Assembly: GCF_026239675.1 (NCBI RefSeq)
Contig: NZ_JAPIVQ010000003.1
Span: 62,001-126,000, forward strand
DNA length: 64,000 nucleotides
Reading direction: 5' to 3'
DNA from: Pedobacter sp. PLR
GTDB taxonomy: Bacteria > Bacteroidota > Bacteroidia > Sphingobacteriales > Sphingobacteriaceae
Numbering within the stretch: the stretch's first letter is position 1; every line of letters begins with the position of its first letter. The notes beneath the pieces were generated by a model. The model searched no databases and was not told the DNA's origin. It worked only from the letters and a program-made list of their open reading frames with translations. Shown one piece after another: positions 1 to 64,000 of the stretch. The position numbers were made by a program, and so were the translations under genes.

Positions 1-57
1 CAGTACAGCGGTGGAGAAGGCATTGGTTTCCTGGTAAGAGATGTATCTGGCCTGCAT
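1..57 (-). CDS. bshC: BshC-like protein, N-terminal 19 residues only
   Basis: Reading the minus strand from an ATG at 57 gives 19 open codons starting MQARYISYQETNAFS and running off the window. The pattern (short start, YI-Y, then T--FS) resembles the N-terminus of BshC, the putative cysteine-adding enzyme of bacillithiol synthesis found in many Bacteroidota. It lies 46 bp downstream of rimO on the same strand, so it is probably in the rimO operon. Only the first residues are visible, so the family name is a resemblance and not a domain-based call. Confidence 0.5.
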   Translation of the reverse strand, partial: MQARYISYQETNAFSTAVL

Positions 58-103
58 TGCTACGAATTTAAGTTAATAAACCAGAAGTCAATACATCACA
101 AAT

Positions 104-1438
104 TTATTTTACAATTTGTCCATATAGATCGAAATCCTCAGCTCTGTCAATCTTCACATTTACGAAGCTTCCATTGGCTGCATAACCTGTTGTAGCATCA
201 ATTAAAACCTCATTATCAACCTCTGGAGAGTCAAATTCAGTTCTTCCGATGAAGAAATCACCTTCTTTTCTATCTACCAGTACTTTATAAGTATGACCGA
301 TTTTTTCCTGGTTAATCTCATAAGAGATCCCTTGTTGTAATTCCATAATGGCATCAACACGTTCCTGTTTTACTTCCGCAGGTACATCGTCAACTAAATC
401 ATGGGCATGAGTTTTTTCTTCATGAGAATAAGTGAAACAACCTAATCTGTCGAATTTAGTTTCTTCAACCCAGCTCATCATCTCTTCGAAATCAGCTTCT
501 GTTTCACCAGGGTAACCACAAATTAAAGTAGTACGCATAGCGATATTAGGCACTTTATCTCTGATCTGATTAACGATATCAATCGTCTTTTGTTTCGTAA
601 TACCACGACGCATAGATTTCAACATGTTATCAGTGATGTGCTGTAAAGGCATATCCAGATATTTACAGATGTTATCACGTTCGTTCATCGCATCCAGAAT
701 CTCCATCGGGAAACCGGAAGGATAAGCGTATTGTAATCTGATCCATTCAATTCCATTTACATCAGAAAGACGTCTTAACAACTCATCAAGGTTACGTTTT
801 CCGTAAATGTCCAGGCCATAATAAGTCAGATCCTGTGCAATCAGAATTAATTCTTTTGTACCGTTAGCTGCCAGAATCTTTGCCTCATTCACCAACTCAT
901 TCATATCTCTGGAAACGTGTTTTCCACGCATCAAAGGAATGGCACAGAAAGAGCATGGGCGGTTACAGCCTTCAGCAATTTTAAAATAAGCGTAGTGAGA
1001 AGGAGTGGTCAATAACCTTTCTCCAATCAACTCATGCTTATAATTAGCACCTAATGAATGTAAAATATTGGTCAGATCGTTGGTACCGAAGAAAGCATCC
1101 ACATTGGTGATTTCCGCTTCCAGTTCAGGCTTATATCTTTCAGATAAACAACCGGTCACAATTACTTTTGCAATTTTCCCGGCGTCTTTAAGCTCGCTGT
1201 ACTGTAAGATAGTATCAATTGATTCTTGCTTGGCATTGTCGATAAAACCGCAGGTATTGATGACTACAATATCATCTTTCCCCATTTTATCCGATTCATG
1301 GACCACATCCATGCTATTGCCACGAAGCTGACCCATCAAAACTTCTGAATCGTAAAGGTTTTTGGAACAACCCAAAGTAATTACATTGATTTTAGGTTTT
1401 TTAAGGGGAATGATTTTAGATGTGGGTTTTGTATTCAT
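104..1438 (-). CDS. rimO: Ribosomal protein S12 methylthiotransferase RimO
   Basis: This radical-SAM enzyme adds a methylthio group to the conserved Asp of ribosomal protein S12. The 444 residues show the three N-terminal UPF0004 cysteines (C24, C63, C97) that bind the auxiliary iron-sulfur cluster. The radical-SAM motif CNRPCSFC has C158, C162 and C165. A C-terminal TRAM-like region ends with DFDLYGQIV. The length is normal for RimO, and the RGKHVSR stretch after the SAM motif favours RimO over MiaB. It follows ftsY after 40 bp on the same strand, so the two are probably cotranscribed. Confidence 0.96.
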   Translation of the reverse strand: MNTKPTSKIIPLKKPKINVITLGCSKNLYDSEVLMGQLRGNSMDVVHESDKMGKDDIVVINTCGFIDNAKQESIDTILQYSELKDAGKIAKVIVTGCLSERYKPELEAEITNVDAFFGTNDLTNILHSLGANYKHELIGERLLTTPSHYAYFKIAEGCNRPCSFCAIPLMRGKHVSRDMNELVNEAKILAANGTKELILIAQDLTYYGLDIYGKRNLDELLRRLSDVNGIEWIRLQYAYPSGFPMEILDAMNERDNICKYLDMPLQHITDNMLKSMRRGITKQKTIDIVNQIRDKVPNIAMRTTLICGYPGETEADFEEMMSWVEETKFDRLGCFTYSHEEKTHAHDLVDDVPAEVKQERVDAIMELQQGISYEINQEKIGHTYKVLVDRKEGDFFIGRTEFDSPEVDNEVLIDATTGYAANGSFVNVKIDRAEDFDLYGQIVK

Positions 1439-1478
1439 GATTTTTTATTTGGAGTAGAATTCTTCTGTTGAACTAAAA

Positions 1479-2441
1479 CTAGTTAAACAAGCTGTCTACA
1501 AATGCTTTTTTGTCAAATAATTGCAGGTCGTTCACGCTTTCGCCAACGCCTATATATTTTACCGGAATTTTAAACTGATCAGAGATTCCGATCACGACAC
1601 CACCTTTAGCAGTACCATCCAGTTTGGTAATGGCCAATGCATTTACGTCGGTAGCCTCTGTAAACTGTTTACATTGTTCGAAGGCATTTTGCCCTGTTGA
1701 ACCATCCAATACCAATAATATTTCATGTGGGGCAGAAGGGATTACCTTTTCCATCACATGCTTGATTTTACCCAATTCATTCATCAGGCCAATTTTGTTG
1801 TGTAAACGTCCGGCAGTATCAATGATCACTACATCTTCGCCATTGGCAACAGCAGACTGCAAAGTGTCGAAAGCCACAGAAGCAGGATCTGATCCCATTG
1901 CCTGTGCTACTACACGTACACCAACACGTTCTCCCCATAATTTGATCTGTTCAACGGCTGCGGCTCTGAAAGTATCGGCTGCGCCTAAAACTACGCTCAG
2001 TCCTTCAGCTTTCAGTTTATGTGCCAGCTTACCAATGGTGGTCGTTTTACCAACACCATTTACGCCAACAACCATAATTACATAAGGCTTATGTTGTCCA
2101 TATTCAAACTTCCTGAAATCATTGCTGTTGTTTTCAGAAAGCATCAGTTGTATTTCATCACGCAACAGGCGATGCAATTCTGAAGTTGATAAATACTTGT
2201 CCTTAGCTACACGAGCTTGTATCCGCTCAATAATTTTCAGGGTGGTGGTTACACCAACATCAGAAGTCACTAAAACCTCCTCAAGATTATCGAGCACATC
2301 ATCATCAACAGTCGATTTACCCGCAACGGCCTTCGTGATTTTACTCAAAAAACCCTCTTTAGTTTTCTCTAAACCCTTGTCCAGCGCTTCCTGCGCCTCG
2401 GGAGCAGTTTCCTTTTTCTTGAAAAAATCAAATAAACCCAT
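1479..2441 (-). CDS. ftsY: Signal recognition particle receptor FtsY
   Basis: FtsY is the GTPase receptor that docks SRP-ribosome complexes at the membrane for co-translational insertion of membrane proteins. This 320-residue form starts with a short amphipathic segment (MGLFDFFKKKE) in place of the long acidic A domain of E. coli. Next come the NG-domain helices, the P-loop GVNGVGKTTT, the DTFRAAA motif, the DTAGRLHNK G3 motif and the TKLDGTAKGG G4 region. The ATG is 17 bp from a terminator-like hairpin (2459-2492), an unusually close upstream arrangement. Confidence 0.97.
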   Translation of the reverse strand: MGLFDFFKKKETAPEAQEALDKGLEKTKEGFLSKITKAVAGKSTVDDDVLDNLEEVLVTSDVGVTTTLKIIERIQARVAKDKYLSTSELHRLLRDEIQLMLSENNSNDFRKFEYGQHKPYVIMVVGVNGVGKTTTIGKLAHKLKAEGLSVVLGAADTFRAAAVEQIKLWGERVGVRVVAQAMGSDPASVAFDTLQSAVANGEDVVIIDTAGRLHNKIGLMNELGKIKHVMEKVIPSAPHEILLVLDGSTGQNAFEQCKQFTEATDVNALAITKLDGTAKGGVVIGISDQFKIPVKYIGVGESVNDLQLFDKKAFVDSLFN

Positions 2442-2458
2442 ACAATGTCTAACTAAAC

Positions 2459-2492
2459 AAAAAAAGCCCTCCCATTTAAAAGGGACGGCTTT
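2459..2492 (-). terminator. Hairpin with T-tract between the DUF4295 gene and ftsY
   Basis: On the minus strand, AAAGCC and TCCC pair with GGGA and GGCTTT around an A/T loop, and a run of T follows. It starts about 20 bp after the DUF4295 stop and ends 17 bp before the ftsY ATG. It may be a partial terminator that sets how much ribosomal-protein transcription reads into ftsY. Confidence 0.65.
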
Positions 2493-2512
2493 AATATAAT
2501 TAAATATTAAAA

Positions 2513-2671
2513 TTATTTTTTGGATGCAATAGCATCTTGAACGTGATCGTTGTGCACAATAACTTCTTTGAAAGAATAAGCACCAGTTCTTGGTGATTTA
2601 GTCATTGTAATAACTTTCGAATATTCTTTACCTTTTCCCGTTTTAAGGGTTGCAACTACCTTTTTTGCCAT
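2513..2671 (-). CDS. DUF4295 family small basic protein
   Basis: A 52-codon gene starting MAKKVVATLKTGKGKEYSK and ending DHVQDAIASKK. It matches my recollection of DUF4295, a Bacteroidota-specific Lys-rich protein encoded beside rpmG and rpmB, as here (38 bp after rpmG). The role is unknown. Its size, charge and neighbours suggest a ribosome-associated protein. It is too short for most ORF cut-offs, but the frame is clean from ATG to TAA. Confidence 0.85.
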   Translation of the reverse strand: MAKKVVATLKTGKGKEYSKVITMTKSPRTGAYSFKEVIVHNDHVQDAIASKK

Positions 2672-2709
2672 GATCTAAATAGATTGTATTTAGTTAAATA
2701 CTAAATGTA

Positions 2710-2892
2710 TTACTTAATTTCTTTATGTACAGTTACCTTTTTCAAAACTGGATTGAATTTTTTCAACTCTAATCTCTCAGTAGTGTTTTTACGGTTTTTA
2801 GTAGAGATATATCTAGACATACCAGGCATGCCACTAGTTTTATGCTCCGTACACTCTAGAATAACTTGTACTCTGTTACCTTTTTTTGCCAT
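2710..2892 (-). CDS. rpmG: 50S ribosomal protein L33
   Basis: A 60-residue L33 homologue. It starts [18 protein letters not shown], has the conserved [19 protein letters not shown] core, and ends [16 protein letters not shown]. It has one Cys (ECTEH) and lacks the paired zinc-binding CxxC motifs, so it looks like the zinc-free (C-minus) form. It lies between rpmB and the DUF4295 gene on the same strand. Confidence 0.97.
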
Positions 2893-2932
2893 TTTATTAA
2901 TCTTAAGGTCGATTCACATCAACCAATGTTAT

Positions 2933-3166
2933 TTACAAATATCCTTTTTTCATGAAGCGATTAATCGCCTCAGTAATACCAATTTTATTAATGGTTTTGA
3001 TAGCTGAAGTAGAAACTTTCAGTGTTATCCAACGATCCTCATCAGGAATATAAAATTTCTGAAGTTGTAAGTTGGGATAAAACTTACGCTTAGTTTTAAC
3101 GTTTGAGTGAGAAACATTAAAACCTGTCATTGCCATTTTTCCGGTTAAATCACAAACTCTAGACAT
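2933..3166 (-). CDS. rpmB: 50S ribosomal protein L28
   Basis: The 77 residues match bacterial L28: [20 protein letters not shown] at the start, then [18 protein letters not shown] and a basic C-terminus. It is the first gene of the minus-strand run rpmB-rpmG-DUF4295-ftsY-rimO. The AT-rich DNA upstream (3167-3260) has a near-consensus Bacteroidota -7 element in minus orientation at 3217-3224, so the promoter is probably there. Confidence 0.97.
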
Positions 3167-3352
3167 GCCTTTAAATATAGTGTTAATTATGTTTTCTTAA
3201 TTTTTTTAAGAGTGTGCAAATATCAATAAAATATTTGTAATCATCAAGTAGGTATCTAAAATATTTTGAATTTATTTACAGCGTGTTACGGACTGCTGCC
3301 CAGATCCCTACCGTGGATGCTCTCGGGGCGCAATATACAACATTTATACGGA

Positions 3353-3790
3353 TTACAAGGCCACAGATTCTTCTAAATCACCCAATAGGTTTTCAAATTG
3401 TAAGACAAATCTTCGAAAATCGTTGATGTAATGTGTCAGCTCCGGCTTTTTTTCCTTCTCCAGCTGCTGTAACCAAAGTGATTTATATTCTTCCATATGG
3501 TATAAAGTAGGGGTAACACCATAGGCTTGCTGAACAATCTGGAGATCAGGATGCAATACATCATGTAAGATCAGGTTATTTATTTCCGGAAGGTCAATGG
3601 CTTTCATCATCAATATAATTGTTATCGGAATCCTGACCTCATAAATTTCTTTCAGCGCCTCCCTCATTTCCAGATGCTCCGCTTTGTGCGGATCAAGGTT
3701 CCACTTTAAAGATTCCGTCTGGTAATGCTGGTTGGCCAGTTCGGCCCTTCTTAACACTGAAACAATCTGATCGTATAACTGTGTACCCAT
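3353..3790 (-). CDS. Hypothetical protein, 145 aa
   Basis: I do not recognise this family. The protein is soluble and probably mostly helical, rich in Leu, Glu and Lys, with no signal peptide or membrane segment. It has a patterned N-terminal helix (YDQIVSVLRRAELANQHY) and an acidic C-terminal helix. The ATG at 3790 is the only good start. It is isolated between the ribosomal-protein run and acs, so context gives no hint. Confidence 0.6.
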   Translation of the reverse strand: MGTQLYDQIVSVLRRAELANQHYQTESLKWNLDPHKAEHLEMREALKEIYEVRIPITIILMMKAIDLPEINNLILHDVLHPDLQIVQQAYGVTPTLYHMEEYKSLWLQQLEKEKKPELTHYINDFRRFVLQFENLLGDLEESVAL

Positions 3791-4084
3791 AGTTTGTGAG
3801 GTTGTTGGTGATTTAAATTTTGGTCATGGCTTATATTATTGCTAATAAAGGATAGACAATCAATCAGTAGCTTTAGTTTAAATTTATTATGATTACTCAT
3901 CAATATATAATATAGCAATTATAGGATGGCTAAAAATACTGCCATAAATCTGCAGCAAACCAGTTGTATAAGTGGGAATTACCCTAATCTTGTGAAGTAA
4001 GTGCAGGAAATCAGGGGCTAGTGCAGATTGAGCATAAAGATTTCCCCCTTTATATCCAAAAAATGATAATGTAAGTATTAATCT

Positions 4085-4131
4085 CAAGGTTTTTTCTTGA
4101 GATTCAGGCCCAAAACAAGAGGAAAACCTTG
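4085..4131. promoter_or_regulatory. Long inverted repeat just upstream of the acs promoter
   Basis: CAAGGTTTT (4085-4093) is perfectly complementary to AAAACCTTG (4123-4131), and an inner CTTG (4096-4099) pairs with CAAG (4116-4119). It ends about 10 bp before the -33 box of acs, so it would lie outside the acs transcript. It could be an operator or a terminator. The rest of 3791-4140 shows no convincing gene. Confidence 0.4.
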
Positions 4132-4140
4132 TATTAAAAT

Positions 4141-4170
4141 TTTGATAGGGACTGAATAAAGTTATATTTG
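4141..4170 (+). promoter_or_regulatory. Bacteroidota-type promoter for acs
   Basis: TTTG at 4141-4144 and TATATTTG at 4163-4170 are 18 bp apart, an exact fit to the Bacteroidota -33/-7 consensus (TTTG ... TAnnTTTG). Transcription would start near 4176, leaving a short leader before the acs ATG at 4199. Confidence 0.75.
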
Positions 4171-4198
4171 AGTTTTAGTTGTTGACATAAACCAAATC

Positions 4199-6097
4199 AT
4201 GCAAATTAATTCTATTGAAGAGTATCAGGAAACTTATAAGTTGAGCGTGGACCAACCTGAACAGTTCTGGGCAGGTATCGCTGATAATTTCTTGTGGAGA
4301 AAGAAATGGGATAAAGTACTATCCTGGAACTTCTCAGAACCAAATATCAAGTGGTTCGAAGGCGCTAAGTTAAACATCACGGAAAACTGTCTTGACCGTC
4401 ACCTTGCGGAAAATGGCGATAAACCTGCCATTATCTGGGAACCTAACGATCCTACAAAAGACAGCATTACCCTAAGTTATAAAATATTACATGAGCAGGT
4501 TTGCCGTTTCGCAAATGTGCTGAAGAAGAATGGTGTTAAAAAAGGCGACCGTGTCTGTATTTACATGCCGATGGTGCCAGAACTTGCCGTTGCGGTATTG
4601 GCCTGTGCCCGTATTGGTGCAGTACACTCTGTAGTTTTTGGTGGGTTTTCTGCGAAGTCTATTGCCGATAGGATTAATGATGCCGAATGTAAAGTGGTCA
4701 TCACTGCCGATGGTGCATTCAGAGGGAACAAGCAGATTCAATTGAAAGAAGTAATTGATGATGCCTTGATCGGTTGCCCGACAGTAGAACGTGTAATCGT
4801 TTTAACGCATACCAGAACACCGGTATCTATGCTGAAAGGCCGCGATATATGGTGGGAGGATGAAATTAAATTGGTAGATACCAACTGCCCGGCAGAAGAA
4901 ATGGATGCCGAAGACTTGTTGTTTATCTTATATACATCTGGTTCTACCGGTAAGCCAAAAGGGGTAGTACATACCATTGGTGGCTATATGGTGTATGCAG
5001 GTTATACTTTCTCCAACGTATTTAATTACCAGAAAGACGAAGTATTCTTCTGTACCGCTGATATCGGCTGGATTACCGGTCACTCTTATATCGTGTATGG
5101 CCCGCTTTCTCAGGGAGCAACAACACTGATGTTTGAAGGTATCCCTACTTATCCGGATGCATCCAGAATGTGGCAGGTCGTAGAAAAGCACAAAGTAAAT
5201 ATCTTGTATACTGCGCCAACGGCGATTCGTTCGCTAATGAGCTTCGGATTAGAGCCTCTAAACGGCATCGATATGAGCTCACTTCGCGTATTAGGTTCCG
5301 TAGGAGAGCCAATCAATGAAGAAGCATGGCACTGGTTTGATGAAAACATCGGAAAAGGAGAATGCCCGATCGTTGATACCTGGTGGCAAACAGAAACCGG
5401 TGGAATCATGATTTCGCCGATTGCCTTTGTAACGCCAACAAAACCTAGTTTCGCAACCTTGCCTTTACCTGGTATTCAGCCAATTCTGGTAGATGAAAAA
5501 GGTGTAGAAATTGAAGGTAATGGCGTAAACGGTAACCTTTGTATAAAATTCCCATGGCCTGGAATGCTGCGTACCACTTATGGAGATCATGAGCGTTGCA
5601 AGCTGACCTATTTCTCCACTTATGAAAACCTTTACTTTACTGGTGATGGTTGCTTAAGAGATGAAGATGGCTATTATAGAATCACCGGAAGGGTAGATGA
5701 TGTCATCAATGTATCCGGTCACCGTATCGGTACTGCGGAAGTAGAAAATGCCATCAACATGCACGCAGGTGTAGTAGAAAGTGCAGTGGTAGGCTTCCCG
5801 CATGAGGTAAAGGGACAAGGTATTTATGCCTTCGTCATTTTCCCGAATATCCATGACGATGCCGACCTTACCCGTAAGGATATCCTGCAAACGGTAACCC
5901 GTGTAATTGGTGCCATCGCTAAACCTGATAAAATTCTTTTTGTAACCGGATTACCTAAAACACGTTCGGGTAAAATCATGAGACGCATTTTAAGGAAAAT
6001 CGCAGAAGGTGATATTGACAACCTTGGTGACATCAGCACATTGCTTGATCCAACAGTTGTAGAAGAGATCATTGAAAAGTCTAAAAAGCAGAAATAG
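4199..6097 (+). CDS. acs: Acetyl-coenzyme A synthetase
   Basis: An AMP-forming ligase that makes acetyl-CoA from acetate, ATP and CoA in the cytosol. The 632 residues start with the N-terminal acetyl-CoA synthetase segment, then show the P-loop-like YTSGSTGKPKG, the substrate-site TWWQTETGG, the hinge motif GRVDDVINVSGHRIGTAE, and the C-terminal TRSGKIMRR whose Lys is the acetylation site in the family. The length fits Acs well. It is transcribed alone from its own consensus promoter and ends at a strong terminator. Confidence 0.97.
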   Translation: MQINSIEEYQETYKLSVDQPEQFWAGIADNFLWRKKWDKVLSWNFSEPNIKWFEGAKLNITENCLDRHLAENGDKPAIIWEPNDPTKDSITLSYKILHEQVCRFANVLKKNGVKKGDRVCIYMPMVPELAVAVLACARIGAVHSVVFGGFSAKSIADRINDAECKVVITADGAFRGNKQIQLKEVIDDALIGCPTVERVIVLTHTRTPVSMLKGRDIWWEDEIKLVDTNCPAEEMDAEDLLFILYTSGSTGKPKGVVHTIGGYMVYAGYTFSNVFNYQKDEVFFCTADIGWITGHSYIVYGPLSQGATTLMFEGIPTYPDASRMWQVVEKHKVNILYTAPTAIRSLMSFGLEPLNGIDMSSLRVLGSVGEPINEEAWHWFDENIGKGECPIVDTWWQTETGGIMISPIAFVTPTKPSFATLPLPGIQPILVDEKGVEIEGNGVNGNLCIKFPWPGMLRTTYGDHERCKLTYFSTYENLYFTGDGCLRDEDGYYRITGRVDDVINVSGHRIGTAEVENAINMHAGVVESAVVGFPHEVKGQGIYAFVIFPNIHDDADLTRKDILQTVTRVIGAIAKPDKILFVTGLPKTRSGKIMRRILRKIAEGDIDNLGDISTLLDPTVVEEIIEKSKKQK

Positions 6098-6131
6098 GCC
6101 AGGGTTCTAAGAAATAAATAATTGCAAATAC

Positions 6132-6170
6132 AAAAAGGCAGCCTCAGTAATTTACGAAGGCTGCCTTTTC
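6132..6170 (+). terminator. Rho-independent terminator after acs
   Basis: AAAAAGGCAGCC pairs with GGCTGCCTTTT around an A/T-rich loop, followed by more T. It lies 35 bp after the acs stop. The A-tract on the other side could also let it stop the convergent gene at 6239-6925. Confidence 0.88.
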
Positions 6171-6238
6171 TTTTAGGATCAAAATCGTTTTTTTCTTTGT
6201 ATCAAAACGACTTCTTTTTTACCGAATAGAAGGTTCTT

Positions 6239-6925
6239 TTATTGAGTAGAGGAAATGCCAAAGGATAAATCCTTGATCTCATTTACCTTGAAATGTTTCT
6301 TATACCAATCGTTCAACTCTTCTGTCTTGAACTTCTGCGCACTGTTCACACCTTTGATTAGTTTTTTTCCGGAGGCAGTGCCATCCACACCATTTCTGGT
6401 CTGAAAGAGAATGTAGTCCACTAAGATCTTATCTTGTGGTTTAGGTCCTTTGAAAGAAAGGATCTCCCCGTCTTTACCAATGATGAAAGGAACAACTGTA
6501 GAACCTTCCAATGCAGTTAAGAATGGGCTGGAAACTGCATCTTTAACTAGAAATAAGGAATTAGTGGCAGAATGTTTTTTAACAAAGTCAAGCCATGATT
6601 TTTCATCTGATCCAATATATAAATCCGCGAAAACTACATCAGGATATGAAGCAAAACGGGCTTTTAGATCATCATAGTTTTTATCATGAGGAGGACCATT
6701 TTTTGTGTTTTCCCAGGTGTATAAGTAAACAGTTTTTCCGGTATATATTTCCGAAAAGGAATGCACTTTTCCTTTGTTATCCATGACCTGGAAAGAAGAT
6801 ACATTCATATCGGTATGGTCATCATACTTTTTGACAAGACTTTTCCCCATACTTTTGATGATCATCGTACAGGAAGACTGGGAAATACAGGTCGTAAATA
6901 ATAATAAGTAGAGCAATTTTTTCAT
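6239..6925 (-). CDS. Lipoprotein with thioredoxin-like fold lacking CxxC
   Basis: The first 20 residues form a lipoprotein signal ending SQSSC. The body (about residues 45-165) follows the TlpA/AhpC pattern: a strand with VYLYTWENTKNGPP where an active-site Cys pair would be expected, an LFLVKDAVSSPF helix region, then TVVPFIIGKDGEILSFKGP, which looks like the cis-Pro and following strand. No CxxC is present, so a thiol-disulfide role is unlikely. It is probably periplasmic and membrane-anchored. The fold is inferred from motif spacing only. It stands alone between two terminators. Confidence 0.62.
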   Translation of the reverse strand: MKKLLYLLLFTTCISQSSCTMIIKSMGKSLVKKYDDHTDMNVSSFQVMDNKGKVHSFSEIYTGKTVYLYTWENTKNGPPHDKNYDDLKARFASYPDVVFADLYIGSDEKSWLDFVKKHSATNSLFLVKDAVSSPFLTALEGSTVVPFIIGKDGEILSFKGPKPQDKILVDYILFQTRNGVDGTASGKKLIKGVNSAQKFKTEELNDWYKKHFKVNEIKDLSFGISSTQ

Positions 6926-7154
6926 CTGATTCAGGTTTGGTTTGGGGCTTGATTATGCTTTCGTGTTGGTCTTAATTATTCTTTTTTATGTTTTGCCCTG
7001 AGGGTGATTTTTAAGCTGATGGACATCCATTTTCCAGGAAAGCTTCTTAATAAAGATGGTCAAGAGGGGTAAAACGTTACAGAAAATCAAACAAATAGTT
7101 TTAACTGCTGTTCTTTAGGTATCTATTTATTGTTAATCATTTAAAAAAAAGACT

Positions 7155-7340
7155 ATGGATAAGTTGGAATTAAAAGGAAGATGGAATGAGATTAAAGGAA
7201 AAGTTAAACAAGCTTATGCCGATCTGACCGATGATGATTTGAAATACGAAGAAGGTAAAGAAGATGAAATGTATGGTAAACTACAACAGAAAACAGGAAA
7301 GACCCGTGATGAACTGGTGACCTGGATAAAATCCTTGTAA
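7155..7340 (+). CDS. CsbD family stress protein
   Basis: A 61-residue acidic/basic helical protein with the CsbD pattern: a start of [19 protein letters not shown], then YADLTDDDL and a C-terminal helix ([16 protein letters not shown]). CsbD-like proteins are often induced by general stress in bacteria, and their biochemical role is unclear. The gene has its own upstream region (6926-7154) and a very strong terminator, so it is probably a single-gene unit. Confidence 0.9.
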
Positions 7341-7374
7341 GTAGATAATCTAGAATATATTAATCAGAAATATA

Positions 7375-7422
7375 AAAACGAGAAAAGCCGGATCACAATC
7401 GTGATCCGGCTTTTCTCGTTTT
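7375..7422 (+). terminator. Strong bidirectional terminator after csbD-like gene
   Basis: A near-perfect stem of about 20 bp: AACGAGAAAAGCCGGATCAC pairs with GTGATCCGGCTTTTCTCGTT, flanked by A on the left and T on the right. It separates the plus-strand CsbD gene from the convergent M16 peptidase gene. Confidence 0.92.
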
Positions 7423-7513
7423 AGGTAACGGTACCTTTTTACGATTCAAAGTTCCCTTTATAATTCAGGAAGCCCTTTTTATAACTCAGGTATGTTTATA
7501 AAAAAAAGACGGT

Positions 7514-10447
7514 TTAGTAACCGAAAATCTGTTCTAATGTCAACTTGTTGAACCCACCAAATTTCTCCATATCTTCTAATTTCACTTTCTTATCAGAAGC
7601 AACGATACAGTAATTGTATGGCTTATTGGCCACACGCGTATCGTGGAAAGTTTTGATATCTGTAAAAGTTAAAGGTTTCAATTCATTATACTCATCAATT
7701 CTACCATCATGGTCGATACCTAGTTTTTTATTCGCAAAATAGGCAGCAATGATACCATCTTTTGTAATTCTGCTGGTTTCAATCGCATTCATGGCATTAG
7801 ACTTTGAAGCTTCAAACGATTTCTCCGATTTAGGTAGATCATTTAACAATTCATTCATCCCTTTTACCGCGTCATTCATTTTATCTGCCTGACTACCTAC
7901 ATAAGCAACCATCGAATATTGTTTGTCAGCACGATCAGGAGAGGCGAAAATTGCGAAAGTAGAATAAGCCAGGGCTTTAGATTCTCTGATGGTTTGGAAT
8001 ACAATAGAGCCCATACCACCACCAAAATAGCTATTGAAAAGTGTCGCTTTTCCTGCAAGATCAGCCTCGTATTGACCGGCATTTCTTACCCACCTAACCT
8101 CAGATTGTACCATGTCGTAGTCTGCAAAATAAACCTCGCTTTTTGCATTATTGGTGTAAACGAATTTTTTTGCCGTTGGTATAGCCGTAAATTCTGCTGG
8201 CAACTTGTGCAACTTACTGATGTTTGCGCTGAAAGTACTTAGGTTCTCTGGTCCGTAATAAGTGATCGTATGCTTATAGTTTCTCAGGTTATGTAAAATC
8301 GACAATAAATCCGCAGAAGTCATATTGTTTACCTCTTGATTTGTTAATGTGAAGTTGGTAGGGTTATTCGCACCATACTGTGCATAACTCATTAAACCAC
8401 TTAAAATCGCCGCTTTATTTAACTTATTGTTCTCTCTGGACTTAAGAATTCTGCTTTTTAACTCCGTTAAAGCCTGCTCATTTGCCTTACAGCTGGTCAG
8501 GATATGCTCCACCAAACTTACCGCTTTATCAAAATTCTCCTGTAAGCCACTGATGTTAATCGTAGCCACTTCGTTGCTCACATTAAAAGTGTAATTACAA
8601 GCAATGTTATAGAACTCCTTGCTGATTTCTTCAGCGCTATATTTATCTGTAGCTAAGAAAGCAAGATATTGAGCTGCATAAGGCATCAATTGATTGTTAT
8701 ATGCACCCATATCAAAGCGGTAAGACATACGGAAAATACTGTTTTCTTTATTCTCTACCGTGATCACCTCAGCGATACCATCTTTACCGAAATTAAGGTC
8801 TTTCTTGAAATCTAAGAACTTAGGCGCAATTGGCGCCGATGGCTTTGCTAATAAGTTTTTAGCGAATGGAGAAGTTTCTGTGGCATTGGTTTGTACCGGA
8901 GTAATCGTCGGTTTTTCAACCTTTGCAATACTCTTATCTTCTCCTTTATGTTTGTAAGTTACCACATAATTGTCTTTGAAAAACTGATTAGCGAAGTCAA
9001 TCACTTGTTTTTTAGTGATTTTTGCCATCGCATCCTGTCCGTTCAACGACTTGTCCCACTTAGTGGCGCGGTTCAGAATAAACTCATTGGTAACTGCCTC
9101 CACACGGAAGGCATTGTCATCAAATGACTGTAATAAGCTCAGTTTCTGATTGGCAACCGTTGCTTTTATTAAGCTTTCATCAAAGTCTCCTTTTTTAAGG
9201 ATATTCAACTGATCCAATAACAATTGTTGCGCCTGCTCTAAAGTCTGTCCTTGTTTAGGTTGTGCTACCAGGAAGAAAATCCCGTAATCTTTCATCTGCT
9301 GATAAGCTGCGGATGCACGAAGAACTTTTTGTTGTTTATTTAAGTTGATATCCAATAAACCAGCTTTACCATTTGAAAGAATGCTCGAAATCAGGTCTAG
9401 CAACAAGCTTTGCTCCGTATTCTCTGCAAAACCTCTATAAGACAACCTTACACTTTCTGCACTCGGACCATAAATATCCAGTTTCTGGATTTTCGTCAAT
9501 GGTTTTTCTGGTGCCGGCTGATATAAGGCTACCGGTTTCGCCTGCATAAAAGAGAAAGCCTGATCTACTTTTTTGATCATTTCATCCGGATTGAAATCTC
9601 CGGCCATGGCGATCGCCATATTATTTGGTACATAGTATTTGTTATAATACTTTCTGATCTCTACCAGGGAAGGATTTTTTAAATGCTCTACCGTACCAAT
9701 CGTAGTCTGCTGACCATAATTATGGGTAGGGAATAATAATTCTGCAGTTTTCTCATTGATCTTCCAGGAATCATCATCTAAACCACGGTTTTTCTCCTCA
9801 TAAACTGCTTCCAGTTCCGTATGGAAAATACGGAAAATCGGGTTACGGAAACGCTCTGCCTGTAAAGCCAGGAACTTATCCGTCGCATTTGAAGGGAAAT
9901 CTTCGTTGTAAACTGTCTCCTCATACCAGGTATGTGCATTGGTCGATTGTCCGCCAATCGATTTCATCATCTTATCGTACTCATTCGCGATAGAAAAATT
10001 GGAAGCCTCACCGGAAGTTTTATCAATCTGCGCATAAATCTCTTTACGCTTCACCGGATCAGTGGTCTTGTTGTATTGCTCATAAAGTGCATCAATCTTA
10101 TCCAGTAAAGGTTTCTCTTTTGCGAAATCTAAGGTGCCAAATTTATCAGTTCCTTTAAATAACAAATGCTCCAGGTAATGGGCCAATCCGGTTGCAGAAC
10201 GCGGATCAGTGTTACTTCCCGCTCTTACACTCATGCGGAATTCAATCGTTGGTTCTTTTGTGTTTGGAGATAAAATCACGGTCAACCCATTTTTCAAGGT
10301 ATAAAAACGTGATTTTGTCGGGTCGTTGGTCACATACTTATAAGTATATCCACCCGAGCTTGCCGTTTTCCATTGAAAACCGGACTGAGCCATTAGACTC
10401 GTCCCTGCAATTAAAAAACAGGCGAGTAGCATTAGTTTGTTCTTCAT
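7514..10447 (-). CDS. Two-domain M16 family zinc metallopeptidase
   Basis: A secreted or periplasmic peptidase of the insulinase/pitrilysin family. I chose the ATG at 10447 because it starts a good signal peptide (MKNKLMLLACFLIAGTSLMAQ). The upstream in-frame start only adds seven residues before it. The N-terminal unit has the inverted zinc motif HYLEH with the third ligand in EAVYEEKNRG about 80 residues later. A second, inactive-type M16 half follows (about residues 520-970), with the GGGMGSIVFQTIRESKALAYS stretch typical of the C-terminal domain. At about 977 residues it is a full-length fused form. It is monocistronic, and its convergent end is guarded by the 7375 terminator. Confidence 0.92.
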   Translation of the reverse strand: MKNKLMLLACFLIAGTSLMAQSGFQWKTASSGGYTYKYVTNDPTKSRFYTLKNGLTVILSPNTKEPTIEFRMSVRAGSNTDPRSATGLAHYLEHLLFKGTDKFGTLDFAKEKPLLDKIDALYEQYNKTTDPVKRKEIYAQIDKTSGEASNFSIANEYDKMMKSIGGQSTNAHTWYEETVYNEDFPSNATDKFLALQAERFRNPIFRIFHTELEAVYEEKNRGLDDDSWKINEKTAELLFPTHNYGQQTTIGTVEHLKNPSLVEIRKYYNKYYVPNNMAIAMAGDFNPDEMIKKVDQAFSFMQAKPVALYQPAPEKPLTKIQKLDIYGPSAESVRLSYRGFAENTEQSLLLDLISSILSNGKAGLLDINLNKQQKVLRASAAYQQMKDYGIFFLVAQPKQGQTLEQAQQLLLDQLNILKKGDFDESLIKATVANQKLSLLQSFDDNAFRVEAVTNEFILNRATKWDKSLNGQDAMAKITKKQVIDFANQFFKDNYVVTYKHKGEDKSIAKVEKPTITPVQTNATETSPFAKNLLAKPSAPIAPKFLDFKKDLNFGKDGIAEVITVENKENSIFRMSYRFDMGAYNNQLMPYAAQYLAFLATDKYSAEEISKEFYNIACNYTFNVSNEVATINISGLQENFDKAVSLVEHILTSCKANEQALTELKSRILKSRENNKLNKAAILSGLMSYAQYGANNPTNFTLTNQEVNNMTSADLLSILHNLRNYKHTITYYGPENLSTFSANISKLHKLPAEFTAIPTAKKFVYTNNAKSEVYFADYDMVQSEVRWVRNAGQYEADLAGKATLFNSYFGGGMGSIVFQTIRESKALAYSTFAIFASPDRADKQYSMVAYVGSQADKMNDAVKGMNELLNDLPKSEKSFEASKSNAMNAIETSRITKDGIIAAYFANKKLGIDHDGRIDEYNELKPLTFTDIKTFHDTRVANKPYNYCIVASDKKVKLEDMEKFGGFNKLTLEQIFGY

Positions 10448-10515
10448 GTTTAGTAAGTTATAATTCAAATATAGTTGGAAAGTAGATTATTCCTCAACAT
10501 TCTATCTAAATCTCG

Positions 10516-10523
10516 TATTTTTG
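10516..10523 (+). promoter_or_regulatory. Candidate -7 element for surE
   Basis: TATTTTTG fits TAnnTTTG exactly and ends 4 bp before the surE ATG. Transcription would begin at or very near the start codon, so the surE message may be leaderless. I see no good -33 TTTG at the right distance, so this is tentative. Confidence 0.4.
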
Positions 10524-10527
10524 TATT

Positions 10528-11307
10528 ATGAAGAAGCAAAATTCTAAACCTAATATATTAGTGGTAAATGATGATGGAATCACAGCACCAGGAATTAAAA
10601 ACCTGATTGAAGTGATGAAAGAATTGGGGAATGTGGTAGTTGTAGCACCGGATGGCCCACAATCTGGAATGGGACATGCCATTACCATCGGAAAACCATT
10701 GCGTTTTGATCGCGTTGATCTTTATGAAGGCGTAGAAATGTACAAATGTTCGGGAACACCTGTAGATTGTGTAAAACTGGCGGTAAATAAGATCTTTAAA
10801 GGTCAGAAACCAGATTTATGTGTGTCAGGAATCAACCACGGTTTGAACAACTCCATCAATGTCATCTATTCCGGAACCATGTCTGCTGCGGTAGAAGGGG
10901 CGATAGAAGGAATTCCTTCTATCGGATTTTCACTGGATGATTTCTCGGAAGCTGCAGATTTTAGTCACTGTAAGAAATTTATTAAAGTAATCTCTGAAGA
11001 GGTATTGAAAAACGGACTGCCACAAGCAACCTTACTCAACGTAAACTTCCCAAAAGGAGCGGACTTAAAAGGAATAAAAATATGCCGTCAGGCAAATGCC
11101 AAATGGGCGGAAGACTTTGACGAGCGTAAAGACCCTTACCAACGTCCTTATTACTGGTTAACCGGAGTTTTTCAGAATAATGATAAAGGTGAAGATACAG
11201 ACGTATGGGCGCTTCAACATGGTTTCGTATCCGTTGTCCCTGTACAATTCGATTTAACGGCACACCATGCCATCCCTGTATTGAACAGCTGGACATTTGA
11301 TGTTTAA
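10528..11307 (+). CDS. surE: 5'/3'-nucleotidase SurE
   Basis: A metal-dependent phosphatase acting on nucleoside 5'- and 3'-monophosphates and short polyphosphates. The 259 residues have the N-terminal metal site VVNDDGITAPGI, then GPQSGMGHAIT, SGINHGLNNS and YSGTMSAAVEG, all diagnostic of SurE. It is the first gene of a plus-strand operon with a small membrane protein and lpxB. The next ATG overlaps the surE stop. Confidence 0.96.
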   Translation: MKKQNSKPNILVVNDDGITAPGIKNLIEVMKELGNVVVVAPDGPQSGMGHAITIGKPLRFDRVDLYEGVEMYKCSGTPVDCVKLAVNKIFKGQKPDLCVSGINHGLNNSINVIYSGTMSAAVEGAIEGIPSIGFSLDDFSEAADFSHCKKFIKVISEEVLKNGLPQATLLNVNFPKGADLKGIKICRQANAKWAEDFDERKDPYQRPYYWLTGVFQNNDKGEDTDVWALQHGFVSVVPVQFDLTAHHAIPVLNSWTFDV

Positions 11308-11566
11308 ACGGGTTAAAGATTCGGTATTTATTGGACTGGGAGTCGGCATACTGGCTCCCGGTATCCTTGGCAGTATTTCCTGGTACCTCATGCACCGTTA
11401 TACTTTTTTGGCCAGGGCCGATTTATTACTCATCGCCTCTATTGCCGTCAACGCTTTATTACTCCAATACTTCTTTAAAATAAACAAGGAAAATACAGGT
11501 AGGGGTATCATCAGTGCCACATTCCTGTGGGCTTTCCTTTTCTTTTTTTATAAAATCAACCAATAA
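11300..11566 (+). CDS. Small membrane protein between surE and lpxB
   Basis: An 88-residue protein from the ATG at 11300; a TTG one codon earlier is less likely. It starts MFKRVKDSVFIGLGVGILAPG and has three hydrophobic stretches (about residues 9-30, 40-57 and 68-84), so it is an inner-membrane protein. It overlaps the surE stop by 8 bp and the lpxB ATG by 1 bp (TAATG), a sign of translational coupling. I recall a gene of this type between surE and lpxB in related genomes, but its function is not known to me. Confidence 0.75.
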   Translation: MFKRVKDSVFIGLGVGILAPGILGSISWYLMHRYTFLARADLLLIASIAVNALLLQYFFKINKENTGRGIISATFLWAFLFFFYKINQ

Positions 11567-12672
11567 TGAGATACTATTTAGTAGCTGGAGAAGCCTCCGG
11601 AGATTTGCATGGCGCCAACTTAATGAAAGCGTTAAAAGAAGAAGATCCAGCTGCGGAGTTTCGCTATTATGGAGGTGATAAAATGAAGGCCGAAGGTGGA
11701 GAGTTGAAAAAACACTATTCAGAAATGGCCTTTATGGGCTTTACAGAGGTGTTGATGAACTTAAGAACCATTTTCAGGAACATGAAAGCCTGTAAAGCTG
11801 ATGTCCTGGCTTACCGTCCGGATGTATTGATCCTGATTGATTTCCCGGGTTTTAACTTGAAAATTGCAGAATTTGCCAAAGCAAACGGCATCAAAGTCGC
11901 TTATTATATTTCTCCTAAAGTATGGGCCTGGAATCAAAAGAGAGTATTAAAGATCAAAAAGATCGTAGATAAGCTATTTTGTATCCTGCCTTTTGAAGTC
12001 GGGTTCTACAAAGGATGGGGCATGGAAGTAGATTATGTAGGGAACCCATTATTGGATGAAATCGCACAGTTTATTCCGGATCCGGACTTTAAAACTAAAT
12101 ACCAGCTCGATAAGGACATCATCGCTTTATTACCTGGCAGTAGAAAACAGGAAATCGAGCGCTTACTGCCTGACATGTTAAGTGTAACTGCCGCTTTTCC
12201 TGATCAGCAGTTTGTAGTAGCTGCTGCACCAAGTTTTGAGGCCGCCTATTACCAGCAATTTATAAATACGGCAAATGTAACCCTGGTTTTCGGACAGACC
12301 TACCAGCTGCTTCATGTGGCCAAAGCGGCCATTGTCGCTTCAGGAACTGCAACCCTGGAAACTGCTTTATTCCATGTACCACAGGTAGTGGTGTATCGTG
12401 GAGGTAAAATATCTGTCGCCATTGCCCGTATGCTGGTCAATATCCGCTTTATCTCGTTGGTAAACCTGATTATGGATCGTAAGGTAGTCACCGAACTCAT
12501 TCAGGAGGATTGCAATACTCAGCAAATCACTGCGATTGTAAAAGACTTGCTTAACGGTGAAGTCAGAACCACAATGTTGGCTGATTACGCAGAATTATCC
12601 GGAAAGATGGGAACCGCCGGTGCTTCCGGACGAACCGCAAAACTCATTATTTCCTACCTAAAAGGGCGTTAA
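11566..12672 (+). CDS. lpxB: Lipid-A-disaccharide synthase
   Basis: A glycosyltransferase that joins UDP-2,3-diacylglucosamine and lipid X into the lipid A disaccharide at the inner membrane. The 368 residues open with YLVAGEASGDLHGANLM, the LpxB signature, and include LLPGSRKQEIERLLP and VASGTATLETALFHVPQVVVY from the GT19 donor site. The length is normal. It ends the surE operon. Confidence 0.96.
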   Translation: MRYYLVAGEASGDLHGANLMKALKEEDPAAEFRYYGGDKMKAEGGELKKHYSEMAFMGFTEVLMNLRTIFRNMKACKADVLAYRPDVLILIDFPGFNLKIAEFAKANGIKVAYYISPKVWAWNQKRVLKIKKIVDKLFCILPFEVGFYKGWGMEVDYVGNPLLDEIAQFIPDPDFKTKYQLDKDIIALLPGSRKQEIERLLPDMLSVTAAFPDQQFVVAAAPSFEAAYYQQFINTANVTLVFGQTYQLLHVAKAAIVASGTATLETALFHVPQVVVYRGGKISVAIARMLVNIRFISLVNLIMDRKVVTELIQEDCNTQQITAIVKDLLNGEVRTTMLADYAELSGKMGTAGASGRTAKLIISYLKGR

Positions 12673-12750
12673 ATGCCCCAAGAAGCTGATTTACATTTAG
12701 TTTCACATATTATTTGATATTTAGGAATTATTCTTTATCATTGATTTAGT

Positions 12751-12870
12751 AAAACGTATTAGTAGTTGCTAATGCTTTTTGATAAAACGATCATTAACCA
12801 AAATATAACCAAATATGAATGATTCTACTTTTATTATACAGACCGCTGGCTATTTTTTAAAACGTATTAG
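12751..12870. promoter_or_regulatory. Pair of 12-bp repeats upstream of the first SusC gene
   Basis: AAAACGTATTAG occurs exactly at 12751-12762 and 12859-12870. The first copy continues into an inverted repeat (ATTAG, six bases, CTAAT). This may be a regulator-binding region for the SusC/SusD operon. The rest of 12673-12963 holds no gene I can support. Confidence 0.35.
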
Positions 12871-12963
12871 CACAACTATTTAGCGGAAATCCTCTCAATT
12901 ATTTGATTTAACTGATTCCCTTGAGAAAAGGGAACCTGATTTTGGCATCGGGGAGGAATCCTT

Positions 12964-13161
12964 ATGTCTTCTTTAAAAAATAATAAAACGAATTACTACA
13001 ACCAGATAGACAACCTAATTTTCACCAAAATGGATAATTATGAATAAATAAACTTACCAGACCAAAAAGCTAAATCGTTAAAATGGTTTAGGTCCCTTCC
13101 TCCGGAAAAAGCTTCGGCACTGGAGTTTGCATACAGGGAATGCAAAACAATCAATAACTAA
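12964..13161 (+). pseudogene. Short ORF with one in-frame stop upstream of SusC
   Basis: An ATG at 12964 sits after a good ribosome site (GGGGAGGAATCCTT). The frame runs 27 codons to a TAA at 13045-13047, then stays open in the same frame for 37 codons to a TAA at 13159, 17 bp before the SusC ATG. The second part (LPDQKAKSLKWFRSLPPEKA) looks coding. Either a small gene has picked up a nonsense mutation, or only the first 27 codons are real. I do not recognise the family. Confidence 0.35.
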
Positions 13162-13178
13162 CCTAAATATAAATTCTA

Positions 13179-16100
13179 ATGAACATTAAAAACTTAGTTT
13201 TTGCAGGGCTTCCATTGCTCTGTTTAACGGGGATACAGGCGCATGCTACCTCATCTGAGCTGATGATAAAGGCCGCGAAATCCCATTCTACTTTTTTGTT
13301 TCCCAATAATGCAGCGCTGAAAATATTGATCACTGGAGTAGTTGTAGATGAAAATTCTCAACCGATACCAGGTGTAGGCGTTAAATCACTAAAAAACAAC
13401 AAATCTACAGTAACGGATGCTGCTGGTAAATTCAGTATTGAAGTAGAAAATGCTACAGATCAGCTATCGTTCAGCTATATCGGATATGATACGCAAACGC
13501 GCGAAGCAGGATCAGGTGCAACACCACTGAGCATTAAACTGAAACCATCATCAGGGGTAGATCTGGATGATGTTGTGGTTGTAGGTTACGGAACACGTAA
13601 AAAGTCTGACTTAACAGGAGCAGTAGGTTCTGTAAAAGAAGAGCAACTGAAAGAACGCCCGGCAGCTTCCTTAAACCAGGCACTCGCAGGTCGTATTTCA
13701 GGGGTACAGGTTAACTCTAATTCTGGTCGTCCAGGCGGACAAACAAACATCCGTATCCGTGGTTTCAGTTCCATTAAAACCACCAACAATCCTTTATATG
13801 TAGTGGATGGCGTAATCCTTCCGGTAGGTTCACAAACACAAAGTAGTAATGCAATCGACTTCCTGAATCCGGGTGATATTGCCTCTGTAGAAGTGTTGAA
13901 GGACGCGTCGTCGGTAGCGATTTATGGTGCAAGAGGTGCCAACGGAGTTATCCTGATCACCACTAAAAAAGGAACTGTTGGTAACAGAATCACTTATGAT
14001 GTAGATGTTAGTGTGCCTACCATCGGACCAAAACGAGTGAAAATGCTGAATGCCCAGGAATTCATTGATGTAGAAAACTTAGCCTACGACAATGCCAAGA
14101 CCTATGATCCTGCAGGATGGGCAGCAAATAATTATACAGATCCAAGGATCAAAAGAAAATCATTGCCTTTGCTTTTTGATGGTAATGGAAAGCCACTGTA
14201 TGATACTGATTGGTTAGAAGAAGCGACTCAGAATAAACTGTCTCAAAATCACCAGCTAGGATTTACCGGTGGTAATGCAGAAACCACCTATGGCTTCTTC
14301 CTGAGCCATAGAGATGACAACGGTCTCTTGAAAAACTCTTACCTGAAACGTTATTCGGGAAGGTTTACCATGGATAGTCAAATGAAAACATGGCTGAAAG
14401 TAGGCGGAAGTTTAAGCTATACCAATCAAACGGAAAATCTGGTAGATATAGGTACGGGCGGACTGAACTCGGTAAGGATGATCACAGAAAGTTTCCCTTT
14501 CCTGCCTGTTAAATATGGAGATGGTACCTGGGCGGATAACGTCAACTATCCAGGCGCAGAAGGAGGTTCTAACCCAGTACATATCCTGACAGACCGTAAA
14601 TATTTATTACAAACACAGAGTACTTTAGGTAATGCCTATGCGAATATAAACCTTGCTGAAGGATTAGAATTCCGCTCTGTTATAGGTGCAAATATAGTAA
14701 CCCGTGGCCGTTCTGAATTCAATGGACGTAGCCTTTACGGAATCGCTTTTGATCAGAAAGGTACTGCTGCTTTAGACAACAACAGAGAAACCTATTGGTC
14801 ATTTGAAAATTACCTGACTTACAACAAACGTTTCTCTAAAGATCATGCAATCACTGCATTATTAGGTTTGTCGTGGCAGGAAACAAATATCTTCGGTTTT
14901 GGTGCCAGTGGCGAAAACTTCTCTACCGATTATTTACAATACAATAACCTAGGCGCGGCAAGTAAGCCAATTCCGGGAAGTTCAAGAGCAGAACGTTTTG
15001 GTTTTAACTCTTACTTCGGACGTTTAAATTACAGCTTCAAAGATAAATACCTGTTCACGGCAACTGGTCGTGCGGATGGTTCGTCTAAATTCGGGGCAAA
15101 TAACAAATACGCTTTCTTCCCATCTGCTGCCGTAGCGTGGAAAGTCTCTGAAGAGAATTTCATTAAAGAAAGCAACGTGATCTCCAACCTGAAATTACGT
15201 GCCAGTTATGGGGTCACCGGTAACTCTGAGATCCCTAGTTATTTATCATTAGGAGTTTTAGGTACAGGATATGCTGCCATTATTGATGATACAAGAGTAG
15301 GTGGTGTAGGAACAAACCGTCTCGCAAATCCAGATTTGAAATGGGAAAAAGTTGGGCAGTCAGATATAGGTGTTGAGTTAGGATTATTCAAAAACAGGAT
15401 TAACCTGGAAGCTGATGTGTACTACCGAAAAACCACAGATATGTTGTTGGATGCACCGGTACCATTAACAAGTGGATACGGCTCAATTACCAGAAATATT
15501 GGTAGCATGGAAAATAAAGGATTGGAGTTGGCCATCAATACGGTGAATATCACTAACGATAATTTCACCTGGAATACCAGCTTTAATGTTTCCTTTAACA
15601 GAAACAAAGTACTTTCACTGGCTACACCAGCAGATATTTTCGGTGTAGGAAATCCTGGATTTACCAATGAAACAGGAATTATCCGTGTGGGTGAGGCAGT
15701 AGGTTCTTTCTGGGGATTAACACGCCTCGGTACCTGGAGCGAAAGCGAACGCACAGAAGCTGCAAAATATAATTACAGAGCAGGTAAGCCAGTGCTTCCG
15801 GGTGATATTAAATACCTGGATGTGAATGGTGATTACCAGATTAATGATGATGACCGTGGTATTATCGGTAATGGTAGTCCTAAAGCATGGGGTGCTTTCT
15901 CCAATACTTTTAAGTATAAAAACTTAGATTTAACGATTGAGCTTCAATATTCTGCCGGTAATGATGTGTTGGATATGACCAAACACTCTGCCGAAGATCG
16001 CGTTGGTATTGCCAATAGCTATGCTTCCGTTTTAAACGCATGGACTCCTCAAAACCAAAATACGCCAATCGCAGCCATTCGTGATACCAGAGCTGGTTAT

Positions 16101-16376
16101 GTAACCAATGTGGATAGTCACTGGGTAGAAGATGGTTCGTTTATCCGTGGTAGAAACCTTTTACTGGGTTATACTTTCGCCGAAAACATCACCAAGAAAT
16201 TGAAAATAAGCAGAATGAGGGTTTATGGTAGTGTGCAAAACTTCTTCCTGGCCACTAAATTCTCCGGAAATGATCCCGAAGTAACTACGTATTCCAATGC
16301 TTTTGCACAGGGACAAACGTTCTTCGATTATCCTAAGCCAACTACGTTTATGGTAGGCTTAAATGTGAGTTTATAG
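13179..16376 (+). CDS. SusC-like TonB-dependent outer-membrane transporter (pair 1)
   Basis: A 1065-residue RagA/SusC protein. It has an N-terminal signal peptide, a CarboxypepD_reg-like domain from about residue 48 (ITGVVVDENSQPIPGV), a TonB-box-like DVVVVGYG at about residue 130, the plug with SLNQALAGRISGVQVNSNSG and VLKDASSVAIYGARGANGV, and a 22-strand barrel ending in an aromatic/hydrophobic strand (MVGLNVSL). With the SusD protein 32 bp downstream it should form a lidded uptake complex for a glycan or peptide. No degradative enzyme is encoded beside it, so the substrate cannot be inferred. Confidence 0.95.
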   Translation: MNIKNLVFAGLPLLCLTGIQAHATSSELMIKAAKSHSTFLFPNNAALKILITGVVVDENSQPIPGVGVKSLKNNKSTVTDAAGKFSIEVENATDQLSFSYIGYDTQTREAGSGATPLSIKLKPSSGVDLDDVVVVGYGTRKKSDLTGAVGSVKEEQLKERPAASLNQALAGRISGVQVNSNSGRPGGQTNIRIRGFSSIKTTNNPLYVVDGVILPVGSQTQSSNAIDFLNPGDIASVEVLKDASSVAIYGARGANGVILITTKKGTVGNRITYDVDVSVPTIGPKRVKMLNAQEFIDVENLAYDNAKTYDPAGWAANNYTDPRIKRKSLPLLFDGNGKPLYDTDWLEEATQNKLSQNHQLGFTGGNAETTYGFFLSHRDDNGLLKNSYLKRYSGRFTMDSQMKTWLKVGGSLSYTNQTENLVDIGTGGLNSVRMITESFPFLPVKYGDGTWADNVNYPGAEGGSNPVHILTDRKYLLQTQSTLGNAYANINLAEGLEFRSVIGANIVTRGRSEFNGRSLYGIAFDQKGTAALDNNRETYWSFENYLTYNKRFSKDHAITALLGLSWQETNIFGFGASGENFSTDYLQYNNLGAASKPIPGSSRAERFGFNSYFGRLNYSFKDKYLFTATGRADGSSKFGANNKYAFFPSAAVAWKVSEENFIKESNVISNLKLRASYGVTGNSEIPSYLSLGVLGTGYAAIIDDTRVGGVGTNRLANPDLKWEKVGQSDIGVELGLFKNRINLEADVYYRKTTDMLLDAPVPLTSGYGSITRNIGSMENKGLELAINTVNITNDNFTWNTSFNVSFNRNKVLSLATPADIFGVGNPGFTNETGIIRVGEAVGSFWGLTRLGTWSESERTEAAKYNYRAGKPVLPGDIKYLDVNGDYQINDDDRGIIGNGSPKAWGAFSNTFKYKNLDLTIELQYSAGNDVLDMTKHSAEDRVGIANSYASVLNAWTPQNQNTPIAAIRDTRAGYVTNVDSHWVEDGSFIRGRNLLLGYTFAENITKKLKISRMRVYGSVQNFFLATKFSGNDPEVTTYSNAFAQGQTFFDYPKPTTFMVGLNVSL

Positions 16377-16408
16377 TTCTAAAAATTGTCAATACTAATT
16401 AAGATATC

Positions 16409-17944
16409 ATGAAATTAAATATAAAATCCTCAAGCAAAATCCTCCTGATTGCAATGGTGGTGCTTGGAACCGGATGTAAGAAATTCCTCGAAGAAAAAGA
16501 TCCCTCAAATCTGGAGCCGGAAACCTATTATACCATTCCTGAACATGCTGAAGCTTCTATTGCCGCAGGTTATGCACAGACGCGTTTTATTGGAAATGGG
16601 GCGGGTATATTTGCTGCCAATTTCTCTATGCTGGAACTGGTTACCGGTACCGCTAAGACAGAAACCGGACAAAATTCAGACCTGAATAACCTTGCCGGCT
16701 TATCTTTCACCGGAGAGAATCTATTGATTAGAAACTGGTGGTCAGGCTTGTACAATGTGATTGCGCAGACCAACCTAACCCTTCAAAAGGTGCCTGGAAT
16801 CGGTGTAATGGATGAAACCAGAAGAAAACAAGTGCTGGGCGAAGCAAGATTTTTGCGCGCATGGGCTTATTTCTATCTGGTAAGATTATATGGTGATGTG
16901 CCTTTGATTCTTATCCCTCAGGACATCAAATCTCCGGATTTTTATCCTGCAAGGACTGGAACAGAAGCGGTTTATAAGCAAATTGTAGATGATTTAACGA
17001 TTGCGGAAGCAGCTGGATTACCATGGCAGCAGGCAAGCGGAACAGCAAGCAAAGGTGCTGTGAAAGCTTTATTGGGTAAGGTCTATTTAACAATGGCTGG
17101 ATTTCCTTTAAACAAAGGTGCCGCTTATTATAAACTTGCTGCGGATAAATCGCTGGAAGTAATCACAGATGGCGGTTTCGGTTTATTCGATACCTATGCG
17201 GAATTGCATAGCCTGGTTACCGAGAACAGAAAAGAACATATGTTTGGAATCCAGTACCTGGCTTCTGTGTCGACGAATCCAATGCAACAGCTGTTATTGC
17301 CTAACTTTAAAGACGTTTCAGCCTATAGTGATGAGGTGGGTAGCACGGTGCCAACATCTAATTTTTACAACTCTTATGAGGCTGGAGATTTAAGAGCAAA
17401 AGATAGAGTAGGATTTTTCTATACCTCTTATTATACCGGAGGATTTGGTGAGTTGAAGCAATTAAATGCACCATATATCTTTAAACATTTTGATGTGATC
17501 GCCAATGGAACATTGGGTGTGAAAGGTACCGCTCAAAGTAGCTTAAACTGGCCACAGATTCGCTATGCTGAAGTTTTACTGAATTATGCAGAAGCACAAA
17601 ACCGTGCAGATGGTGCACCAAATCAAGGTGCTTTAGATGCCGTAAATGCGATCAGAAAACGTGCGTTATTAACGCCGCTTGCTGGCTTAGGTCAGACGCA
17701 GTTTGAAGAAGCTGTATGGCGCGAACGCTGGCATGAGCTGTGCTATGAAGGCATTACCTGGTTCGACATGGTGCGCTTAAGAAAAGTGTACAATGAATCA
17801 ACTCAGGGTTTTGATAATTTTGTAGGACACGCTTTCGCAGCAACCCCTAATGTGATCTTGAAAGACAAACATTTATTGTTCCCGCTACCATCAGTGGATT
17901 ACAAAAACAATCCTAACCTGAGACCTCAGAATCCAGGTTACTAA
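16409..17944 (+). CDS. SusD-like substrate-binding lipoprotein (pair 1)
   Basis: A 511-residue RagB/SusD family surface lipoprotein with lipobox GTGC at about residues 20-23. TPR-type helices include EARFLRAWAYFYLVRLYGDVPLI, and the family signature AVWRERWHELCYEGITWFDMVR lies near the end. The C-terminus (PQNPGY) is typical of the family. It caps the SusC partner encoded just upstream and binds substrate on the cell surface. A strong terminator follows. Confidence 0.95.
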   Translation: MKLNIKSSSKILLIAMVVLGTGCKKFLEEKDPSNLEPETYYTIPEHAEASIAAGYAQTRFIGNGAGIFAANFSMLELVTGTAKTETGQNSDLNNLAGLSFTGENLLIRNWWSGLYNVIAQTNLTLQKVPGIGVMDETRRKQVLGEARFLRAWAYFYLVRLYGDVPLILIPQDIKSPDFYPARTGTEAVYKQIVDDLTIAEAAGLPWQQASGTASKGAVKALLGKVYLTMAGFPLNKGAAYYKLAADKSLEVITDGGFGLFDTYAELHSLVTENRKEHMFGIQYLASVSTNPMQQLLLPNFKDVSAYSDEVGSTVPTSNFYNSYEAGDLRAKDRVGFFYTSYYTGGFGELKQLNAPYIFKHFDVIANGTLGVKGTAQSSLNWPQIRYAEVLLNYAEAQNRADGAPNQGALDAVNAIRKRALLTPLAGLGQTQFEEAVWRERWHELCYEGITWFDMVRLRKVYNESTQGFDNFVGHAFAATPNVILKDKHLLFPLPSVDYKNNPNLRPQNPGY

Positions 17945-17955
17945 TTGACTTAAAC

Positions 17956-17994
17956 TAAAAAACAGGGTACCTTCTTTAGGTACCCTGTTTTTTT
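17956..17994 (+). terminator. Terminator after SusC/SusD pair 1
   Basis: AAAAAACAGGGTACC pairs with GGTACCCTGTTTTTT around a seven-base loop. It lies 12 bp after the SusD stop and 50 bp before the convergent amidohydrolase stop, and can work in both directions. Confidence 0.9.
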
Positions 17995-18044
17995 ATGCCT
18001 GATTTTCTAACTCATCAATTGTTAATCAAGCGATTTTATGGTGT

Positions 18045-19460
18045 CTAATCGTTTTTCTTTCTAACTTCTTCCAGCATGTTGTCCAGTGTGTTTCGGTCTA
18101 ATACGGTTCCTTTTGCCACTACTGCATGAATTTTTTGGGTAGCACTAATATTTTGCAAAGGGTTTTCATCCAGTAAAAGGATATCCGCTTTTTTGCCTTT
18201 AGTCAGGCTCCCGTAAGCTGTTTTATTTAAGAAAGCCGGTGAGTTGATCACCGAAGCCTGTAATGCTTGTAATGGCGTTAAGCCATACTTCACCATTAAC
18301 TCCAATTCTTTATGGAGGCCGATGCCTGGATAAGTATAAGAGTTTAGGTAACCGGCATCTGTTCCGGCCATTATTTTTACTCCTGCTTTTTGTAAAAGAG
18401 GAAGTGTTTTTACGGTTTTTTCAAATAGCTGATGTCTGAATTCAATAGCTGCAGCATCGTCTTGCTCTACTCTTTTTACACGACCAACATAAGTTTGTTG
18501 TAATCCTTTACCAATGTATTTTAGGTAATCGTCATTTTTATGATTGTCTTGCTCAAAATAAGTAAGAATGTAACTCAATGATAGGGTAGGCGTTAAATAC
18601 ATGCCATGTTTCGCCATGTTCTTATAGGTCGCTAAGGCTGCGGTTTCATCAAAAGTATCCATCACTTTCTGATTGAAAGCTTTCCCTTTTAATTTTCCTT
18701 CAGCCACTTCTTTTGAGATTTCTTTCTCTACTTTAGAACCGGCTTTTAGTGCATACCCCAGGTGTTCCACCGAGCTTAAACCTGCTGCGGCAATTTGCTC
18801 CATGGTAATAGAACTTGGGATATGTGCAGAAACCTTAAATCCAGCTTTACGAGCCATGCTAATACTTTCTAAAAATAATGCCGGACTTAAAGTATTGTCT
18901 GTGATCTTCACGAAATCTACTTTCATGTTTTTCAAAGAATCTAAAGCAGCCTTGATTTCAGCAGTATTTCCAACTTCTATGTCGCCAATCCAACTGGAAT
19001 TATAACCTTCCAGTTTTGGACCGGAGGTCAGGATAGTTGGCCCTTGCAGCTTACCTGTTGCAATTTCTTCTCTCCACTGCAATACACTCGGACTAATATC
19101 TGCTGCTGCATCGCGAATGGTGGTGATGCCGTAAGCAAGGTATAAAGGCAATAAGTTTTTGTTTTCTTCAATCAATTCTTTACCACCACCAAAGTGCATA
19201 TGGTTATCCCAAAGACCCGGCATCACAAATTTTCCTGTGGCATCCAGTGTTTTGGCAGCAGTATATTTAGAAAGCTGACTTTCCGGGAATACCGCTGTTA
19301 TGATACCATCTTTTATGGCGATTCCCTGTTTCGGGATCAGTTTCCCTGTTTTGATATCGATAATTGTGGCAGATTTAATTAATAAATCTGCGGTTATTTT
19401 TTGTGCAAAGCTGAACTGGGCGAAAAGTAACCCCATTAAGATCAGTTGTAATTTTTTCAT
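18045..19460 (-). CDS. Secreted amidohydrolase family protein
   Basis: A 471-residue amidohydrolase (imidazolonepropionase/prolidase-like). It has a signal peptide (MKKLQLILMGLLFAQFSFAQ), the N-terminal beta-sandwich, metal ligands in DNHMHFGG, further His in SAHIPSS and VEHLGY, the Asp ligand in MAGTDAGYLN, and the C-terminal GSLTKGKKADILLLDENP segment that closes the composite domain. A likely carboxylated-Lys candidate is in DFVKITDN. It starts 6 bp after the ankyrin gene, so the two should be cotranscribed. The substrate is unknown. Related enzymes cleave cyclic amides or Xaa-Pro type peptides. Confidence 0.88.
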   Translation of the reverse strand: MKKLQLILMGLLFAQFSFAQKITADLLIKSATIIDIKTGKLIPKQGIAIKDGIITAVFPESQLSKYTAAKTLDATGKFVMPGLWDNHMHFGGGKELIEENKNLLPLYLAYGITTIRDAAADISPSVLQWREEIATGKLQGPTILTSGPKLEGYNSSWIGDIEVGNTAEIKAALDSLKNMKVDFVKITDNTLSPALFLESISMARKAGFKVSAHIPSSITMEQIAAAGLSSVEHLGYALKAGSKVEKEISKEVAEGKLKGKAFNQKVMDTFDETAALATYKNMAKHGMYLTPTLSLSYILTYFEQDNHKNDDYLKYIGKGLQQTYVGRVKRVEQDDAAAIEFRHQLFEKTVKTLPLLQKAGVKIMAGTDAGYLNSYTYPGIGLHKELELMVKYGLTPLQALQASVINSPAFLNKTAYGSLTKGKKADILLLDENPLQNISATQKIHAVVAKGTVLDRNTLDNMLEEVRKKND

Positions 19461-19465
19461 AAAGC

Positions 19466-20152
19466 TTATTTTTTTGAACCTGCTTTTTCCAGGATATTCA
19501 CGATTTCTTTAAAGTTTTTCTTTTTGGCATGTTCCAAAGAATTCACACCGTCTTTGTCTTTAATGCTGATATCACAGCCGGCATCTACCAGCAGTTGTAC
19601 GATTTTCACTTGTTTTGGTCCGCCATCGCCTAAAATAACGGCTTCCAATAATGCAGTCCAGCCCAATCTGTTGATGTGGTCAATAGGATAGGTTTTATCT
19701 TTTAACAACTCCTCTACTACGGCTACATGGCCTTTTTCGCAGGCTGGAATTAAAGCTGATCCGTTGTACCTGTTGAAAACGGTATAATCGGCTCCTGATT
19801 TTACACACAGTTTAACGATCTCAAGATATCCGGAAGCACCGGCATATAAAAAAGGACTGTTTAACATATCATCCTGTGCATTTACATTGGCTCCGGCAGC
19901 GATCAATAGCTTCACCATTGGCAGCTGATTCAGGTAAGTAGCGGCCATCAACGGAGTTTCTCCTTTTTTGTTTTTCAGTTCCAGATTTGGCTTTTTAGCA
20001 AGCCACAGTTCCAAATCGGAGATGTTGTGTTTAGCAATGATCTGGAAGATCTCATTTGTATTACTTGTCATAGTTTTTTCCTGGGAACAGGCGGTTAAGG
20101 TGTTTAAGCTGAAAAACAGCGAACACAGCAATAAAATCATTCGGTATTTCAT
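19466..20152 (-). CDS. Ankyrin-repeat lipoprotein
   Basis: From the ATG at 20152 the protein starts with a lipoprotein signal (MKYRMILLLCSLFFSLNTLTAC), which is why I prefer it to the upstream start at 20200. The rest is about five ankyrin repeats: KKGETPLMAATYLNQLPMVK, LLIAAGANVNAQDD, GYLEIVKLCVKSGADY, LGWTALLEAVILGDGGPK and LLVDAGCDISIKDKDGVNSLEHA. It is probably a periplasmic protein-binding scaffold. Pairing with the amidohydrolase gene 6 bp downstream hints at a shared role. Confidence 0.85.
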   Translation of the reverse strand: MKYRMILLLCSLFFSLNTLTACSQEKTMTSNTNEIFQIIAKHNISDLELWLAKKPNLELKNKKGETPLMAATYLNQLPMVKLLIAAGANVNAQDDMLNSPFLYAGASGYLEIVKLCVKSGADYTVFNRYNGSALIPACEKGHVAVVEELLKDKTYPIDHINRLGWTALLEAVILGDGGPKQVKIVQLLVDAGCDISIKDKDGVNSLEHAKKKNFKEIVNILEKAGSKK

Positions 20153-20210
20153 ACACAAATTTATATTTCCAAAAAGGAATCGAACAGGACTGGTTAGCAC
20201 ATCAAGGGTA

Positions 20211-21053
20211 CTAATTATTCATTTTGCGGAATTCCTGAGGAGAAATGTCCGTATACTTCTTGAAAAACCTGGAAAAGTAGGAAGAATCATTAAAGCCGAG
20301 GGTATAAGCAATCTCTTTAATATCCAGCTGAGTTAAGGTGAGCAGTCTTTTGGCTTCCAGTAAAATCCGGTCTCTGATCAAATCACCGGCAGTAATCCCT
20401 GCCTTCTTCCGACATACCTGATTCAGGTAATTTGCGGTTACACTCATCTCGCTGGCATAAAATCCAACTTCACTATGTTCCGTATAATGTTGCTCTAATA
20501 AGGCCAGAAAGTTGTTAATAATGCGGTGATCCGGCGCATACTCATGCACATCAAAGTTGTCAGAATACCATCTTTTCAGGAGCAAAAGTATGACTTGCAA
20601 ACGGGTTTGAATCAGGTCGACATAAAGGTCGTCGGCAATCTCTTCTTCCTTTTCTATCTGCTTCAATTCCGTAATTAAAGCCCGGTATTGTTCCGCTTTA
20701 AGCGGCAGGTAAGGGGCTGCGGATAAATTGAAATAGGGAAAACGCTGACTTCCTGATAATAGGAATTTCATGGAAAACATGAGCTGATAGCCTGATGTAT
20801 CGTCTGAAAGATCCCATTGATGCGCTTGCCCGGGAGCAAGAAAAAATAACATATGATCTTTTACCTCGTGCTCTTTAAAATCTATGGTATGGGTGCCACC
20901 TCCTTTTTCAATCAACAGGATCATGTAAAAATCATGCTTATGGGCATGAGGAATAACAGTCATATTGATGGGCTGGTGGTGAACAAGCTTAAAGTCCTCC
21001 TTTGTGTAGGGAAGGTTGAAAATTTGTTCAATGCCTACAGTTGGTAATAGCAT
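20211..21053 (-). CDS. AraC family transcriptional regulator
   Basis: A 280-residue regulator from the ATG at 21053; the longer frame begins with TTG. The N-terminal half is a cupin-like ligand domain (HKHDFYMILLIEKGGGTHTIDF, PGQAHQWDL). The C-terminal half has two helix-turn-helix units ending IAYTLGFNDSSYFSRFFKKY, the AraC signature. It lies 58 bp upstream of the ankyrin-amidohydrolase pair on the same strand, so it may be the first gene of that operon and its regulator. Confidence 0.92.
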   Translation of the reverse strand: MLLPTVGIEQIFNLPYTKEDFKLVHHQPINMTVIPHAHKHDFYMILLIEKGGGTHTIDFKEHEVKDHMLFFLAPGQAHQWDLSDDTSGYQLMFSMKFLLSGSQRFPYFNLSAAPYLPLKAEQYRALITELKQIEKEEEIADDLYVDLIQTRLQVILLLLKRWYSDNFDVHEYAPDHRIINNFLALLEQHYTEHSEVGFYASEMSVTANYLNQVCRKKAGITAGDLIRDRILLEAKRLLTLTQLDIKEIAYTLGFNDSSYFSRFFKKYTDISPQEFRKMNN

Positions 21054-21206
21054 CTTAAGGGCCAATGAATGGGATCAGGGAATTTAAAGATATAAATAAT
21101 TGTAATACGCTTTAGGATTTTGTACAACTATCTTTTTTGTTGTCAAGATAACTTTTATTATCTTTCAGAGATCATTAATCAAGCTAATTACTTTATAACC
21201 TGTGAA

Positions 21207-21341
21207 ATGGAAAACAACGCTCTTATCAATCGACTTCTTAAACATAAAAAAATAACCATTTTCTTATTATTGTTAGCTGGTGTTGCCATCTATAAATTTG
21301 GGACTATTATTGGTGCGTTTGCCTATTTGGTGCTTAATTAA
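21207..21341 (+). CDS. Small single-span membrane protein, 44 aa
   Basis: Starting at the ATG at 21207, the protein reads MENNALINRLLKHKKITIF and then a hydrophobic span of about 23 residues ending FAYLVLN. Positive residues before the span suggest an inside N-terminus. The stop overlaps the end of the convergent GNAT gene by 4 bp. No family is recognised; small proteins of this kind are common and often real, but evidence here is only an open frame with a membrane segment. Confidence 0.4.
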   Translation: MENNALINRLLKHKKITIFLLLLAGVAIYKFGTIIGAFAYLVLN

Positions 21342-21832
21342 CCGGTAAAATCAGCTGTATACGTCATCTTATGGATATGGTAACTGAAGTCTTTATGGAC
21401 CATTGTCATAGCGCGTTCAGGGCATAGGATGAATCCAACCGATTCATAACATTTTATGGCTGCATTATTCTTTTCCCAGACGTATAAATCAACTGTAGTG
21501 CTGTGGTAACGTAGCCTGATTTCTTCCAGTAGCAATGCTATAAATTGTCGCCCTAATCCCTGACCTCTCATGGAAGGTTTTCCTACAAGTACTCTTGCTA
21601 GTCTGGGGTTTCCGCTTTCCTGTGGGATAATTTCAGCAAAGGCAAAAGGTGCCTGATCAGGCAGGTACCCCATATAAAAGCGACGGTCCGGATGTAAAAC
21701 CTGGTAATCATTAAATTGATGCCTTGTCAGTGGATAGGTAAAATCAGTTCCGGCAAACTGTAGCAAAAGTTCTTCATCAGTTACCCAGGATGCAATCGTG
21801 TCGAAATCGGAACTGGTATAAGATTTTATCAT
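21338..21832 (-). CDS. GNAT family N-acetyltransferase
   Basis: A 164-residue acetyl-CoA-dependent acetyltransferase. The acetyl-CoA pyrophosphate-binding loop is RGQGLGRQFI (motif A, about residues 91-100), preceded by ARVLVGKPS and followed by VDLYVWEKNNAAIKCYESVGF (motif B). The acceptor cannot be told. It has its own upstream region and no operon partner. Confidence 0.85.
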   Translation of the reverse strand: MIKSYTSSDFDTIASWVTDEELLLQFAGTDFTYPLTRHQFNDYQVLHPDRRFYMGYLPDQAPFAFAEIIPQESGNPRLARVLVGKPSMRGQGLGRQFIALLLEEIRLRYHSTTVDLYVWEKNNAAIKCYESVGFILCPERAMTMVHKDFSYHIHKMTYTADFTG

Positions 21833-21950
21833 GTTGTTAATTACACAGGGCTGCTGGACGGTTAATCATTCGTATCCTGGCCAGCCAAAAAACAGCATAT
21901 AAGTATCTGGTCTTTTCCTTGTCAATCTTTACAAAAGCTGAAGGTGGTTA

Positions 21951-22835
21951 CTAGTTACAAGTATAAACAAATTTGTACTCTTCATTTAGCGTATCGCTTG
22001 GGGGAGGAGTTGGAAATTCTACAATTTTTATGCTCAGCGCATTTCCATTATCGTCTTTTTGATAAATAAATCGTCTAATGGTGGTTTCAGTGGTCGTTGT
22101 ATGGGCTGAACTCCAATAAGCAGAAGTCGTTTCCATCTTTGCAGGAAGATTTTTAGATCTTTTACCTAAAAATGCCGTCAGATGGGATAAATTGGCTTCC
22201 TCACGGAAAATGAATTCATAAAGTTTGTAAGAGACAATATCATTCTTAAGTTCATCAGGCGTGTAAGTAATATTTGATATCCAACTGTTAACTTTATCAG
22301 GATAGTAGCTGTCATTAGTTTCGTTAACGAGCTTAATCAGATTCCCATTGGTATAGCTGAAAGTCTGAGTATTTGTAATTTCGGTTTTCCAGAAAGGATC
22401 AGTGTAGACCTTTTTTACCTCTGCTAAAAAGCCTGCTTCATTATATTTACAAAAGACCATTGTATTATAATAAAGATCTGGCATACTTGCGATTCTACCT
22501 TGTGCATCAAGGTTGAATTCTTCATTGTATTCGTATTTCTGCCCCCATGAGGTAACATGCTCACCATAAATTAATATTTTAGCTTGATCATAAGTCATCT
22601 TTTCAGAAATCAGACTGCTATTGAGATTCCCCTTTATTGTTGAAATTCTTTGGTTTTGATCATAAGTGTAATTTAACTTACCGTTTGTTGGAACTCCATT
22701 AGAGAGGCTGGAGTATTCAGCAGATTTTAAAACACATTCTTTTGATCCTTCAGGAATTAAATCGTTGTTATTTTTTGAACAGGAAACAATCGTTAACAGA
22801 CTGATTACGGAGAGGACTAATAAAGATCGTTTCAT
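21951..22835 (-). CDS. YD-repeat-like lipoprotein, paralogue of an island gene
   Basis: A 294-residue lipoprotein with lipobox IVSCSK. The body is made of short beta-strand units like YTYDQNQRISTIKGN, FNLDAQGRIASM, CKYNEAGFLAEV and YTNGNLIKLV, a DUF4595/RHS-like pattern. It ends EEYKFVYTCN. It is clearly related over its whole length to the island protein at 29281-30045, which ends EEYKFTYECK. It lies just outside the left island border. The function is unknown; it is probably on the outer membrane. Confidence 0.75.
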   Translation of the reverse strand: MKRSLLVLSVISLLTIVSCSKNNNDLIPEGSKECVLKSAEYSSLSNGVPTNGKLNYTYDQNQRISTIKGNLNSSLISEKMTYDQAKILIYGEHVTSWGQKYEYNEEFNLDAQGRIASMPDLYYNTMVFCKYNEAGFLAEVKKVYTDPFWKTEITNTQTFSYTNGNLIKLVNETNDSYYPDKVNSWISNITYTPDELKNDIVSYKLYEFIFREEANLSHLTAFLGKRSKNLPAKMETTSAYWSSAHTTTTETTIRRFIYQKDDNGNALSIKIVEFPTPPPSDTLNEEYKFVYTCN

Positions 22836-22975
22836 TTAATTATGGAAAGCTTCAAAAATACCTGGAAATGGGTATGGCTTTCTACTGGAAACCGTAAACC
22901 TGAGCTCTGAAGAAACCGAACCTGCTTTAAACAAAAAAACCTTCCAGTTTTCACTGAAAGGTTTTTTTATTGGAG

Positions 22976-23058
22976 TGGGGGGAGAAGGATTCGAACCTTC
23001 GAAGTCTTGCGACAACAGAGTTACAGTCTGTCCCATTTGGCCACTCTGGTATCCCCCC
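22976..23058 (-). tRNA. tRNA-Tyr(GTA), copy 1
   Basis: The 83-nt minus-strand sequence folds as a class II tRNA: acceptor GGGGGGA with TCCCCCC and discriminator A, D-arm AGTGGCCAAATGGGA, anticodon loop with GTA, a long variable arm, and the T-arm GGTTCGAATCC. It is identical to the copy at 37995-38077. A T-tract hairpin lies just after its 3' end. Confidence 0.95.
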
Positions 23059-23151
23059 ATTTTGTCTTTCCTGAAAATAAACGAGATCGCTTATCAACGG
23101 AACCGACTAAGTAAAACTAAAACTTTCAGATCCCTGAAGGTTTTTTAAGGG

Positions 23152-23194
23152 TGGAGAATAGCGGAGTCGAACCGCTGACCTCTTGCCTGCCAGG
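23152..23194 (-). pseudogene. 3' fragment of tRNA-Ala at the left island border
   Basis: The 43 nt are identical to the anticodon-loop-to-3'-end part of the intact tRNA-Ala(GGC) at 38170-38243. The 5' half is missing and replaced by unrelated DNA containing a small inverted repeat (CAGGAA ... TTCCTG). This is the scar left by site-specific insertion into the tRNA gene. Confidence 0.9.
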
Positions 23195-23252
23195 AATGAG
23201 TGTTTCGTTCCTGAGAGTATCCTAAACCCCTGTTTTACCTATCTCCATGTTA

Positions 23253-23276
23253 TGTGCACAAATCTCGCACGGTATC
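23253..23276. repeat. Two 12-bp TGTGCAC-type repeats at the left island end
   Basis: TGTGCACAAATC is followed directly by TCGCACGGTATC, the same 12-bp period as the three-copy array beside the integrase at 37901. These are likely arm-type integrase or accessory-protein sites of attL. The second copy is less well conserved. Confidence 0.5.
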
Positions 23277-23329
23277 TAACCTTTGTTTATATTATTTGTT
23301 AATTGTTGCAATCTAATTAATTGATCCGG

Positions 23330-23785
23330 CTACATCAAGCTCTCATCAGCAAAGCTGTAGAACCTATCCGGACTAATGATCAGATGATCCAGTATTTTTA
23401 AATCTAGTAAGGTAGCTCCTGCACTCAATTTCTTTGTTAAGTTCAGATCCTCACTACTTGGATCAACCTCAGAACTCGGATGGTTATGCGCCAAGATAAT
23501 TCCAGAACTTCCAGTTTTCAATGCTGTGGCAAAGATTACCTTCGGATCTGCTATCGTTCCGCTTACACCACCACTTGAAATGTGTACGACACCAAGTACG
23601 CGATTCCTTCTGTTCAGCAGAAGTATTTTAAACTCTTCTACCAACTCAATCTTACTCATGTTCCATTGCTGTATGAAAATCTCATAGGCATCGTTAGAAC
23701 TGCTAATCTGTGGTCTTTCTGCAACTTTGTAATGTGGCTTGTAGCTCACCTCTATCTCTGCTACTTTGAATGATGTGTTTACCAT
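23330..23785 (-). CDS. RadC-like JAB domain protein
   Basis: A 151-residue RadC/UPF0758 protein without the N-terminal helix-hairpin-helix part, as usual for versions on mobile elements. The JAMM metal motif is complete: E51, then HNHP (H100 and H102), then S110 and D113. Such proteins are widespread in Bacteroidota islands and phages. A direct part in DNA repair is doubtful, and its role in element biology is unknown. It is the leftmost gene of the island. Confidence 0.88.
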   Translation of the reverse strand: MVNTSFKVAEIEVSYKPHYKVAERPQISSSNDAYEIFIQQWNMSKIELVEEFKILLLNRRNRVLGVVHISSGGVSGTIADPKVIFATALKTGSSGIILAHNHPSSEVDPSSEDLNLTKKLSAGATLLDLKILDHLIISPDRFYSFADESLM

Positions 23786-23955
23786 AATGTGTTTTGATTA
23801 ATTATGGTACCCAACCAAGCTTTCCAAGAGACTAAGTAAAGAGGCACACGGAATAAATAGGTGGAGGGCAAAGGCCACGTGAGCGTTTATGCCGGAACTT
23901 CTTTGTACGTGTCGATTGGACAAGCTTACCTTTGTGGAGTAATTAATACAACCCA

Positions 23956-24321
23956 CTACTGAAAAATCGTGAACATAACATCTAAGATTGGCATTCTCAA
24001 CAAGTACAACAGTAGTAGCAAGGGGATAATGCATAAGTAGGACTTAGCCGCAGACAGATTGCCGTTTCTAACACTCCTACCCGAACTAAACCATAAAAAA
24101 ATAAGTGCGACTATCAACGGTAGCCATTCTGAAATAAATATAGCTAAGGGTAAACGGTCAATTCGTTCAGATGAAGCACCTGCACCATAGATACTCCAAA
24201 ACGCAACTGGGATTACGAAGATATAAAGAAAGGCTGTACCTAATACTGTTGCAACCAACAAGAATGTTAAGTGCCCCCACTTAGTCTCACTAGAGAAAAT
24301 ACGTTTGATTGTTGTTTTCAT
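23956..24321 (-). CDS. Island membrane protein, 121 aa
   Basis: A hydrophobic protein with three likely membrane spans (about residues 19-42, 57-77 and 92-112) and a charged N-terminus (MKTTIKRIFSSETK). No family is recognised. A 60-bp sequence upstream of it (about 24380-24440) resembles the upstream region of the next minus-strand gene, which suggests related control. Confidence 0.55.
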   Translation of the reverse strand: MKTTIKRIFSSETKWGHLTFLLVATVLGTAFLYIFVIPVAFWSIYGAGASSERIDRLPLAIFISEWLPLIVALIFLWFSSGRSVRNGNLSAAKSYLCIIPLLLLLYLLRMPILDVMFTIFQ

Positions 24322-24451
24322 TTCCGCAATGAAGTGGATTCCTTAAGAGTTACAAGATAGCAGTTGCTTCCATTCTTTCTTATCCTTTTATTATTGTAAA
24401 AGCCATTGTTAACGGGTAAGTGAAAATTATGGATATTGAATATGTTACTTG

Positions 24452-24931
24452 CTAAACTTCATTCTCATCATAGATTCTTATGTAATTTGCAAACTCCGTT
24501 CCTAAAAGATTTTCCTCTATGAATCGTTTTGCAATATCAAAGTTGATAACAAAACAGCAAACCTCCATCGTTCCACTGCCAATGCTTCCTCCATCACAAT
24601 GACCAAGTCCGTTCCAACCTAAAAAGTCATTCATCCTATCTTGAAGTCTAGTTCGCTTTTCGACATCTTCAGGTGTGCCCATCCCATCAACAATAAATTC
24701 AATCAGTAATGTATAATGATCTTCAATATCAACTTCCTGATAACCGTTTTCAAAGACTACATCAACTTCCTTTTGTATTTTCTCCCTGAAGGATTCTAGA
24801 ATGCTTGACTGGACTTCACGATATTCCCCAACCTGTCCTACTATGCCTCGATTCACAGCTCCATTGTCATCATCAATGTCCCAAGTCTCCCAGAATAGAA
24901 TTTCATCCTCAACCCTTTTATATAACTTCAT
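24452..24931 (-). CDS. Island hypothetical protein, 159 aa, acidic
   Basis: I start it at the ATG at 24931 (MKLYKRVEDEILFWETWDID); the upstream in-frame ATG lacks a clear ribosome site. The protein is soluble, very acidic, with conserved-looking Trp and Gly patches (WETWDIDDDNG, FLGWNGLGHCDGGSIGSGTMEVCC). The size, acidity and Gly/Cys core remind me of immunity-type proteins of polymorphic toxins, but no toxin lies beside it and I do not assign a function. Confidence 0.6.
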   Translation of the reverse strand: MKLYKRVEDEILFWETWDIDDDNGAVNRGIVGQVGEYREVQSSILESFREKIQKEVDVVFENGYQEVDIEDHYTLLIEFIVDGMGTPEDVEKRTRLQDRMNDFLGWNGLGHCDGGSIGSGTMEVCCFVINFDIAKRFIEENLLGTEFANYIRIYDENEV

Positions 24932-25142
24932 AGCAATTAATTTGATTCTAATATAGCAATTCACTAATGCTTTCCATCTCCATTTGTTATTGTAAAAACC
25001 ATTATTAAGGGATGAATACAGATTGTGGATATTGGATTGATGATTGTGAGTAGTCCAACCTGACCATTTACAAGGTAAGATGCGTTAATGGATTTTGACC
25101 ATAGGTAACCTTATAAACGAATGATGGAACACAGCAACCAAC

Positions 25143-25763
25143 TCAACCACCCACACTGCATAACCTACTATTCAGTTCACTCTTCTTAACCACCTCATCG
25201 TTTAGCAGGCTGTAATCCACTGGTTCAGTTAATTTACGTAAAGAATTGATAGTTATTGAATGTTGACTTCGCGTGTAGCTATTAAGCTCCCCTGTAGCTA
25301 AAACATAAAACTCCCAATGGTTTAGGTTCAGTGGATCGCAGGTTTCTTTGTTTTCATGGTGCAGCAAGCAGAACACATAAACGTCAGCACTTCGCATTGC
25401 TATTTCTGTTCGCTTTTTTGTTTCTTCATCCCAACTGAAGGCTGCTTTGATCCCAAATGAAATCTTTGAAAGCTTCTTCTGCTCCCACGATTGAACATAA
25501 GCAGAAGACTTCACCTCAATCTTAATTCCTTCCGGTGTGATCAAATCATAAGCTCCCCATTCATCTCGAACTTGGTTGAGGTCTACAATAGTAGCTGATG
25601 CGACAATGAATTCAGCGAACCGACCTCTAGTGGTATTGCTCAGTAGATCAGAAGAGTTCCACCTCCAAAAGCCCAGTAAGTTCTGATCCAACTTTTCTCC
25701 GTTATGAACAAGATGCTCTTCTCCGGTCTTTAGACCTGTTTGTGTTTCATTGAATTCAATCAT
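25143..25763 (-). CDS. PD-(D/E)XK nuclease-fold protein
   Basis: A 206-residue protein with the restriction-endonuclease-like core: helix with E51 in RGRFAEFIVASA, then WGAYDLITPEGIKIEVKSSAY giving D73 and the E83-x-K85 pair, followed by a strand and helix (MRSADVYVFCLLHHE). I recall similar stand-alone proteins of this length in many bacteria, but not a proven substrate. It starts 18 bp after the HEPN gene on the same strand, so the two form a pair, perhaps a defence or toxin module. Confidence 0.72.
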   Translation of the reverse strand: MIEFNETQTGLKTGEEHLVHNGEKLDQNLLGFWRWNSSDLLSNTTRGRFAEFIVASATIVDLNQVRDEWGAYDLITPEGIKIEVKSSAYVQSWEQKKLSKISFGIKAAFSWDEETKKRTEIAMRSADVYVFCLLHHENKETCDPLNLNHWEFYVLATGELNSYTRSQHSITINSLRKLTEPVDYSLLNDEVVKKSELNSRLCSVGG

Positions 25764-25781
25764 ATCAATTGCATTACAGCA

Positions 25782-26456
25782 CTATGAGGTCCTGGATATA
25801 AAATTGGTTACTCCTTGGTACATTAAATCAACTTGTTCCTTTGTGTATTCGGTGTACTTACCATGAGCTGCTTTGTTTCTAAGGTCAAGCCATGAGGTAA
25901 TACTCTTTTGATCTAGTTTGTTATAAACTCCTGCACTAGCAAGATCGGCATTAAGTCGGTCTGCTTTCTTAGGGGAGAACTTGCCACTTTTCTCCTCCTC
26001 AACAGCTATTCCTTCTCTATTACATAATTGTCTAAGGTGCTCTTCTAGAACACTACCTGTCATTACTGCGGCAGGGTCTTTATATCCCTCTTGTAATAAA
26101 TGTTCTGCCATTTCTAAGAAGTCAGAGAAAATCTCGGCTGAGACTAATCCCTTTATTGTGAACAGCCATCCTCCGTCAATCTCGTGTTTGACTGCCATTA
26201 AGATACCTTTGCCGATATTTGTGTGAGATGGTGCATTATCCTTTACCTTGGTATTGAACTCTTGATAGTACGGATGATTCTCACCAAACAAGTTCTTTAG
26301 AAAAGAAAGAGAACTTGCTCGAAGCTGATTGAATAGCAAAGCATTAACTGACGCTCCATGTCTACTATATCCCTGAGTCGCTTTTTGAGTTGATAACACT
26401 TCTTCGCTAAGTGAGATCAGTTCATTGATCCTTATTTTAACATCATCAATCTTCAT
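25782..26456 (-). CDS. HEPN-like domain protein
   Basis: The 224-residue helical protein ends with the HEPN-type RxxxxH motif, here R193-NKAA-H198 in SWLDLRNKAAHGKY. Before it comes a helix with MTGSVLEEHLRQLC, which fits the preceding HEPN helix. In many defence and toxin-antitoxin systems this motif is the RNase active site. It is followed after 18 bp by the PD-(D/E)XK gene. The N-terminal 100 residues are not recognised. Confidence 0.68.
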   Translation of the reverse strand: MKIDDVKIRINELISLSEEVLSTQKATQGYSRHGASVNALLFNQLRASSLSFLKNLFGENHPYYQEFNTKVKDNAPSHTNIGKGILMAVKHEIDGGWLFTIKGLVSAEIFSDFLEMAEHLLQEGYKDPAAVMTGSVLEEHLRQLCNREGIAVEEEKSGKFSPKKADRLNADLASAGVYNKLDQKSITSWLDLRNKAAHGKYTEYTKEQVDLMYQGVTNFISRTS

Positions 26457-26499
26457 ATATGTTGTAGTATCTGTACCAAAGCTAAAGCTATTATTGTTA

Positions 26500-27080
26500 T
26501 TAATACCAAACAGAATTTATTTCTGCTCACCGCCTGCGAATTGAGGTTTAGGTCTTTGCAGAGGGAATGCCTTCGGCATGACTGCAAAGAATGTTTCACA
26601 CAAGAGACTGGCGTGGCATTTGACTTAAAGGGACAGTGAAGAGGGCATCAAATGGCATGACAGTCACGCAGCCTAAAACGACACGCAGGTGAGCACATAT
26701 CAAAGGAGAGCCGATGCATTACGAATCAAATGAACGTAGAGAATGAAGATTAAATGCAAGGAAGGCTATCACGTAATCGGGACTTTGTGGAAGGCATTCA
26801 GCATGACAGATCTATTTCAACTGAGTGAATCCAGGATAAACTTATCCTAGATGAACGAAGGCAGATCTGGCGTGATTAATGCACTCACTTAGGAGCGGTG
26901 AAGTACCGCTTTTCCGGCGACTAGCTTTGATAACACCACAGGCTCATTGATAGAACGAATAGTCCGCAGTGCCTTTCGTAGGGAGCACTGGACAGAGTGT
27001 TTACTTCTAAACCAAAGGCCATACGATGCCTTAACCTGTTCTAAGCAGCAAAAGAGGGAAAGGCATTGTGTGTGTCTGCG
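26500..27080. other. Non-coding stretch with several hairpins and a repeated motif
   Basis: No ORF here looks real. It holds a two-part hairpin at 26554-26589 (CTTTGCAG with CTGCAAAG, inner ATGCC with GGCAT), a perfect stem at 26833-26848 (AGGATAA, TTATCCT), and another at 26894-26910 (AGCGGT, ACCGCT). The sequence GCATGAC appears at 26576, 26655 and 26801 in similar settings. It may be a structured RNA, a replication or transfer origin, or an expanded regulatory region of the island. Confidence 0.5.
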
Positions 27081-27081
27081 A

Positions 27082-27372
27082 TTAGCGTTCGAAGAGTTCT
27101 TCAACATTTGCCAGAGTCTCGCAATCACAAAAGCCATTATTATCTATTAACCAGCCTACAACCTCTCCTGCATTTTCTATTCCGATTAAATTTAAAAACC
27201 AAACGGTTAATGCATGGTCATCGTTGCATTCTTCCTTCTGTAATGTTAAATCTAAATACTCAAATAAGCCCTTAAACTCCTCTCTGCTCATTGGGAGACT
27301 CGATTCAAATTCTTCTTGAGCCTTCAACCGAAGTTCACTTCTTATTTGTTTGCGTCTAGTTTTATCTGTCAT
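27082..27372 (-). CDS. DUF2695 domain protein
   Basis: A 96-residue protein with the DUF2695 layout: FKGLFEYLDLTLQKEECNDD, then TVWFLNLIGIENAGEVVGWL, and the ending NGFCDCETLANVEE. The Cys-x-Cys near the end and the upstream Cys may bind metal. DUF2695 has no known function; members are scattered in accessory regions. The gene borders the hairpin-rich stretch. Confidence 0.8.
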   Translation of the reverse strand: MTDKTRRKQIRSELRLKAQEEFESSLPMSREEFKGLFEYLDLTLQKEECNDDHALTVWFLNLIGIENAGEVVGWLIDNNGFCDCETLANVEELFER

Positions 27373-27450
27373 GGCAGTTGCTTATGGTAATATACCTGCA
27401 TCTAAAATAAACCTTTTACGTTATATAACAATGACTGGAATTAGCCTTCG

Positions 27451-27486
27451 CCTCAGTTAAGCTCCTCTTTTGAGCGAAGCCTGAGG
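27451..27486. other. Hairpin with two alternative pairings
   Basis: CCTCAG pairs with CTGAGG, with inner GCTC and GAGC. The upstream CTTCGC can instead pair with GCGAAG in the same loop. It lies between the PIN-like gene stop and the DUF2695 start on the minus strand, where a terminator or regulatory leader would sit. Confidence 0.4.
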
Positions 27487-27527
27487 ATAGGAATGATGGT
27501 TAGATATGACGCCCTCTTGAAATGCAG

Positions 27528-28499
27528 TTAGCTGTAATTAGGCCGAAGTTCGTTAACATCTATATAATCATATATAGAACCATCTTCGTTGCAGAAAACT
27601 ACTATTCCCGGTTTCCATTTAGGGAAAATGAACTTTATATGCGAGTTCGTATCCGAGAACATATCTGGAATTACCTTATTTACATACATAGAGTTTATCG
27701 ATTTATAGTTTATAAGCCTATCTTTTATTACATCTTTATTGTCACATGTAAAAGCCATCACGGGATGAAATTCATGGTTTAAATAGTCACCCATGCATGC
27801 TAAGTGGATCAAGTCACAATCTAAGTAATCCTTATGCTTCTTAAGTCTCATGGACGCATCACGTTTTGCAAGACTTGTAAAATCTACTGTAGTATCATCT
27901 TTATAAGAGGGGCTTATGTACTGCCATTGCAGTTTAACCAACCTAAATTTGCTTAAGCTCGTTAATTTACAATGATATAGGTTTGTATGGAAGAGATAAC
28001 TTGTTAATGGCAATATCATATCCTTTGAGTAATCTTGTTTACAGATAAAGTCAAAGGATAAGCATTCGGCGATGTAAGTTTGGAATGTTGGGTAGCGAAG
28101 AACATCATAAATGCATAACTGCTCGAATCTTTTAGAGTTTTCACTAGAATCCGTATGTTGGCTTTGTATATTAGCCATCTTAATCAAGTTTTCCCTGCTA
28201 AGATCTTGATGTGTAGAATAAAACTGATAGCTTTCACTCATGAGATATTCAACTAACTGAGGAATTGCCTTCACTTTTTTCAGGTTTGTTGGTATGTTCA
28301 ACTCAAAGTTCGGCACTTTCTTGAGCCCTACAGCCTCCATAAGCGTGTAAGGGGTTAATTTATATACATTGTTCCCCTCACTTATAGTTTTTAACAGTTT
28401 GATTTCACCCAAGGATTGGTCAAGCCTTCTTAAAGCTTCGCCGTCTTTTGAAGTGGATAGATGCCTGTAAATATTGTTGTCGAATAGATAACTGTACAT
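27528..28499 (-). CDS. PIN-like domain protein, 323 aa
   Basis: The acidic residues fit a PIN nuclease: an N-terminal strand YLFDNNIY with D7, E55 in PYTLMEAVGL, D227/D229 in DYLDCDLIHLACMGD, and D253 in FTCDNKD. Between E55 and D227 lies a long helical insert absent from small VapC toxins. If active it would be a metal-dependent RNase. The call is motif-based, with an unusual size. It lies in a minus-strand series of island genes with no obvious small antitoxin beside it. Confidence 0.5.
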   Translation of the reverse strand: MYSYLFDNNIYRHLSTSKDGEALRRLDQSLGEIKLLKTISEGNNVYKLTPYTLMEAVGLKKVPNFELNIPTNLKKVKAIPQLVEYLMSESYQFYSTHQDLSRENLIKMANIQSQHTDSSENSKRFEQLCIYDVLRYPTFQTYIAECLSFDFICKQDYSKDMILPLTSYLFHTNLYHCKLTSLSKFRLVKLQWQYISPSYKDDTTVDFTSLAKRDASMRLKKHKDYLDCDLIHLACMGDYLNHEFHPVMAFTCDNKDVIKDRLINYKSINSMYVNKVIPDMFSDTNSHIKFIFPKWKPGIVVFCNEDGSIYDYIDVNELRPNYS

Positions 28500-28559
28500 G
28501 TTTTAATGTAAAGATAAACAAAAGAGCCAAATGAATGGCTCTTGTTAAAGTGGTTGTAA

Positions 28560-29219
28560 TTAGAGTGGCTTGTTCAGCAGGTATTTAATGTACCGGAAGA
28601 ATCTGCTTATGTATTTGAAGACATAGTAAATTCCGACCCCGATCAGTACTATAACACCCACTAGGTAAAGTCCTATAGCAGATAAACTAGGCAACTTCGA
28701 ATACCAAGGAGTTTTTGGCTCAGGGATGGTCAGCATTCTGTTTATATAGTTAGTTAACTGTTGAATTGTCTCTATGGCTTTAAACTCCTCCAAGGTGCCA
28801 TAGTCAACTTTACCAGTATCTTTTAGGTAATGGCTTATCAACTCATTTATAAGGTTACCAGTGTCAATCATCACTCCGTACCCCATTGACTCAGAATGGT
28901 CAATTAAGCTAAAAGTCTGACCGTGTAATAGGACTGGTGCTAATTCAAATTCGATATACCATGCTCCTTCAAATGGCTCTGTACCATTCAATAGCGTACC
29001 TTTAATCCGGTTAAATGACCCATCAAAAAATTTGTCATCATCTACGAACACAACATCTAGACCTTGATTCCTCGCTTTAGATAGCATGACCCACGAAAGT
29101 ATGTTTGTTTCCGGCTTGACGTATTTATCCAGTCCCTCTACATTAATATCAAAGAAATCTGTAAGTGTTGGATTGTCGGAATAGTTGATCAGTGTAATTA
29201 AATCGTTTACTTCAAGCAT
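28560..29219 (-). CDS. Tail-anchored island protein, 219 aa
   Basis: A soluble, acidic N-terminal part of about 165 residues is followed by one membrane span (about residues 179-201, SAIGLYLVGVIVLIGVGIYY) and a short basic tail (RFFRYIKYLLNK). This is a C-terminally anchored protein facing the cytoplasm. No family recognised. It is 60 bp upstream of the PIN-like gene on the same strand and could be its partner. Confidence 0.6.
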   Translation of the reverse strand: MLEVNDLITLINYSDNPTLTDFFDINVEGLDKYVKPETNILSWVMLSKARNQGLDVVFVDDDKFFDGSFNRIKGTLLNGTEPFEGAWYIEFELAPVLLHGQTFSLIDHSESMGYGVMIDTGNLINELISHYLKDTGKVDYGTLEEFKAIETIQQLTNYINRMLTIPEPKTPWYSKLPSLSAIGLYLVGVIVLIGVGIYYVFKYISRFFRYIKYLLNKPL

Positions 29220-29280
29220 AGTTTAAAATTAAAAAGAGCCACATTTTACTGTGACTCTTAAGCATTCCCCTATCTAATAA

Positions 29281-30045
29281 CTATTTACATTCGTACGTAA
29301 ACTTGTACTCCTCTGTTGATTTGATGGCAGGTGCATCTGTTATTGACACCTGTACCGAAGTGATCTTTCCACTGGCATTCTTTTGATAAATATAATCATT
29401 CGTTGATTGATTAATACCCGGATTAGTTATGTTTTTACTAGGTAGATACTTGGACTTCTGACCTATATAAGGTGTCACCCTTGAGCTGATCTCATCAAAA
29501 TCAAGGAACTTATCCTCGTAAATCCAAGAGTACACGATTGCGTTATCGGCTTTTTCTACCCCATAGGTGAAGGTAGACCAAGGAGAGGAACCAAACGAGG
29601 CTGAAACTAGGTTACCGTTTAAATAGGTTAGGGTTTCAATATCCCCATCTACAGCCGCTTCAATAAGGTTTCCATCTGTATTGTATTTGAAGTTTAAAAT
29701 ATCTTTACCTTGTACTGCGGTTGTAATCCTCCCATTTGCATCAAGGTTGTACACTTCTATATCACCTGCAACGCCTTTCCAAGTAACTTTATTAGCTGCG
29801 TATGTGTAGGTCTCAAATTCGGCAGATTGTTCTTTACCGTAGTCAACGCGGGTTAACCTACCCTCATTATCGTAGCTATAGTAGTATTTATCAGTTACAT
29901 TGGCATTACCATGCGAATGGGTGTGTTCAACCAGTTTTACATTACAGGTTAGTTCTTTGTCTGGCTCAGGGTCGTTTTTAGTTTTTGAGCACGAGGCGAT
30001 GATTAGCAAACATAGTACCGATAGCGTTAATAGTTGTTTGTGCAT
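29281..30045 (-). CDS. YD-repeat-like lipoprotein carried by the island
   Basis: A 254-residue lipoprotein (lipobox IASCSK) with repeated strand units (YYSYDNEGRLTRVDYG, YNLDANGRITTA, FKYNTDGNLIEA, YLNGNLVSASFG). It is a paralogue of the chromosomal protein at 21951-22835, sharing signal peptide, repeat layout and C-terminal EEYKFTYECK. The function is unknown. It is probably surface-exposed or periplasmic. Confidence 0.75.
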   Translation of the reverse strand: MHKQLLTLSVLCLLIIASCSKTKNDPEPDKELTCNVKLVEHTHSHGNANVTDKYYYSYDNEGRLTRVDYGKEQSAEFETYTYAANKVTWKGVAGDIEVYNLDANGRITTAVQGKDILNFKYNTDGNLIEAAVDGDIETLTYLNGNLVSASFGSSPWSTFTYGVEKADNAIVYSWIYEDKFLDFDEISSRVTPYIGQKSKYLPSKNITNPGINQSTNDYIYQKNASGKITSVQVSITDAPAIKSTEEYKFTYECK

Positions 30046-30083
30046 GTTGTTATAATTGATTGTTAATATTTCTTCGTAGTTGA

Positions 30084-30554
30084 CTATCGTGAGGTGTTTT
30101 GCGCTATGAGCGAACTGACAGCAAGCTCATAAGCCTGCTTGTGTGCAGACTCGATAGAACGTAACTCTTTGATTAGAGGTTCTAAATCACCTGTTGAGTA
30201 TGAAAAATGGTTATCGCGAGTCATTTGTGATGGGTCTTTAACCGTTGTTACTATGATCGCTCCGATGTCTTCTCGCTTAAGCCATGATAAAAAACCATGC
30301 TGTTTATCAAGAAGGAGGAGTAGGCGGATACCCTTGCCAAAGGTTGTTTTCTCATCTGAATACCCTGTCAATAGTGATTTAGTTATTGGCATGAATACAG
30401 TGCCTTCTTTCTTCATGGTGAAATGTAACCTCATGATGGCTGTGCTCGTTTGGTAATCATTGATAACCATAACGTCGAAATCTTGCTTCTTCGGGGTTTC
30501 ACCTAAGAGCTGTGTAAGTAGGATAGTTTGTAATCTGGACTTGTCTTGATTCAT
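30084..30554 (-). CDS. Island hypothetical protein, 156 aa
   Basis: A soluble mixed alpha/beta protein that starts MNQDKSRLQTILLTQLLGE. No signal peptide, membrane span or known motif was seen. It lies 38 bp upstream of the lipoprotein gene on the same strand, after a 330-bp intergenic region full of inverted repeats. Confidence 0.55.
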   Translation of the reverse strand: MNQDKSRLQTILLTQLLGETPKKQDFDVMVINDYQTSTAIMRLHFTMKKEGTVFMPITKSLLTGYSDEKTTFGKGIRLLLLLDKQHGFLSWLKREDIGAIIVTTVKDPSQMTRDNHFSYSTGDLEPLIKELRSIESAHKQAYELAVSSLIAQNTSR

Positions 30555-30599
30555 ATATGAAATGATAACCGATAGTCCCCAACTCGGCGCGTTAATAAA

Positions 30600-30736
30600 T
30601 GTAAAAGCGTGGAACCGTAGCCAATCCGCGCTTGAGGCCCTAGGAAGCCCAACACAACAGAATGGAACAGCCCACGCTTTCGCATGGACGTTCGCAAATC
30701 TGTCCTTGTTGTGTTTAAAATTTCCTAGGTTCCAAG
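30600..30736. ncRNA. Candidate structured RNA with interleaved stems
   Basis: Three long perfect complementarities lie within 137 bp: AAAGCGTGG (30604-30612) with CCACGCTTT (30672-30680), CCTAGGAA (30639-30646) with TTCCTAGG (30722-30729), and AACACAACA (30651-30659) with TGTTGTGTT (30707-30715). The first crosses the other two, so they form a pseudoknot or alternative folds. GGAACC/GGTTCC closes the ends. No gene fits the remainder of 30555-30882. Confidence 0.5.
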
Positions 30737-30882
30737 CACAAGAACAAAAGCTAACGCTCTATATCTTAAATAATGTAATTCTATGTTATGGGTTTACTTT
30801 CTATTTCAGTCCTCCGTTTTAAGTTTGTGTAAAGTTAATGAAATGTAAATAGAATTAAAGGGCTGTTACACCCTTTATTTTC

Positions 30883-31368
30883 TTATGCTGCGACGTGTTC
30901 TAATGATGAGATGGTTACAACAGCACTCTCACCTTCAATCATGCGTTTATAGAAGAAGTTGTGGATATCCTTTGTATCTGTGTTCACCCTGACGCAGTCC
31001 TCAATATTGATGTCATTTCTATCAGAAGATGTGTGTTTAAAGATGCTCCTGAGCATCCTATTGAATATAACTGTACCAAACTTTGAAGTAGCTTCATTGT
31101 CATAGGTGTAATAAATTAGAAGAGCTCCATTCTTGCTTTTACTTAATGTAAGGTTCCAGAAGTAGGAAATGCTCTCTTTGATTAGGTTGGGATAGCGTTC
31201 ATTACCAGCATGATCTACTGTAACTACAGCTCTGTACTTGTTCGCTTCAAACGGTTTGAGCATTTGTAATCCGTCATTTACGATCTGGGTAAATGCCCAA
31301 TTGACTTCTTCATTTCTTAATTGTTCAGGGGTTAGTTCTGGTACCTGCTGTTGTACTTTCTTTGCCAT
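30883..31368 (-). CDS. Island hypothetical protein, 161 aa
   Basis: A soluble protein beginning MAKKVQQQVPELTPEQLRNE with a Gln/Glu-rich head, then alternating strands and helices (RAVVTVDHAGNERYP, GALLIYYTYDNEATSKFG). No recognised domain. A 146-bp gap with a hairpin separates it from the next upstream gene on the same strand. Confidence 0.55.
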   Translation of the reverse strand: MAKKVQQQVPELTPEQLRNEEVNWAFTQIVNDGLQMLKPFEANKYRAVVTVDHAGNERYPNLIKESISYFWNLTLSKSKNGALLIYYTYDNEATSKFGTVIFNRMLRSIFKHTSSDRNDINIEDCVRVNTDTKDIHNFFYKRMIEGESAVVTISSLEHVAA

Positions 31369-31472
31369 TGTTAATAGGTTTTAAGGGTTTAAAATTGAGT
31401 GGACTGTCATTGGTTTAAAAGGTAAAATAGTGCGATGAACCACTTTTAGAAGAGGTTACCTTATAAAAAGTG

Positions 31473-31503
31473 AAGGCTTGCCATAATAATTACGACAAGC
31501 CTT
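31473..31503. terminator. Hairpin downstream of the 170-aa island gene
   Basis: AAGGCTTG pairs with CAAGCCTT and TTT follows on the plus strand. It lies 11 bp beyond the stop of the minus-strand gene 31514-32026. On the minus strand the stem is followed by CACTTTTT, so termination there may be moderate. Confidence 0.6.
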
Positions 31504-31513
31504 TTTAGCTTCG

Positions 31514-32026
31514 TTAGAGTTGAAAAATGAAACGGGAAGGCTGTACCTGTAAACAGTTACGGAAGAAGGTAGGATAATCCGGTTGATTAACGACTTCGGT
31601 GCTATAACTGGCCATAGAGTACTTGTTTATCAATTGCATTATCTCTGTTTCGAGTGGACAGTTGTGGAACAGGTACTCAATCCTGTAGTTGTTTTTAATA
31701 TCGCACTCCAAATAGAAGAAGAATGTAGGTGTCATTACAGTAAAGAGACCGTGTGAATCTGTTGGATCATCCGCATTATTGAACTCAATCATCACTTTAT
31801 CTTCTTTATTGGGTAGTTGTGAGTACAACTCCTTAATCTTGCGGACGATTACGTGGTACATGTTTTCAATTGCCGGATTCAATGACTGTTGTGAGTCTGT
31901 AGAATTTAATTTCGCACGTTGGTGGTTTTTATATACTCTCTTACCCGATCGTAGTCTGCGTTCAATCTCTTGCTGTGACTGTAAATTTGTGTTGTTTTCT
32001 TTGTTCTGACGGATTTCTGCTCTCAT
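31514..32026 (-). CDS. Island hypothetical protein, 170 aa
   Basis: The first 45 residues are basic and Gln/Asn-rich (MRAEIRQNKENNTNLQSQQE), probably disordered or nucleic-acid binding. The rest is a compact alpha/beta domain (LPNKEDKVMIEFNNADDP, LFTVMTPTFFFYLECD). No family recognised. The 350-bp region beyond it (32027-32376) shows only short hairpins such as GAGAG/CTCTC near 32260 and no supported gene. Confidence 0.55.
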   Translation of the reverse strand: MRAEIRQNKENNTNLQSQQEIERRLRSGKRVYKNHQRAKLNSTDSQQSLNPAIENMYHVIVRKIKELYSQLPNKEDKVMIEFNNADDPTDSHGLFTVMTPTFFFYLECDIKNNYRIEYLFHNCPLETEIMQLINKYSMASYSTEVVNQPDYPTFFRNCLQVQPSRFIFQL

Positions 32027-32376
32027 TCTGACTGTTTATAAGGTGAATTAATCTGAGTTGATTTCTGAAAGAAAGCAGTTCTATCTATGCCAAATAAGGC
32101 TTGTATATACTGTTTGCTTTCGTATCGGCATCTAGTCGGGGGCTTAAGTCCTACCTGGTTCACTGAGCTTAACATACAGTCAGAATTTTATTCGAGCACT
32201 ATCTTTAATAGTATGAAGGGAAATATGTCACCGTTTAAACAAGTAAGGGAAATAGGGGGATTGAGAGAGCCTCTCTGACCGCTTCATATATAGCGATATG
32301 CTTTCAGAAACGATGAAGGGAGGGGTGGGCTTAGAATCGGGCTCTGAAATTTTATATATATTGTATGTATTAGTAT

Positions 32377-32835
32377 ATGTTTACCTTTAACTTGATGCTA
32401 CACAATTATAAATTCCCTCTTAAAGTTTGGTTAACCGGTGTATTCTTTGGACCCATGTTGATGATTGTATCAATGAAAGTACTGAGAACTGAGAATTTTG
32501 CAGATGTCTTCAATGGTTTATACCTATTGACATACTTCCTTTCTGTCCTTATTGGTGGTATCTTTTCCATCCCCTGCTTTCTCTTTCTTTGGTTATGCTA
32601 TACCCTCTTAGTAAAGAAAGACACACCAATTTGGTTGTTAAGATTGGCACTTACATTAGTAAGCATTCTTTGCTGTGTTGCAGTTTTCATTCTAATCTCG
32701 CTACCCCACGTCAAAAACTTCTGGAGCAAAGCCAATATCTTCCTGATAGGTTCTTACTGCTTACCTCTGCTTGCCGGAGTATTCATTTATAAGGTAGCAG
32801 CAGTCAAAACTCAAAGTAAAGTGATTGAAGTATGA
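32377..32835 (+). CDS. Island membrane protein with four spans
   Basis: A 152-residue hydrophobic protein with likely spans at about residues 15-35, 48-75, 85-107 and 117-137. It is the only clear plus-strand gene in the island. The ATG at 32377 has an AT-rich upstream but no obvious ribosome site; the second Met at residue 7 is a possible start. No family is recognised. Confidence 0.5.
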   Translation: MFTFNLMLHNYKFPLKVWLTGVFFGPMLMIVSMKVLRTENFADVFNGLYLLTYFLSVLIGGIFSIPCFLFLWLCYTLLVKKDTPIWLLRLALTLVSILCCVAVFILISLPHVKNFWSKANIFLIGSYCLPLLAGVFIYKVAAVKTQSKVIEV

Positions 32836-32977
32836 AGCAAATCGATCTATTGCTGATTTGCTGCCATATTCTTGAAAGTGTCAAATAACTTGTGTTATCG
32901 TCGTTCATTTGTATATATATAAAGAGGCGCAACTAACTTTTTTTAACACACTCATCAATAATGCGGGCTAATGCCCC

Positions 32978-34831
32978 TTAGTTGCCATTCGGAAATTCAT
33001 GAAGTATCCAAACAGGAATCCTCTTAATCTTTCCGGTCTTTGGATCAATGGCACCTCCCACGTCATTTCTCTGGGTCTTTTTTATTAAGTAGATGTTCAA
33101 CTCTTCTAATTGAGAGGCCTTCGCCTTTCTTATCTTACCATTATGTGCTTTAATTTTTAGGTCAGCATATATTTTTTTAAGTATCGATGCTATGCCATCA
33201 GTGGTATAAGGTATATTAACCTTATATGCAACCTTAGCTCTTAATTTTAGTTCATTTTCTTGGTTGGCATTACTATGTTCTATAAGAGCTTTTTTTATTG
33301 CTTTATCATCATAGCCTAGCTGTTCTAGCCCATCCTTTTTAAATAGCTTGTAAGCAATCAACAAGTCTTTGAACCCCTCCCGTAGCTTCCCAATAGTGAT
33401 GTCGGCTTGAGTATGTGAATATTTCTCTGGATGGATAGCGTACTCCTCTATCAACTCGATGACCTGTTTGTTAACAGTAGATTTAGGTACACCTTTTATT
33501 ACCAATGGCTTAAGGTTTTCTTGACGGGTTACTTCTGTTTCATAGTTCATTTCCCTCCATTGCCGTTCAATGGTACCAACATTGGAGTAACCTTCATGAG
33601 AATATTCCTCACATATTTTCTGATCAACCTTCATTGGATGAACATAGGCTTCTTTGGTAACTGATGTAAATTTACAGAACGGACTTACAAAGTTCCATGT
33701 TTCTTGCTTCTCTTCCATCTTGTCCTCTAGTGCCTTAAATTTAAAATCATTGTAATACTGGGTATGGTTATTAGCCTGATAGTACCAGTTTCTACTTATG
33801 TGATCAAATGATCTCACATCCTTATCTTCTTTACTAAAGTTGTTGGTGATATGGTATAATTTATGAGGTGAAACCTTTCTAAGCCTCCCTATAGCTTGAA
33901 AACCATTATAGGGTATTCCTACCAAGCTATGTTTTACCTTCACGTCAGTAACAAGTACTATAGTTGTTTTAACATCATCGAATAAATCCCAACCATCATA
34001 ATATCTTGCACTATAGAAATTAAACTTCTTGTAGTCTTCAACGCGCGGTTCTTGTTTGAAATGTATTGCACTGTCGCCAAGCATTCTATGATTTCGCTCC
34101 TCATCACGACAGTAAACATTAACATCTTTTATCCCTGCTGCACGTATAACTTTCTCTATCTCAGTAACAGAATTATAGAAAATATGCACATTACCTGGGA
34201 ACTTCTCGGGGTGAGTAAGGAAGTGATTAAGGATGGTCTTGGGGTCTTCATGGTCAACGATAGTGATCTTACCAAAGGGGTCATCATACGTGATCTTATA
34301 GTGTGTAAGTTGATTGAACCGTGGGTCGCTGTACGGAAAATACGTTGCTGTGCCTAGAGCTTTATTAGCAAACTTCCAAAAGTAGTCGAATGGCATAAGT
34401 ATATATTTTCTGAATGCTTCTACGGCATAGCAGTGAGCTTCATCGAGTAGGCAAAAAAACTCTTTGTATAACCAATCCAATTTTTCAATGGCAATTGCAG
34501 CATCAATGATCTTCTTAAAGCCTTCCGGTGTAGTTACTAACTTCTTATACTCCACATCTGAGTTTAAGTACTCTCCAATTACCTTAGGCTTCACTTCATC
34601 TACAATCTTTAATGGCCGTTTGTATTTGTACTCTTTAACTTTTAAATCTATAATGCTTGTGTATGGTATGACAATAATGCTATGTCGCTCGGCATGAAAT
34701 TCTGCATAGGTCATACCCAAGCCTGTCTTACTCTTGTCCAGATATGAGTTAGAAGGAATTAACTTGTCAGAGAAGGCAACTTCAAACCTATCAGTAATCT
34801 TTAAATTGATCTTTATTACTTGTGTTTGCAT
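32978..34831 (-). CDS. SF2 helicase-like ATPase with altered P-loop
   Basis: I start it at the ATG at 34831 (MQTQVIKINLK, ribosome site AAGAG); the longer frame begins with TTG. The 617 residues show SF2 motifs in order: a Walker A position SKTGLGMT (about residues 34-41) with Met in place of the usual Lys, DEAH at 130-133, a motif III-like GTAT, a helicase-C strand (HIFYNSVTEIEKVI), and motif VI QAIGRLRK at 312-319. The C-terminal 250 residues are unassigned. It could act in island replication or transfer. I recall Bacteroidota phage and plasmid relatives with similar P-loops. Confidence 0.68.
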   Translation of the reverse strand: MQTQVIKINLKITDRFEVAFSDKLIPSNSYLDKSKTGLGMTYAEFHAERHSIIVIPYTSIIDLKVKEYKYKRPLKIVDEVKPKVIGEYLNSDVEYKKLVTTPEGFKKIIDAAIAIEKLDWLYKEFFCLLDEAHCYAVEAFRKYILMPFDYFWKFANKALGTATYFPYSDPRFNQLTHYKITYDDPFGKITIVDHEDPKTILNHFLTHPEKFPGNVHIFYNSVTEIEKVIRAAGIKDVNVYCRDEERNHRMLGDSAIHFKQEPRVEDYKKFNFYSARYYDGWDLFDDVKTTIVLVTDVKVKHSLVGIPYNGFQAIGRLRKVSPHKLYHITNNFSKEDKDVRSFDHISRNWYYQANNHTQYYNDFKFKALEDKMEEKQETWNFVSPFCKFTSVTKEAYVHPMKVDQKICEEYSHEGYSNVGTIERQWREMNYETEVTRQENLKPLVIKGVPKSTVNKQVIELIEEYAIHPEKYSHTQADITIGKLREGFKDLLIAYKLFKKDGLEQLGYDDKAIKKALIEHSNANQENELKLRAKVAYKVNIPYTTDGIASILKKIYADLKIKAHNGKIRKAKASQLEELNIYLIKKTQRNDVGGAIDPKTGKIKRIPVWILHEFPNGN

Positions 34832-35021
34832 CTCTTGCTTTACAGAGGGGTTTGACTCCGTTGCTGCAAAAGTGCTGATGCCTAGATGCGTGAAAGGCAA
34901 TGGTATTAAAAGGGTTTTACAAAGTTATATAGCCCTATATAACAAGAGCTTACAAGTAACATCATTAAACACAAAAGGAGCACTGCTAGGTGCTCCATGT
35001 CTATAAATTTACTGGTTCAGA

Positions 35022-35495
35022 TTAGTATTCTATACCATCGCCTGTGCCGTAGTCAATCTGATCGTCACCTAACTCAACATCATCTGTTGATCGTAACAGA
35101 CTATTTGCTAGTACCTCATCACCGGATGCCAGTAAATTATTAAGTGCATCAATAGAGATTGACTGGATTGGCAACAACTCCCATTCTAAAGTAAATTGCT
35201 GTTTGTCTTTGGTATACATTGCATCAGTTACTCTAACCTCCCTGTGATGCCAGTTCTCTTTATCAATAGCATCTGCACTAGTAAATGATTCCAGTTGTAT
35301 CTGCACTGTAAAATCACCATCGTAGTCATCAGTTGGATTAAGCTTCCATTTTACGTTAGCCATTAAAGCCGGCTTACCATAACAGGTGCTTTTGAAAATA
35401 TCAATGATCCTGTAAGTCCCGATTCTAGGGCAGAATTTACCTCTGCCAGTTACCTTGTTGGCTTCATATAAAGCCTGTTGTGCCAATATATCCAT
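35022..35495 (-). CDS. Island hypothetical protein, 157 aa, acidic tail
   Basis: It starts MDILAQQALYEANKVTGRGK and has a beta-rich middle (FTVQIQLESFTSADAI). The C-terminus is very acidic (DDVELGDDQIDYGTGDG), reminiscent of single-strand DNA-binding proteins, but I see no OB-fold signature firm enough to claim. It sits between the helicase-like gene and the 263-aa gene, all on the minus strand, which fits a replication module. Confidence 0.55.
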   Translation of the reverse strand: MDILAQQALYEANKVTGRGKFCPRIGTYRIIDIFKSTCYGKPALMANVKWKLNPTDDYDGDFTVQIQLESFTSADAIDKENWHHREVRVTDAMYTKDKQQFTLEWELLPIQSISIDALNNLLASGDEVLANSLLRSTDDVELGDDQIDYGTGDGIEY

Positions 35496-35532
35496 TATGA
35501 TCTATGTGATTTGTTTATATCACACTACAAAT

Positions 35533-35557
35533 GTCTTAGTAGCTCAGCTGGATAGAG
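35533..35557 (+). pseudogene. 5' fragment of a tRNA (tRNA-Arg-like)
   Basis: GTCTTAGTAGCTCAGCTGG followed by ATAGAG is a good tRNA acceptor 5' strand and D-arm. The next bases do not form an anticodon arm, and no matching 3' half is nearby. It looks like the remnant of an insertion into another tRNA gene inside the island. Confidence 0.55.
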
Positions 35558-35614
35558 GCAATAATATTTACCGCTTATCAAAAACTTATATAGCCAAATA
35601 GATCAATGTGTTAC

Positions 35615-36406
35615 CTATATGTGATTTCTGAACATCGCGTGGATGTAGTCCTTTGGTTCAGACTCTATCTCCTCCCTGTCTACGTACCCAATTGATTCCA
35701 GTATATCGAAGAAGAAGTTTGCCTGTGCATCGGTAAGTAGTACATCGGGTAAGGCAGTTAATTTGGTCTCGTTTAAAAGGTAAACTTGTAAATAGAGACA
35801 GAATTCAACGAGTAGCTTCTTTACTCTTACCGTTGGCTTTCTTGGCTTAAGTTCTGCTGTTGCTTTTAATCTTTCAATTGAGATAGGTATGTCACTATTA
35901 AAATCGTCACCAAAGAGATCATATAGCAGTTTTTCGCCGAAGACACCTAGTGGGAAATCTTTGGTTTCAATGGCTTTGTAAATCTGTTCGCACATCCACT
36001 TTGCTACTGCTGTATCTTTAATGGCAACACTACCTGTAACAGGCTTTGCTACTAGTTGGAAATGCTGATTAGGTTTTGATTCCTTGTAGGCTAGTAGAAA
36101 CTTTGCAACCTCTTTTGAGGTCTGGTCATCTGAGTAATTCTGTTGATAAGCATCATAGCGTTCCCTTATCTGTTCGTTCTTTTGTAGTATTAAATAGAGT
36201 AATTCGGCATAATGATCTTCAATACCATACTTTATTACAGCACTTCTCAGGCCTTCACAGACACGTAAATAACCTGCTTCACTCATGTATTCTAATATAA
36301 CAGGAACGCCTCCTTCTTCCTGTATACGAGTTACATCGACATCAGTGATATTAGGGAAGAAGGTTTTAAGCTTGTTGAAGTCGGGGTTGAGTTTGGTTTC
36401 GTACAT
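35615..36406 (-). CDS. Island hypothetical protein, 263 aa
   Basis: A helical, soluble protein starting MYETKLNPDFNKLKTFFPNI. It is rich in Leu/Glu/Lys and has a basic central linker (LKPRKPTVRVKKLL). No recognised domain. It lies 250 bp downstream of the integrase on the same strand. Hairpins lie on both sides of the gap, for example AGCGGAG/CTCCGCT at 36421-36447. Confidence 0.55.
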   Translation of the reverse strand: MYETKLNPDFNKLKTFFPNITDVDVTRIQEEGGVPVILEYMSEAGYLRVCEGLRSAVIKYGIEDHYAELLYLILQKNEQIRERYDAYQQNYSDDQTSKEVAKFLLAYKESKPNQHFQLVAKPVTGSVAIKDTAVAKWMCEQIYKAIETKDFPLGVFGEKLLYDLFGDDFNSDIPISIERLKATAELKPRKPTVRVKKLLVEFCLYLQVYLLNETKLTALPDVLLTDAQANFFFDILESIGYVDREEIESEPKDYIHAMFRNHI

Positions 36407-36654
36407 AGCATCTTTGTGAAAGCGGAGCGCTATTTTTTCACTCCGCTATAAATATATTTAACTGCGCCTAACTTCACAAGTAAATTGCGGGGTGGAAAAT
36501 AGCGGCGGAAAAGATCTCAGAACCATCGTTGATCAAACCAGAACCAACTTCAAAGAAGGAGACAATACCATTCCATCTCCCATCATTTGTTTATAAGGTA
36601 ACAGCAATGTATTGCAAGTAAGCGAAGCAGTGTAACCCACTTCGCTATATGGAT

Positions 36655-37869
36655 TTAAATGCTTACACTTTTAGCAACTACTTCATTTGCATTATCTATA
36701 ACCTCCTGATCGAAGGAGTCAAGATATACAGCGGTTGTTTTGTTACCATATTCATGACCTAAGCATTCCGCAATGATTTCAATACTGAACCCTAGCTTCT
36801 TACAAATGGTAGCCCATGAATGTCTAGAAGTGTAGGTCGTAATCGTCTCCTTGGTTTCTATTAATTCAGCCATTCGTTTTAAGTATTTATTAGCCAGTCT
36901 GGTTCTATCTTTTATAAGCCTCAATCTTACTTCCTCTGAATCAACCTTACGGTTTATAATAGGTAGCAGGTAGTTCTGAGAACGTGTAGAACTGTACAAG
37001 TCAATTATCTTCTGTGCTTGTGGAAGTATTTTAATATCATAGGTCTTCCCAGTCTTTTGTCGTTTATAATGTATCCTGCCGTTCTTAATATTGATTGTTT
37101 GCAGTAGGGCTAGATCAACGAATGATATACCCATTAGGTAGAATGACATCATAAACCAGTTACGAGCATGCCATATTGTAGAACCTTCCGGGAGATCCAA
37201 TTGGAGAATAGCTGTTATCAATGATTTATCAATTGCTCGCTTCTTCGTTCGTTCAGCTTTCAGCTTTATATCATGGAAAGGATACAGATTCCTGTCAACA
37301 ACTTTGAGTTTGATAGCTTTGTTATAGAAGGCTCGTAACGTTCTAATATAAAAGAAAGCGGTATTATGTTTTACGTCCCTTCTCAGCAGGAACTTATTGT
37401 AATTATCAAGGAATTCGAAGTCAATTTGTTCGAAGGTTAATGATTTATTGGGATGAAATCTCTTTAAAGCATTGATCGCTGACTCATAAACCCAAGCATT
37501 TCCAATCTTGTTGTCCATTTTTAATTCACTGATTAGATCACTTACAAAGGAGAATACGGTCGGAATGGGCTTCTTCTCTATTAATTGGATGGGCTTAGGA
37601 CTTAAGTACTCAACTATACTTGCATCATCGGCTAGTAGTAATTCTGATTGTAAGTCGGCAAAGCTCTTTAGAAGGAACCTATTCAATGTAAGGGCGTTTG
37701 GATGGTTGCTTTTTATTGTTCTCTTCTGGTTATCCCATTGGTTCTCTTTTAAATAGATCTTTGATGATCTGGTGAAAGATTTGTTTAAGTGATAGATTCT
37801 AAAGTTAAGAGGGTAGGTTTCTTCCTTTGTGATTCTTCTTTTATCTAAGAAGACTTTAATAGTTACCAT
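36655..37869 (-). CDS. int: Tyrosine recombinase (island integrase)
   Basis: A 404-residue phage-type integrase: N-terminal arm-binding domain (residues 1-95), SAM-like core-binding domain (105-195), catalytic domain (210-390). Visible catalytic residues are K272 in YKRQKTG, R349 in TYTSRHSWAT, H372 in ECLGHEYG and the nucleophile Y382 in TAVYLDSF. The first catalytic Arg is not obvious: the segment reads FYLMGISFVDL where related integrases often have an Arg before Gly. It should recombine the island at the tRNA-Ala core. The upstream TGTGCACG array may regulate it. Confidence 0.92.
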   Translation of the reverse strand: MVTIKVFLDKRRITKEETYPLNFRIYHLNKSFTRSSKIYLKENQWDNQKRTIKSNHPNALTLNRFLLKSFADLQSELLLADDASIVEYLSPKPIQLIEKKPIPTVFSFVSDLISELKMDNKIGNAWVYESAINALKRFHPNKSLTFEQIDFEFLDNYNKFLLRRDVKHNTAFFYIRTLRAFYNKAIKLKVVDRNLYPFHDIKLKAERTKKRAIDKSLITAILQLDLPEGSTIWHARNWFMMSFYLMGISFVDLALLQTINIKNGRIHYKRQKTGKTYDIKILPQAQKIIDLYSSTRSQNYLLPIINRKVDSEEVRLRLIKDRTRLANKYLKRMAELIETKETITTYTSRHSWATICKKLGFSIEIIAECLGHEYGNKTTAVYLDSFDQEVIDNANEVVAKSVSI

Positions 37870-37900
37870 AACGTGTTTGGTTATGGTTAGATATCGTTTG

Positions 37901-37936
37901 TGTGCACGATTATGTGCACGGTAATGTGCACGATTT
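37901..37936. repeat. Three tandem 12-bp TGTGCACG repeats upstream of int
   Basis: TGTGCACGATTA, TGTGCACGGTAA and TGTGCACGATTT follow each other without gaps, 31-67 bp before the int start and just inside the right direct repeat. They match a two-copy version at the left end, so they are likely integrase arm sites that may also act as an operator for int. Confidence 0.65.
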
Positions 37937-37939
37937 GAT

Positions 37940-38243
<304 letters not shown>

Positions 38244-38491
38244 TTGTGGCTTGTGGGTGGCAAAAATAGCAATTAGTTTGTGTAAAGCAAATAAAAACAC
38301 ATAATCGACTTAAAAACAGCCTATTATTTTTTGAAGCCATAATATCACTCAGAAAAGGGCTGAGTTAACAGGGTATAAATGGACCCGGGATCTGCATTTT
38401 ACGGGTTCCAGTAAAGAAAGCACCAGGCATATCGATAATTTTGGAAGAAACAATTAACACTGTAAATCACACATTAAGCATTTTATCAATT

Positions 38492-38803
38492 ATGGGGTTT
38501 TTCTCAGATCATAAACAACAAGAATTAGATGCAGCGGCACAAATCATGTATAACGACATGACTGGATTTTCAAGTCTCCTTGATTGTTCTAATGGGGTAA
38601 TGACAGCATCAGTAAAACTCTATGCCGAAAAGGCAGAAAACTCAATTGTTTCATTTTGTCAAACTTGTAAAAGATATGAGGCTACGCACAACTTTGTTAA
38701 ATGGGCCGGACAACAAACGATGGTTACAGGAGTACTTATGGCAGTTTCCGGATTTGCCAATGAAGTAATGAAAACTACCGGTTACCGGTTTACTAAACTA
38801 TAA
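38492..38803 (+). CDS. Hypothetical protein, 103 aa
   Basis: From the ATG at 38492 it reads MGFFSDHKQQELDAAAQIMY; the longer frame begins with TTG without a good ribosome site. It may be mostly helical, with a hydrophobic segment late (TMVTGVLMAVSGFANEV). No family recognised. It is followed after 2 bp by another unknown gene and then a third overlapping one, so the three form an operon. Confidence 0.5.
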   Translation: MGFFSDHKQQELDAAAQIMYNDMTGFSSLLDCSNGVMTASVKLYAEKAENSIVSFCQTCKRYEATHNFVKWAGQQTMVTGVLMAVSGFANEVMKTTGYRFTKL

Positions 38804-38805
38804 TT

Positions 38806-39162
38806 ATGGCGGTTAGTACACTTGAAGGGCTTTATGGGCTATATAAAACCCAGTACATCTTCAACAACGGACAGGCAAAGTTTAATAAAATTGAAGAGAA
38901 AATATTAAACTCAGCTAAGATTGCACAATTGCTGAATTTATCAATAACTCATGCAACAGATCCCTCGGAAGCTGATTTTGGTGCCCATATCCATAGCATT
39001 ACCTATTTTATATTCGCTAATGCGGAAACCTGCGCAATGGGAGAACTTATTGCAATGAAACATTGGGACGAGAAAGTAAATGCCAGATATAATTTCTGTT
39101 CTGATCATGCACTATGTCTTAAAGGAGAGGCCGTTTTTAGGAGATGGAAAATACGAACATGA
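38806..39162 (+). CDS. Hypothetical protein, 118 aa
   Basis: A soluble protein starting MAVSTLEGLYGLYKTQYIFN, with several His and Cys in the middle (FGAHIHSITYFIFANAETC). It starts 2 bp after the preceding gene and overlaps the next by 19 bp. No function can be given. Confidence 0.5.
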   Translation: MAVSTLEGLYGLYKTQYIFNNGQAKFNKIEEKILNSAKIAQLLNLSITHATDPSEADFGAHIHSITYFIFANAETCAMGELIAMKHWDEKVNARYNFCSDHALCLKGEAVFRRWKIRT

Positions 39163-39674
39163 TCATAGCCGTTTTATTATTTTTATGTCAGTCTGCTAAA
39201 TCTCAACGTGCGGCAAATCTTGATTTTAAACATGGGTTTAATAAGTTTGATCTTGGCTCAACACTGAACAGCATTAAAAACAGGACTTCCGTAAACAAGA
39301 TCGAAAGTAATCAGCCAGACTTTGAAAGTTACCAGGTAAATTACCCATCAAATTATAAGCTTTTTGGGTATCCCCCTAAAACAATTGTGCTGGATTTTTA
39401 CAACGGTTTATTAACTCAGATTACAGTTGGTATGCCCCGGTATGAATCTTTAAATGCAAGCCTGTTGATCAGCTCCGGAATTATCGACCGGTTAGAAAAG
39501 CTGTATGGTAATTGGGAAGATTTGCAGCCATCGGGTAATATGATCACTTTAAAAAGTATCGTAAGAAAGAAAACTGCCTTGTTTTTTCAAACCTTTCCGG
39601 ATTCCGCTGCCAAAGGCGATACTTTTATTTACATCAGTATTCCTCTGCTAAACTTAAGTAAAATCAAAACTTAA
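39144..39674 (+). CDS. Exported hypothetical protein, 176 aa
   Basis: A signal peptide (MIIAVLLFLCQSAKSQ, from the second Met at residue 6) is followed by a periplasmic-type domain. The pattern FKHGFNKFDLGSTLNSIK and later KTIVLDFYNGLLTQITVGM recalls small periplasmic proteins of Bacteroidota that I cannot name. It overlaps the gene before it, the last of a three-gene unit. Confidence 0.55.
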   Translation: MENTNMIIAVLLFLCQSAKSQRAANLDFKHGFNKFDLGSTLNSIKNRTSVNKIESNQPDFESYQVNYPSNYKLFGYPPKTIVLDFYNGLLTQITVGMPRYESLNASLLISSGIIDRLEKLYGNWEDLQPSGNMITLKSIVRKKTALFFQTFPDSAAKGDTFIYISIPLLNLSKIKT

Positions 39675-39801
39675 ATCCTGCGCTTGTTCCATTGAAATGC
39701 TAATTTTTTTTTACGTTAATACCTGCTTTTTATAAGATTGACCATGATAATGCCTGAAAATAGCTAGCTTAGAATCAGCTAACCAAATAGAGCATATAAG
39801 A

Positions 39802-40677
39802 ATGATGATATCAGATATATACAGGGAAAAATCTCCGCTGTCGGAGAAAGACTGTTTTGTAGTTTTCGACCGCACCAAATCATCATTTACTTTTCCCGTA
39901 CATGTACATCCAGAGTATGAATTGAATTTCGTAGAAGGGGCAGCAGGTGCCCAACGTATTGTTGGCGACTCCATTGAAACCATAGGGGATAAAGACCTCG
40001 TGTTTATCGCCAATCCGGAATTAAAACACGCCTGGAAAGATGGTGAATGTACGGCTACCGATATTCATGAAATCACCCTTCAGTTTCACCCTTCTTTAAT
40101 TGAACAATGTTTAGATAAAAAGCAATTTCAAAGTATTCAGGAACTATTTATCCGTGCGGCTAAAGGCGTTATTTTCGGCGCGGCGACTATTGAAAGGATT
40201 CTCCCTCTTTTGAGAATCATTACCATGGAAAAAGATGGGTTCTATTCCGTGATGAAGTTATTTATCCTTTTGTATGAATTGTCAAAAGGGGAGGATGTGA
40301 GAGAACTTTCCAGTGCTTCTTCTCCGGAAATGACCACTAATGAAATTATGATCAATAGATTACACGGTTATATTTCCGGTAATATCGCTAAGATGATTTG
40401 CGTATCGGATGCGGCGGCGGCTTTAAACATGAGCAGATCTACTTTCGCGCGCTTCATAAAATGCAATACCCAAATGAATTTCACCGATTACCTGTTCGAT
40501 TTCAGGATAAATATGGCCATGCAAAAGCTGAAAAAATCTATTCCTATTGCAGAGGTGGTCGCACATTGTGGATTTAACAGCATCTCCTATTTCTACCGCG
40601 TATTTAAAAAGGCTAAAGGAATTACTCCAGCTGAGTTTCGCGACAGCCATAAACAACAACAGCAACTCATCATTTAA
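39802..40677 (+). CDS. AraC family transcriptional regulator
   Basis: The 291 residues have an N-terminal cupin (HVHPEYELNFVEGAAG) and a C-terminal AraC DNA-binding region with SDAAAALNMSRSTFARFIK and VVAHCGFNSISYFYRVFKK. It lies 508 bp upstream of the second SusC/SusD operon in the same direction, separated by a terminator, so it is the likely regulator of that operon. Confidence 0.92.
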   Translation: MMISDIYREKSPLSEKDCFVVFDRTKSSFTFPVHVHPEYELNFVEGAAGAQRIVGDSIETIGDKDLVFIANPELKHAWKDGECTATDIHEITLQFHPSLIEQCLDKKQFQSIQELFIRAAKGVIFGAATIERILPLLRIITMEKDGFYSVMKLFILLYELSKGEDVRELSSASSPEMTTNEIMINRLHGYISGNIAKMICVSDAAAALNMSRSTFARFIKCNTQMNFTDYLFDFRINMAMQKLKKSIPIAEVVAHCGFNSISYFYRVFKKAKGITPAEFRDSHKQQQQLII

Positions 40678-40737
40678 GCTAAGCGTCGGCGGTATAGTAT
40701 AGCTGGTTTTCGGTAACTGCCATATCCCTTGGATTTT

Positions 40738-40774
40738 AAAAAGGTCTTGATTCTTATAAATCAGGACCTTTTTT
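40738..40774 (+). terminator. Terminator after the AraC gene
   Basis: AAAAAGGTC-TT-GATT pairs with AATC-A-GGACCTTTTTT, a long stem with a small internal mismatch, then T. The rest of 40678-41185 holds the upstream region of the second SusC, with a direct repeat TAAACCAAATCAA near 41073 and 41163 and a small stem TTACC/GGTAA near 41132. Confidence 0.85.
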
Positions 40775-41185
40775 GTGCAATTACCGGAGCGCAACACACT
40801 GAAAAGAGCGCATAGTTCAAGTCTATTGAGCCAATTGTACAAATGGGTGTAGGTGTAATTGGTTGATTTTTAGATTATTGAAGTAATTTCTTCCCCCGGG
40901 GTAATTACTCCTAAAGCCAGCAGATTACCCGGCAGACAGAAGCTATTTGGACGATATTTCTCCTGTTTATCCTCATTTTCAACAATTCCTGCCGGAATAA
41001 AGAACGAAAAGTCCAATTCAAATGAGCAAATTATGCAATTTCTCAATTTCGTTTTCGGCTAACTTTATCCTATAAACCAAATCAATATTAACTGTATGAG
41101 ACAGCGATGCTTATCGCCTGGTTACCGAAAGGTAATTCAGGGATATCCAGGCTTCGTTCCTTAATAAACCAAATCAAAACCAAAT

Positions 41186-44100
41186 ATGAAAAGAATTGTA
41201 CTAATGCTGTTTCTTGCGACATTAAGCCTGTTTTCATGGGCTCAGCAAGCAATTACTGTGAAAGGCACAGTGAAAGACACGGATAATAACCCCTTGTCTG
41301 GTGTTTCCGTTGTGATCAAAGGCTCTCCGGGTGGCACAATGACCAATACTGATGGAAATTTCAGCATTAATGCGGCCAAAGGAAAGGTACTTGTGTTTTC
41401 TTATGTAGGCATGCAGAAAACGGAAGTTACCGTTGGAAATTCAACTACGATTCAGGTAGTCCTGTCGGATGATGATCAGCTGGATGAAGTGGTCGTGGTA
41501 GGATATGGTACGGTTAAAAGAAAAGACCTGACCGGTGCTGTGGCTTCCATAACGGGTAAAGAAATGCAGGCAGATGTGGCAAAAAGTACCAGTGCTGCTT
41601 TGCAGGGCCGTGTTGCCGGAGTAAGCGTTTCCAGTGTGAGCGGTCAGCCGGGCGCAGGAATGAGCATTAACGTTCGTGGTTTGAGTTCATTAGGTTCCAA
41701 CACGCCTTTATATGTGATTGATGGGGTATATGGTGATATCAATATGGTAGATCCTTCAGATGTTGCCTCATTAGAAGTGCTAAAAGATGCTGCTGCGGCG
41801 GCCATTTATGGTTCGCGTGCTGCAAATGGGGTAGTTTTGATCACCACAAAAGGAGGTAAAAAAAATACAGCCTCGACGATCAGCACCAGCGTATATACAG
41901 GTGTTCAAAGGATTGCCAAAAAACTGGATGTACTCGATGCGCAGCAGTGGAAAAATATCATGAACCAGTCTGGCTATCTGCCTAAAGAAGCAATAGATTT
42001 TCAAGGCTCTGGTACCAATTGGCAAGATGAAGTTTATCGTACCGCGCCAATTACAAAGGCAAATATAGGCATCACCGGAGGTTCGGAAACGAGTACCTAT
42101 AACGTGTCCGGAGGTTATATCAATCAGGAAGGTATTTTGATCAATTCAGGATATGAGGCATTTAACCTTCGTACAAAAAATACTTTCTCTTTCTTTAACA
42201 ATCATTTCCGTGTTGGTAATACTTTATTATTAACCACAGCAGAGCGAAAAGATAACCGTTTAACCATTACCGATCCCTTGCGTCAAAATCCTTTACTGCC
42301 CGTTTATGATGCGAATCAACTGGGTGGTTACGCTGGTATTTTGCCATGGATGAAAAATATGGACAACCCTGTCGGATATTCCAAATTGTTTGATAATAAA
42401 TTGAATAAAACAGACATCTTATTGAATGCTTATGCGGAAGTAGATTTAGGTATTGAAGGATTGAAATATAAACTCAACTTCGGTTACAATAGAAATAATG
42501 GACGTAATTATAATTTCAATGCACCATACAATTTTGGTTCCGGTGCAGTTCAGTCCAGACTGGATGAGTCTGCCTATTTCAACAACCAATGGTTAATTGA
42601 AAACACCTTACATTTTGACCGTACCCTCGGAAAACATACCATATCGGCATTGTTAGGCTATTCTGCACAAGAAAATTCAAACCGTTCTTTCGGTGCCGGT
42701 CGTTCCGACATTCCTTTCGGAACAAATTCTATCGGTGCCGGTTCTACCACACAACAGTCCACTTCAGGCTCCTTGCAGGAGAACTCTTTAGTTTCTCTTT
42801 TCTCCCGTGTGATGTATAGCTATGATTCAAAATATCTGTTCTCAGCCTCTGTTCGTAGAGATGGTTCTTCACGCTTTGGAAATGGGCATCACTATGGGGT
42901 GTTTCCTTCAGTTTCTGTGGGATGGAATGTCATGAATGAGAACTTTTTTGGAGACTTAAAGAATACGGTGAATGAGTTTAAACTCCGTATGAGTTATGGG
43001 GTGTTGGGTAATCAGGAGATCGGTAACTATACTACTCAAAACATCAGCAGCAGCGGTATCAATTATATTCAGGGTGGACAATGGTGGATGGGTAGCAGTA
43101 CCGGGATCACCTGGGTTTCTCCGGGAAACTTAAGCTGGGAAGAAACAAAAACGAGTAACATAGGCTTAGATGCTAGCTTCTTCAAAGGGAAGTTATCACT
43201 TACCGCAGATTATTATGTTCAGGAAACTGATGATGTATTGTTGGATATCGCAATGCCGGGTTCTACAGGGATCGATGGCAGTCGAACGATGAACGCTGGT
43301 GTCATCACGAATAAAGGTTTTGAGTTGTTATTGAACCATAAAAATACGGTTGGAGAGCTGACTTACAACATTGGTGTAAATCTGTCTACCGTTAAAAATA
43401 ATGTTAAAGCAATTACTGTTGGTAGCTCTAAACAAGAGTTTGGAGGTTATAATCCACAAGGTGAAGGAACCATTACCTGGGCAAAAGTAGGTGATCCGAT
43501 TGGTGCATTCTACGCGATCAAAACTGCTGGTTTATTCCAGACTGATGAAGAAGCACAAGCCTATAAAACTCCGGATGGAAAAGTAATTCAGCCAAAGGCT
43601 AAAGCAGGTGATATCCGCTTTATAGACTTTAATGGTGACGGACAAATTACTGACGACGACCGCCAATACGCGGGTAGTCCATTCCCGGATTTCAGCTACG
43701 GTATTCGTGGTAGTGTGGCTTATAAAGGTTTCGATTTAGGCGTTTTCTTTGACGGTTTGCAAGGGAATAAGATCTACAACTTTACCCGTGCCCGCATGGA
43801 ATCTATGAATGAGTTTACCAATTTCGGTACAAACGTATTGAATGCCTGGTCTCCGGATAACAGAAATACTGATGTTCCCCGCTTTACGCAACAGGACGAA
43901 AATAATAACAGACGTCGTGTGAGTGACCGTTGGTTAGAAGATGGTTCATTCTTCCGTCTGAAAACCATAGAACTGGGTTATACTTTCGCAAATGAATTGG
44001 TTAGCAAAATCCATGTTAGAGATTTAAGAGTTTTTGCCTCTATGGACAATGTCTTTATAGCCACTAAATACAAGGGGTATACGCCGGACCTTGGTCAGAA

Positions 44101-44206
44101 TGATGATCAGAATGGTGGTGGATCCAGTACCATGTCAAGAGGAACAGATCATGGTCGTTTCCCTTCTTCAAGGACCTTAATCTTTGGCCTTCAATTAAAT
44201 TTCTAA
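41186..44206 (+). CDS. SusC-like TonB-dependent outer-membrane transporter (pair 2)
   Basis: A 1006-residue SusC/RagA protein: signal peptide (MKRIVLMLFLATLSLFSWAQ), CarboxypepD_reg-like domain (residues 22-95), TonB-box region LDEVVVVGYGTVKRKDLTG, plug with LQGRVAGVSVSSVSGQPG and VLKDAAAAAIYGSRAANGV, barrel ending LIFGLQLNF. It starts a four-gene operon with SusD, an arylsulfotransferase-like lipoprotein and an alpha/beta hydrolase, so its substrate may be a sulfated or phenolic compound. That is an inference from neighbours. Confidence 0.95.
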   Translation: MKRIVLMLFLATLSLFSWAQQAITVKGTVKDTDNNPLSGVSVVIKGSPGGTMTNTDGNFSINAAKGKVLVFSYVGMQKTEVTVGNSTTIQVVLSDDDQLDEVVVVGYGTVKRKDLTGAVASITGKEMQADVAKSTSAALQGRVAGVSVSSVSGQPGAGMSINVRGLSSLGSNTPLYVIDGVYGDINMVDPSDVASLEVLKDAAAAAIYGSRAANGVVLITTKGGKKNTASTISTSVYTGVQRIAKKLDVLDAQQWKNIMNQSGYLPKEAIDFQGSGTNWQDEVYRTAPITKANIGITGGSETSTYNVSGGYINQEGILINSGYEAFNLRTKNTFSFFNNHFRVGNTLLLTTAERKDNRLTITDPLRQNPLLPVYDANQLGGYAGILPWMKNMDNPVGYSKLFDNKLNKTDILLNAYAEVDLGIEGLKYKLNFGYNRNNGRNYNFNAPYNFGSGAVQSRLDESAYFNNQWLIENTLHFDRTLGKHTISALLGYSAQENSNRSFGAGRSDIPFGTNSIGAGSTTQQSTSGSLQENSLVSLFSRVMYSYDSKYLFSASVRRDGSSRFGNGHHYGVFPSVSVGWNVMNENFFGDLKNTVNEFKLRMSYGVLGNQEIGNYTTQNISSSGINYIQGGQWWMGSSTGITWVSPGNLSWEETKTSNIGLDASFFKGKLSLTADYYVQETDDVLLDIAMPGSTGIDGSRTMNAGVITNKGFELLLNHKNTVGELTYNIGVNLSTVKNNVKAITVGSSKQEFGGYNPQGEGTITWAKVGDPIGAFYAIKTAGLFQTDEEAQAYKTPDGKVIQPKAKAGDIRFIDFNGDGQITDDDRQYAGSPFPDFSYGIRGSVAYKGFDLGVFFDGLQGNKIYNFTRARMESMNEFTNFGTNVLNAWSPDNRNTDVPRFTQQDENNNRRRVSDRWLEDGSFFRLKTIELGYTFANELVSKIHVRDLRVFASMDNVFIATKYKGYTPDLGQNDDQNGGGSSTMSRGTDHGRFPSSRTLIFGLQLNF

Positions 44207-44237
44207 TCATTAAAAGGAATCACTAAAAAAACTAAGT

Positions 44238-45866
44238 ATGAAAACGAATATATGGAAGCAACTGTCTCTGGTTGCAATAATGACAATAGCTGTGGGAGGT
44301 TGTAAGGAGTCCGAATTTCTGGACCGTGTGAACCCAAATCAGGCTGTAGAAAAAACTTTCTGGGTTTCCGAAGCGAATGCGCAATCTGCAATGGCGACTG
44401 TTTATTCTCCTATCCGCGGACAAATGTACGGCTACTACGGTGGATATACCGGTTGGCATACCATGAACCGTGCTGATGATGTCTGGTTTATTTTAGGAGA
44501 AGAGATCTTGAACTGGGAGCCGGCTACCTTTGCTAATACGGCCAATACTGCAGAAAGCGATTTTAGCAGATTATATAAGACAATCAACCGTGCCAATGTG
44601 CTCCTGAGTAATATAAAAAAGGTACCAATGAGCCAGGAAAAAATCAATGAGCTTTCTGCTGAAGCCAGTTTCTTAAGAGGATTTTCTTATTTTCTTCTGG
44701 CCACCAATTTTGGTGATGTACCCTTGCGTTTGGTTTCTGCCAGTGAAGATCCTAATGAAGTCATGAAAGCATCTGCTCCGGAAGAATTGATCTGGAAACA
44801 AATCGAAGCAGATTTCAAAGCGGCCAAAGAATTCTTACCAATAACACGACCTGCAGCTGAAGCTGGAAGGATAACTAAAGGTGCTGCAATTGCCTACTTA
44901 GGGAAATCATACAATTATAGAAAGATGTATGCAGAGGCAGAAGCAGAGTTGAGCATCATTATGAAAGCACCTTATAGCTATGATTTGACGACTAAATTCG
45001 AGGATAATTTCACCGAAAATACCGAGTTAAATAAGGAGTCTGTTTTTGAGTTAATTTATGATGGAAGTTTTGGAAGTGGTTCATGGGGTTCGGAAAGTGC
45101 AACGAGTACTCAAGGGTTTGTAATCGCGAATTTTGTAGGTCCACAGGGTACCGGTGGTTGGTTTAAATGGATGCCAACTGCGGCTATCGTAGCGGATTTT
45201 ATCAGTGAAGAAAGACCAGCAGGATCCGATACCAGATTTGATAAACGTATGTACACCAGTTTTTTCTGGAAACATTCGGATTTTGAGACCGCTACACCTG
45301 ATGGTGCCTGGTTTGGAAATATGACTTTTGATCAGATTTGGGATGCTTCGGCCACCAAACGCTTGAGAGGTGAACCGGATTATCCGACCATCAACGGAAA
45401 AAAAGGGCGCTTCCTGATCAAGAAGTTTACCAATTTTTATAAGAATGAAGCGGATGCGAATAGCATGTATAATCAGAAAAACCAGAATAATAACCTGCGT
45501 TTGATGCGCTTTTCTGAAGTGCTGTTATTGCATGCAGAAGCAGCAATCAAAACAGGGAAAATTGGTGATGCTGCCAGTGACTTGAAGCGTGTCCGCGATC
45601 GTGCAGGATTGGCCAATAAAACCTGGAATGGCCCGGATGATTTATGGAAAGAAGTAATTCATCAGAATGAACTGGAGTTCTTCTTTGAAGGTCACCGTTT
45701 CTTCGACCTGAAACGTTTTTACAACTATGCTCAAATGAAACAAGTGCTGACAGATAATAAAAAACAAGGTGCAGAAAACTTCCAGCCGAAACATTTTTAC
45801 CTGCCAATTCCTCAGAATGAGCTGAATACCAATACTTCTATTCAGCAACATCCATTGTGGAGATAA
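44238..45866 (+). CDS. SusD-like substrate-binding lipoprotein (pair 2)
   Basis: A 542-residue RagB/SusD lipoprotein with lipobox VGGC (about residues 18-21). TPR-like helices include EASFLRGFSYFLLATNFGDVPLR, and the signature ELEFFFEGHRFFDLKR lies near the C-terminus. It is the surface partner of the SusC protein encoded 31 bp upstream. Confidence 0.95.
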   Translation: MKTNIWKQLSLVAIMTIAVGGCKESEFLDRVNPNQAVEKTFWVSEANAQSAMATVYSPIRGQMYGYYGGYTGWHTMNRADDVWFILGEEILNWEPATFANTANTAESDFSRLYKTINRANVLLSNIKKVPMSQEKINELSAEASFLRGFSYFLLATNFGDVPLRLVSASEDPNEVMKASAPEELIWKQIEADFKAAKEFLPITRPAAEAGRITKGAAIAYLGKSYNYRKMYAEAEAELSIIMKAPYSYDLTTKFEDNFTENTELNKESVFELIYDGSFGSGSWGSESATSTQGFVIANFVGPQGTGGWFKWMPTAAIVADFISEERPAGSDTRFDKRMYTSFFWKHSDFETATPDGAWFGNMTFDQIWDASATKRLRGEPDYPTINGKKGRFLIKKFTNFYKNEADANSMYNQKNQNNNLRLMRFSEVLLLHAEAAIKTGKIGDAASDLKRVRDRAGLANKTWNGPDDLWKEVIHQNELEFFFEGHRFFDLKRFYNYAQMKQVLTDNKKQGAENFQPKHFYLPIPQNELNTNTSIQQHPLWR

Positions 45867-45988
45867 AGATTGAAATCCTGAAGCTATTGATTTCAAAATG
45901 CCGTGATCAGCAGTTTGAAAATAAAATGTAATAAAAAACTAAGAGGTGGGGAGATTTTTATTTCCTCACCTTCTTCATATAGACTATT

Positions 45989-47803
45989 ATGATTGGGAAA
46001 AGAAGTTTTTTTGGCTTAAAAACAGGATTGCTATGCTGTGCATTCCTGGTTTTTATAGCTTGTAAAAAAGATAAGGTGCTGCCACCGGCAGGTCTTGAAT
46101 ACCAGAATTCATTGGAAGGAATGGTGAATAATGGCATTCTGCTCAACAGCTACACCAAAGAGAATGAAAACTATGTTTTTCATTTTGAAACCGGTGATAT
46201 TGTGGTTCCACAGGCGCTGATTTCGAGTGTTGAGGAACAACCTGCATTATGGAAGACCGTGTTGAAGTTTAAAGATGAAAGGAGCCTTTCCTTACTATCA
46301 AAAGGGGGCGCTCTGGATTTTATACTGAAAGATCAGGCATTAAATCCATCGGGATATAATCCTTTGTCGGCAACGGTGGAAGTATTGTTGCCAGGCAGGG
46401 GAAGGGTACAGGTGATCGTGGAGGGGAAACCCGGTACAACAGGTACGATTAAACACTTATTTGCAGCCTCAAATCCCAGACAGGTCATCCCTGTGTTCGG
46501 CCTTTATGCCAATTATAACAATCAGGTAGATCTTGTTTTTACAGATATGGAGGGGAAGGAGCGCGGTCGTACCCATATTCAAATACAAACGGCTGCTCTT
46601 GACGTCAAAGCATTCCCGACTTTCGAAACTATCGTTGCGCAAAAGGACAGAATGGAGCCGGGGTTAAACCTGGTGAGCTATCCCGGAGAAAGTGAACTGG
46701 ATGTTTCCTGCCCTTACATGCTCGATGCTGAGGGGGAAATTCGTTGGATACTGATGTTAAAGCAATCACCTGTATTGCAGAGGTTTGCTGCCTCAATTGG
46801 GTTAAAACGGATGAAGAATGGAAATTTCCTTAGCGGTGACGGACAGGAAAGTCGTATCGTGGAAATAGATATGTTCGGTAATCTGATCAATCAATGGGAT
46901 TTAAAGAAATTAGGCTATACTTTTCATCATGAGGCTACAGAAGCTTCCAATGGTAATTTCCTGATCACGGTTTCTAAATCTACAGCCCGTTTGCTGAACG
47001 GAAAGCCACGTATCAATGACCATATTATAGAATTAAATCCATTATCTGGTATGGTTGTGAAAGAATGGGATTTAGCCAATATGTTGGATAGCTCCCGGTA
47101 CGACCGTCAAGGTGATCCGGCAGGAGTAAATTATTCACAAACGGCAGGAAATTGGGCACATAATAATTCCATTGCAGCACTCGGAAATGATTTTCTGGCT
47201 ACGGTACGTTTTCAGGGAATCATGTCTTTTACAAGGGGAGGAGCGGTAAAATGGATGATTTCTCCACATAAAAACTGGAGCAGCGCTTATCAGCAATATT
47301 TATTGTCGCCAGTGGATGGCCAGGGACAGTTAATTACAGATGAGAAGGTGATTTCCGGAGCAGTTGCCCATCCTGATTTTGATTGGTCATGGGGCCCGCA
47401 TACACCTGTGTTGATGCCTGATGGCAATATTTTGGTTTTTGATAATGGATATAACCGCCATTTTAACAACACAACCCTGGGTAGCACTGGTGGTTACAGT
47501 CGGATTGTGGAGTATAAGGTAGATGAAGTAAAAAGAACCGTGCAGCAGGTATGGGCATACGGAGAAAGCAGAGGTGCCAAAGGTTTTTCTGCAGCACTTT
47601 CAGGAGTGCAGTATTTACCGAAAACAGGTCATGTGATGTTCTGTCCCGGTATGGGCGTTAAAACAAATAAAGGATTAGGTGGCCGGATTGTAGAGCTTGA
47701 TCCTAAAACAAAGGAGGTGATTTATGAGCTGGAAATTACAGCGCCAAGTGTTTCCGCTTTTCACAGGGTGACGCGGATGGCTATGTATCCTGAAAACAGG
47801 TAA
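45989..47803 (+). CDS. Arylsulfotransferase (ASST)-like lipoprotein
   Basis: A 604-residue lipoprotein (lipobox FIAC, C25). An N-terminal beta-rich domain precedes a beta-propeller whose key residues follow the pattern of bacterial ASST: H313/H314 in FHHEATEASNGNF, H391 in NWAHNNS, R407 in LATVRFQG, and H471 in WGPHTPVLMPDGNILVFDNG. In E. coli AssT the equivalent residues are three His and one Arg, with the last His as nucleophile. ASST moves sulfate between phenolic compounds without PAPS. Placement behind SusC/SusD suggests it acts on an imported or surface-bound aryl sulfate. Confidence 0.8.
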   Translation: MIGKRSFFGLKTGLLCCAFLVFIACKKDKVLPPAGLEYQNSLEGMVNNGILLNSYTKENENYVFHFETGDIVVPQALISSVEEQPALWKTVLKFKDERSLSLLSKGGALDFILKDQALNPSGYNPLSATVEVLLPGRGRVQVIVEGKPGTTGTIKHLFAASNPRQVIPVFGLYANYNNQVDLVFTDMEGKERGRTHIQIQTAALDVKAFPTFETIVAQKDRMEPGLNLVSYPGESELDVSCPYMLDAEGEIRWILMLKQSPVLQRFAASIGLKRMKNGNFLSGDGQESRIVEIDMFGNLINQWDLKKLGYTFHHEATEASNGNFLITVSKSTARLLNGKPRINDHIIELNPLSGMVVKEWDLANMLDSSRYDRQGDPAGVNYSQTAGNWAHNNSIAALGNDFLATVRFQGIMSFTRGGAVKWMISPHKNWSSAYQQYLLSPVDGQGQLITDEKVISGAVAHPDFDWSWGPHTPVLMPDGNILVFDNGYNRHFNNTTLGSTGGYSRIVEYKVDEVKRTVQQVWAYGESRGAKGFSAALSGVQYLPKTGHVMFCPGMGVKTNKGLGGRIVELDPKTKEVIYELEITAPSVSAFHRVTRMAMYPENR

Positions 47804-47876
47804 TCATTTAATGATTTCTCTTTATGATTTGATTCCTCAGAATAGTACAATAACTTGTAGGCAGAAAAAACATATC

Positions 47877-48779
47877 ATGCTGAAATCGATTTTAACTACC
47901 TGCGTACTAATAATGGTAATTGCTTCCACTAGTTTGGCGCAAGGACCAGAAAAGGTGAGCAATGAAAAACTATTTGGGAAAGATTGCTACTATTTACTCG
48001 AAATACCGGCAACGCCAGTGATAAAAGGGGTGTTGGTATTGGTTCCCGGGTTTGGAGAACATCCTTATTCGGTAACCGCACAGACTTCTATCGTACAGGA
48101 GGCCATTAAAAAAGATCTTGCCGTGATCATGCCGGGCTTATCACCAAAAAACGACAAATTTACCATTACTGAAGAAGCGACCAAAAGGCTGGGGCAGATG
48201 ATCGCCCATTTTTATGCTGCAAACAAGATAGATACCAGTGTACCCTTATTTCTGGGCGGATTCTCCATCGGAGGAACTACCGCAATCGCTTATTATACCC
48301 ATCAGCAAAAAGTACAGGGAAAGGGCTTTCTCATCCCTAAGAAAATCTTTGCCATAGATCCACCATTAGATTTGGACAGGTTGTACCGGTCATTGTCGCG
48401 GCTGGGAGAACAAGGCCTGACAAAAGAAATGGAGTCCTTAAAGAATACTAATGAAAAGTTGACTGATGGATTAATCCGCAATTCCTTTTACACGCCAGGT
48501 ATGGACTTTAAACAATTGCCTGATTATAAAAATACGGCATTGCGCTTATATTCAGAACCTGATATTCTTTGGTGGATAAAAAACAGAGGTATTGATTATT
48601 CCGATATCAATGTAGTAGATGAAGCAGGGTATGTCAATCGCTTACTTAAAAAGGATAAAGAAAATCAAGTGGAATTGATCCTGACGAAAGATCGTGGCGT
48701 TAGATACGGAGGACAAAGACATCCTCATGCCTGGAGTTTAGCAGAGCCAGTAGAATTGATCTCATGGCTTCTGAAATAA
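47877..48779 (+). CDS. Secreted alpha/beta hydrolase
   Basis: I start it at the ATG at 47877, which opens a clean signal peptide (MLKSILTTCVLIMVIASTSLAQ). The 300-residue protein has an alpha/beta-hydrolase core: strand VLVLVPGFGEHP, nucleophile elbow GGFSIGG, likely acid in the following strands, and a His near the end in RHPHAWSL. It lacks a family-specific tag that would give the substrate. It is the last gene of the SusC/SusD/ASST operon. Confidence 0.75.
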   Translation: MLKSILTTCVLIMVIASTSLAQGPEKVSNEKLFGKDCYYLLEIPATPVIKGVLVLVPGFGEHPYSVTAQTSIVQEAIKKDLAVIMPGLSPKNDKFTITEEATKRLGQMIAHFYAANKIDTSVPLFLGGFSIGGTTAIAYYTHQQKVQGKGFLIPKKIFAIDPPLDLDRLYRSLSRLGEQGLTKEMESLKNTNEKLTDGLIRNSFYTPGMDFKQLPDYKNTALRLYSEPDILWWIKNRGIDYSDINVVDEAGYVNRLLKKDKENQVELILTKDRGVRYGGQRHPHAWSLAEPVELISWLLK

Positions 48780-48804
48780 GGTCCGCAGCTGAAAAAGTAT
48801 TTAT

Positions 48805-48847
48805 AAAAAAAGCTTATATCATTTGTAAATGATATAAGCTTTTTTTA
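48805..48847. terminator. Bidirectional terminator after the ASST operon
   Basis: AAAAAAAGCTTATATCATTT pairs with AAATGATATAAGCTTTTTTT around a short loop, an almost perfect palindrome with A and T flanks. It separates the operon from the convergent lipoprotein gene. Confidence 0.92.
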
Positions 48848-48863
48848 TAAATCAGACCGTTAT

Positions 48864-49739
48864 TTATTTGACAATTTTACCATCTTTTAGTGATTTGAAT
48901 TCAAAGCCAACCATCGAAAATGCGGATTGAGGTTTAGGTACATAAAGATTTTTTATGATCAGTTCAATCATTTCTAGTTTAGGGTTCTCAGCTACAGCCT
49001 TCCAGTCATCCAATTTGCCGCCTAGAAAAGAGAAGTTAAAGGTTTCATATAAGATAATGTTCTTTTTCAATTCTGCTGATTTAAGACCTTTGTTATTTAT
49101 CTGGTCATCTAAGTAAGCTTCTAAAGCAGGGATTAACAATTTCGGGTTGGTATCACTGATGATTTCAGTAGTATAAGACAAGCCGAATCCAATGTTAGAC
49201 AAATAAGCGCCGGATGATTTTGCTTGTGCCAATTGAAACTCATTGTATAGTTTAATGTTTTCATCCTTGATCGTGTTAATGTCCAGGTGGAAATAAGTCG
49301 ACTTTAAAACTAAGGTAACTTTAGTTTTTGTTTTTGTTGCAAGGGAATCTGGCGAGTATATTGCATAGCTGATTCCTGGCGTAAAAACTTGAGTGGAGTT
49401 ATTTACAAACGAATTGTATGCTGTTAGGTAGTTGGATAAATTAGCAGTCTCTAATGCTTCACTTTTGATTGCTGTTCCATCGATAGTCCTCATGGTCATT
49501 TCAGAATTGATAAGCTCAGCACCAACAAGGGGGTCTAAAAAACTGTGTGAGCCACCATATCTAGTAAGAGAACCTACATAAGCGACTTCAGGAAAATTTT
49601 TCATTTGGGTTTCAGGAGTATTATTATAACTGGTTTTAATGACATTGATGAACGGATTAACCTCTTCAGTCACAGCCGAATCTTTTTTACAAGCTAAAAC
49701 AAACAGCATCGGAATAAATAATAAAGCGTATTTTTTCAT
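48864..49739 (-). CDS. Hypothetical lipoprotein, 291 aa
   Basis: A lipoprotein signal (MKKYALLFIPMLFVLAC) followed by an acidic, soluble domain rich in Asn, Ser and Thr. I do not recognise the family. It is transcribed alone, toward the ASST operon terminator, with an AT-rich upstream region (49740-49906) shared with the divergent cyclotransferase gene. Confidence 0.65.
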   Translation of the reverse strand: MKKYALLFIPMLFVLACKKDSAVTEEVNPFINVIKTSYNNTPETQMKNFPEVAYVGSLTRYGGSHSFLDPLVGAELINSEMTMRTIDGTAIKSEALETANLSNYLTAYNSFVNNSTQVFTPGISYAIYSPDSLATKTKTKVTLVLKSTYFHLDINTIKDENIKLYNEFQLAQAKSSGAYLSNIGFGLSYTTEIISDTNPKLLIPALEAYLDDQINNKGLKSAELKKNIILYETFNFSFLGGKLDDWKAVAENPKLEMIELIIKNLYVPKPQSAFSMVGFEFKSLKDGKIVK

Positions 49740-49906
49740 ATTTAATTAAATAAGATTAAGATTTCGAATATATGAGAATTAATTAAGGTTATAATTCTAC
49801 ATAAAAACAAAGAAGGTATCTTTTCTGTTAGAACCTTGCTTTGAGTGATAAATTGTAATCCTGCTGCGAAAGCCTGTTCTGTTGAAATTATCTATATCTT
49901 TCTACT

Positions 49907-50713
49907 ATGAAAAGAACACTTGCCTGTGGTTTATTATTGCTTGTGATGAGCGGCTGCCGGAGTAACCAGCAAGCTGAGGTCGTACAAAATGAAAGGGTGC
50001 CTGTCATCAGTCATTATGTGACCAATAATTTTCCACATGATACGTCCTTATTTACAGAGGGCTTCTTGTTTCATGGAGGTCGGTTAATGGAAAGCACCGG
50101 TGCTCCGCTTGAACTTCAAAATACCCGGTCTTTAATCGGCATACAAAACCTGAAAACAGGAAAGTTGGATGTTAAGATAGAGCTGGATAAGTCAAAATAT
50201 TTCGGAGAAGGGATTGTCATCTTGAAAGACAGATTGTATCAGCTGACCTATAAGAATCAACTGGGTTTTATTTATGATGCCAAATCATTCAAAAAAATAT
50301 CCGAGTTTCGCTATGCAAATTTAGAAGGCTGGGCCCTTACTACTGATGATAAAAGCTTAATTATGAGCGATGGGACTGATAATTTAACCTACATCAGCCC
50401 GAATAGTATGTCGCCGGTAAAGACGATTTCAGTGACGGAAAATGGACAGCCACTGGCGCGGCTCAATGAGCTGGAATTTATCCGGGGCTATATCTACGCA
50501 AATGTATACGGGACTAACTTTATCGTTAAAATTGATCCTTCCAATGGCGATGTAGTGGGTAAATTAGACCTGAGTAAAGTTTGTATGACTGAGAAAAACA
50601 TAAATCCAGACGCTTTGGAAATGAATGGGATCGCTTACGATCAGATTGCCGATAAGGTTTACATCACTGGTAAACTATGGGCGCATATCTATGAAATTGA
50701 CTTCAACAAATAG
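49907..50713 (+). CDS. Glutaminyl-peptide cyclotransferase (bacterial type)
   Basis: A 268-residue lipoprotein (lipobox MSGC) with the five-bladed propeller of the glutamine cyclotransferase family, which turns N-terminal Gln into pyroglutamate. Family features are FTEGFLFHGGRLMESTG near residue 50, EGWALTTDDKSLIMSDGT at about 145, LNELEFIRGYIYANVYG at about 185, and NGIAYD near the end. It is probably in the periplasm and stands alone. Confidence 0.9.
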   Translation: MKRTLACGLLLLVMSGCRSNQQAEVVQNERVPVISHYVTNNFPHDTSLFTEGFLFHGGRLMESTGAPLELQNTRSLIGIQNLKTGKLDVKIELDKSKYFGEGIVILKDRLYQLTYKNQLGFIYDAKSFKKISEFRYANLEGWALTTDDKSLIMSDGTDNLTYISPNSMSPVKTISVTENGQPLARLNELEFIRGYIYANVYGTNFIVKIDPSNGDVVGKLDLSKVCMTEKNINPDALEMNGIAYDQIADKVYITGKLWAHIYEIDFNK

Positions 50714-51058
50714 CGCTTTATGATATGAAAAAATATACGCTATCAGAAAAATGACCGCTATCTTTATTATAACAAGGAGGAGTCTAACAAAGGCATTCTT
50801 CCTGCTTCAACATTTGAAATTTGTAATTCTTTGACTGCGCTGGAAAGCGGATTTCGAATCTTCAGGAACGGAGATTACCTTTCAGATTCTTGAAAAGTTG
50901 AATGTTTTAAACAAAGAGAAATAAAATATTTTACTCCTCTAAATATCGGCGCACCAATACTTAATAACTCCGGTTATTTTGAAATAAAGAAAATGGTTTC
51001 AACTTAAAAAGAGAATAGATGATTGAAATTATGCCTGATTAGAATATTTATCGCGATG

Positions 51059-51075
51059 CCCTTCTTCTGGAAGGG
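51059..51075 (+). terminator. Small hairpin in the 567-bp region before the third SusC
   Basis: CCCTTC pairs with GAAGGG around TTCTG, followed by TATTTTC. It could terminate transcription from upstream. The rest of 50714-51124 shows no gene that I can support. Confidence 0.4.
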
Positions 51076-51124
51076 TATTTTCATTTTAAAGTAAAAATTA
51101 TGTAAAATAAATATCACTAAGTCC

Positions 51125-51155
51125 TTGTGTATTAATTACACTATCAGTATCTTGG
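51125..51155 (+). promoter_or_regulatory. Possible promoter for SusC/SusD pair 3
   Basis: TTG at 51125 and TATCTTGG at 51148-51155 are about 20 bp apart, one base off the TAnnTTTG consensus. The leader to the SusC ATG (51281) would be about 120 nt. Confidence 0.35.
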
Positions 51156-51280
51156 ATTATCAGCGTTTTTATGAACGTGGTAAAATGCTGAGTAAATAAC
51201 CTTAATTTTTATTAAATCATAAAGCCTATGTAGTGTATTATTAACTAACCTGACTACTAACTATCCTAACCAAATATCTT

Positions 51281-54200
51281 ATGCTTAAAAACAAACTAAA
51301 TCTCAAAAGGAGGTCTCTCCTTTTGCTGGCTTGCCTGTTCCTTTCCTTTGGAGTCAGTGCGCAAGTCAAAGTCACAGGTAAGGTTACCAGCAGTGACGAC
51401 AAGTTGCCTATTATAGGTGCTACAGTGAAAGTCAAGAACACGGCCCAGGGAACGTTGACAGATTCCAACGGAGCTTTTGCACTCCAGCTCAAACCTACAG
51501 ATATCCTTTCCTTTTCCTTTGTAGGGTATATTACCAAAGAAATTCTTGTAGGTAATCAAACCAGTATTAATGTTGTATTAAATCCAGATGCCAGTAATTT
51601 AAACGAGATCGTAGTTACAGGTTATACCAGTCAGCGGAAAAAAGACCTGACAGGTGCAGTCTCCGTAGTTAATATTTCACAATTAAAAGAGCAACCCGCA
51701 GCAAGTGCCGTGGAAGCTTTACAAGGTAAAGCCCCAGGTGTTCAGATTGTGAATGACGGGGCTCCGGGCTCTACACCACAAATCCGTATCCGCGGGATAA
51801 CTACTATCGGTAACAATGATCCATTATATGTGATCGATGGAGTACCTTATGAAGGAAAACTCAGCTGGTTAAACCAGAATGATATAGAATCCATGCAGGT
51901 GCTAAAAGATGCTTCTTCTGCTTCAATATATGGCTCAAGGGCAAATAATGGTGTTGTGATCATTACCACCAAAAAAGGGGTCGTTGGTCCGCCACGTATT
52001 ACTTTTGACACTTATTATGGCCGTCAGGCACCTAGAAAGGGAACGTTCCCAAAAATGTTGAACCCAATGCAGTACGCAGAATATATGTTTGCGGCCTATA
52101 AAAATGCAGGATTGCCACCTGAAACAGGGACTAATTACGGTAACGGAGCAACACCTACACTTCCGGAATATCTGGTAGCAGGAGATAAATCCGGACAATT
52201 AGTAACACCAGCGGATGCCAATCCGGCTTTATATAATTACAGCAATGATCCGAAAACCTTTTATCAGATTACAAAAGCTAATCAGGAAGGAACCAATTGG
52301 TTTGACGAGATCACCAGAAATGCACCAATTCAAAATTACCAGTTAAGCGCAGCCGGTGGAGGAGAAAATGCCACTTACAGCTTCTCTGCAGGACACATTA
52401 ACCAACAGGGTACAATTAAATACACTGGCTTTAAGCGTTACAATGTCCGTGCAAACACGAGCTTTGCAGCACTGGATAAAAAACTCCGTTTTGGGGAAAA
52501 TATGCAGTATTCCTACTCTGAAGGTTTCGGTGTTGGGGTAAATCCTAATGTTTCCGGTGAGTATCAGGATGAAGGTAGTCCGCTTGGCTGGGCATATCGT
52601 ATGAATACCATCATTCCTGTGTATGATATCAAGGGTAATTTTGCAGGTAGCCGCGGCAGTCAGCTGGGTAACTCTGAAAACCCGTTAGCTACTTTATTCC
52701 GTGCTAAAGACAACCTGAATAAAAGTAACTTCTTTTTCGGAAATCTTTTCGCTGAGTTGGACCTGGCTGAAGGCCTGACCGCTAAAACCAGTTTTGGTCT
52801 TCGCTATGAGAACTATAACGGTTTGAGCATGCGCTATCCCAATCTGGAATTCTCCGAGGGAAATAACTCCAATAACCTGAACGAATATCAAGGCTATAAC
52901 AGCGAATGGACCTGGACAAATACATTAACCTATAACAAAGTATTTGCAGAAAAACACCGCCTGAATCTCCTGTTGGGTACAGAAGCGATCAGCTCCAGAA
53001 ACCGACAGTTAAATGCCGGACGTAATGGATTCTTCTTACTGGGAGATATGGATTATTATTACCTGAATGGAGGTACTTCCAACATCAGCAATGCGAGTAC
53101 CGGTTCTGTAGGTAGTTTGTTCTCCATCTTTGGACGTGCAGATTATTCCTTTAACGACCGCTACCTGGCCAGTGTAACCCTTCGTAGAGATGGATCTTCT
53201 AACTTCGGACCCGAGAATAAATATGGTTATTTCCCGGCAGGAAGTGTGGCATGGAGACTTTCTGAAGAGGGATTCCTTAAAGATCAGGTCAAATGGATTC
53301 AGGATTTAAAACTGAGAGTAGGTTATGGGGAAACCGGAAATCAACGGATTTCTTCTAATCAATACCTGAACAGGTACCAATCTTCATTAATTAACTCTGC
53401 TTATGGTATAGATGGTGGAAATGCAGTAACCACAGGGGTATGGCAAAATGCTTATGCAAATCCTGGTATCAAATGGGAGTCTTTAAGCTCGATAAATGTC
53501 GGTATGGACTTTACCTTGTTTAATTCCACAATTGATGGTTCCGTAGATTGGTACAATAAGAAAACCAGTGATATGCTCTTTACCGTGCCATTGCCTGTTA
53601 CAGGAGTTGGTATGGGTAGCTCTCCATTTGTGAATGCAGGGGATATGAGCAACAAAGGAATCGAGTTGAATGTGGCTTATCATTATGGAAAAGTCGATAA
53701 TAAACCATTTAAATTTGATGTGGGTGTGAATTTCTCGAAGAATACCAATAAAATTGAAAAACTGGCGCCAGGTATTACGGAGCAGTTATATGGTTCATTC
53801 AGAAGTTTGCAAACCAGTATTCTTAGAGAAGGTCAGCCATTTGGCTCTTTCTATGGCTACGATGTAGTGGGTATTTATCAGAGTGCTGCTGAAGTGGCTC
53901 AAACTGCATCCTATACTGACGCCAGAGTTGGGGGATTGAAATTCAGGGATGTGAATGGTGACGGTGTGATTTCACCTTTAGACCGGACCATTATCGGGAA
54001 CCCAAACCCGGATTTCCTATATGCACTGAGCTTCAATGCTTCTTATAAAAATTTCGATATCTCTATGTTCTTTAATGGCGTGCAGGGAATTGATTTGTAT
54101 GAAGCCACCAGATATTTCACCGACTTCTCCACTTTTACCGGTGCAAAAAGCGTAAGAATGCTGGATGCCTGGAGTCCTACCAATACTGGTAGCATGATTC

Positions 54201-54514
54201 CATCACCAAACATCAAAGCCAGTGATTTTGAATACGCTTCGTCCAGTTATTACGTACAGGACGGTAGTTATTTACGTATGAAAAATCTTCAGATCGGCTA
54301 TTCTTTGCCGGTTGATAAAGTATTCGGACCTAAATGGGGTGTAAACAAACTGAGAATTTATGCAAGTGCAACGAATCTGTTTACCATTACCAAGTACACA
54401 GGACTTGATCCGGAAGTGAGTCAGGAAACAGAAACCTATTCTGCACTAGGTGTAGATAGGGGGGTGTACCCAAGTCCACGTCAGTTTCTGTTAGGTTTAA
54501 GTGTAGGCTTTTAA
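51281..54514 (+). CDS. SusC-like TonB-dependent outer-membrane transporter (pair 3)
   Basis: A 1077-residue SusC/RagA protein: signal peptide ending GVSAQ, CarboxypepD_reg-like domain (residues 30-105), TonB-box region LNEIVVTGYTSQRKKDLTG, plug with LQGKAPGVQIVNDGAPGS and VLKDASSASIYGSRANNGV, barrel ending FLLGLSVGF. It forms a pair with SusD 18 bp downstream and has no catabolic genes beside it, so the substrate cannot be named. Confidence 0.95.
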   Translation: MLKNKLNLKRRSLLLLACLFLSFGVSAQVKVTGKVTSSDDKLPIIGATVKVKNTAQGTLTDSNGAFALQLKPTDILSFSFVGYITKEILVGNQTSINVVLNPDASNLNEIVVTGYTSQRKKDLTGAVSVVNISQLKEQPAASAVEALQGKAPGVQIVNDGAPGSTPQIRIRGITTIGNNDPLYVIDGVPYEGKLSWLNQNDIESMQVLKDASSASIYGSRANNGVVIITTKKGVVGPPRITFDTYYGRQAPRKGTFPKMLNPMQYAEYMFAAYKNAGLPPETGTNYGNGATPTLPEYLVAGDKSGQLVTPADANPALYNYSNDPKTFYQITKANQEGTNWFDEITRNAPIQNYQLSAAGGGENATYSFSAGHINQQGTIKYTGFKRYNVRANTSFAALDKKLRFGENMQYSYSEGFGVGVNPNVSGEYQDEGSPLGWAYRMNTIIPVYDIKGNFAGSRGSQLGNSENPLATLFRAKDNLNKSNFFFGNLFAELDLAEGLTAKTSFGLRYENYNGLSMRYPNLEFSEGNNSNNLNEYQGYNSEWTWTNTLTYNKVFAEKHRLNLLLGTEAISSRNRQLNAGRNGFFLLGDMDYYYLNGGTSNISNASTGSVGSLFSIFGRADYSFNDRYLASVTLRRDGSSNFGPENKYGYFPAGSVAWRLSEEGFLKDQVKWIQDLKLRVGYGETGNQRISSNQYLNRYQSSLINSAYGIDGGNAVTTGVWQNAYANPGIKWESLSSINVGMDFTLFNSTIDGSVDWYNKKTSDMLFTVPLPVTGVGMGSSPFVNAGDMSNKGIELNVAYHYGKVDNKPFKFDVGVNFSKNTNKIEKLAPGITEQLYGSFRSLQTSILREGQPFGSFYGYDVVGIYQSAAEVAQTASYTDARVGGLKFRDVNGDGVISPLDRTIIGNPNPDFLYALSFNASYKNFDISMFFNGVQGIDLYEATRYFTDFSTFTGAKSVRMLDAWSPTNTGSMIPSPNIKASDFEYASSSYYVQDGSYLRMKNLQIGYSLPVDKVFGPKWGVNKLRIYASATNLFTITKYTGLDPEVSQETETYSALGVDRGVYPSPRQFLLGLSVGF

Positions 54515-54532
54515 TGATTAAATAAGAAACGT

Positions 54533-56242
54533 ATGAAAAAGATAAACTATATCATATTCGCAATGGCTGTGCTTATCGCAACAGGTTGCAGTAAGTCATT
54601 TTTAGATAAGAATCCCCAGGGGGAGTTGATTCTCCCTCAATTGACTACACAAGATGGTGTAGAAGGACTGTTGACAGGTGCGTATGCATTGTTAAATGGA
54701 AACGTGAACGGGACTTTCGGTAATTATGGGGCCGCACCAAGTCAGTGGTTATTAGGAGAGGTTACTTCTGATAATGCACACAAAGGAAGCGAGAACGGGG
54801 ATCAGCCCAATATGAATTTATTGGAAAGACATTCGCCAACGAGTACCAATGATAATTTGGAAAATGTTTGGAATCGCTGCTTTGAAGGTGTCGCCCGCTG
54901 TAATAATACTTTAAAGCTATTGACATTGGTACAGGCTACGGAGAAAAAGTTTCCTGTGGCCAGGGCCAATGAAATTATTGCAGAGACCAGATTATTACGC
55001 GCACATTATAATTTCTTCCTGGTGAGGATCTTTAAAAATGTGCCTTTGATCACAGAAACAACCACAGATCTGGCAGTAGACAATATGAAGGATATTTATC
55101 CTGCTATTGTAGAGGACATGAAATTTGCTGTGGCCAACCTTACCCCGGAATTTCCTAAAGGACAGAAAGGGCGTATGAATCAAATTGCTGCAAAAGCTTA
55201 TTTAGGGAAAGTGTACTTGTATCAAAAGAAATATCTTGATGCTTTGCCTTTGTTTAATGATGTGATTGCTGCGAGACCAGGCATTGAAACCCTCCCTTAC
55301 ACCAATAATTTTAATGTCAATACAGAAAACGGACCGGAAGCGATATTTTCTGTGCAACATTCTGTAGGTGCCGATGGTACGGGTGGCGATAACGGTAATG
55401 TGGGAGATATTCTTAATTTCCCATATAATAGTGGTTTGCCGATCACCTGCTGCGGTTTCTTCCAGCCTTCTATTGACCTGGCAAACGCATTTAAAGTGAC
55501 TGCCGCTGGCTTACCTTACCTGGATGGTACGTATACCGTCGGAGCTTATGTTTCTGATCGTGGATTGACGAAGGAACAAAAAGCCACTTATGTGGTGGAT
55601 ACGGCTATTCCTTTTGATCCAAGGATTGATTATACCCTGGGCAGAAGAGGGGTTCCATATTTGGATTGGGGCAATATGGCGGGTGATACCTGGATTAGGG
55701 ATGCTGCAAATGGCGGCCCTTTCCTTGCCATAAAGAACGTAATTAATGCAGTGGATGTTCCGGCTAATACCGGTCCCGGAAATACAAATGTGACGGGCTT
55801 AAATGTGAATATTATTCGTCTTGCGGATGTATATCTGATGGCCGCAGAATGTGAAGTAGAAGCCGGTAGCATACCTAATGCGATGGTATTAGTCAATAGG
55901 GTGAGGGCCAGGGCAGCATTATTGCCTAAAAAACAGGTAGCTGGCGGAAATGCAGCAGCCTATAATGTGGCTCCTTATCTTGTTTTTCCAGACCAGACCT
56001 ATGCACGTAACGCAGTGCGTTTTGAACGTCGACTGGAACTGGCGCTGGAAGGTCACCGCTTTTATGATTTAGTGAGGTGGGGTATTGCGAAGCAAACTAT
56101 GAATAATTATTTCGCTTTTGAAGGAGATTATTTTTCTTATCTAAAACCTGTAGTGATGGAAGATAAGGATGAGTATTTCCCGATTCCTCAAAGTCAGATA
56201 GATCGTAGTAAAGGTATATTGAAGCAAAATCCGGGTTATTAA
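54533..56242 (+). CDS. SusD-like substrate-binding lipoprotein (pair 3)
   Basis: A 569-residue RagB/SusD lipoprotein with lipobox ATGC (about residues 16-19). Helices include ETRLLRAHYNFFLVRIFKNVPLI, and the C-terminal signature is RRLELALEGHRFYDLVRWGIA. It ends KQNPGY. A terminator follows, so the operon has two genes. Confidence 0.95.
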   Translation: MKKINYIIFAMAVLIATGCSKSFLDKNPQGELILPQLTTQDGVEGLLTGAYALLNGNVNGTFGNYGAAPSQWLLGEVTSDNAHKGSENGDQPNMNLLERHSPTSTNDNLENVWNRCFEGVARCNNTLKLLTLVQATEKKFPVARANEIIAETRLLRAHYNFFLVRIFKNVPLITETTTDLAVDNMKDIYPAIVEDMKFAVANLTPEFPKGQKGRMNQIAAKAYLGKVYLYQKKYLDALPLFNDVIAARPGIETLPYTNNFNVNTENGPEAIFSVQHSVGADGTGGDNGNVGDILNFPYNSGLPITCCGFFQPSIDLANAFKVTAAGLPYLDGTYTVGAYVSDRGLTKEQKATYVVDTAIPFDPRIDYTLGRRGVPYLDWGNMAGDTWIRDAANGGPFLAIKNVINAVDVPANTGPGNTNVTGLNVNIIRLADVYLMAAECEVEAGSIPNAMVLVNRVRARAALLPKKQVAGGNAAAYNVAPYLVFPDQTYARNAVRFERRLELALEGHRFYDLVRWGIAKQTMNNYFAFEGDYFSYLKPVVMEDKDEYFPIPQSQIDRSKGILKQNPGY

Positions 56243-56260
56243 TCCCTGATTTTGTTTTTT

Positions 56261-56299
56261 AACCGGGTGTTCATGACGAATGAGCACCCGGTTTTTTTT
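56261..56299 (+). terminator. Terminator after SusC/SusD pair 3
   Basis: AACCGGGTG pairs with CACCCGGTT around a loop of about 16 bases, followed by TTTTTT. Confidence 0.9.
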
Positions 56300-56382
56300 G
56301 ATTTAGAAATCCCGAAAAGGGAATCAAATAATGCTAACTTTGGTTTAGAACCAATTAAATAAAACACAATCCATACCACTAC

Positions 56383-57699
56383 ATGAAGAAAGTTATTTTA
56401 TTATTTTTTGCCCTGCTGATCTCGGTTGCCGGGTTTTCACAAGGCATATTGTCGCTGTTTACACGTTCTGAAGAATTTTTGAAGACGATGGAGCAGGAGA
56501 AGTTTCCCGAAGCTCAGGGCTTTTTTGATATTAGTGTGCAGTCTAAAATCTCTGCGGAAAATCTGCAGACTATATGGAGCACGCTGACCACCAACTATGG
56601 CAAGTATGTAGGTATGGATGTGGTGCAAAGTAAATCCGAAGGTGAGTATTTCACCGTATCCGTCGATGCTGAATTTGAAAAAGGTACTCAGGGCTTTCTA
56701 CTGGTTTTCAATAAAACGGAGAAGTTAGTCGGGCTATTCCCAAGACAATTAAAAAAGGTTATTCCTTATACAAGGCCTGCTTATGTGGACACAGCCGCTT
56801 ATAAAGAAAAGGAAACCTATATTGAAACTCCCGGACATAGTCTGGTCGGTGTATTGACTACGCCTGCTACAGGTAGTAACTTCCCGCTTGTGGTGTTCTT
56901 ACATGGTTCTGGTCCAAGCGATATGGACGAGACTGTAGGTCCTAATAAGCCTTTTAAAGACCTTGCGGGTGGTTTAGCCAGTAAAGGAATTGCCAGTATC
57001 CGTTATGTAAAAAGAACATTGGCTTATCCCGGTGAGTTTAACAAAAGCTTTACCGTAAAAGAAGAGATCATGGATGATGCACTTGCTGCAATTGCATTGG
57101 CCAAAACCATTCCTGGTGTGGACAAGAGTAAGGTCTTTTTATTCGGACACAGTATGGGGGGCATGGTGGCGCCAAGACTGGCGCAGATGGCACCAGACCT
57201 AAAAGGGATTGTGCTTGCCGCTGCACCTGCAAGGAAGTTAACAGATATCATTGAAGAACAAAATAAATATGCCGTTGAACAAGCTAAGGATACTACTGGT
57301 AACCTGCAAAAAGAACTGGCAGATGTATTGAAAGAAACTGCAAGAACCAGATTTACCACACTCGGTAAAATGAAGCCGGATTCGGTATTGTTAGGTCTAC
57401 CAGCTTCGTACTGGGCAGATCTCAATCAATATGATCAGGTGGCAGCAGCAAAAAAACTGAGCAAGCAAAAGATTTTTGTAGTTCAGGGTGCTTTTGATTT
57501 TCAGGTGTCTCAACAGGATTTTGACCTTTGGAAAGCCGCATTAGGTAAGAAAGGCAATGTGACCCTAAAGTTGTACCCGGATTTAAACCACCTGTTCATC
57601 CCTCAAACAGAAAAAGGAAGCATGGCCCAGTATGGAATACCAGGTAGTGTTTCCCCAACATTGGTGGATGATTTAGCAAATTGGATTAAAGCGAAATAA
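56383..57699 (+). CDS. Secreted alpha/beta hydrolase with DUF3887-like N-terminus
   Basis: A 438-residue exported protein (signal peptide MKKVILLFFALLISVAGFSQ). Residues 25-120 resemble the DUF3887 NTF2-like segment. The rest is an alpha/beta hydrolase with the oxyanion strand FLHGSGPSDMDE, nucleophile elbow GHSMGG, Asp in VQGAFDFQV and His in DLNHLF. Related enzymes are general esterases or peptidases; the exact substrate is unknown. It stands alone between terminators. Confidence 0.85.
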   Translation: MKKVILLFFALLISVAGFSQGILSLFTRSEEFLKTMEQEKFPEAQGFFDISVQSKISAENLQTIWSTLTTNYGKYVGMDVVQSKSEGEYFTVSVDAEFEKGTQGFLLVFNKTEKLVGLFPRQLKKVIPYTRPAYVDTAAYKEKETYIETPGHSLVGVLTTPATGSNFPLVVFLHGSGPSDMDETVGPNKPFKDLAGGLASKGIASIRYVKRTLAYPGEFNKSFTVKEEIMDDALAAIALAKTIPGVDKSKVFLFGHSMGGMVAPRLAQMAPDLKGIVLAAAPARKLTDIIEEQNKYAVEQAKDTTGNLQKELADVLKETARTRFTTLGKMKPDSVLLGLPASYWADLNQYDQVAAAKKLSKQKIFVVQGAFDFQVSQQDFDLWKAALGKKGNVTLKLYPDLNHLFIPQTEKGSMAQYGIPGSVSPTLVDDLANWIKAK

Positions 57700-57700
57700 T

Positions 57701-57731
57701 AAAAAAGGGGGGATTATTTCCCCCTTTTTTC
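57701..57731. terminator. Bidirectional terminator overlapping the end of the 119-aa gene
   Basis: AAAAAAGGGGGG pairs with CCCCCCTTTTTT around ATTATTT-type loop bases. It serves the plus-strand hydrolase and, on the other strand, includes the last codons and stop of the gene at 57714-58073. Confidence 0.85.
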
Positions 57732-58073
57732 CATGATCTGCTTGTGCCAGTTTTTCATTACTTTCCGGCCGGCGGCCTCCGCTTTTGTCGCATTTTGATG
57801 GCCACCTTCCAGGTGCTGGAATACCACTTCCGCCATTTGATTCATAAAAGGTTCGTGCTGCGGCATGTCCACTTCATTATCCCTGCCATATTTACCAAGA
57901 TAATACAGAAAAAATAGCGTTGCCCAGCGCTCATCACCGTCTGGCTGACTGTAATAAAAAGGGAAAGAAACCTGGTTAACAAATTCCTGAAGCAGGGCTT
58001 GTGGCTCTACTTTGAAGAGGTCGCACAGTACACTGAAGTCTTCCGTAGGCTTAATGGTTACATTCATTTTCAT
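57714..58073 (-). CDS. Single-copy unknown-domain protein, last gene of HEPN operon
   Basis: The 119 residues consist of one copy of a domain of about 85 residues also found twice in the protein encoded just upstream: EDFSVLCDLFKVEPQALLQE, then FVNQVSFPF, an aromatic segment with ATLFFLYYLG, and EPFMNQMAEVVF. The tail is basic. I do not recognise the family. It starts 2 bp after the two-copy gene, so they share a transcript. Its last codons lie in the terminator hairpin. Confidence 0.7.
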   Translation of the reverse strand: MKMNVTIKPTEDFSVLCDLFKVEPQALLQEFVNQVSFPFYYSQPDGDERWATLFFLYYLGKYGRDNEVDMPQHEPFMNQMAEVVFQHLEGGHQNATKAEAAGRKVMKNWHKQIMEKRGK

Positions 58074-58075
58074 AG

Positions 58076-58855
58076 TTATGTATTTGGTTGTTTTTTGAGG
58101 TCATTTTGCTTTTTATGGGCATCAAGGAGCTGATAATAATATTGGTCATAGAGCTCCTCATATTTTTCAACCCGTTTTTCGTAGCTTCTGATGATAAACA
58201 ACCAGAGGTGTAACTCCTGTATCCGGTCTATAAATTGCACCTGTAAATATCGATGGGCACTAATGCTGGGCTTCGCCTTATTTATATTTAATGACTTGTA
58301 AAAAAAGCCCATCGCCTGGTTTTCTACCACCCTTTTCAGTCCCAGGTTAGCATGGGTTTTAGGTAAGGATATTTGAGACATGAAGTGCTCCAGATATTCT
58401 TCCGGTGTGCAGTTGTGGAGTTCACATAAAAGACAAAAATCCATTTTAAGCTGTAATGTGATGCCTTCGTCCAGTATTAAGGTGGTGTCTCTGGTTATGG
58501 TCCGATCCATCATCTGATAGATCTTCTTCACAATAGGCACACACATTTTTCTTTTTTTTGTATGAGTTTGTGCGGGCGTGGTGGCAATCCTGATGACTTC
58601 CCTGATGTATTTTAAAATCGGCTCCCGCTGCTTTAAAAAGGAAGTACTGGTCTCTCTGCGTATGGAAATGGAATAGTTTAACAGCGTATTGGTCGCAGAG
58701 CGGTAGAGGTCGTCAGATTTCTGGCTCAATGAATCATAAAATGAAACATGATCTATGAAAAGTTGCAGGATTTCCGGAATGTGCAAATCATAGGTTGCAC
58801 AGGCAATCTTAAATTCCAGAGGAATGGGGACGAGGGTTGGTGTTTTTATCTTCAT
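58076..58855 (-). CDS. Two-copy unknown-domain protein of the HEPN operon
   Basis: The 259 residues hold two copies of the domain seen in the next gene. The first copy begins EFKIACATYDLHIPEILQLF (about residue 14) and reaches QREPILKYIREV. The second begins DFCLLCELHNCTPEEYLEHF (about 138) and reaches YLQVQFIDRIQEL. Each shows a pattern F-x(2-3)-C, then Pro-Glu, then a Phe and a QVS/QIS/HVS triplet. The function is unknown; a role in protein contacts is plausible. The ATG overlaps the HEPN stop by 4 bp. Confidence 0.72.
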   Translation of the reverse strand: MKIKTPTLVPIPLEFKIACATYDLHIPEILQLFIDHVSFYDSLSQKSDDLYRSATNTLLNYSISIRRETSTSFLKQREPILKYIREVIRIATTPAQTHTKKRKMCVPIVKKIYQMMDRTITRDTTLILDEGITLQLKMDFCLLCELHNCTPEEYLEHFMSQISLPKTHANLGLKRVVENQAMGFFYKSLNINKAKPSISAHRYLQVQFIDRIQELHLWLFIIRSYEKRVEKYEELYDQYYYQLLDAHKKQNDLKKQPNT

Positions 58856-60111
58856 GGTTTGTGTGGTTCTAGATCATCGAGTTTTTTTATTCCGGCAATT
58901 CCGGCCTCATAAAGGAAGTCTTTGCAAAGCTGATGGATAGCCAGCATTTCCTCGCATTTGATGTTCAGGCTGGAATCGTGTTTGTAGGGATGCTCACTTT
59001 TAAAGAGTAATAGATAGAGTGCATGGTTTTTGGGCTCGTCTCGCTGGACCTGTAAATAATGATCTGGCCAATGGCTGCGACATAAGTCGAGCAGGTCAGG
59101 TAGCAAGAGGTTTTCGGCTTCGTATCCGCCGGAGTATAAACCGATGATCGCCATACATACCTGTGAAATACATTGCGCAAAAAGTGTCGTACTGATCTCT
59201 TTTTGCTTTGCCTGAAGCAGACTTTCTCCTGCTGTTATTAGAGCTTTTGCCCGGTTCATCCGGGTATAGTAATTCGCTTTGGCGAAGGTAAAGCCCTCTA
59301 CCGGAATGGTCATGATTTTCGTGGTAGTATAGGTATTCGAGATTCCAATCAGGTCTTCCGCAAGGGTGATGCTGCTTTCTATTAAGTACTGGATGCGGTT
59401 GAAGAAGAGGAGGAGCCGGGTCTCATCAATTGAAAAGTTGGTTTCATACCTTACCGAAGAGTAGGAGAGGTTTAATAGTTGGAGCAGGTCATTTTCCTCC
59501 TCCTGCTGGTCATCAAAAGCGATGGGCATATGAGGAATGGCATTGCTCAGCCAGTTCTGATGCATGTGGAGCAGGTGACTGCGGCGCTCTTTACCCAGTA
59601 AGCTCCTGCCAATGGTTCTATAAGTGATTTCTGCGGCTTGATGGAGCATAAATGTGCTGAGCCCACGCTCCCCACTCTGATGGTAAAAACTCGCCCCGCG
59701 TATAAAAGAATTGACTTTTTCTATGCCTGATCTGAACCGGACAATCGCCTTTGCCCTCATTTCTGTTTTTAAATCCGATAAAGGCAAAAGAATGGACGAA
59801 TGAAGGTCACTGTAAATGAGGTTGGAAGGGCTACAGACAGATAAAAGGAAGAGGTTGCCATTGTTGATTTCCCAAAGAAGTTCTTCGGTCCGGTAGATCG
59901 TAAATAGCAACCCTTTATGTCCTTCCAGCTGGCGGTACCCTTTGATCATGTTTTCTTCTATTTCGATTTCTGTTTCGTTATTCACAATAACGGTCGCATA
60001 ATGAGTTTCTCTGCCGTTTATGCTGACCGTATATAAATAAATCTTATCCGTGTTGATGTTGTTGATCATACTTTGAACAGCGGAAATTCTTTGACCCAGC
60101 GCTAACATCAC
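58852..60111 (-). CDS. HEPN domain protein with unassigned N- and C-terminal parts
   Basis: In the 419 residues a HEPN-type helical domain lies at about 125-270: RGLSTFMLHQAAEITYRTIG, then KERRSHLLHMHQ, and SSVRYETNFS near R221. The N-terminal 110 residues form an alpha/beta unit that may be a degenerate nucleotidyltransferase-like domain. The C-terminal 150 residues (AKANYYTRMNRAKALITAGE) are helical and could be a second HEPN-like unit. It overlaps both neighbours by 4 bp. HEPN proteins often are RNases or bind nucleotidyltransferases; here the role is inferred only. Confidence 0.72.
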   Translation of the reverse strand: MMLALGQRISAVQSMINNINTDKIYLYTVSINGRETHYATVIVNNETEIEIEENMIKGYRQLEGHKGLLFTIYRTEELLWEINNGNLFLLSVCSPSNLIYSDLHSSILLPLSDLKTEMRAKAIVRFRSGIEKVNSFIRGASFYHQSGERGLSTFMLHQAAEITYRTIGRSLLGKERRSHLLHMHQNWLSNAIPHMPIAFDDQQEEENDLLQLLNLSYSSVRYETNFSIDETRLLLFFNRIQYLIESSITLAEDLIGISNTYTTTKIMTIPVEGFTFAKANYYTRMNRAKALITAGESLLQAKQKEISTTLFAQCISQVCMAIIGLYSGGYEAENLLLPDLLDLCRSHWPDHYLQVQRDEPKNHALYLLLFKSEHPYKHDSSLNIKCEEMLAIHQLCKDFLYEAGIAGIKKLDDLEPHKP

Positions 60112-60770
60112 TCAAATACTTTTTCATACATGCAACCATTGTCTTTGGACTTGATCCTTTTCAGCTTCGGGAAGTCCTTCTTCTTTGTTAAGGTCTTTAA
60201 TGCGGTTTGCAGGTGTCTTGGCGCTACATTATCTGATAAGGTATTGCGGCATTTCTGATAGATCTGGAGAGGGGATTGCGGTGTGTAAAACATCCGGCCT
60301 TCAAAAAGTACGTTGAGCATGGCAGTAACCTCTGCTTCATTTTCCAGTTCTGCGGTTTTAAGGTTGCTATTGGCCATATTGGTTTCTATCAGGTGGAAGA
60401 TTTGAGTCTCCGTGCCATCTTCTTCATACCGGATCATTTTGAGCGATGTTTTGATGGGATCACTGTCTTTGATAAGCTGGTAGCTACCCATCGTTTTCAG
60501 GTGTTCGAAGTTTGAAATTACACCGCTCAGCGATTTTTCTTCCACCGCATGGCGAAAACAGTGCATGTCTTCAAAAGAAAAACCAATGCTGATCAACTCT
60601 TCTTTTTGTTTCATATAATCATTGGTGTATCCCATCAGAAAAGAAACTTCTGAAGTGCTGTAGCCTTTGGCTATTCTTTTCAGCATAAAACTATATAGCA
60701 TGCCTACATTTACTGAGGAAAGGATGGCCTTAGAAACGATGGGGATCGGGGTGTTGTGGTTCTTTTTCAT
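60108..60770 (-). CDS. First gene of the HEPN operon, unknown 220-aa protein
   Basis: A soluble protein starting MKKNHNTPIPIVSKAILSSV. Residues 30-60 (RIAKGYSTSEVSFLMGYTND) look like a helix-turn-helix, and the C-terminal third is basic with a winged-helix-like LQTALKTLTKKKDFPKLKRIK. It could bind DNA. No family recognised. It shares a 4-bp ATGA overlap with the HEPN gene and is divergent from the XRE regulator. Confidence 0.65.
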   Translation of the reverse strand: MKKNHNTPIPIVSKAILSSVNVGMLYSFMLKRIAKGYSTSEVSFLMGYTNDYMKQKEELISIGFSFEDMHCFRHAVEEKSLSGVISNFEHLKTMGSYQLIKDSDPIKTSLKMIRYEEDGTETQIFHLIETNMANSNLKTAELENEAEVTAMLNVLFEGRMFYTPQSPLQIYQKCRNTLSDNVAPRHLQTALKTLTKKKDFPKLKRIKSKDNGCMYEKVFE

Positions 60771-60797
60771 ACAAAAGACTTGTTAACTATATAATAT

Positions 60798-60862
60798 GTA
60801 TAGATTATCAATACAAACGTATGTATAATCCGGCTAATTAACCAATTAGTGTATAGATTATC
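60798..60862. promoter_or_regulatory. Repeated operator-like sites between the divergent genes
   Basis: GTATAGATTATC occurs exactly at 60798-60809 and 60851-60862. A related GTATGTATAATC lies between them at 60819-60830, and an inverted ATCTATAC lies at about 60892. They flank both promoters of the divergent pair, so they are good candidates for binding sites of the XRE-type protein encoded next to them. Confidence 0.6.
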
Positions 60863-60914
60863 TTTCTCATTTATATATTTATCTATACTTATTTTAAGAA
60901 AAACCATATTTAAC

Positions 60915-61136
60915 ATGACTAAATTAGGATATTATTTAGCTAAAAGATCTGTGAATAAGTCGCAGGTAGCTAAACGAACGGGTTTAACAAAAGCAAGGAT
61001 GAATGAGCTTACCCTGACGGAAACTTCAAAACTCAGGGCAGAGGAATTGTATCTTATTGCACTGGCAATCAATGTGAATCCCTGCGAAATGCTGGGCGAT
61101 ATTTGTGAAGGTTTAACACTGCTATCGGAAAGTTAA
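60915..61136 (+). CDS. XRE-type helix-turn-helix regulator, 73 aa
   Basis: From the ATG at 60915 the protein begins MTKLGYYLAKRSVNKSQVAK. The helix-turn-helix is SQVAKRTGLTKARMNEL, followed by a helix with RAEELYLIALAINVNPCEML, the normal Cro/C1 layout. An upstream in-frame start would add 22 residues, including hydrophobic ones, and lacks support. The gene is divergent from the HEPN operon across repeated sites, so it probably controls that operon and itself. The sensor gene starts 16 bp downstream. Confidence 0.85.
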   Translation: MTKLGYYLAKRSVNKSQVAKRTGLTKARMNELTLTETSKLRAEELYLIALAINVNPCEMLGDICEGLTLLSES

Positions 61137-61152
61137 ACTACCTTTAATCAGT

Positions 61153-62337
61153 ATGCGTAGAAAAACAGCTTTCATCACCCTCATGTATATTGCGTTAGGC
61201 GCATTATGGTTAAATTTGGGTAGCAGAGGCATTACACATCTGAACGAGCAAACACCGGAAAGGGATATGCGTTTTTTATACGATTATAAGAACCTCATCT
61301 TTCTGGTCATTTCAGGGCTCATCCTGTTTTTGCTGATAGAAATGTATCGAAGGAGTATTTCTGCTGTAGAAAACAGTTATAAACAACTTTTCGAAGGTTC
61401 TATTGCCATGATCTATGTGTTCGACCGCAGCAACTTTCGTTTGCTGGAGGTCAATGAACGGATGGTGGAGAACTATGGCTATACCAGGCAGGAGTTGTTA
61501 ACCATGTCTGTTATGGACCTCAGGCCGGTAGAAGAGCAGCCAAAACTGGAAAACTACCTCAACACGATACATATAGAAGGCCGTGCAACAGAAGTATGGT
61601 ACCACAAAAGGAAAAACGGAGAAGTTTTTCATGTGCTGATTTCTCACCATAAAACAGAATACAAGGGGAAAATGGCCTATACGGTGATTGCAATCGATAT
61701 TGAGATCTATGTGAAAGCTGAGGAAAAGATCAAAGAATTATTGCAGGTTTATGAAACCGTAACCCGTGTCACGAATGATGTGATCTGGGAGTATAGCCCG
61801 GCAACAGATGAATTAAAATGGCAAAATGGCTTTTCGGAAATCTATGGCTATACTGCGGCTTTGCGGGAAAATACTAAAGAATGGATCCTGAGTAAGGTCC
61901 ATCCGGAAGATCAGGCCTTTGTGGCAAAGAGCATGGCCGACAGCCTGGAACAGTTGAGTAATTTCTGGCGTTGTGAATATCGCCTGCAATGTGCCGATGC
62001 CACCTATAAATATGTTTCCAACCAGGCGTTTATCCTGCTGGATGCGCAAGGGCAGGCAGAAAAGATGGTAGGTGCATTGCGGGATATTACCGTTCGCAAG
62101 GATTATGAACATCGCTTGTTGCAGAAAAATGAGATCCTTAAAAAGATTGCCTGGGAAAACTCCCATAAACTCCGTAAGCCTGTGAGCAATATCATCGGGA
62201 TCGTTAACCTCATGAAGATTGAAACGAAAGCTGCCGATCCTGCGTTAATGGAGATGTTGGAGCGTTCCGCCCTGGAACTCGATGAAATGATCAGCAGAAT
62301 CAATGAAAGTACCAGCAGCATCGGAGAAAAAGACTAG
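61153..62337 (+). CDS. Membrane PAS protein with phospho-acceptor domain, no ATPase
   Basis: Two membrane spans (about residues 5-23 and 48-65) enclose a short periplasmic loop. Two PAS domains follow (about 73-185 and 195-320). A DHp-type helix pair ends the protein: ENSHKLRKPVSNIIG contains H338. The HATPase domain is absent although the gene ends cleanly, so it cannot self-phosphorylate in the usual way. It may be a phosphotransfer or partner protein for another kinase. It lies 16 bp after the XRE gene and 108 bp before a receiver gene. Confidence 0.85.
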   Translation: MRRKTAFITLMYIALGALWLNLGSRGITHLNEQTPERDMRFLYDYKNLIFLVISGLILFLLIEMYRRSISAVENSYKQLFEGSIAMIYVFDRSNFRLLEVNERMVENYGYTRQELLTMSVMDLRPVEEQPKLENYLNTIHIEGRATEVWYHKRKNGEVFHVLISHHKTEYKGKMAYTVIAIDIEIYVKAEEKIKELLQVYETVTRVTNDVIWEYSPATDELKWQNGFSEIYGYTAALRENTKEWILSKVHPEDQAFVAKSMADSLEQLSNFWRCEYRLQCADATYKYVSNQAFILLDAQGQAEKMVGALRDITVRKDYEHRLLQKNEILKKIAWENSHKLRKPVSNIIGIVNLMKIETKAADPALMEMLERSALELDEMISRINESTSSIGEKD

Positions 62338-62445
62338 CGTTTTCTTAATTTCTATAAGTTTTATGCTATCATTATTGCGGGTTTATAATATGTGGCAAAA
62401 TTGTTGCTAGTAATTGACCGAAGTTCAATTTAAAAACAATTTAAT

Positions 62446-62808
62446 ATGATCAAAAGAATACATGTGCTTGAAGATGATGAAGATATCAGGTATATCATTG
62501 GCGTTCTGCTTAAAGATGAAGGATATGAATTGCAACTATCGTCTACTTTTTCAGAGCTAAAAGGGAAACTGAAAGATTCAGTGCCCGATTTATTCATTTT
62601 GGATGTTATGTTGCCTGATGGTGATGGTGCGGAAATCTGTAAAGATTTAAAAACAGATATGTTTACCAAACACATTCCTATTATTGTGATGTCTGCAAAT
62701 GACCAGAATAAAGATTTAAGTATCGCTGCGGGAGCGGATGATTACGTGAGCAAGCCCTTTGATATTGACTATATAGTGAAAAGAATTAAAAAGTTACTGG
62801 TGAATTAA
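62446..62808 (+). CDS. Stand-alone response regulator receiver
   Basis: A 120-residue CheY-type receiver with the acidic pocket D10/D11, phospho-acceptor D53 in FILDVMLPDGDG, S83 in IVMSAND and K103 in YVSKPFD. It has no output domain. Placement after the PAS/H-box protein suggests both belong to one phosphorelay. A terminator follows. Confidence 0.93.
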   Translation: MIKRIHVLEDDEDIRYIIGVLLKDEGYELQLSSTFSELKGKLKDSVPDLFILDVMLPDGDGAEICKDLKTDMFTKHIPIIVMSANDQNKDLSIAAGADDYVSKPFDIDYIVKRIKKLLVN

Positions 62809-62826
62809 GACCATAAACACTACATG

Positions 62827-62873
62827 AAAAAACGGCCTCCGATAGTTAATAGCTATTGGAGGCCGTTTTTTTT
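62827..62873 (+). terminator. Terminator after the receiver gene
   Basis: AAAAAACGGCCTCC pairs with GGAGGCCGTTTTTT; the inner bases AATAGCTATT extend the stem on both sides of the loop. Then T. Confidence 0.92.
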
Positions 62874-63083
62874 AGGCCCTGAAATCTGGCAGGGCTATAA
62901 AATAGAAACAGGGATAAACCTTGGAGAGGTATCCCTGTTAATTGATGGTTGGCCCACCACAGACCAACCTAAACCAAACAAACTACGACTATAACGGATA
63001 TAATTACTGGAAAGTTTCCCGTATTTCAAATTAAACATTTCTATGACAATCCATGGTTGTTATCTTAAGGAGCCCGGTAAATT

Positions 63084-63140
63084 AACGAGGTGTCTGACCC
63101 GCGCATGTGCGGAATTGAGATACTACCCGTTAATGGGGAA
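63084..63140 (+). ncRNA. Candidate structured RNA upstream of the cupin gene
   Basis: ATTAACG pairs perfectly with CGTTAAT about 45 bases on. Inside, GGT pairs with ACC, TCT with AGA, and CCGCG with TGCGG around CATG. The right arm, TTGAGATACTACCCGTTAA, resembles the first half of a TPP riboswitch, but no second half is seen. The rest of 62874-63217 shows no gene. Confidence 0.35.
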
Positions 63141-63217
63141 TTTTAATCCTTGTGCGTTGAATTACAATGGATTATGTTAATCCTGTGCTCCGGCACTTAT
63201 TTTCCGTCGATATATAT

Positions 63218-63225
63218 TATATTTG
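63218..63225 (+). promoter_or_regulatory. -7 promoter element that decides the cupin start
   Basis: TATATTTG fits the Bacteroidota TAnnTTTG consensus and lies 19 bp before the ATG at 63245. It makes the in-frame upstream start at 63167 unlikely. The -33 box is weak. Confidence 0.5.
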
Positions 63226-63244
63226 GCCTAAATACGAGAATAAA

Positions 63245-63742
63245 ATGTCAGATCAGAAAAAAGAAATATTTGATGGCGTAGCTCAACGCTTAAAGATTGA
63301 AGGATTTAATGTGGTCAATCGTGATGAAAGCCGCCCTTGGGGAGGTTTTTTCGTAATTGATGAAGACCAGGCACAACAATTTGCCAATGTTTATTTTGAT
63401 GGATTAAATGTTGATGAACTGAAAATATCAGGTAAACTGAGCCCAAAAATATTAATCGTTGCACCTAATACACGTTTGTCCTGGCAATATCACCACCGCC
63501 GTGCAGAAATATGGAGAGTGGTAAATGGTACGGCAGGGGTATGTACCAGTGATACAGATGAACAAGGAGAAGTAAAACAACTGACTCCCGGACAAACGAT
63601 CAAATTAAAACAAGGTGAAAGACACCGTTTAATTGGTTTGGACGACTGGGGAATTGTTTCCGAAATCTGGCAACATACTGATCCGGCAAACCCATCTGAT
63701 GAAAGCGATATTGTAAGAGTACAAGACGATTTTGGTAGATAA
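63245..63742 (+). CDS. Mannose-6-phosphate isomerase-type cupin
   Basis: A 165-residue cupin resembling the C-terminal isomerase domain of type II phosphomannose isomerases. It begins MSDQKKEIFDGVAQRLKIEG and has the RPWGGFFVID motif near residue 30, LSWQYHHRRAEIWRVVNGTA with metal-binding His and Glu, and GERHRLIG with a further His. The likely substrate is a phosphosugar, but stand-alone proteins of this type vary. It starts at the ATG favoured by the -7 element. Confidence 0.85.
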   Translation: MSDQKKEIFDGVAQRLKIEGFNVVNRDESRPWGGFFVIDEDQAQQFANVYFDGLNVDELKISGKLSPKILIVAPNTRLSWQYHHRRAEIWRVVNGTAGVCTSDTDEQGEVKQLTPGQTIKLKQGERHRLIGLDDWGIVSEIWQHTDPANPSDESDIVRVQDDFGR

Positions 63743-63762
63743 TACCTAATAGATATGATTTA

Positions 63763-63797
63763 ATCCCGTATAGGTAAAACTTATACGGGAATTTTTT
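63763..63797 (+). terminator. Terminator after the cupin gene
   Basis: ATCCCGTATA pairs with TATACGGGA-T, with a loop of about nine bases, followed by TTTTTT. Confidence 0.85.
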
Positions 63798-63860
63798 TGC
63801 TATTTTGCAACCCAAACATCCAGACCTGACATAGGTCCGTAAGTACGTATATATACAAAT

Positions 63861-64000
63861 ATGATTATTTTAGTTTTCTTTCTTTTACACTGGTTCCTCT
63901 CTCTATTTTCACAAACTTTCTTTTTACATCGTTATGCTTCGCATAAAATGTTTAAGATGAATGCCTTTTGGGAGAAGTTTTTTTATGCCATTACCTTCCT
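63861..64000 (+). CDS. Fatty-acid (acyl-CoA) desaturase, N-terminal part
   Basis: The open frame starts at the ATG at 63861 and runs off the window. It begins [20 protein letters not shown] and then [10 protein letters not shown], which matches the first His box (HRxxSH) of membrane desaturases. Only about 46 residues are visible, so the substrate class is not certain. Confidence 0.7.

Follow-up and report, generated by a model that had tools for sequence, protein, structure and literature searches.

A HEPN operon of Pedobacter with recurring c0 units, possibly a shrinking copy of an undescribed conflict-type module

In the MNT-HEPN (MntA-HepT) toxin-antitoxin systems, a HEPN protein and a nucleotidyltransferase-like partner are encoded in the same operon. 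According to passages of PMC3710099, HEPN domains fused to nucleotidyltransferases are typically devoid of catalytic residues and most likely inactive, and an alternative active site is suggested there for HEPN proteins lacking the motif histidine. Here, we describe a HEPN-coding operon of Pedobacter sp. PLR, found in a window of 64,000 nucleotides (the whole stretch of DNA that was analysed), and compare it with these and other described systems.

The operon comprises four genes on the minus strand. Gene 1 (60108..60770) codes for a protein of 220 residues called c1, with a predicted N-terminal HTH, a beta region and a C-terminal winged-helix-like part. Gene 2 (58852..60111, GTG start) codes for a protein of 419 residues, which our reading of the alignment divides into a degenerate nucleotidyltransferase-like region, a HEPN1 domain with R221-Y222 and a degenerate HEPN2. 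The 259-residue product of gene 3 (58076..58855), c0, consists of two tandem units of an undescribed, mostly helical domain, and that of gene 4 (57714..58073; c0s, 119 residues) of a single such unit. The genes overlap by 4 bp at the gene 1/gene 2 and gene 2/gene 3 junctions and are 2 bp apart at the third, as expected for the single transcription unit proposed in the first-pass annotation. A hairpin with A/T tracts predicted at 57701..57730, over the end of gene 4, might serve as a bidirectional terminator. The divergent gene (60915..61136, plus strand) also proved genuine: its 73-residue product matches PF13443 (HTH_26) with an E value of 4.4e-8, over the curated cut-off, and has a Cro/C1-type HTH. 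This XRE-type regulator likely starts at the ATG at 60915 rather than at the listed GTG at 60849, since the conserved frame of its relatives begins there. The same XRE family is found divergent from HEPN-first operons (L218-L221, L226). None of the five window proteins matched a PADLOC-DB 2.0.0 profile at E ≤ 1, and in literature searched by title and abstract start we recognised no paper on the HEPN/c0/c1 gene set; as far as these searches go, the set lies outside named systems, as had been surmised.

The repeated sites reported earlier between the XRE gene and the operon correspond to a 13-bp repeat, TGTATAGATTATC, with exact copies at 60797-60809 and 60850-60862. A candidate operator, the palindromic sequence TGTATAGATTATCAATACA (60797..60815; 16 of 19 positions self-complementary), lies in the same region. 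Apart from these two copies, the 5.8-Mb genome has no exact match to the 12-base core of the repeat, and thus no wide XRE regulon is visible; allowing one mismatch gives 19 sites genome-wide, about as many as the 16 of the reversed control. Palindromes close to TGTATAG-N5-CTATACA occur in the XRE intergenic region in three genera. Across 16 genomes, all six exact sites are at the operon locus, as are 11 of the 18 sites with at most one mismatch, the latter showing no overall excess (18 vs 17 for the reversed control) and being absent from the locus in five of the 11 syntenic genomes. The -7 element of Bacteroidota promoters has the consensus TAnnTTTG. The sequence TACGTTTG (60814..60821, minus strand), which adjoins and overlaps the palindrome, fits this consensus and is a possible element of the operon promoter, for which no matching -33 element was established.

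Profile comparisons support the assignment of the gene 2 protein to the HEPN superfamily (PF05168), as first proposed. The family profile matches the solved structure 4nqf through the C-terminal HEPN part of the alignment (E 1.4e-13), and 9/9 HEPN alignment members match PF05168 with E values of 0.1 or lower, down to 4.2e-15; taken alone, the window protein gives an E value of 0.016 and 15.8 bits over residues 134-230, under the Pfam cut-off of 22. R221 is invariant in the 10-sequence alignment, and so is the R221-Y222 pair. However, the window sequence from R221 reads RYETNFSI, with no histidine at the Rx4-6H spacing, and the protein has no match to the nucleotidyltransferase motif pattern G[SG]...[DE]x[DE]. 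Its reading as a HEPN RNase toxin is therefore weak, and R221 as a standard RNase site was given up as the principal interpretation. The nucleotidyltransferase pattern does match in L133, L185, L186 and L188, so that an active site is possible in some relatives. Near-motifs are also found among them, namely R-x3-H in L136, L137 and L194 and R-x6-H over the second RY site of L190, so that an RNase function is still conceivable for the relatives. The remaining R...H matches in HEPN sequences fall elsewhere than at the aligned site, and an upstream histidine, in FMLHQ, recurs in the relatives. Several members have a double (nucleotidyltransferase-like + HEPN) layout, and the window protein has neither the second nucleotidyltransferase-like region nor the second RY motif found in these longer relatives. 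A fusion of a small domain ('c26') to HEPN in the second operon of the window genome seemed plausible by eye but was dropped, since the c26 profile gave no match there at E ≤ 10.

The c0 unit, a domain of ~120 residues, is the hallmark of the module, and no Pfam, NCBIfam or PADLOC family was found for it. The shared domain of the gene 3 and gene 4 products, already noticed in the first annotation, is borne out by the profile of the 119-residue family, which matches both halves of the 259-residue proteins; hhalign comparisons between the profiles of three c0 units gave probabilities of 86-98%. The AF2 model of the gene 3 product has a mean pLDDT of 88.5. With the whole model, Foldseek returned no PDB or BFVD match at E ≤ 0.001 (best PDB E value, 0.24), a helical membrane receptor came out best in VIA-align, with 64 residues aligned at rmsd 4.5 and Z 5.8, and the c0 sequence matched solved structures at chance level only. 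A presumed resemblance to ribbon-helix-helix proteins was considered and is put forward as no claim. Exactly three c0 units are present at 50 of 62 loci, either as a two-unit and a one-unit protein, as in the window, or as three single genes. Four units are recorded for L191 and L236, the latter count stemming from a split c0 frame. A one-to-one map of the three-gene loci onto units A, B and C was not borne out: gene 1 best fits unit A and gene 3 unit C in 7/7 loci each, and gene 2 fits C rather than B in 7/7, giving 14/21 assignments as expected, with two of the gene 1 scores weak (~13-14 bits). As for c1, its model has a mean pLDDT of only 62.7 (about 68-78 in the C-terminal third). A weak match to the HTH protein structure 3vk0 (E 0.033) and hits to HTH_3 in 1/19 and GMT-wHTH in 2/19 family members (at best E 0.0025 and 0.022, respectively) hint at a DNA-binding-type protein, so that the earlier assignment of gene 1 is retained in this weak form.

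The association of these genes recurs in the Sphingobacteriaceae. The 62 loci are a non-random sample chosen from c0 matches, L188 being added via a HEPN match, and near-identical copies (L131/L132, L138/L188) are counted separately. A HEPN gene lies within 6.5 kb of c0 at 41 of them (interrupted in L135), and c1 within 2.5 kb at 32. The window order c1-HEPN-c0-c0s is also present in P. nanyangensis and P. xixiisoli (L131, L132), whose near-identical operons have differing surroundings, and in another genus (L217). Each of c0, c1 and HEPN is also found at loci where at least one of the other two is missing, as for HEPN without c0 (L185-L187, L189, L190) or without c1 (L133, L134, L136-L138, L140). 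The HEPN-only loci, L241 (no c0 match), the tandem c0-c0 pairs except L191, duplicate loci, L255 and L256 stand outside the set of 62. ORF picking missed the c0s gene of L125, present in the G153 search result, and the XRE gene of L124, visible in the DNA.

Eight loci code for a SNF2 helicase in full or in part: the helicase is in the cluster of L221, L223, L224 and L228, and L193, L217, L233 and L234 have N-terminal halves only. In L223, the C-terminal half (about residues 600-1160 of 1165) matches the DpdE and ZorD models. The helicase N-terminus was provisionally named 'SWIM' for a CxC...CxH pattern seen by eye, a name that we dropped since Pfam found no SWIM family in three helicases at E ≤ 0.1. 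Integrase genes or fragments lie within 7 kb of 17 of the 51 non-syntenic loci, these 17 being Pedobacter copies, vs none of the 11 syntenic ones; seven of the 17 also have clear relaxase-type matches, with a weak one in L249. The integrase profile, built from Pedobacter only, found none at 15 loci from other genera (L216-L230). Proximity to defence genes, which the first-pass annotation had proposed to check, was found for a minority of the sampled loci. Strong defence-gene matches were obtained near four of the 18 loci with sampled neighbours (27 hand-picked neighbours): a DrmMI/type IIG-like protein in L140 (E 2.2e-230), a type II MTase and REase in L182, an OLD/GajA-like protein in L131 (E 3.7e-48) and a PDC-M62A/B pair in L133. 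Two of ten proteins in the last batch of neighbours had matches at 1e-10, both to ATPase/helicase-type families. Searches for c0 gave six pattern matches in IMG/VR viral contigs, none confirmed, and no match in PLSDB plasmids; HEPN had no match in phage records.

The chromosomal site of the window copy is common to ten Pedobacter relatives, in all of which the operon adjoins hydrolase and receiver genes. HEPN is present in none of the ten and is thus missing at 10/11 syntenic loci. A clear 3' HEPN relic remains in G088, G103 and G120, with 0/2000 shuffles each, or 0, 0 and 1 of 2000 when the last 20 nt are removed; the shuffles preserve nothing but base composition. For G064, the match lies beside the start codon and gives 0/2000 shuffles as a whole and a non-significant 310/2000 without the last 20 nt. 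No relic match was found in L126 and L130, where the gaps are as short as 16 and 11 nt, respectively, and none was seen by eye in L129; L125, L127 and L128 were left out of the comparison. Tree support for grouping the window with G064 is only 74, which makes the number of separate HEPN losses uncertain. A gain of HEPN in the window lineage is disfavoured, since the relic of G088, G103 and G120 reaches past the gene 3 leader and the c1-HEPN-c0 order is also found at non-syntenic loci. As an alternative, the relic might be an old leader into which the HEPN end once read. Between HEPN-less species, the NG86 dN/dS values of c1, c0 and c0s are 0.06-0.28, and those of XRE 0.01-0.05 in the three pairs tested; purifying selection acts on the partner genes c1, c0 and c0s in those species that were compared. 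The window HEPN gene itself is probably still selected, since its frame is open for 419 codons although the operon, XRE and hydrolase genes are at a dS of about 0.8-1.2 from those of G064.

Our preferred reading, held tentatively, is that the window locus holds a copy, passed on vertically in the chromosome, of a so far undescribed and possibly defence-linked HEPN/c0 module of the conflict type, and that this copy is shrinking to a regulatory remnant. Besides an XRE autorepressor, the module would include c1 as an HTH/winged-helix protein, c0 in three units and a protein in which a pseudo-nucleotidyltransferase is fused to HEPN; some relatives also have a SNF2 helicase. Expression would be kept low by an XRE dimer bound to the palindrome that covers the promoter of the operon. 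Upon displacement of this dimer, c1 and the c0 units might form a nucleic-acid-sensing or scaffolding complex controlling the HEPN protein, which could use a non-canonical site to bind or act on RNA or a nucleotide. Mobile copies would probably protect the host or the carrier element. The window copy is probably becoming a remnant made of XRE, c1, c0 and c0s, as judged from the loss of the second nucleotidyltransferase-like region and second RY motif from its HEPN protein.

A domesticated locus with no defence role, in which XRE, c1 and c0 would act as regulators of host genes, with HEPN as a vestige or an optional accessory, is rather unlikely. The absence of HEPN at 10/11 syntenic loci, the low dN/dS values of the partners and XRE and the fixed position beside the hydrolase and receiver genes speak for it, and the site, fixed on the chromosome in one Pedobacter clade, comes close to the constant housekeeping locus that the first-pass annotation had named as counting against its own reading; some mobile relatives, however, adjoin defence genes. 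The probable selection on the window HEPN and the confinement of the exact operator core to this locus also argue against it.

A classical toxin-antitoxin or abortive-infection unit, as suggested in the first-pass annotation, would have HEPN cleave RNA and c0 or c1 neutralize it. Toxin-like behaviour could be seen in the decay of HEPN while its partners persist, and the HEPN assignment, the invariant R221-Y222, the recurring FMLHQ histidine with the alternative site suggested in the cited part of PMC3710099 and the near-motifs of the relatives all fit. Nevertheless, we deem this distinctly unlikely. The window protein lacks Rx4-6H at R221, the same source describes fused HEPN proteins as most likely inactive, HEPN occurs without c0 or without c1, and the partners stay under selection where HEPN is gone. 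Least probable, and in our view very unlikely, is that the chromosome captured a module which served integrative elements for their maintenance or for control of excision. The integrases and relaxases near non-syntenic loci and the differing surroundings of the P. nanyangensis and P. xixiisoli operons are compatible with this; yet no integrase was seen at the window locus, at its ten syntenic relatives or, with the Pedobacter-built profile, at L216-L230.

The preferred reading of a shrinking conflict-type module can be extended. The c0 units may be paralogues that serve as subunits in a new complex for nucleic-acid sensing; with c1, the pseudo-nucleotidyltransferase/HEPN protein and a SNF2 helicase, they would form an undescribed Bacteroidota immunity against mobile genetic elements, the window holding a partly disarmed copy intermediate between full system and domesticated regulator. 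We regard this bolder proposal as rather unlikely. In any case, c0 is a family with a recurring three-unit arrangement linked to HEPN and sometimes to a SNF2 helicase. The single chromosomal site offers a natural series, from a reduced effector gene through effector relics to none, which makes the role of the partner genes after effector loss testable.

Among described systems, the auxiliary HEPN proteins associated with BREX (PMC12839542) are similar in being HEPN proteins, sometimes MNT-fused, beside defence systems; in contrast with the present loci, the relevant passages of that paper mention no c0- or c1-like partners. DISARM (DrmD), Zorya (ZorD) and Dpd (DpdE) share the SNF2 helicase with some relatives, but the match is restricted to the helicase half, and the window operon has neither a helicase nor a PADLOC match. 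The MNT-HEPN systems share the operonic pairing of HEPN with a nucleotidyltransferase-like partner. Here, however, the nucleotidyltransferase part is fused and motif-less in the window, Rx4-6H is missing at the aligned site, and c1, c0 and XRE genes are added. The nucleotidyltransferase-fused HEPN-T class (PF05168), as presented in parts of PMC3710099, has the same type of fusion and loss of Rx4-6H, 4nqf being the solved relative by sequence; the present family differs from it by the double (nucleotidyltransferase-like + HEPN) layout of several members and by its recurring association with c0.

The four minus-strand genes of the operon and their spacing are as the first-pass annotation gave them: c1 (220 aa, 60108-60770), the HEPN gene (419 aa, 58852-60111), c0 (259 aa, 58076-58855), which comprises two copies of a domain of ~120 residues, and c0s (119 aa, 57714-58073), with a single copy. 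The divergent plus-strand XRE gene (60915-61136) likely starts at the ATG at 60915, and its product matches HTH_26 of Pfam (E 4.4e-8). None of the four operon proteins matched a Pfam or NCBIfam family at the curated cut-off, the nearest being HEPN (E 0.016), and PADLOC returned no family at E <= 1 for these proteins or the XRE regulator. The AF2 model of c0 (pLDDT 88.5) is helical except for two short strands and gave no significant match in structure searches. A hairpin with A/T tracts at 57701-57730, over the last codons of c0s and near the end of a convergent hydrolase gene, is a possible two-way terminator.

Profile analyses support HEPN membership of the second protein: PF05168 was matched at E <= 0.1 by all nine members analysed, with 4.2e-15 as the best value, and the family profile matches 4nqf (E 1.4e-13). 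Alignments indicated that the HEPN proteins of loci L131, L132 and L138 (554-577 aa) comprise a nucleotidyltransferase-like region followed by a HEPN domain, twice; the window protein is devoid of the second nucleotidyltransferase-like region and of an RY at the second site. All 10 aligned sequences share R221 and Y222. However, the window protein has no Rx4-6H at R221, nor did a search of it reveal a nucleotidyltransferase motif. Among its relatives, R-x3-H is present in L136, L137 and L194, L190 has an R-x6-H overlapping its second RY, and a pattern scan gave putative nucleotidyltransferase matches in L133, L185, L186 and L188. According to PMC3710099, catalytic residues are typically absent from HEPN domains that are fused to a nucleotidyltransferase, and some HEPN families without the histidine may employ an upstream one instead. 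Catalysis by the window HEPN is therefore unlikely, though possible; the picture in its relatives is less clear. The HEPN genes of L135 (P. antarcticus) and L186 (genome G137) are interrupted, and the integrase adjoining the former is likewise in pieces.

The XRE intergenic region, which also contains a 13-bp repeat at 60797 and 60850, harbours a palindrome close to TGTATAG-N5-CTATACA. With at most one mismatch, it is found in this region in 6 of the 11 genomes with the operon at the same chromosomal site, window included, and in all five genomes of two other genera, picked for having the same XRE family beside their operon. In these 16 genomes, all six exact sites and 11 of the 18 sites with at most one mismatch lie at the operon locus. 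As the total is no higher than in a reversed control (18 vs 17), the signal resides in position rather than number. An element fitting TAnnTTTG, the Bacteroidota -7 consensus, lies at the operon-side edge of the palindrome. In L219 and L220, the palindrome and the opening codons of the longest HEPN frame overlap. We infer from sequence that the XRE protein would repress the operon.

We next consider the same site in other Pedobacter genomes. The nearest relatives with a name, Pedobacter gandavensis, P. polysacchareus and Pedobacter sp. N36a, led us to take the window as Pedobacter DNA. At this site, c1 and c0 also occur in ten further Pedobacter genomes, together with hydrolase and receiver genes in all ten, a PAS-kinase gene in nine (exception L121) and SusC/SusD-type genes, so named by eye, again in nine (exception L130). 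In L130, c0 is shortened to 197 aa and our scans found no c0s. A HEPN gene is missing from the site in all ten. In G088, G103 and G120, the stretch between c1 and c0 aligns with 47-61 nt at the 3' terminus of the HEPN gene in the window, a match that none of 2000 shuffles equalled in any of the three; without the last 20 nt, the counts are 0, 0 and 1 of 2000. The 38-nt match of G064 is not significant once the leader is removed (310 of 2000 shuffles), and L126 and L130, with very short gaps, have no relic match. Between HEPN-less species, dN/dS values are 0.06-0.28 for c1, c0 and c0s. The window HEPN copy is probably still in use, judging from a frame that is open across 419 codons despite a dS of ~0.8-1.2 to G064; this presupposes that the common ancestor of both lineages had the gene. 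In L126-L129, two genes lie between c0s and the hydrolase gene; by eye, from sequence, one encodes an ECF-sigma-like protein of 199-206 aa and the other a small protein of 89-94 aa that contains cysteine.

The 259-, 220- and 119-aa families occur in 31, 23 and 31 of 145 genomes of the same genus, respectively. In the family sample, 23 of 251 genomes, spread over 8 of 25 genera, gave a match to the two-unit c0 profile; in the class sample of 295 genomes, the window's own genome was the only one to do so. With a broader single-unit profile, 4 of 345 genomes in the phylum sample matched, namely the own genome and three weak matches (E 3.7e-4 to 2.4e-3), of which one lies in a frame containing stops. 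The strongest of these weak matches, L256, comes from a different family within the class and has XRE, c0s, HEPN and c26-like genes in succession. Of 62 tabulated c0 loci, 41 have a HEPN gene within 6.5 kb, and c1 lies within 2.5 kb in 32. The number of c0 units is exactly three, in the form of a two-unit and a one-unit protein or of three genes with one unit each, in 50 of the 62 loci and in 36 of the 41 with HEPN; exceptions include L218-L220 (two) and L191 (four). Several Pedobacter genomes have tandem two-unit c0 pairs followed by a small opposite-strand XRE-like gene (L191 and L052-L057-like loci), with no HEPN seen in L191. The three-gene c0s and double-HEPN modules of L138 and L188, from two Pedobacter species, are very similar, and the genes on one side match in size, which either a recent transfer or common ancestry would explain.

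An integrase gene or fragment lies within 7 kb of 17 of 51 loci elsewhere, 15 of them with at least one frame of at least 345 aa, vs none of the 11 at the window site. Relaxase-like genes were found at L136, L137, L193, L194, L232, L233 and L236, and L249 gave a weak match. In L223, L224 and L228, HEPN and c1 are separated by a SNF2 helicase gene (1161-1165 aa), all pointing the same way; in L221, the helicase gene lies downstream, beyond an opposite-strand gene. The helicase profile also matches 433-441-aa proteins of L193, L217, L233 and L234, those of L193 and L217 along the N-terminal ~440 residues, ahead of the motor. The window's genome itself has a second HEPN operon (L255, contig C6, 2558-8117), with a divergent XRE-type gene and a 457-aa HEPN overlapping a SNF2 protein of 1138 aa.

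The unit proposed in the first-pass annotation is real, and unusual. In our best reading, it represents an HEPN/c0 module, so far undescribed, that belongs to Sphingobacteriaceae and has mobile relatives, a subset of them apparently defence-linked; in this reading, the window holds a chromosomal copy in which selection still acts on the regulator, c1 and c0 genes while the effector erodes. Both the mechanism of the module and its role in defence are putative. Among 27 large neighbours hand-picked from 18 loci, strong matches to known defence genes came from four loci: a DrmMI/type IIG-like protein and a DrmD/DpdE-like helicase (L140), a type II MTase and REase (L182, the P. xixiisoli locus, with an LmuB-like neighbour in L132), an OLD/GajA-like protein (L131) and a PDC-M62A/B pair (L133). 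Neighbours at L134, L218, L242 and L246 gave helicase/ATPase-type matches and the remaining ones none. As context rather than as a statistic, these resemblances to known systems are suggestive of a defence setting for some c0 loci.
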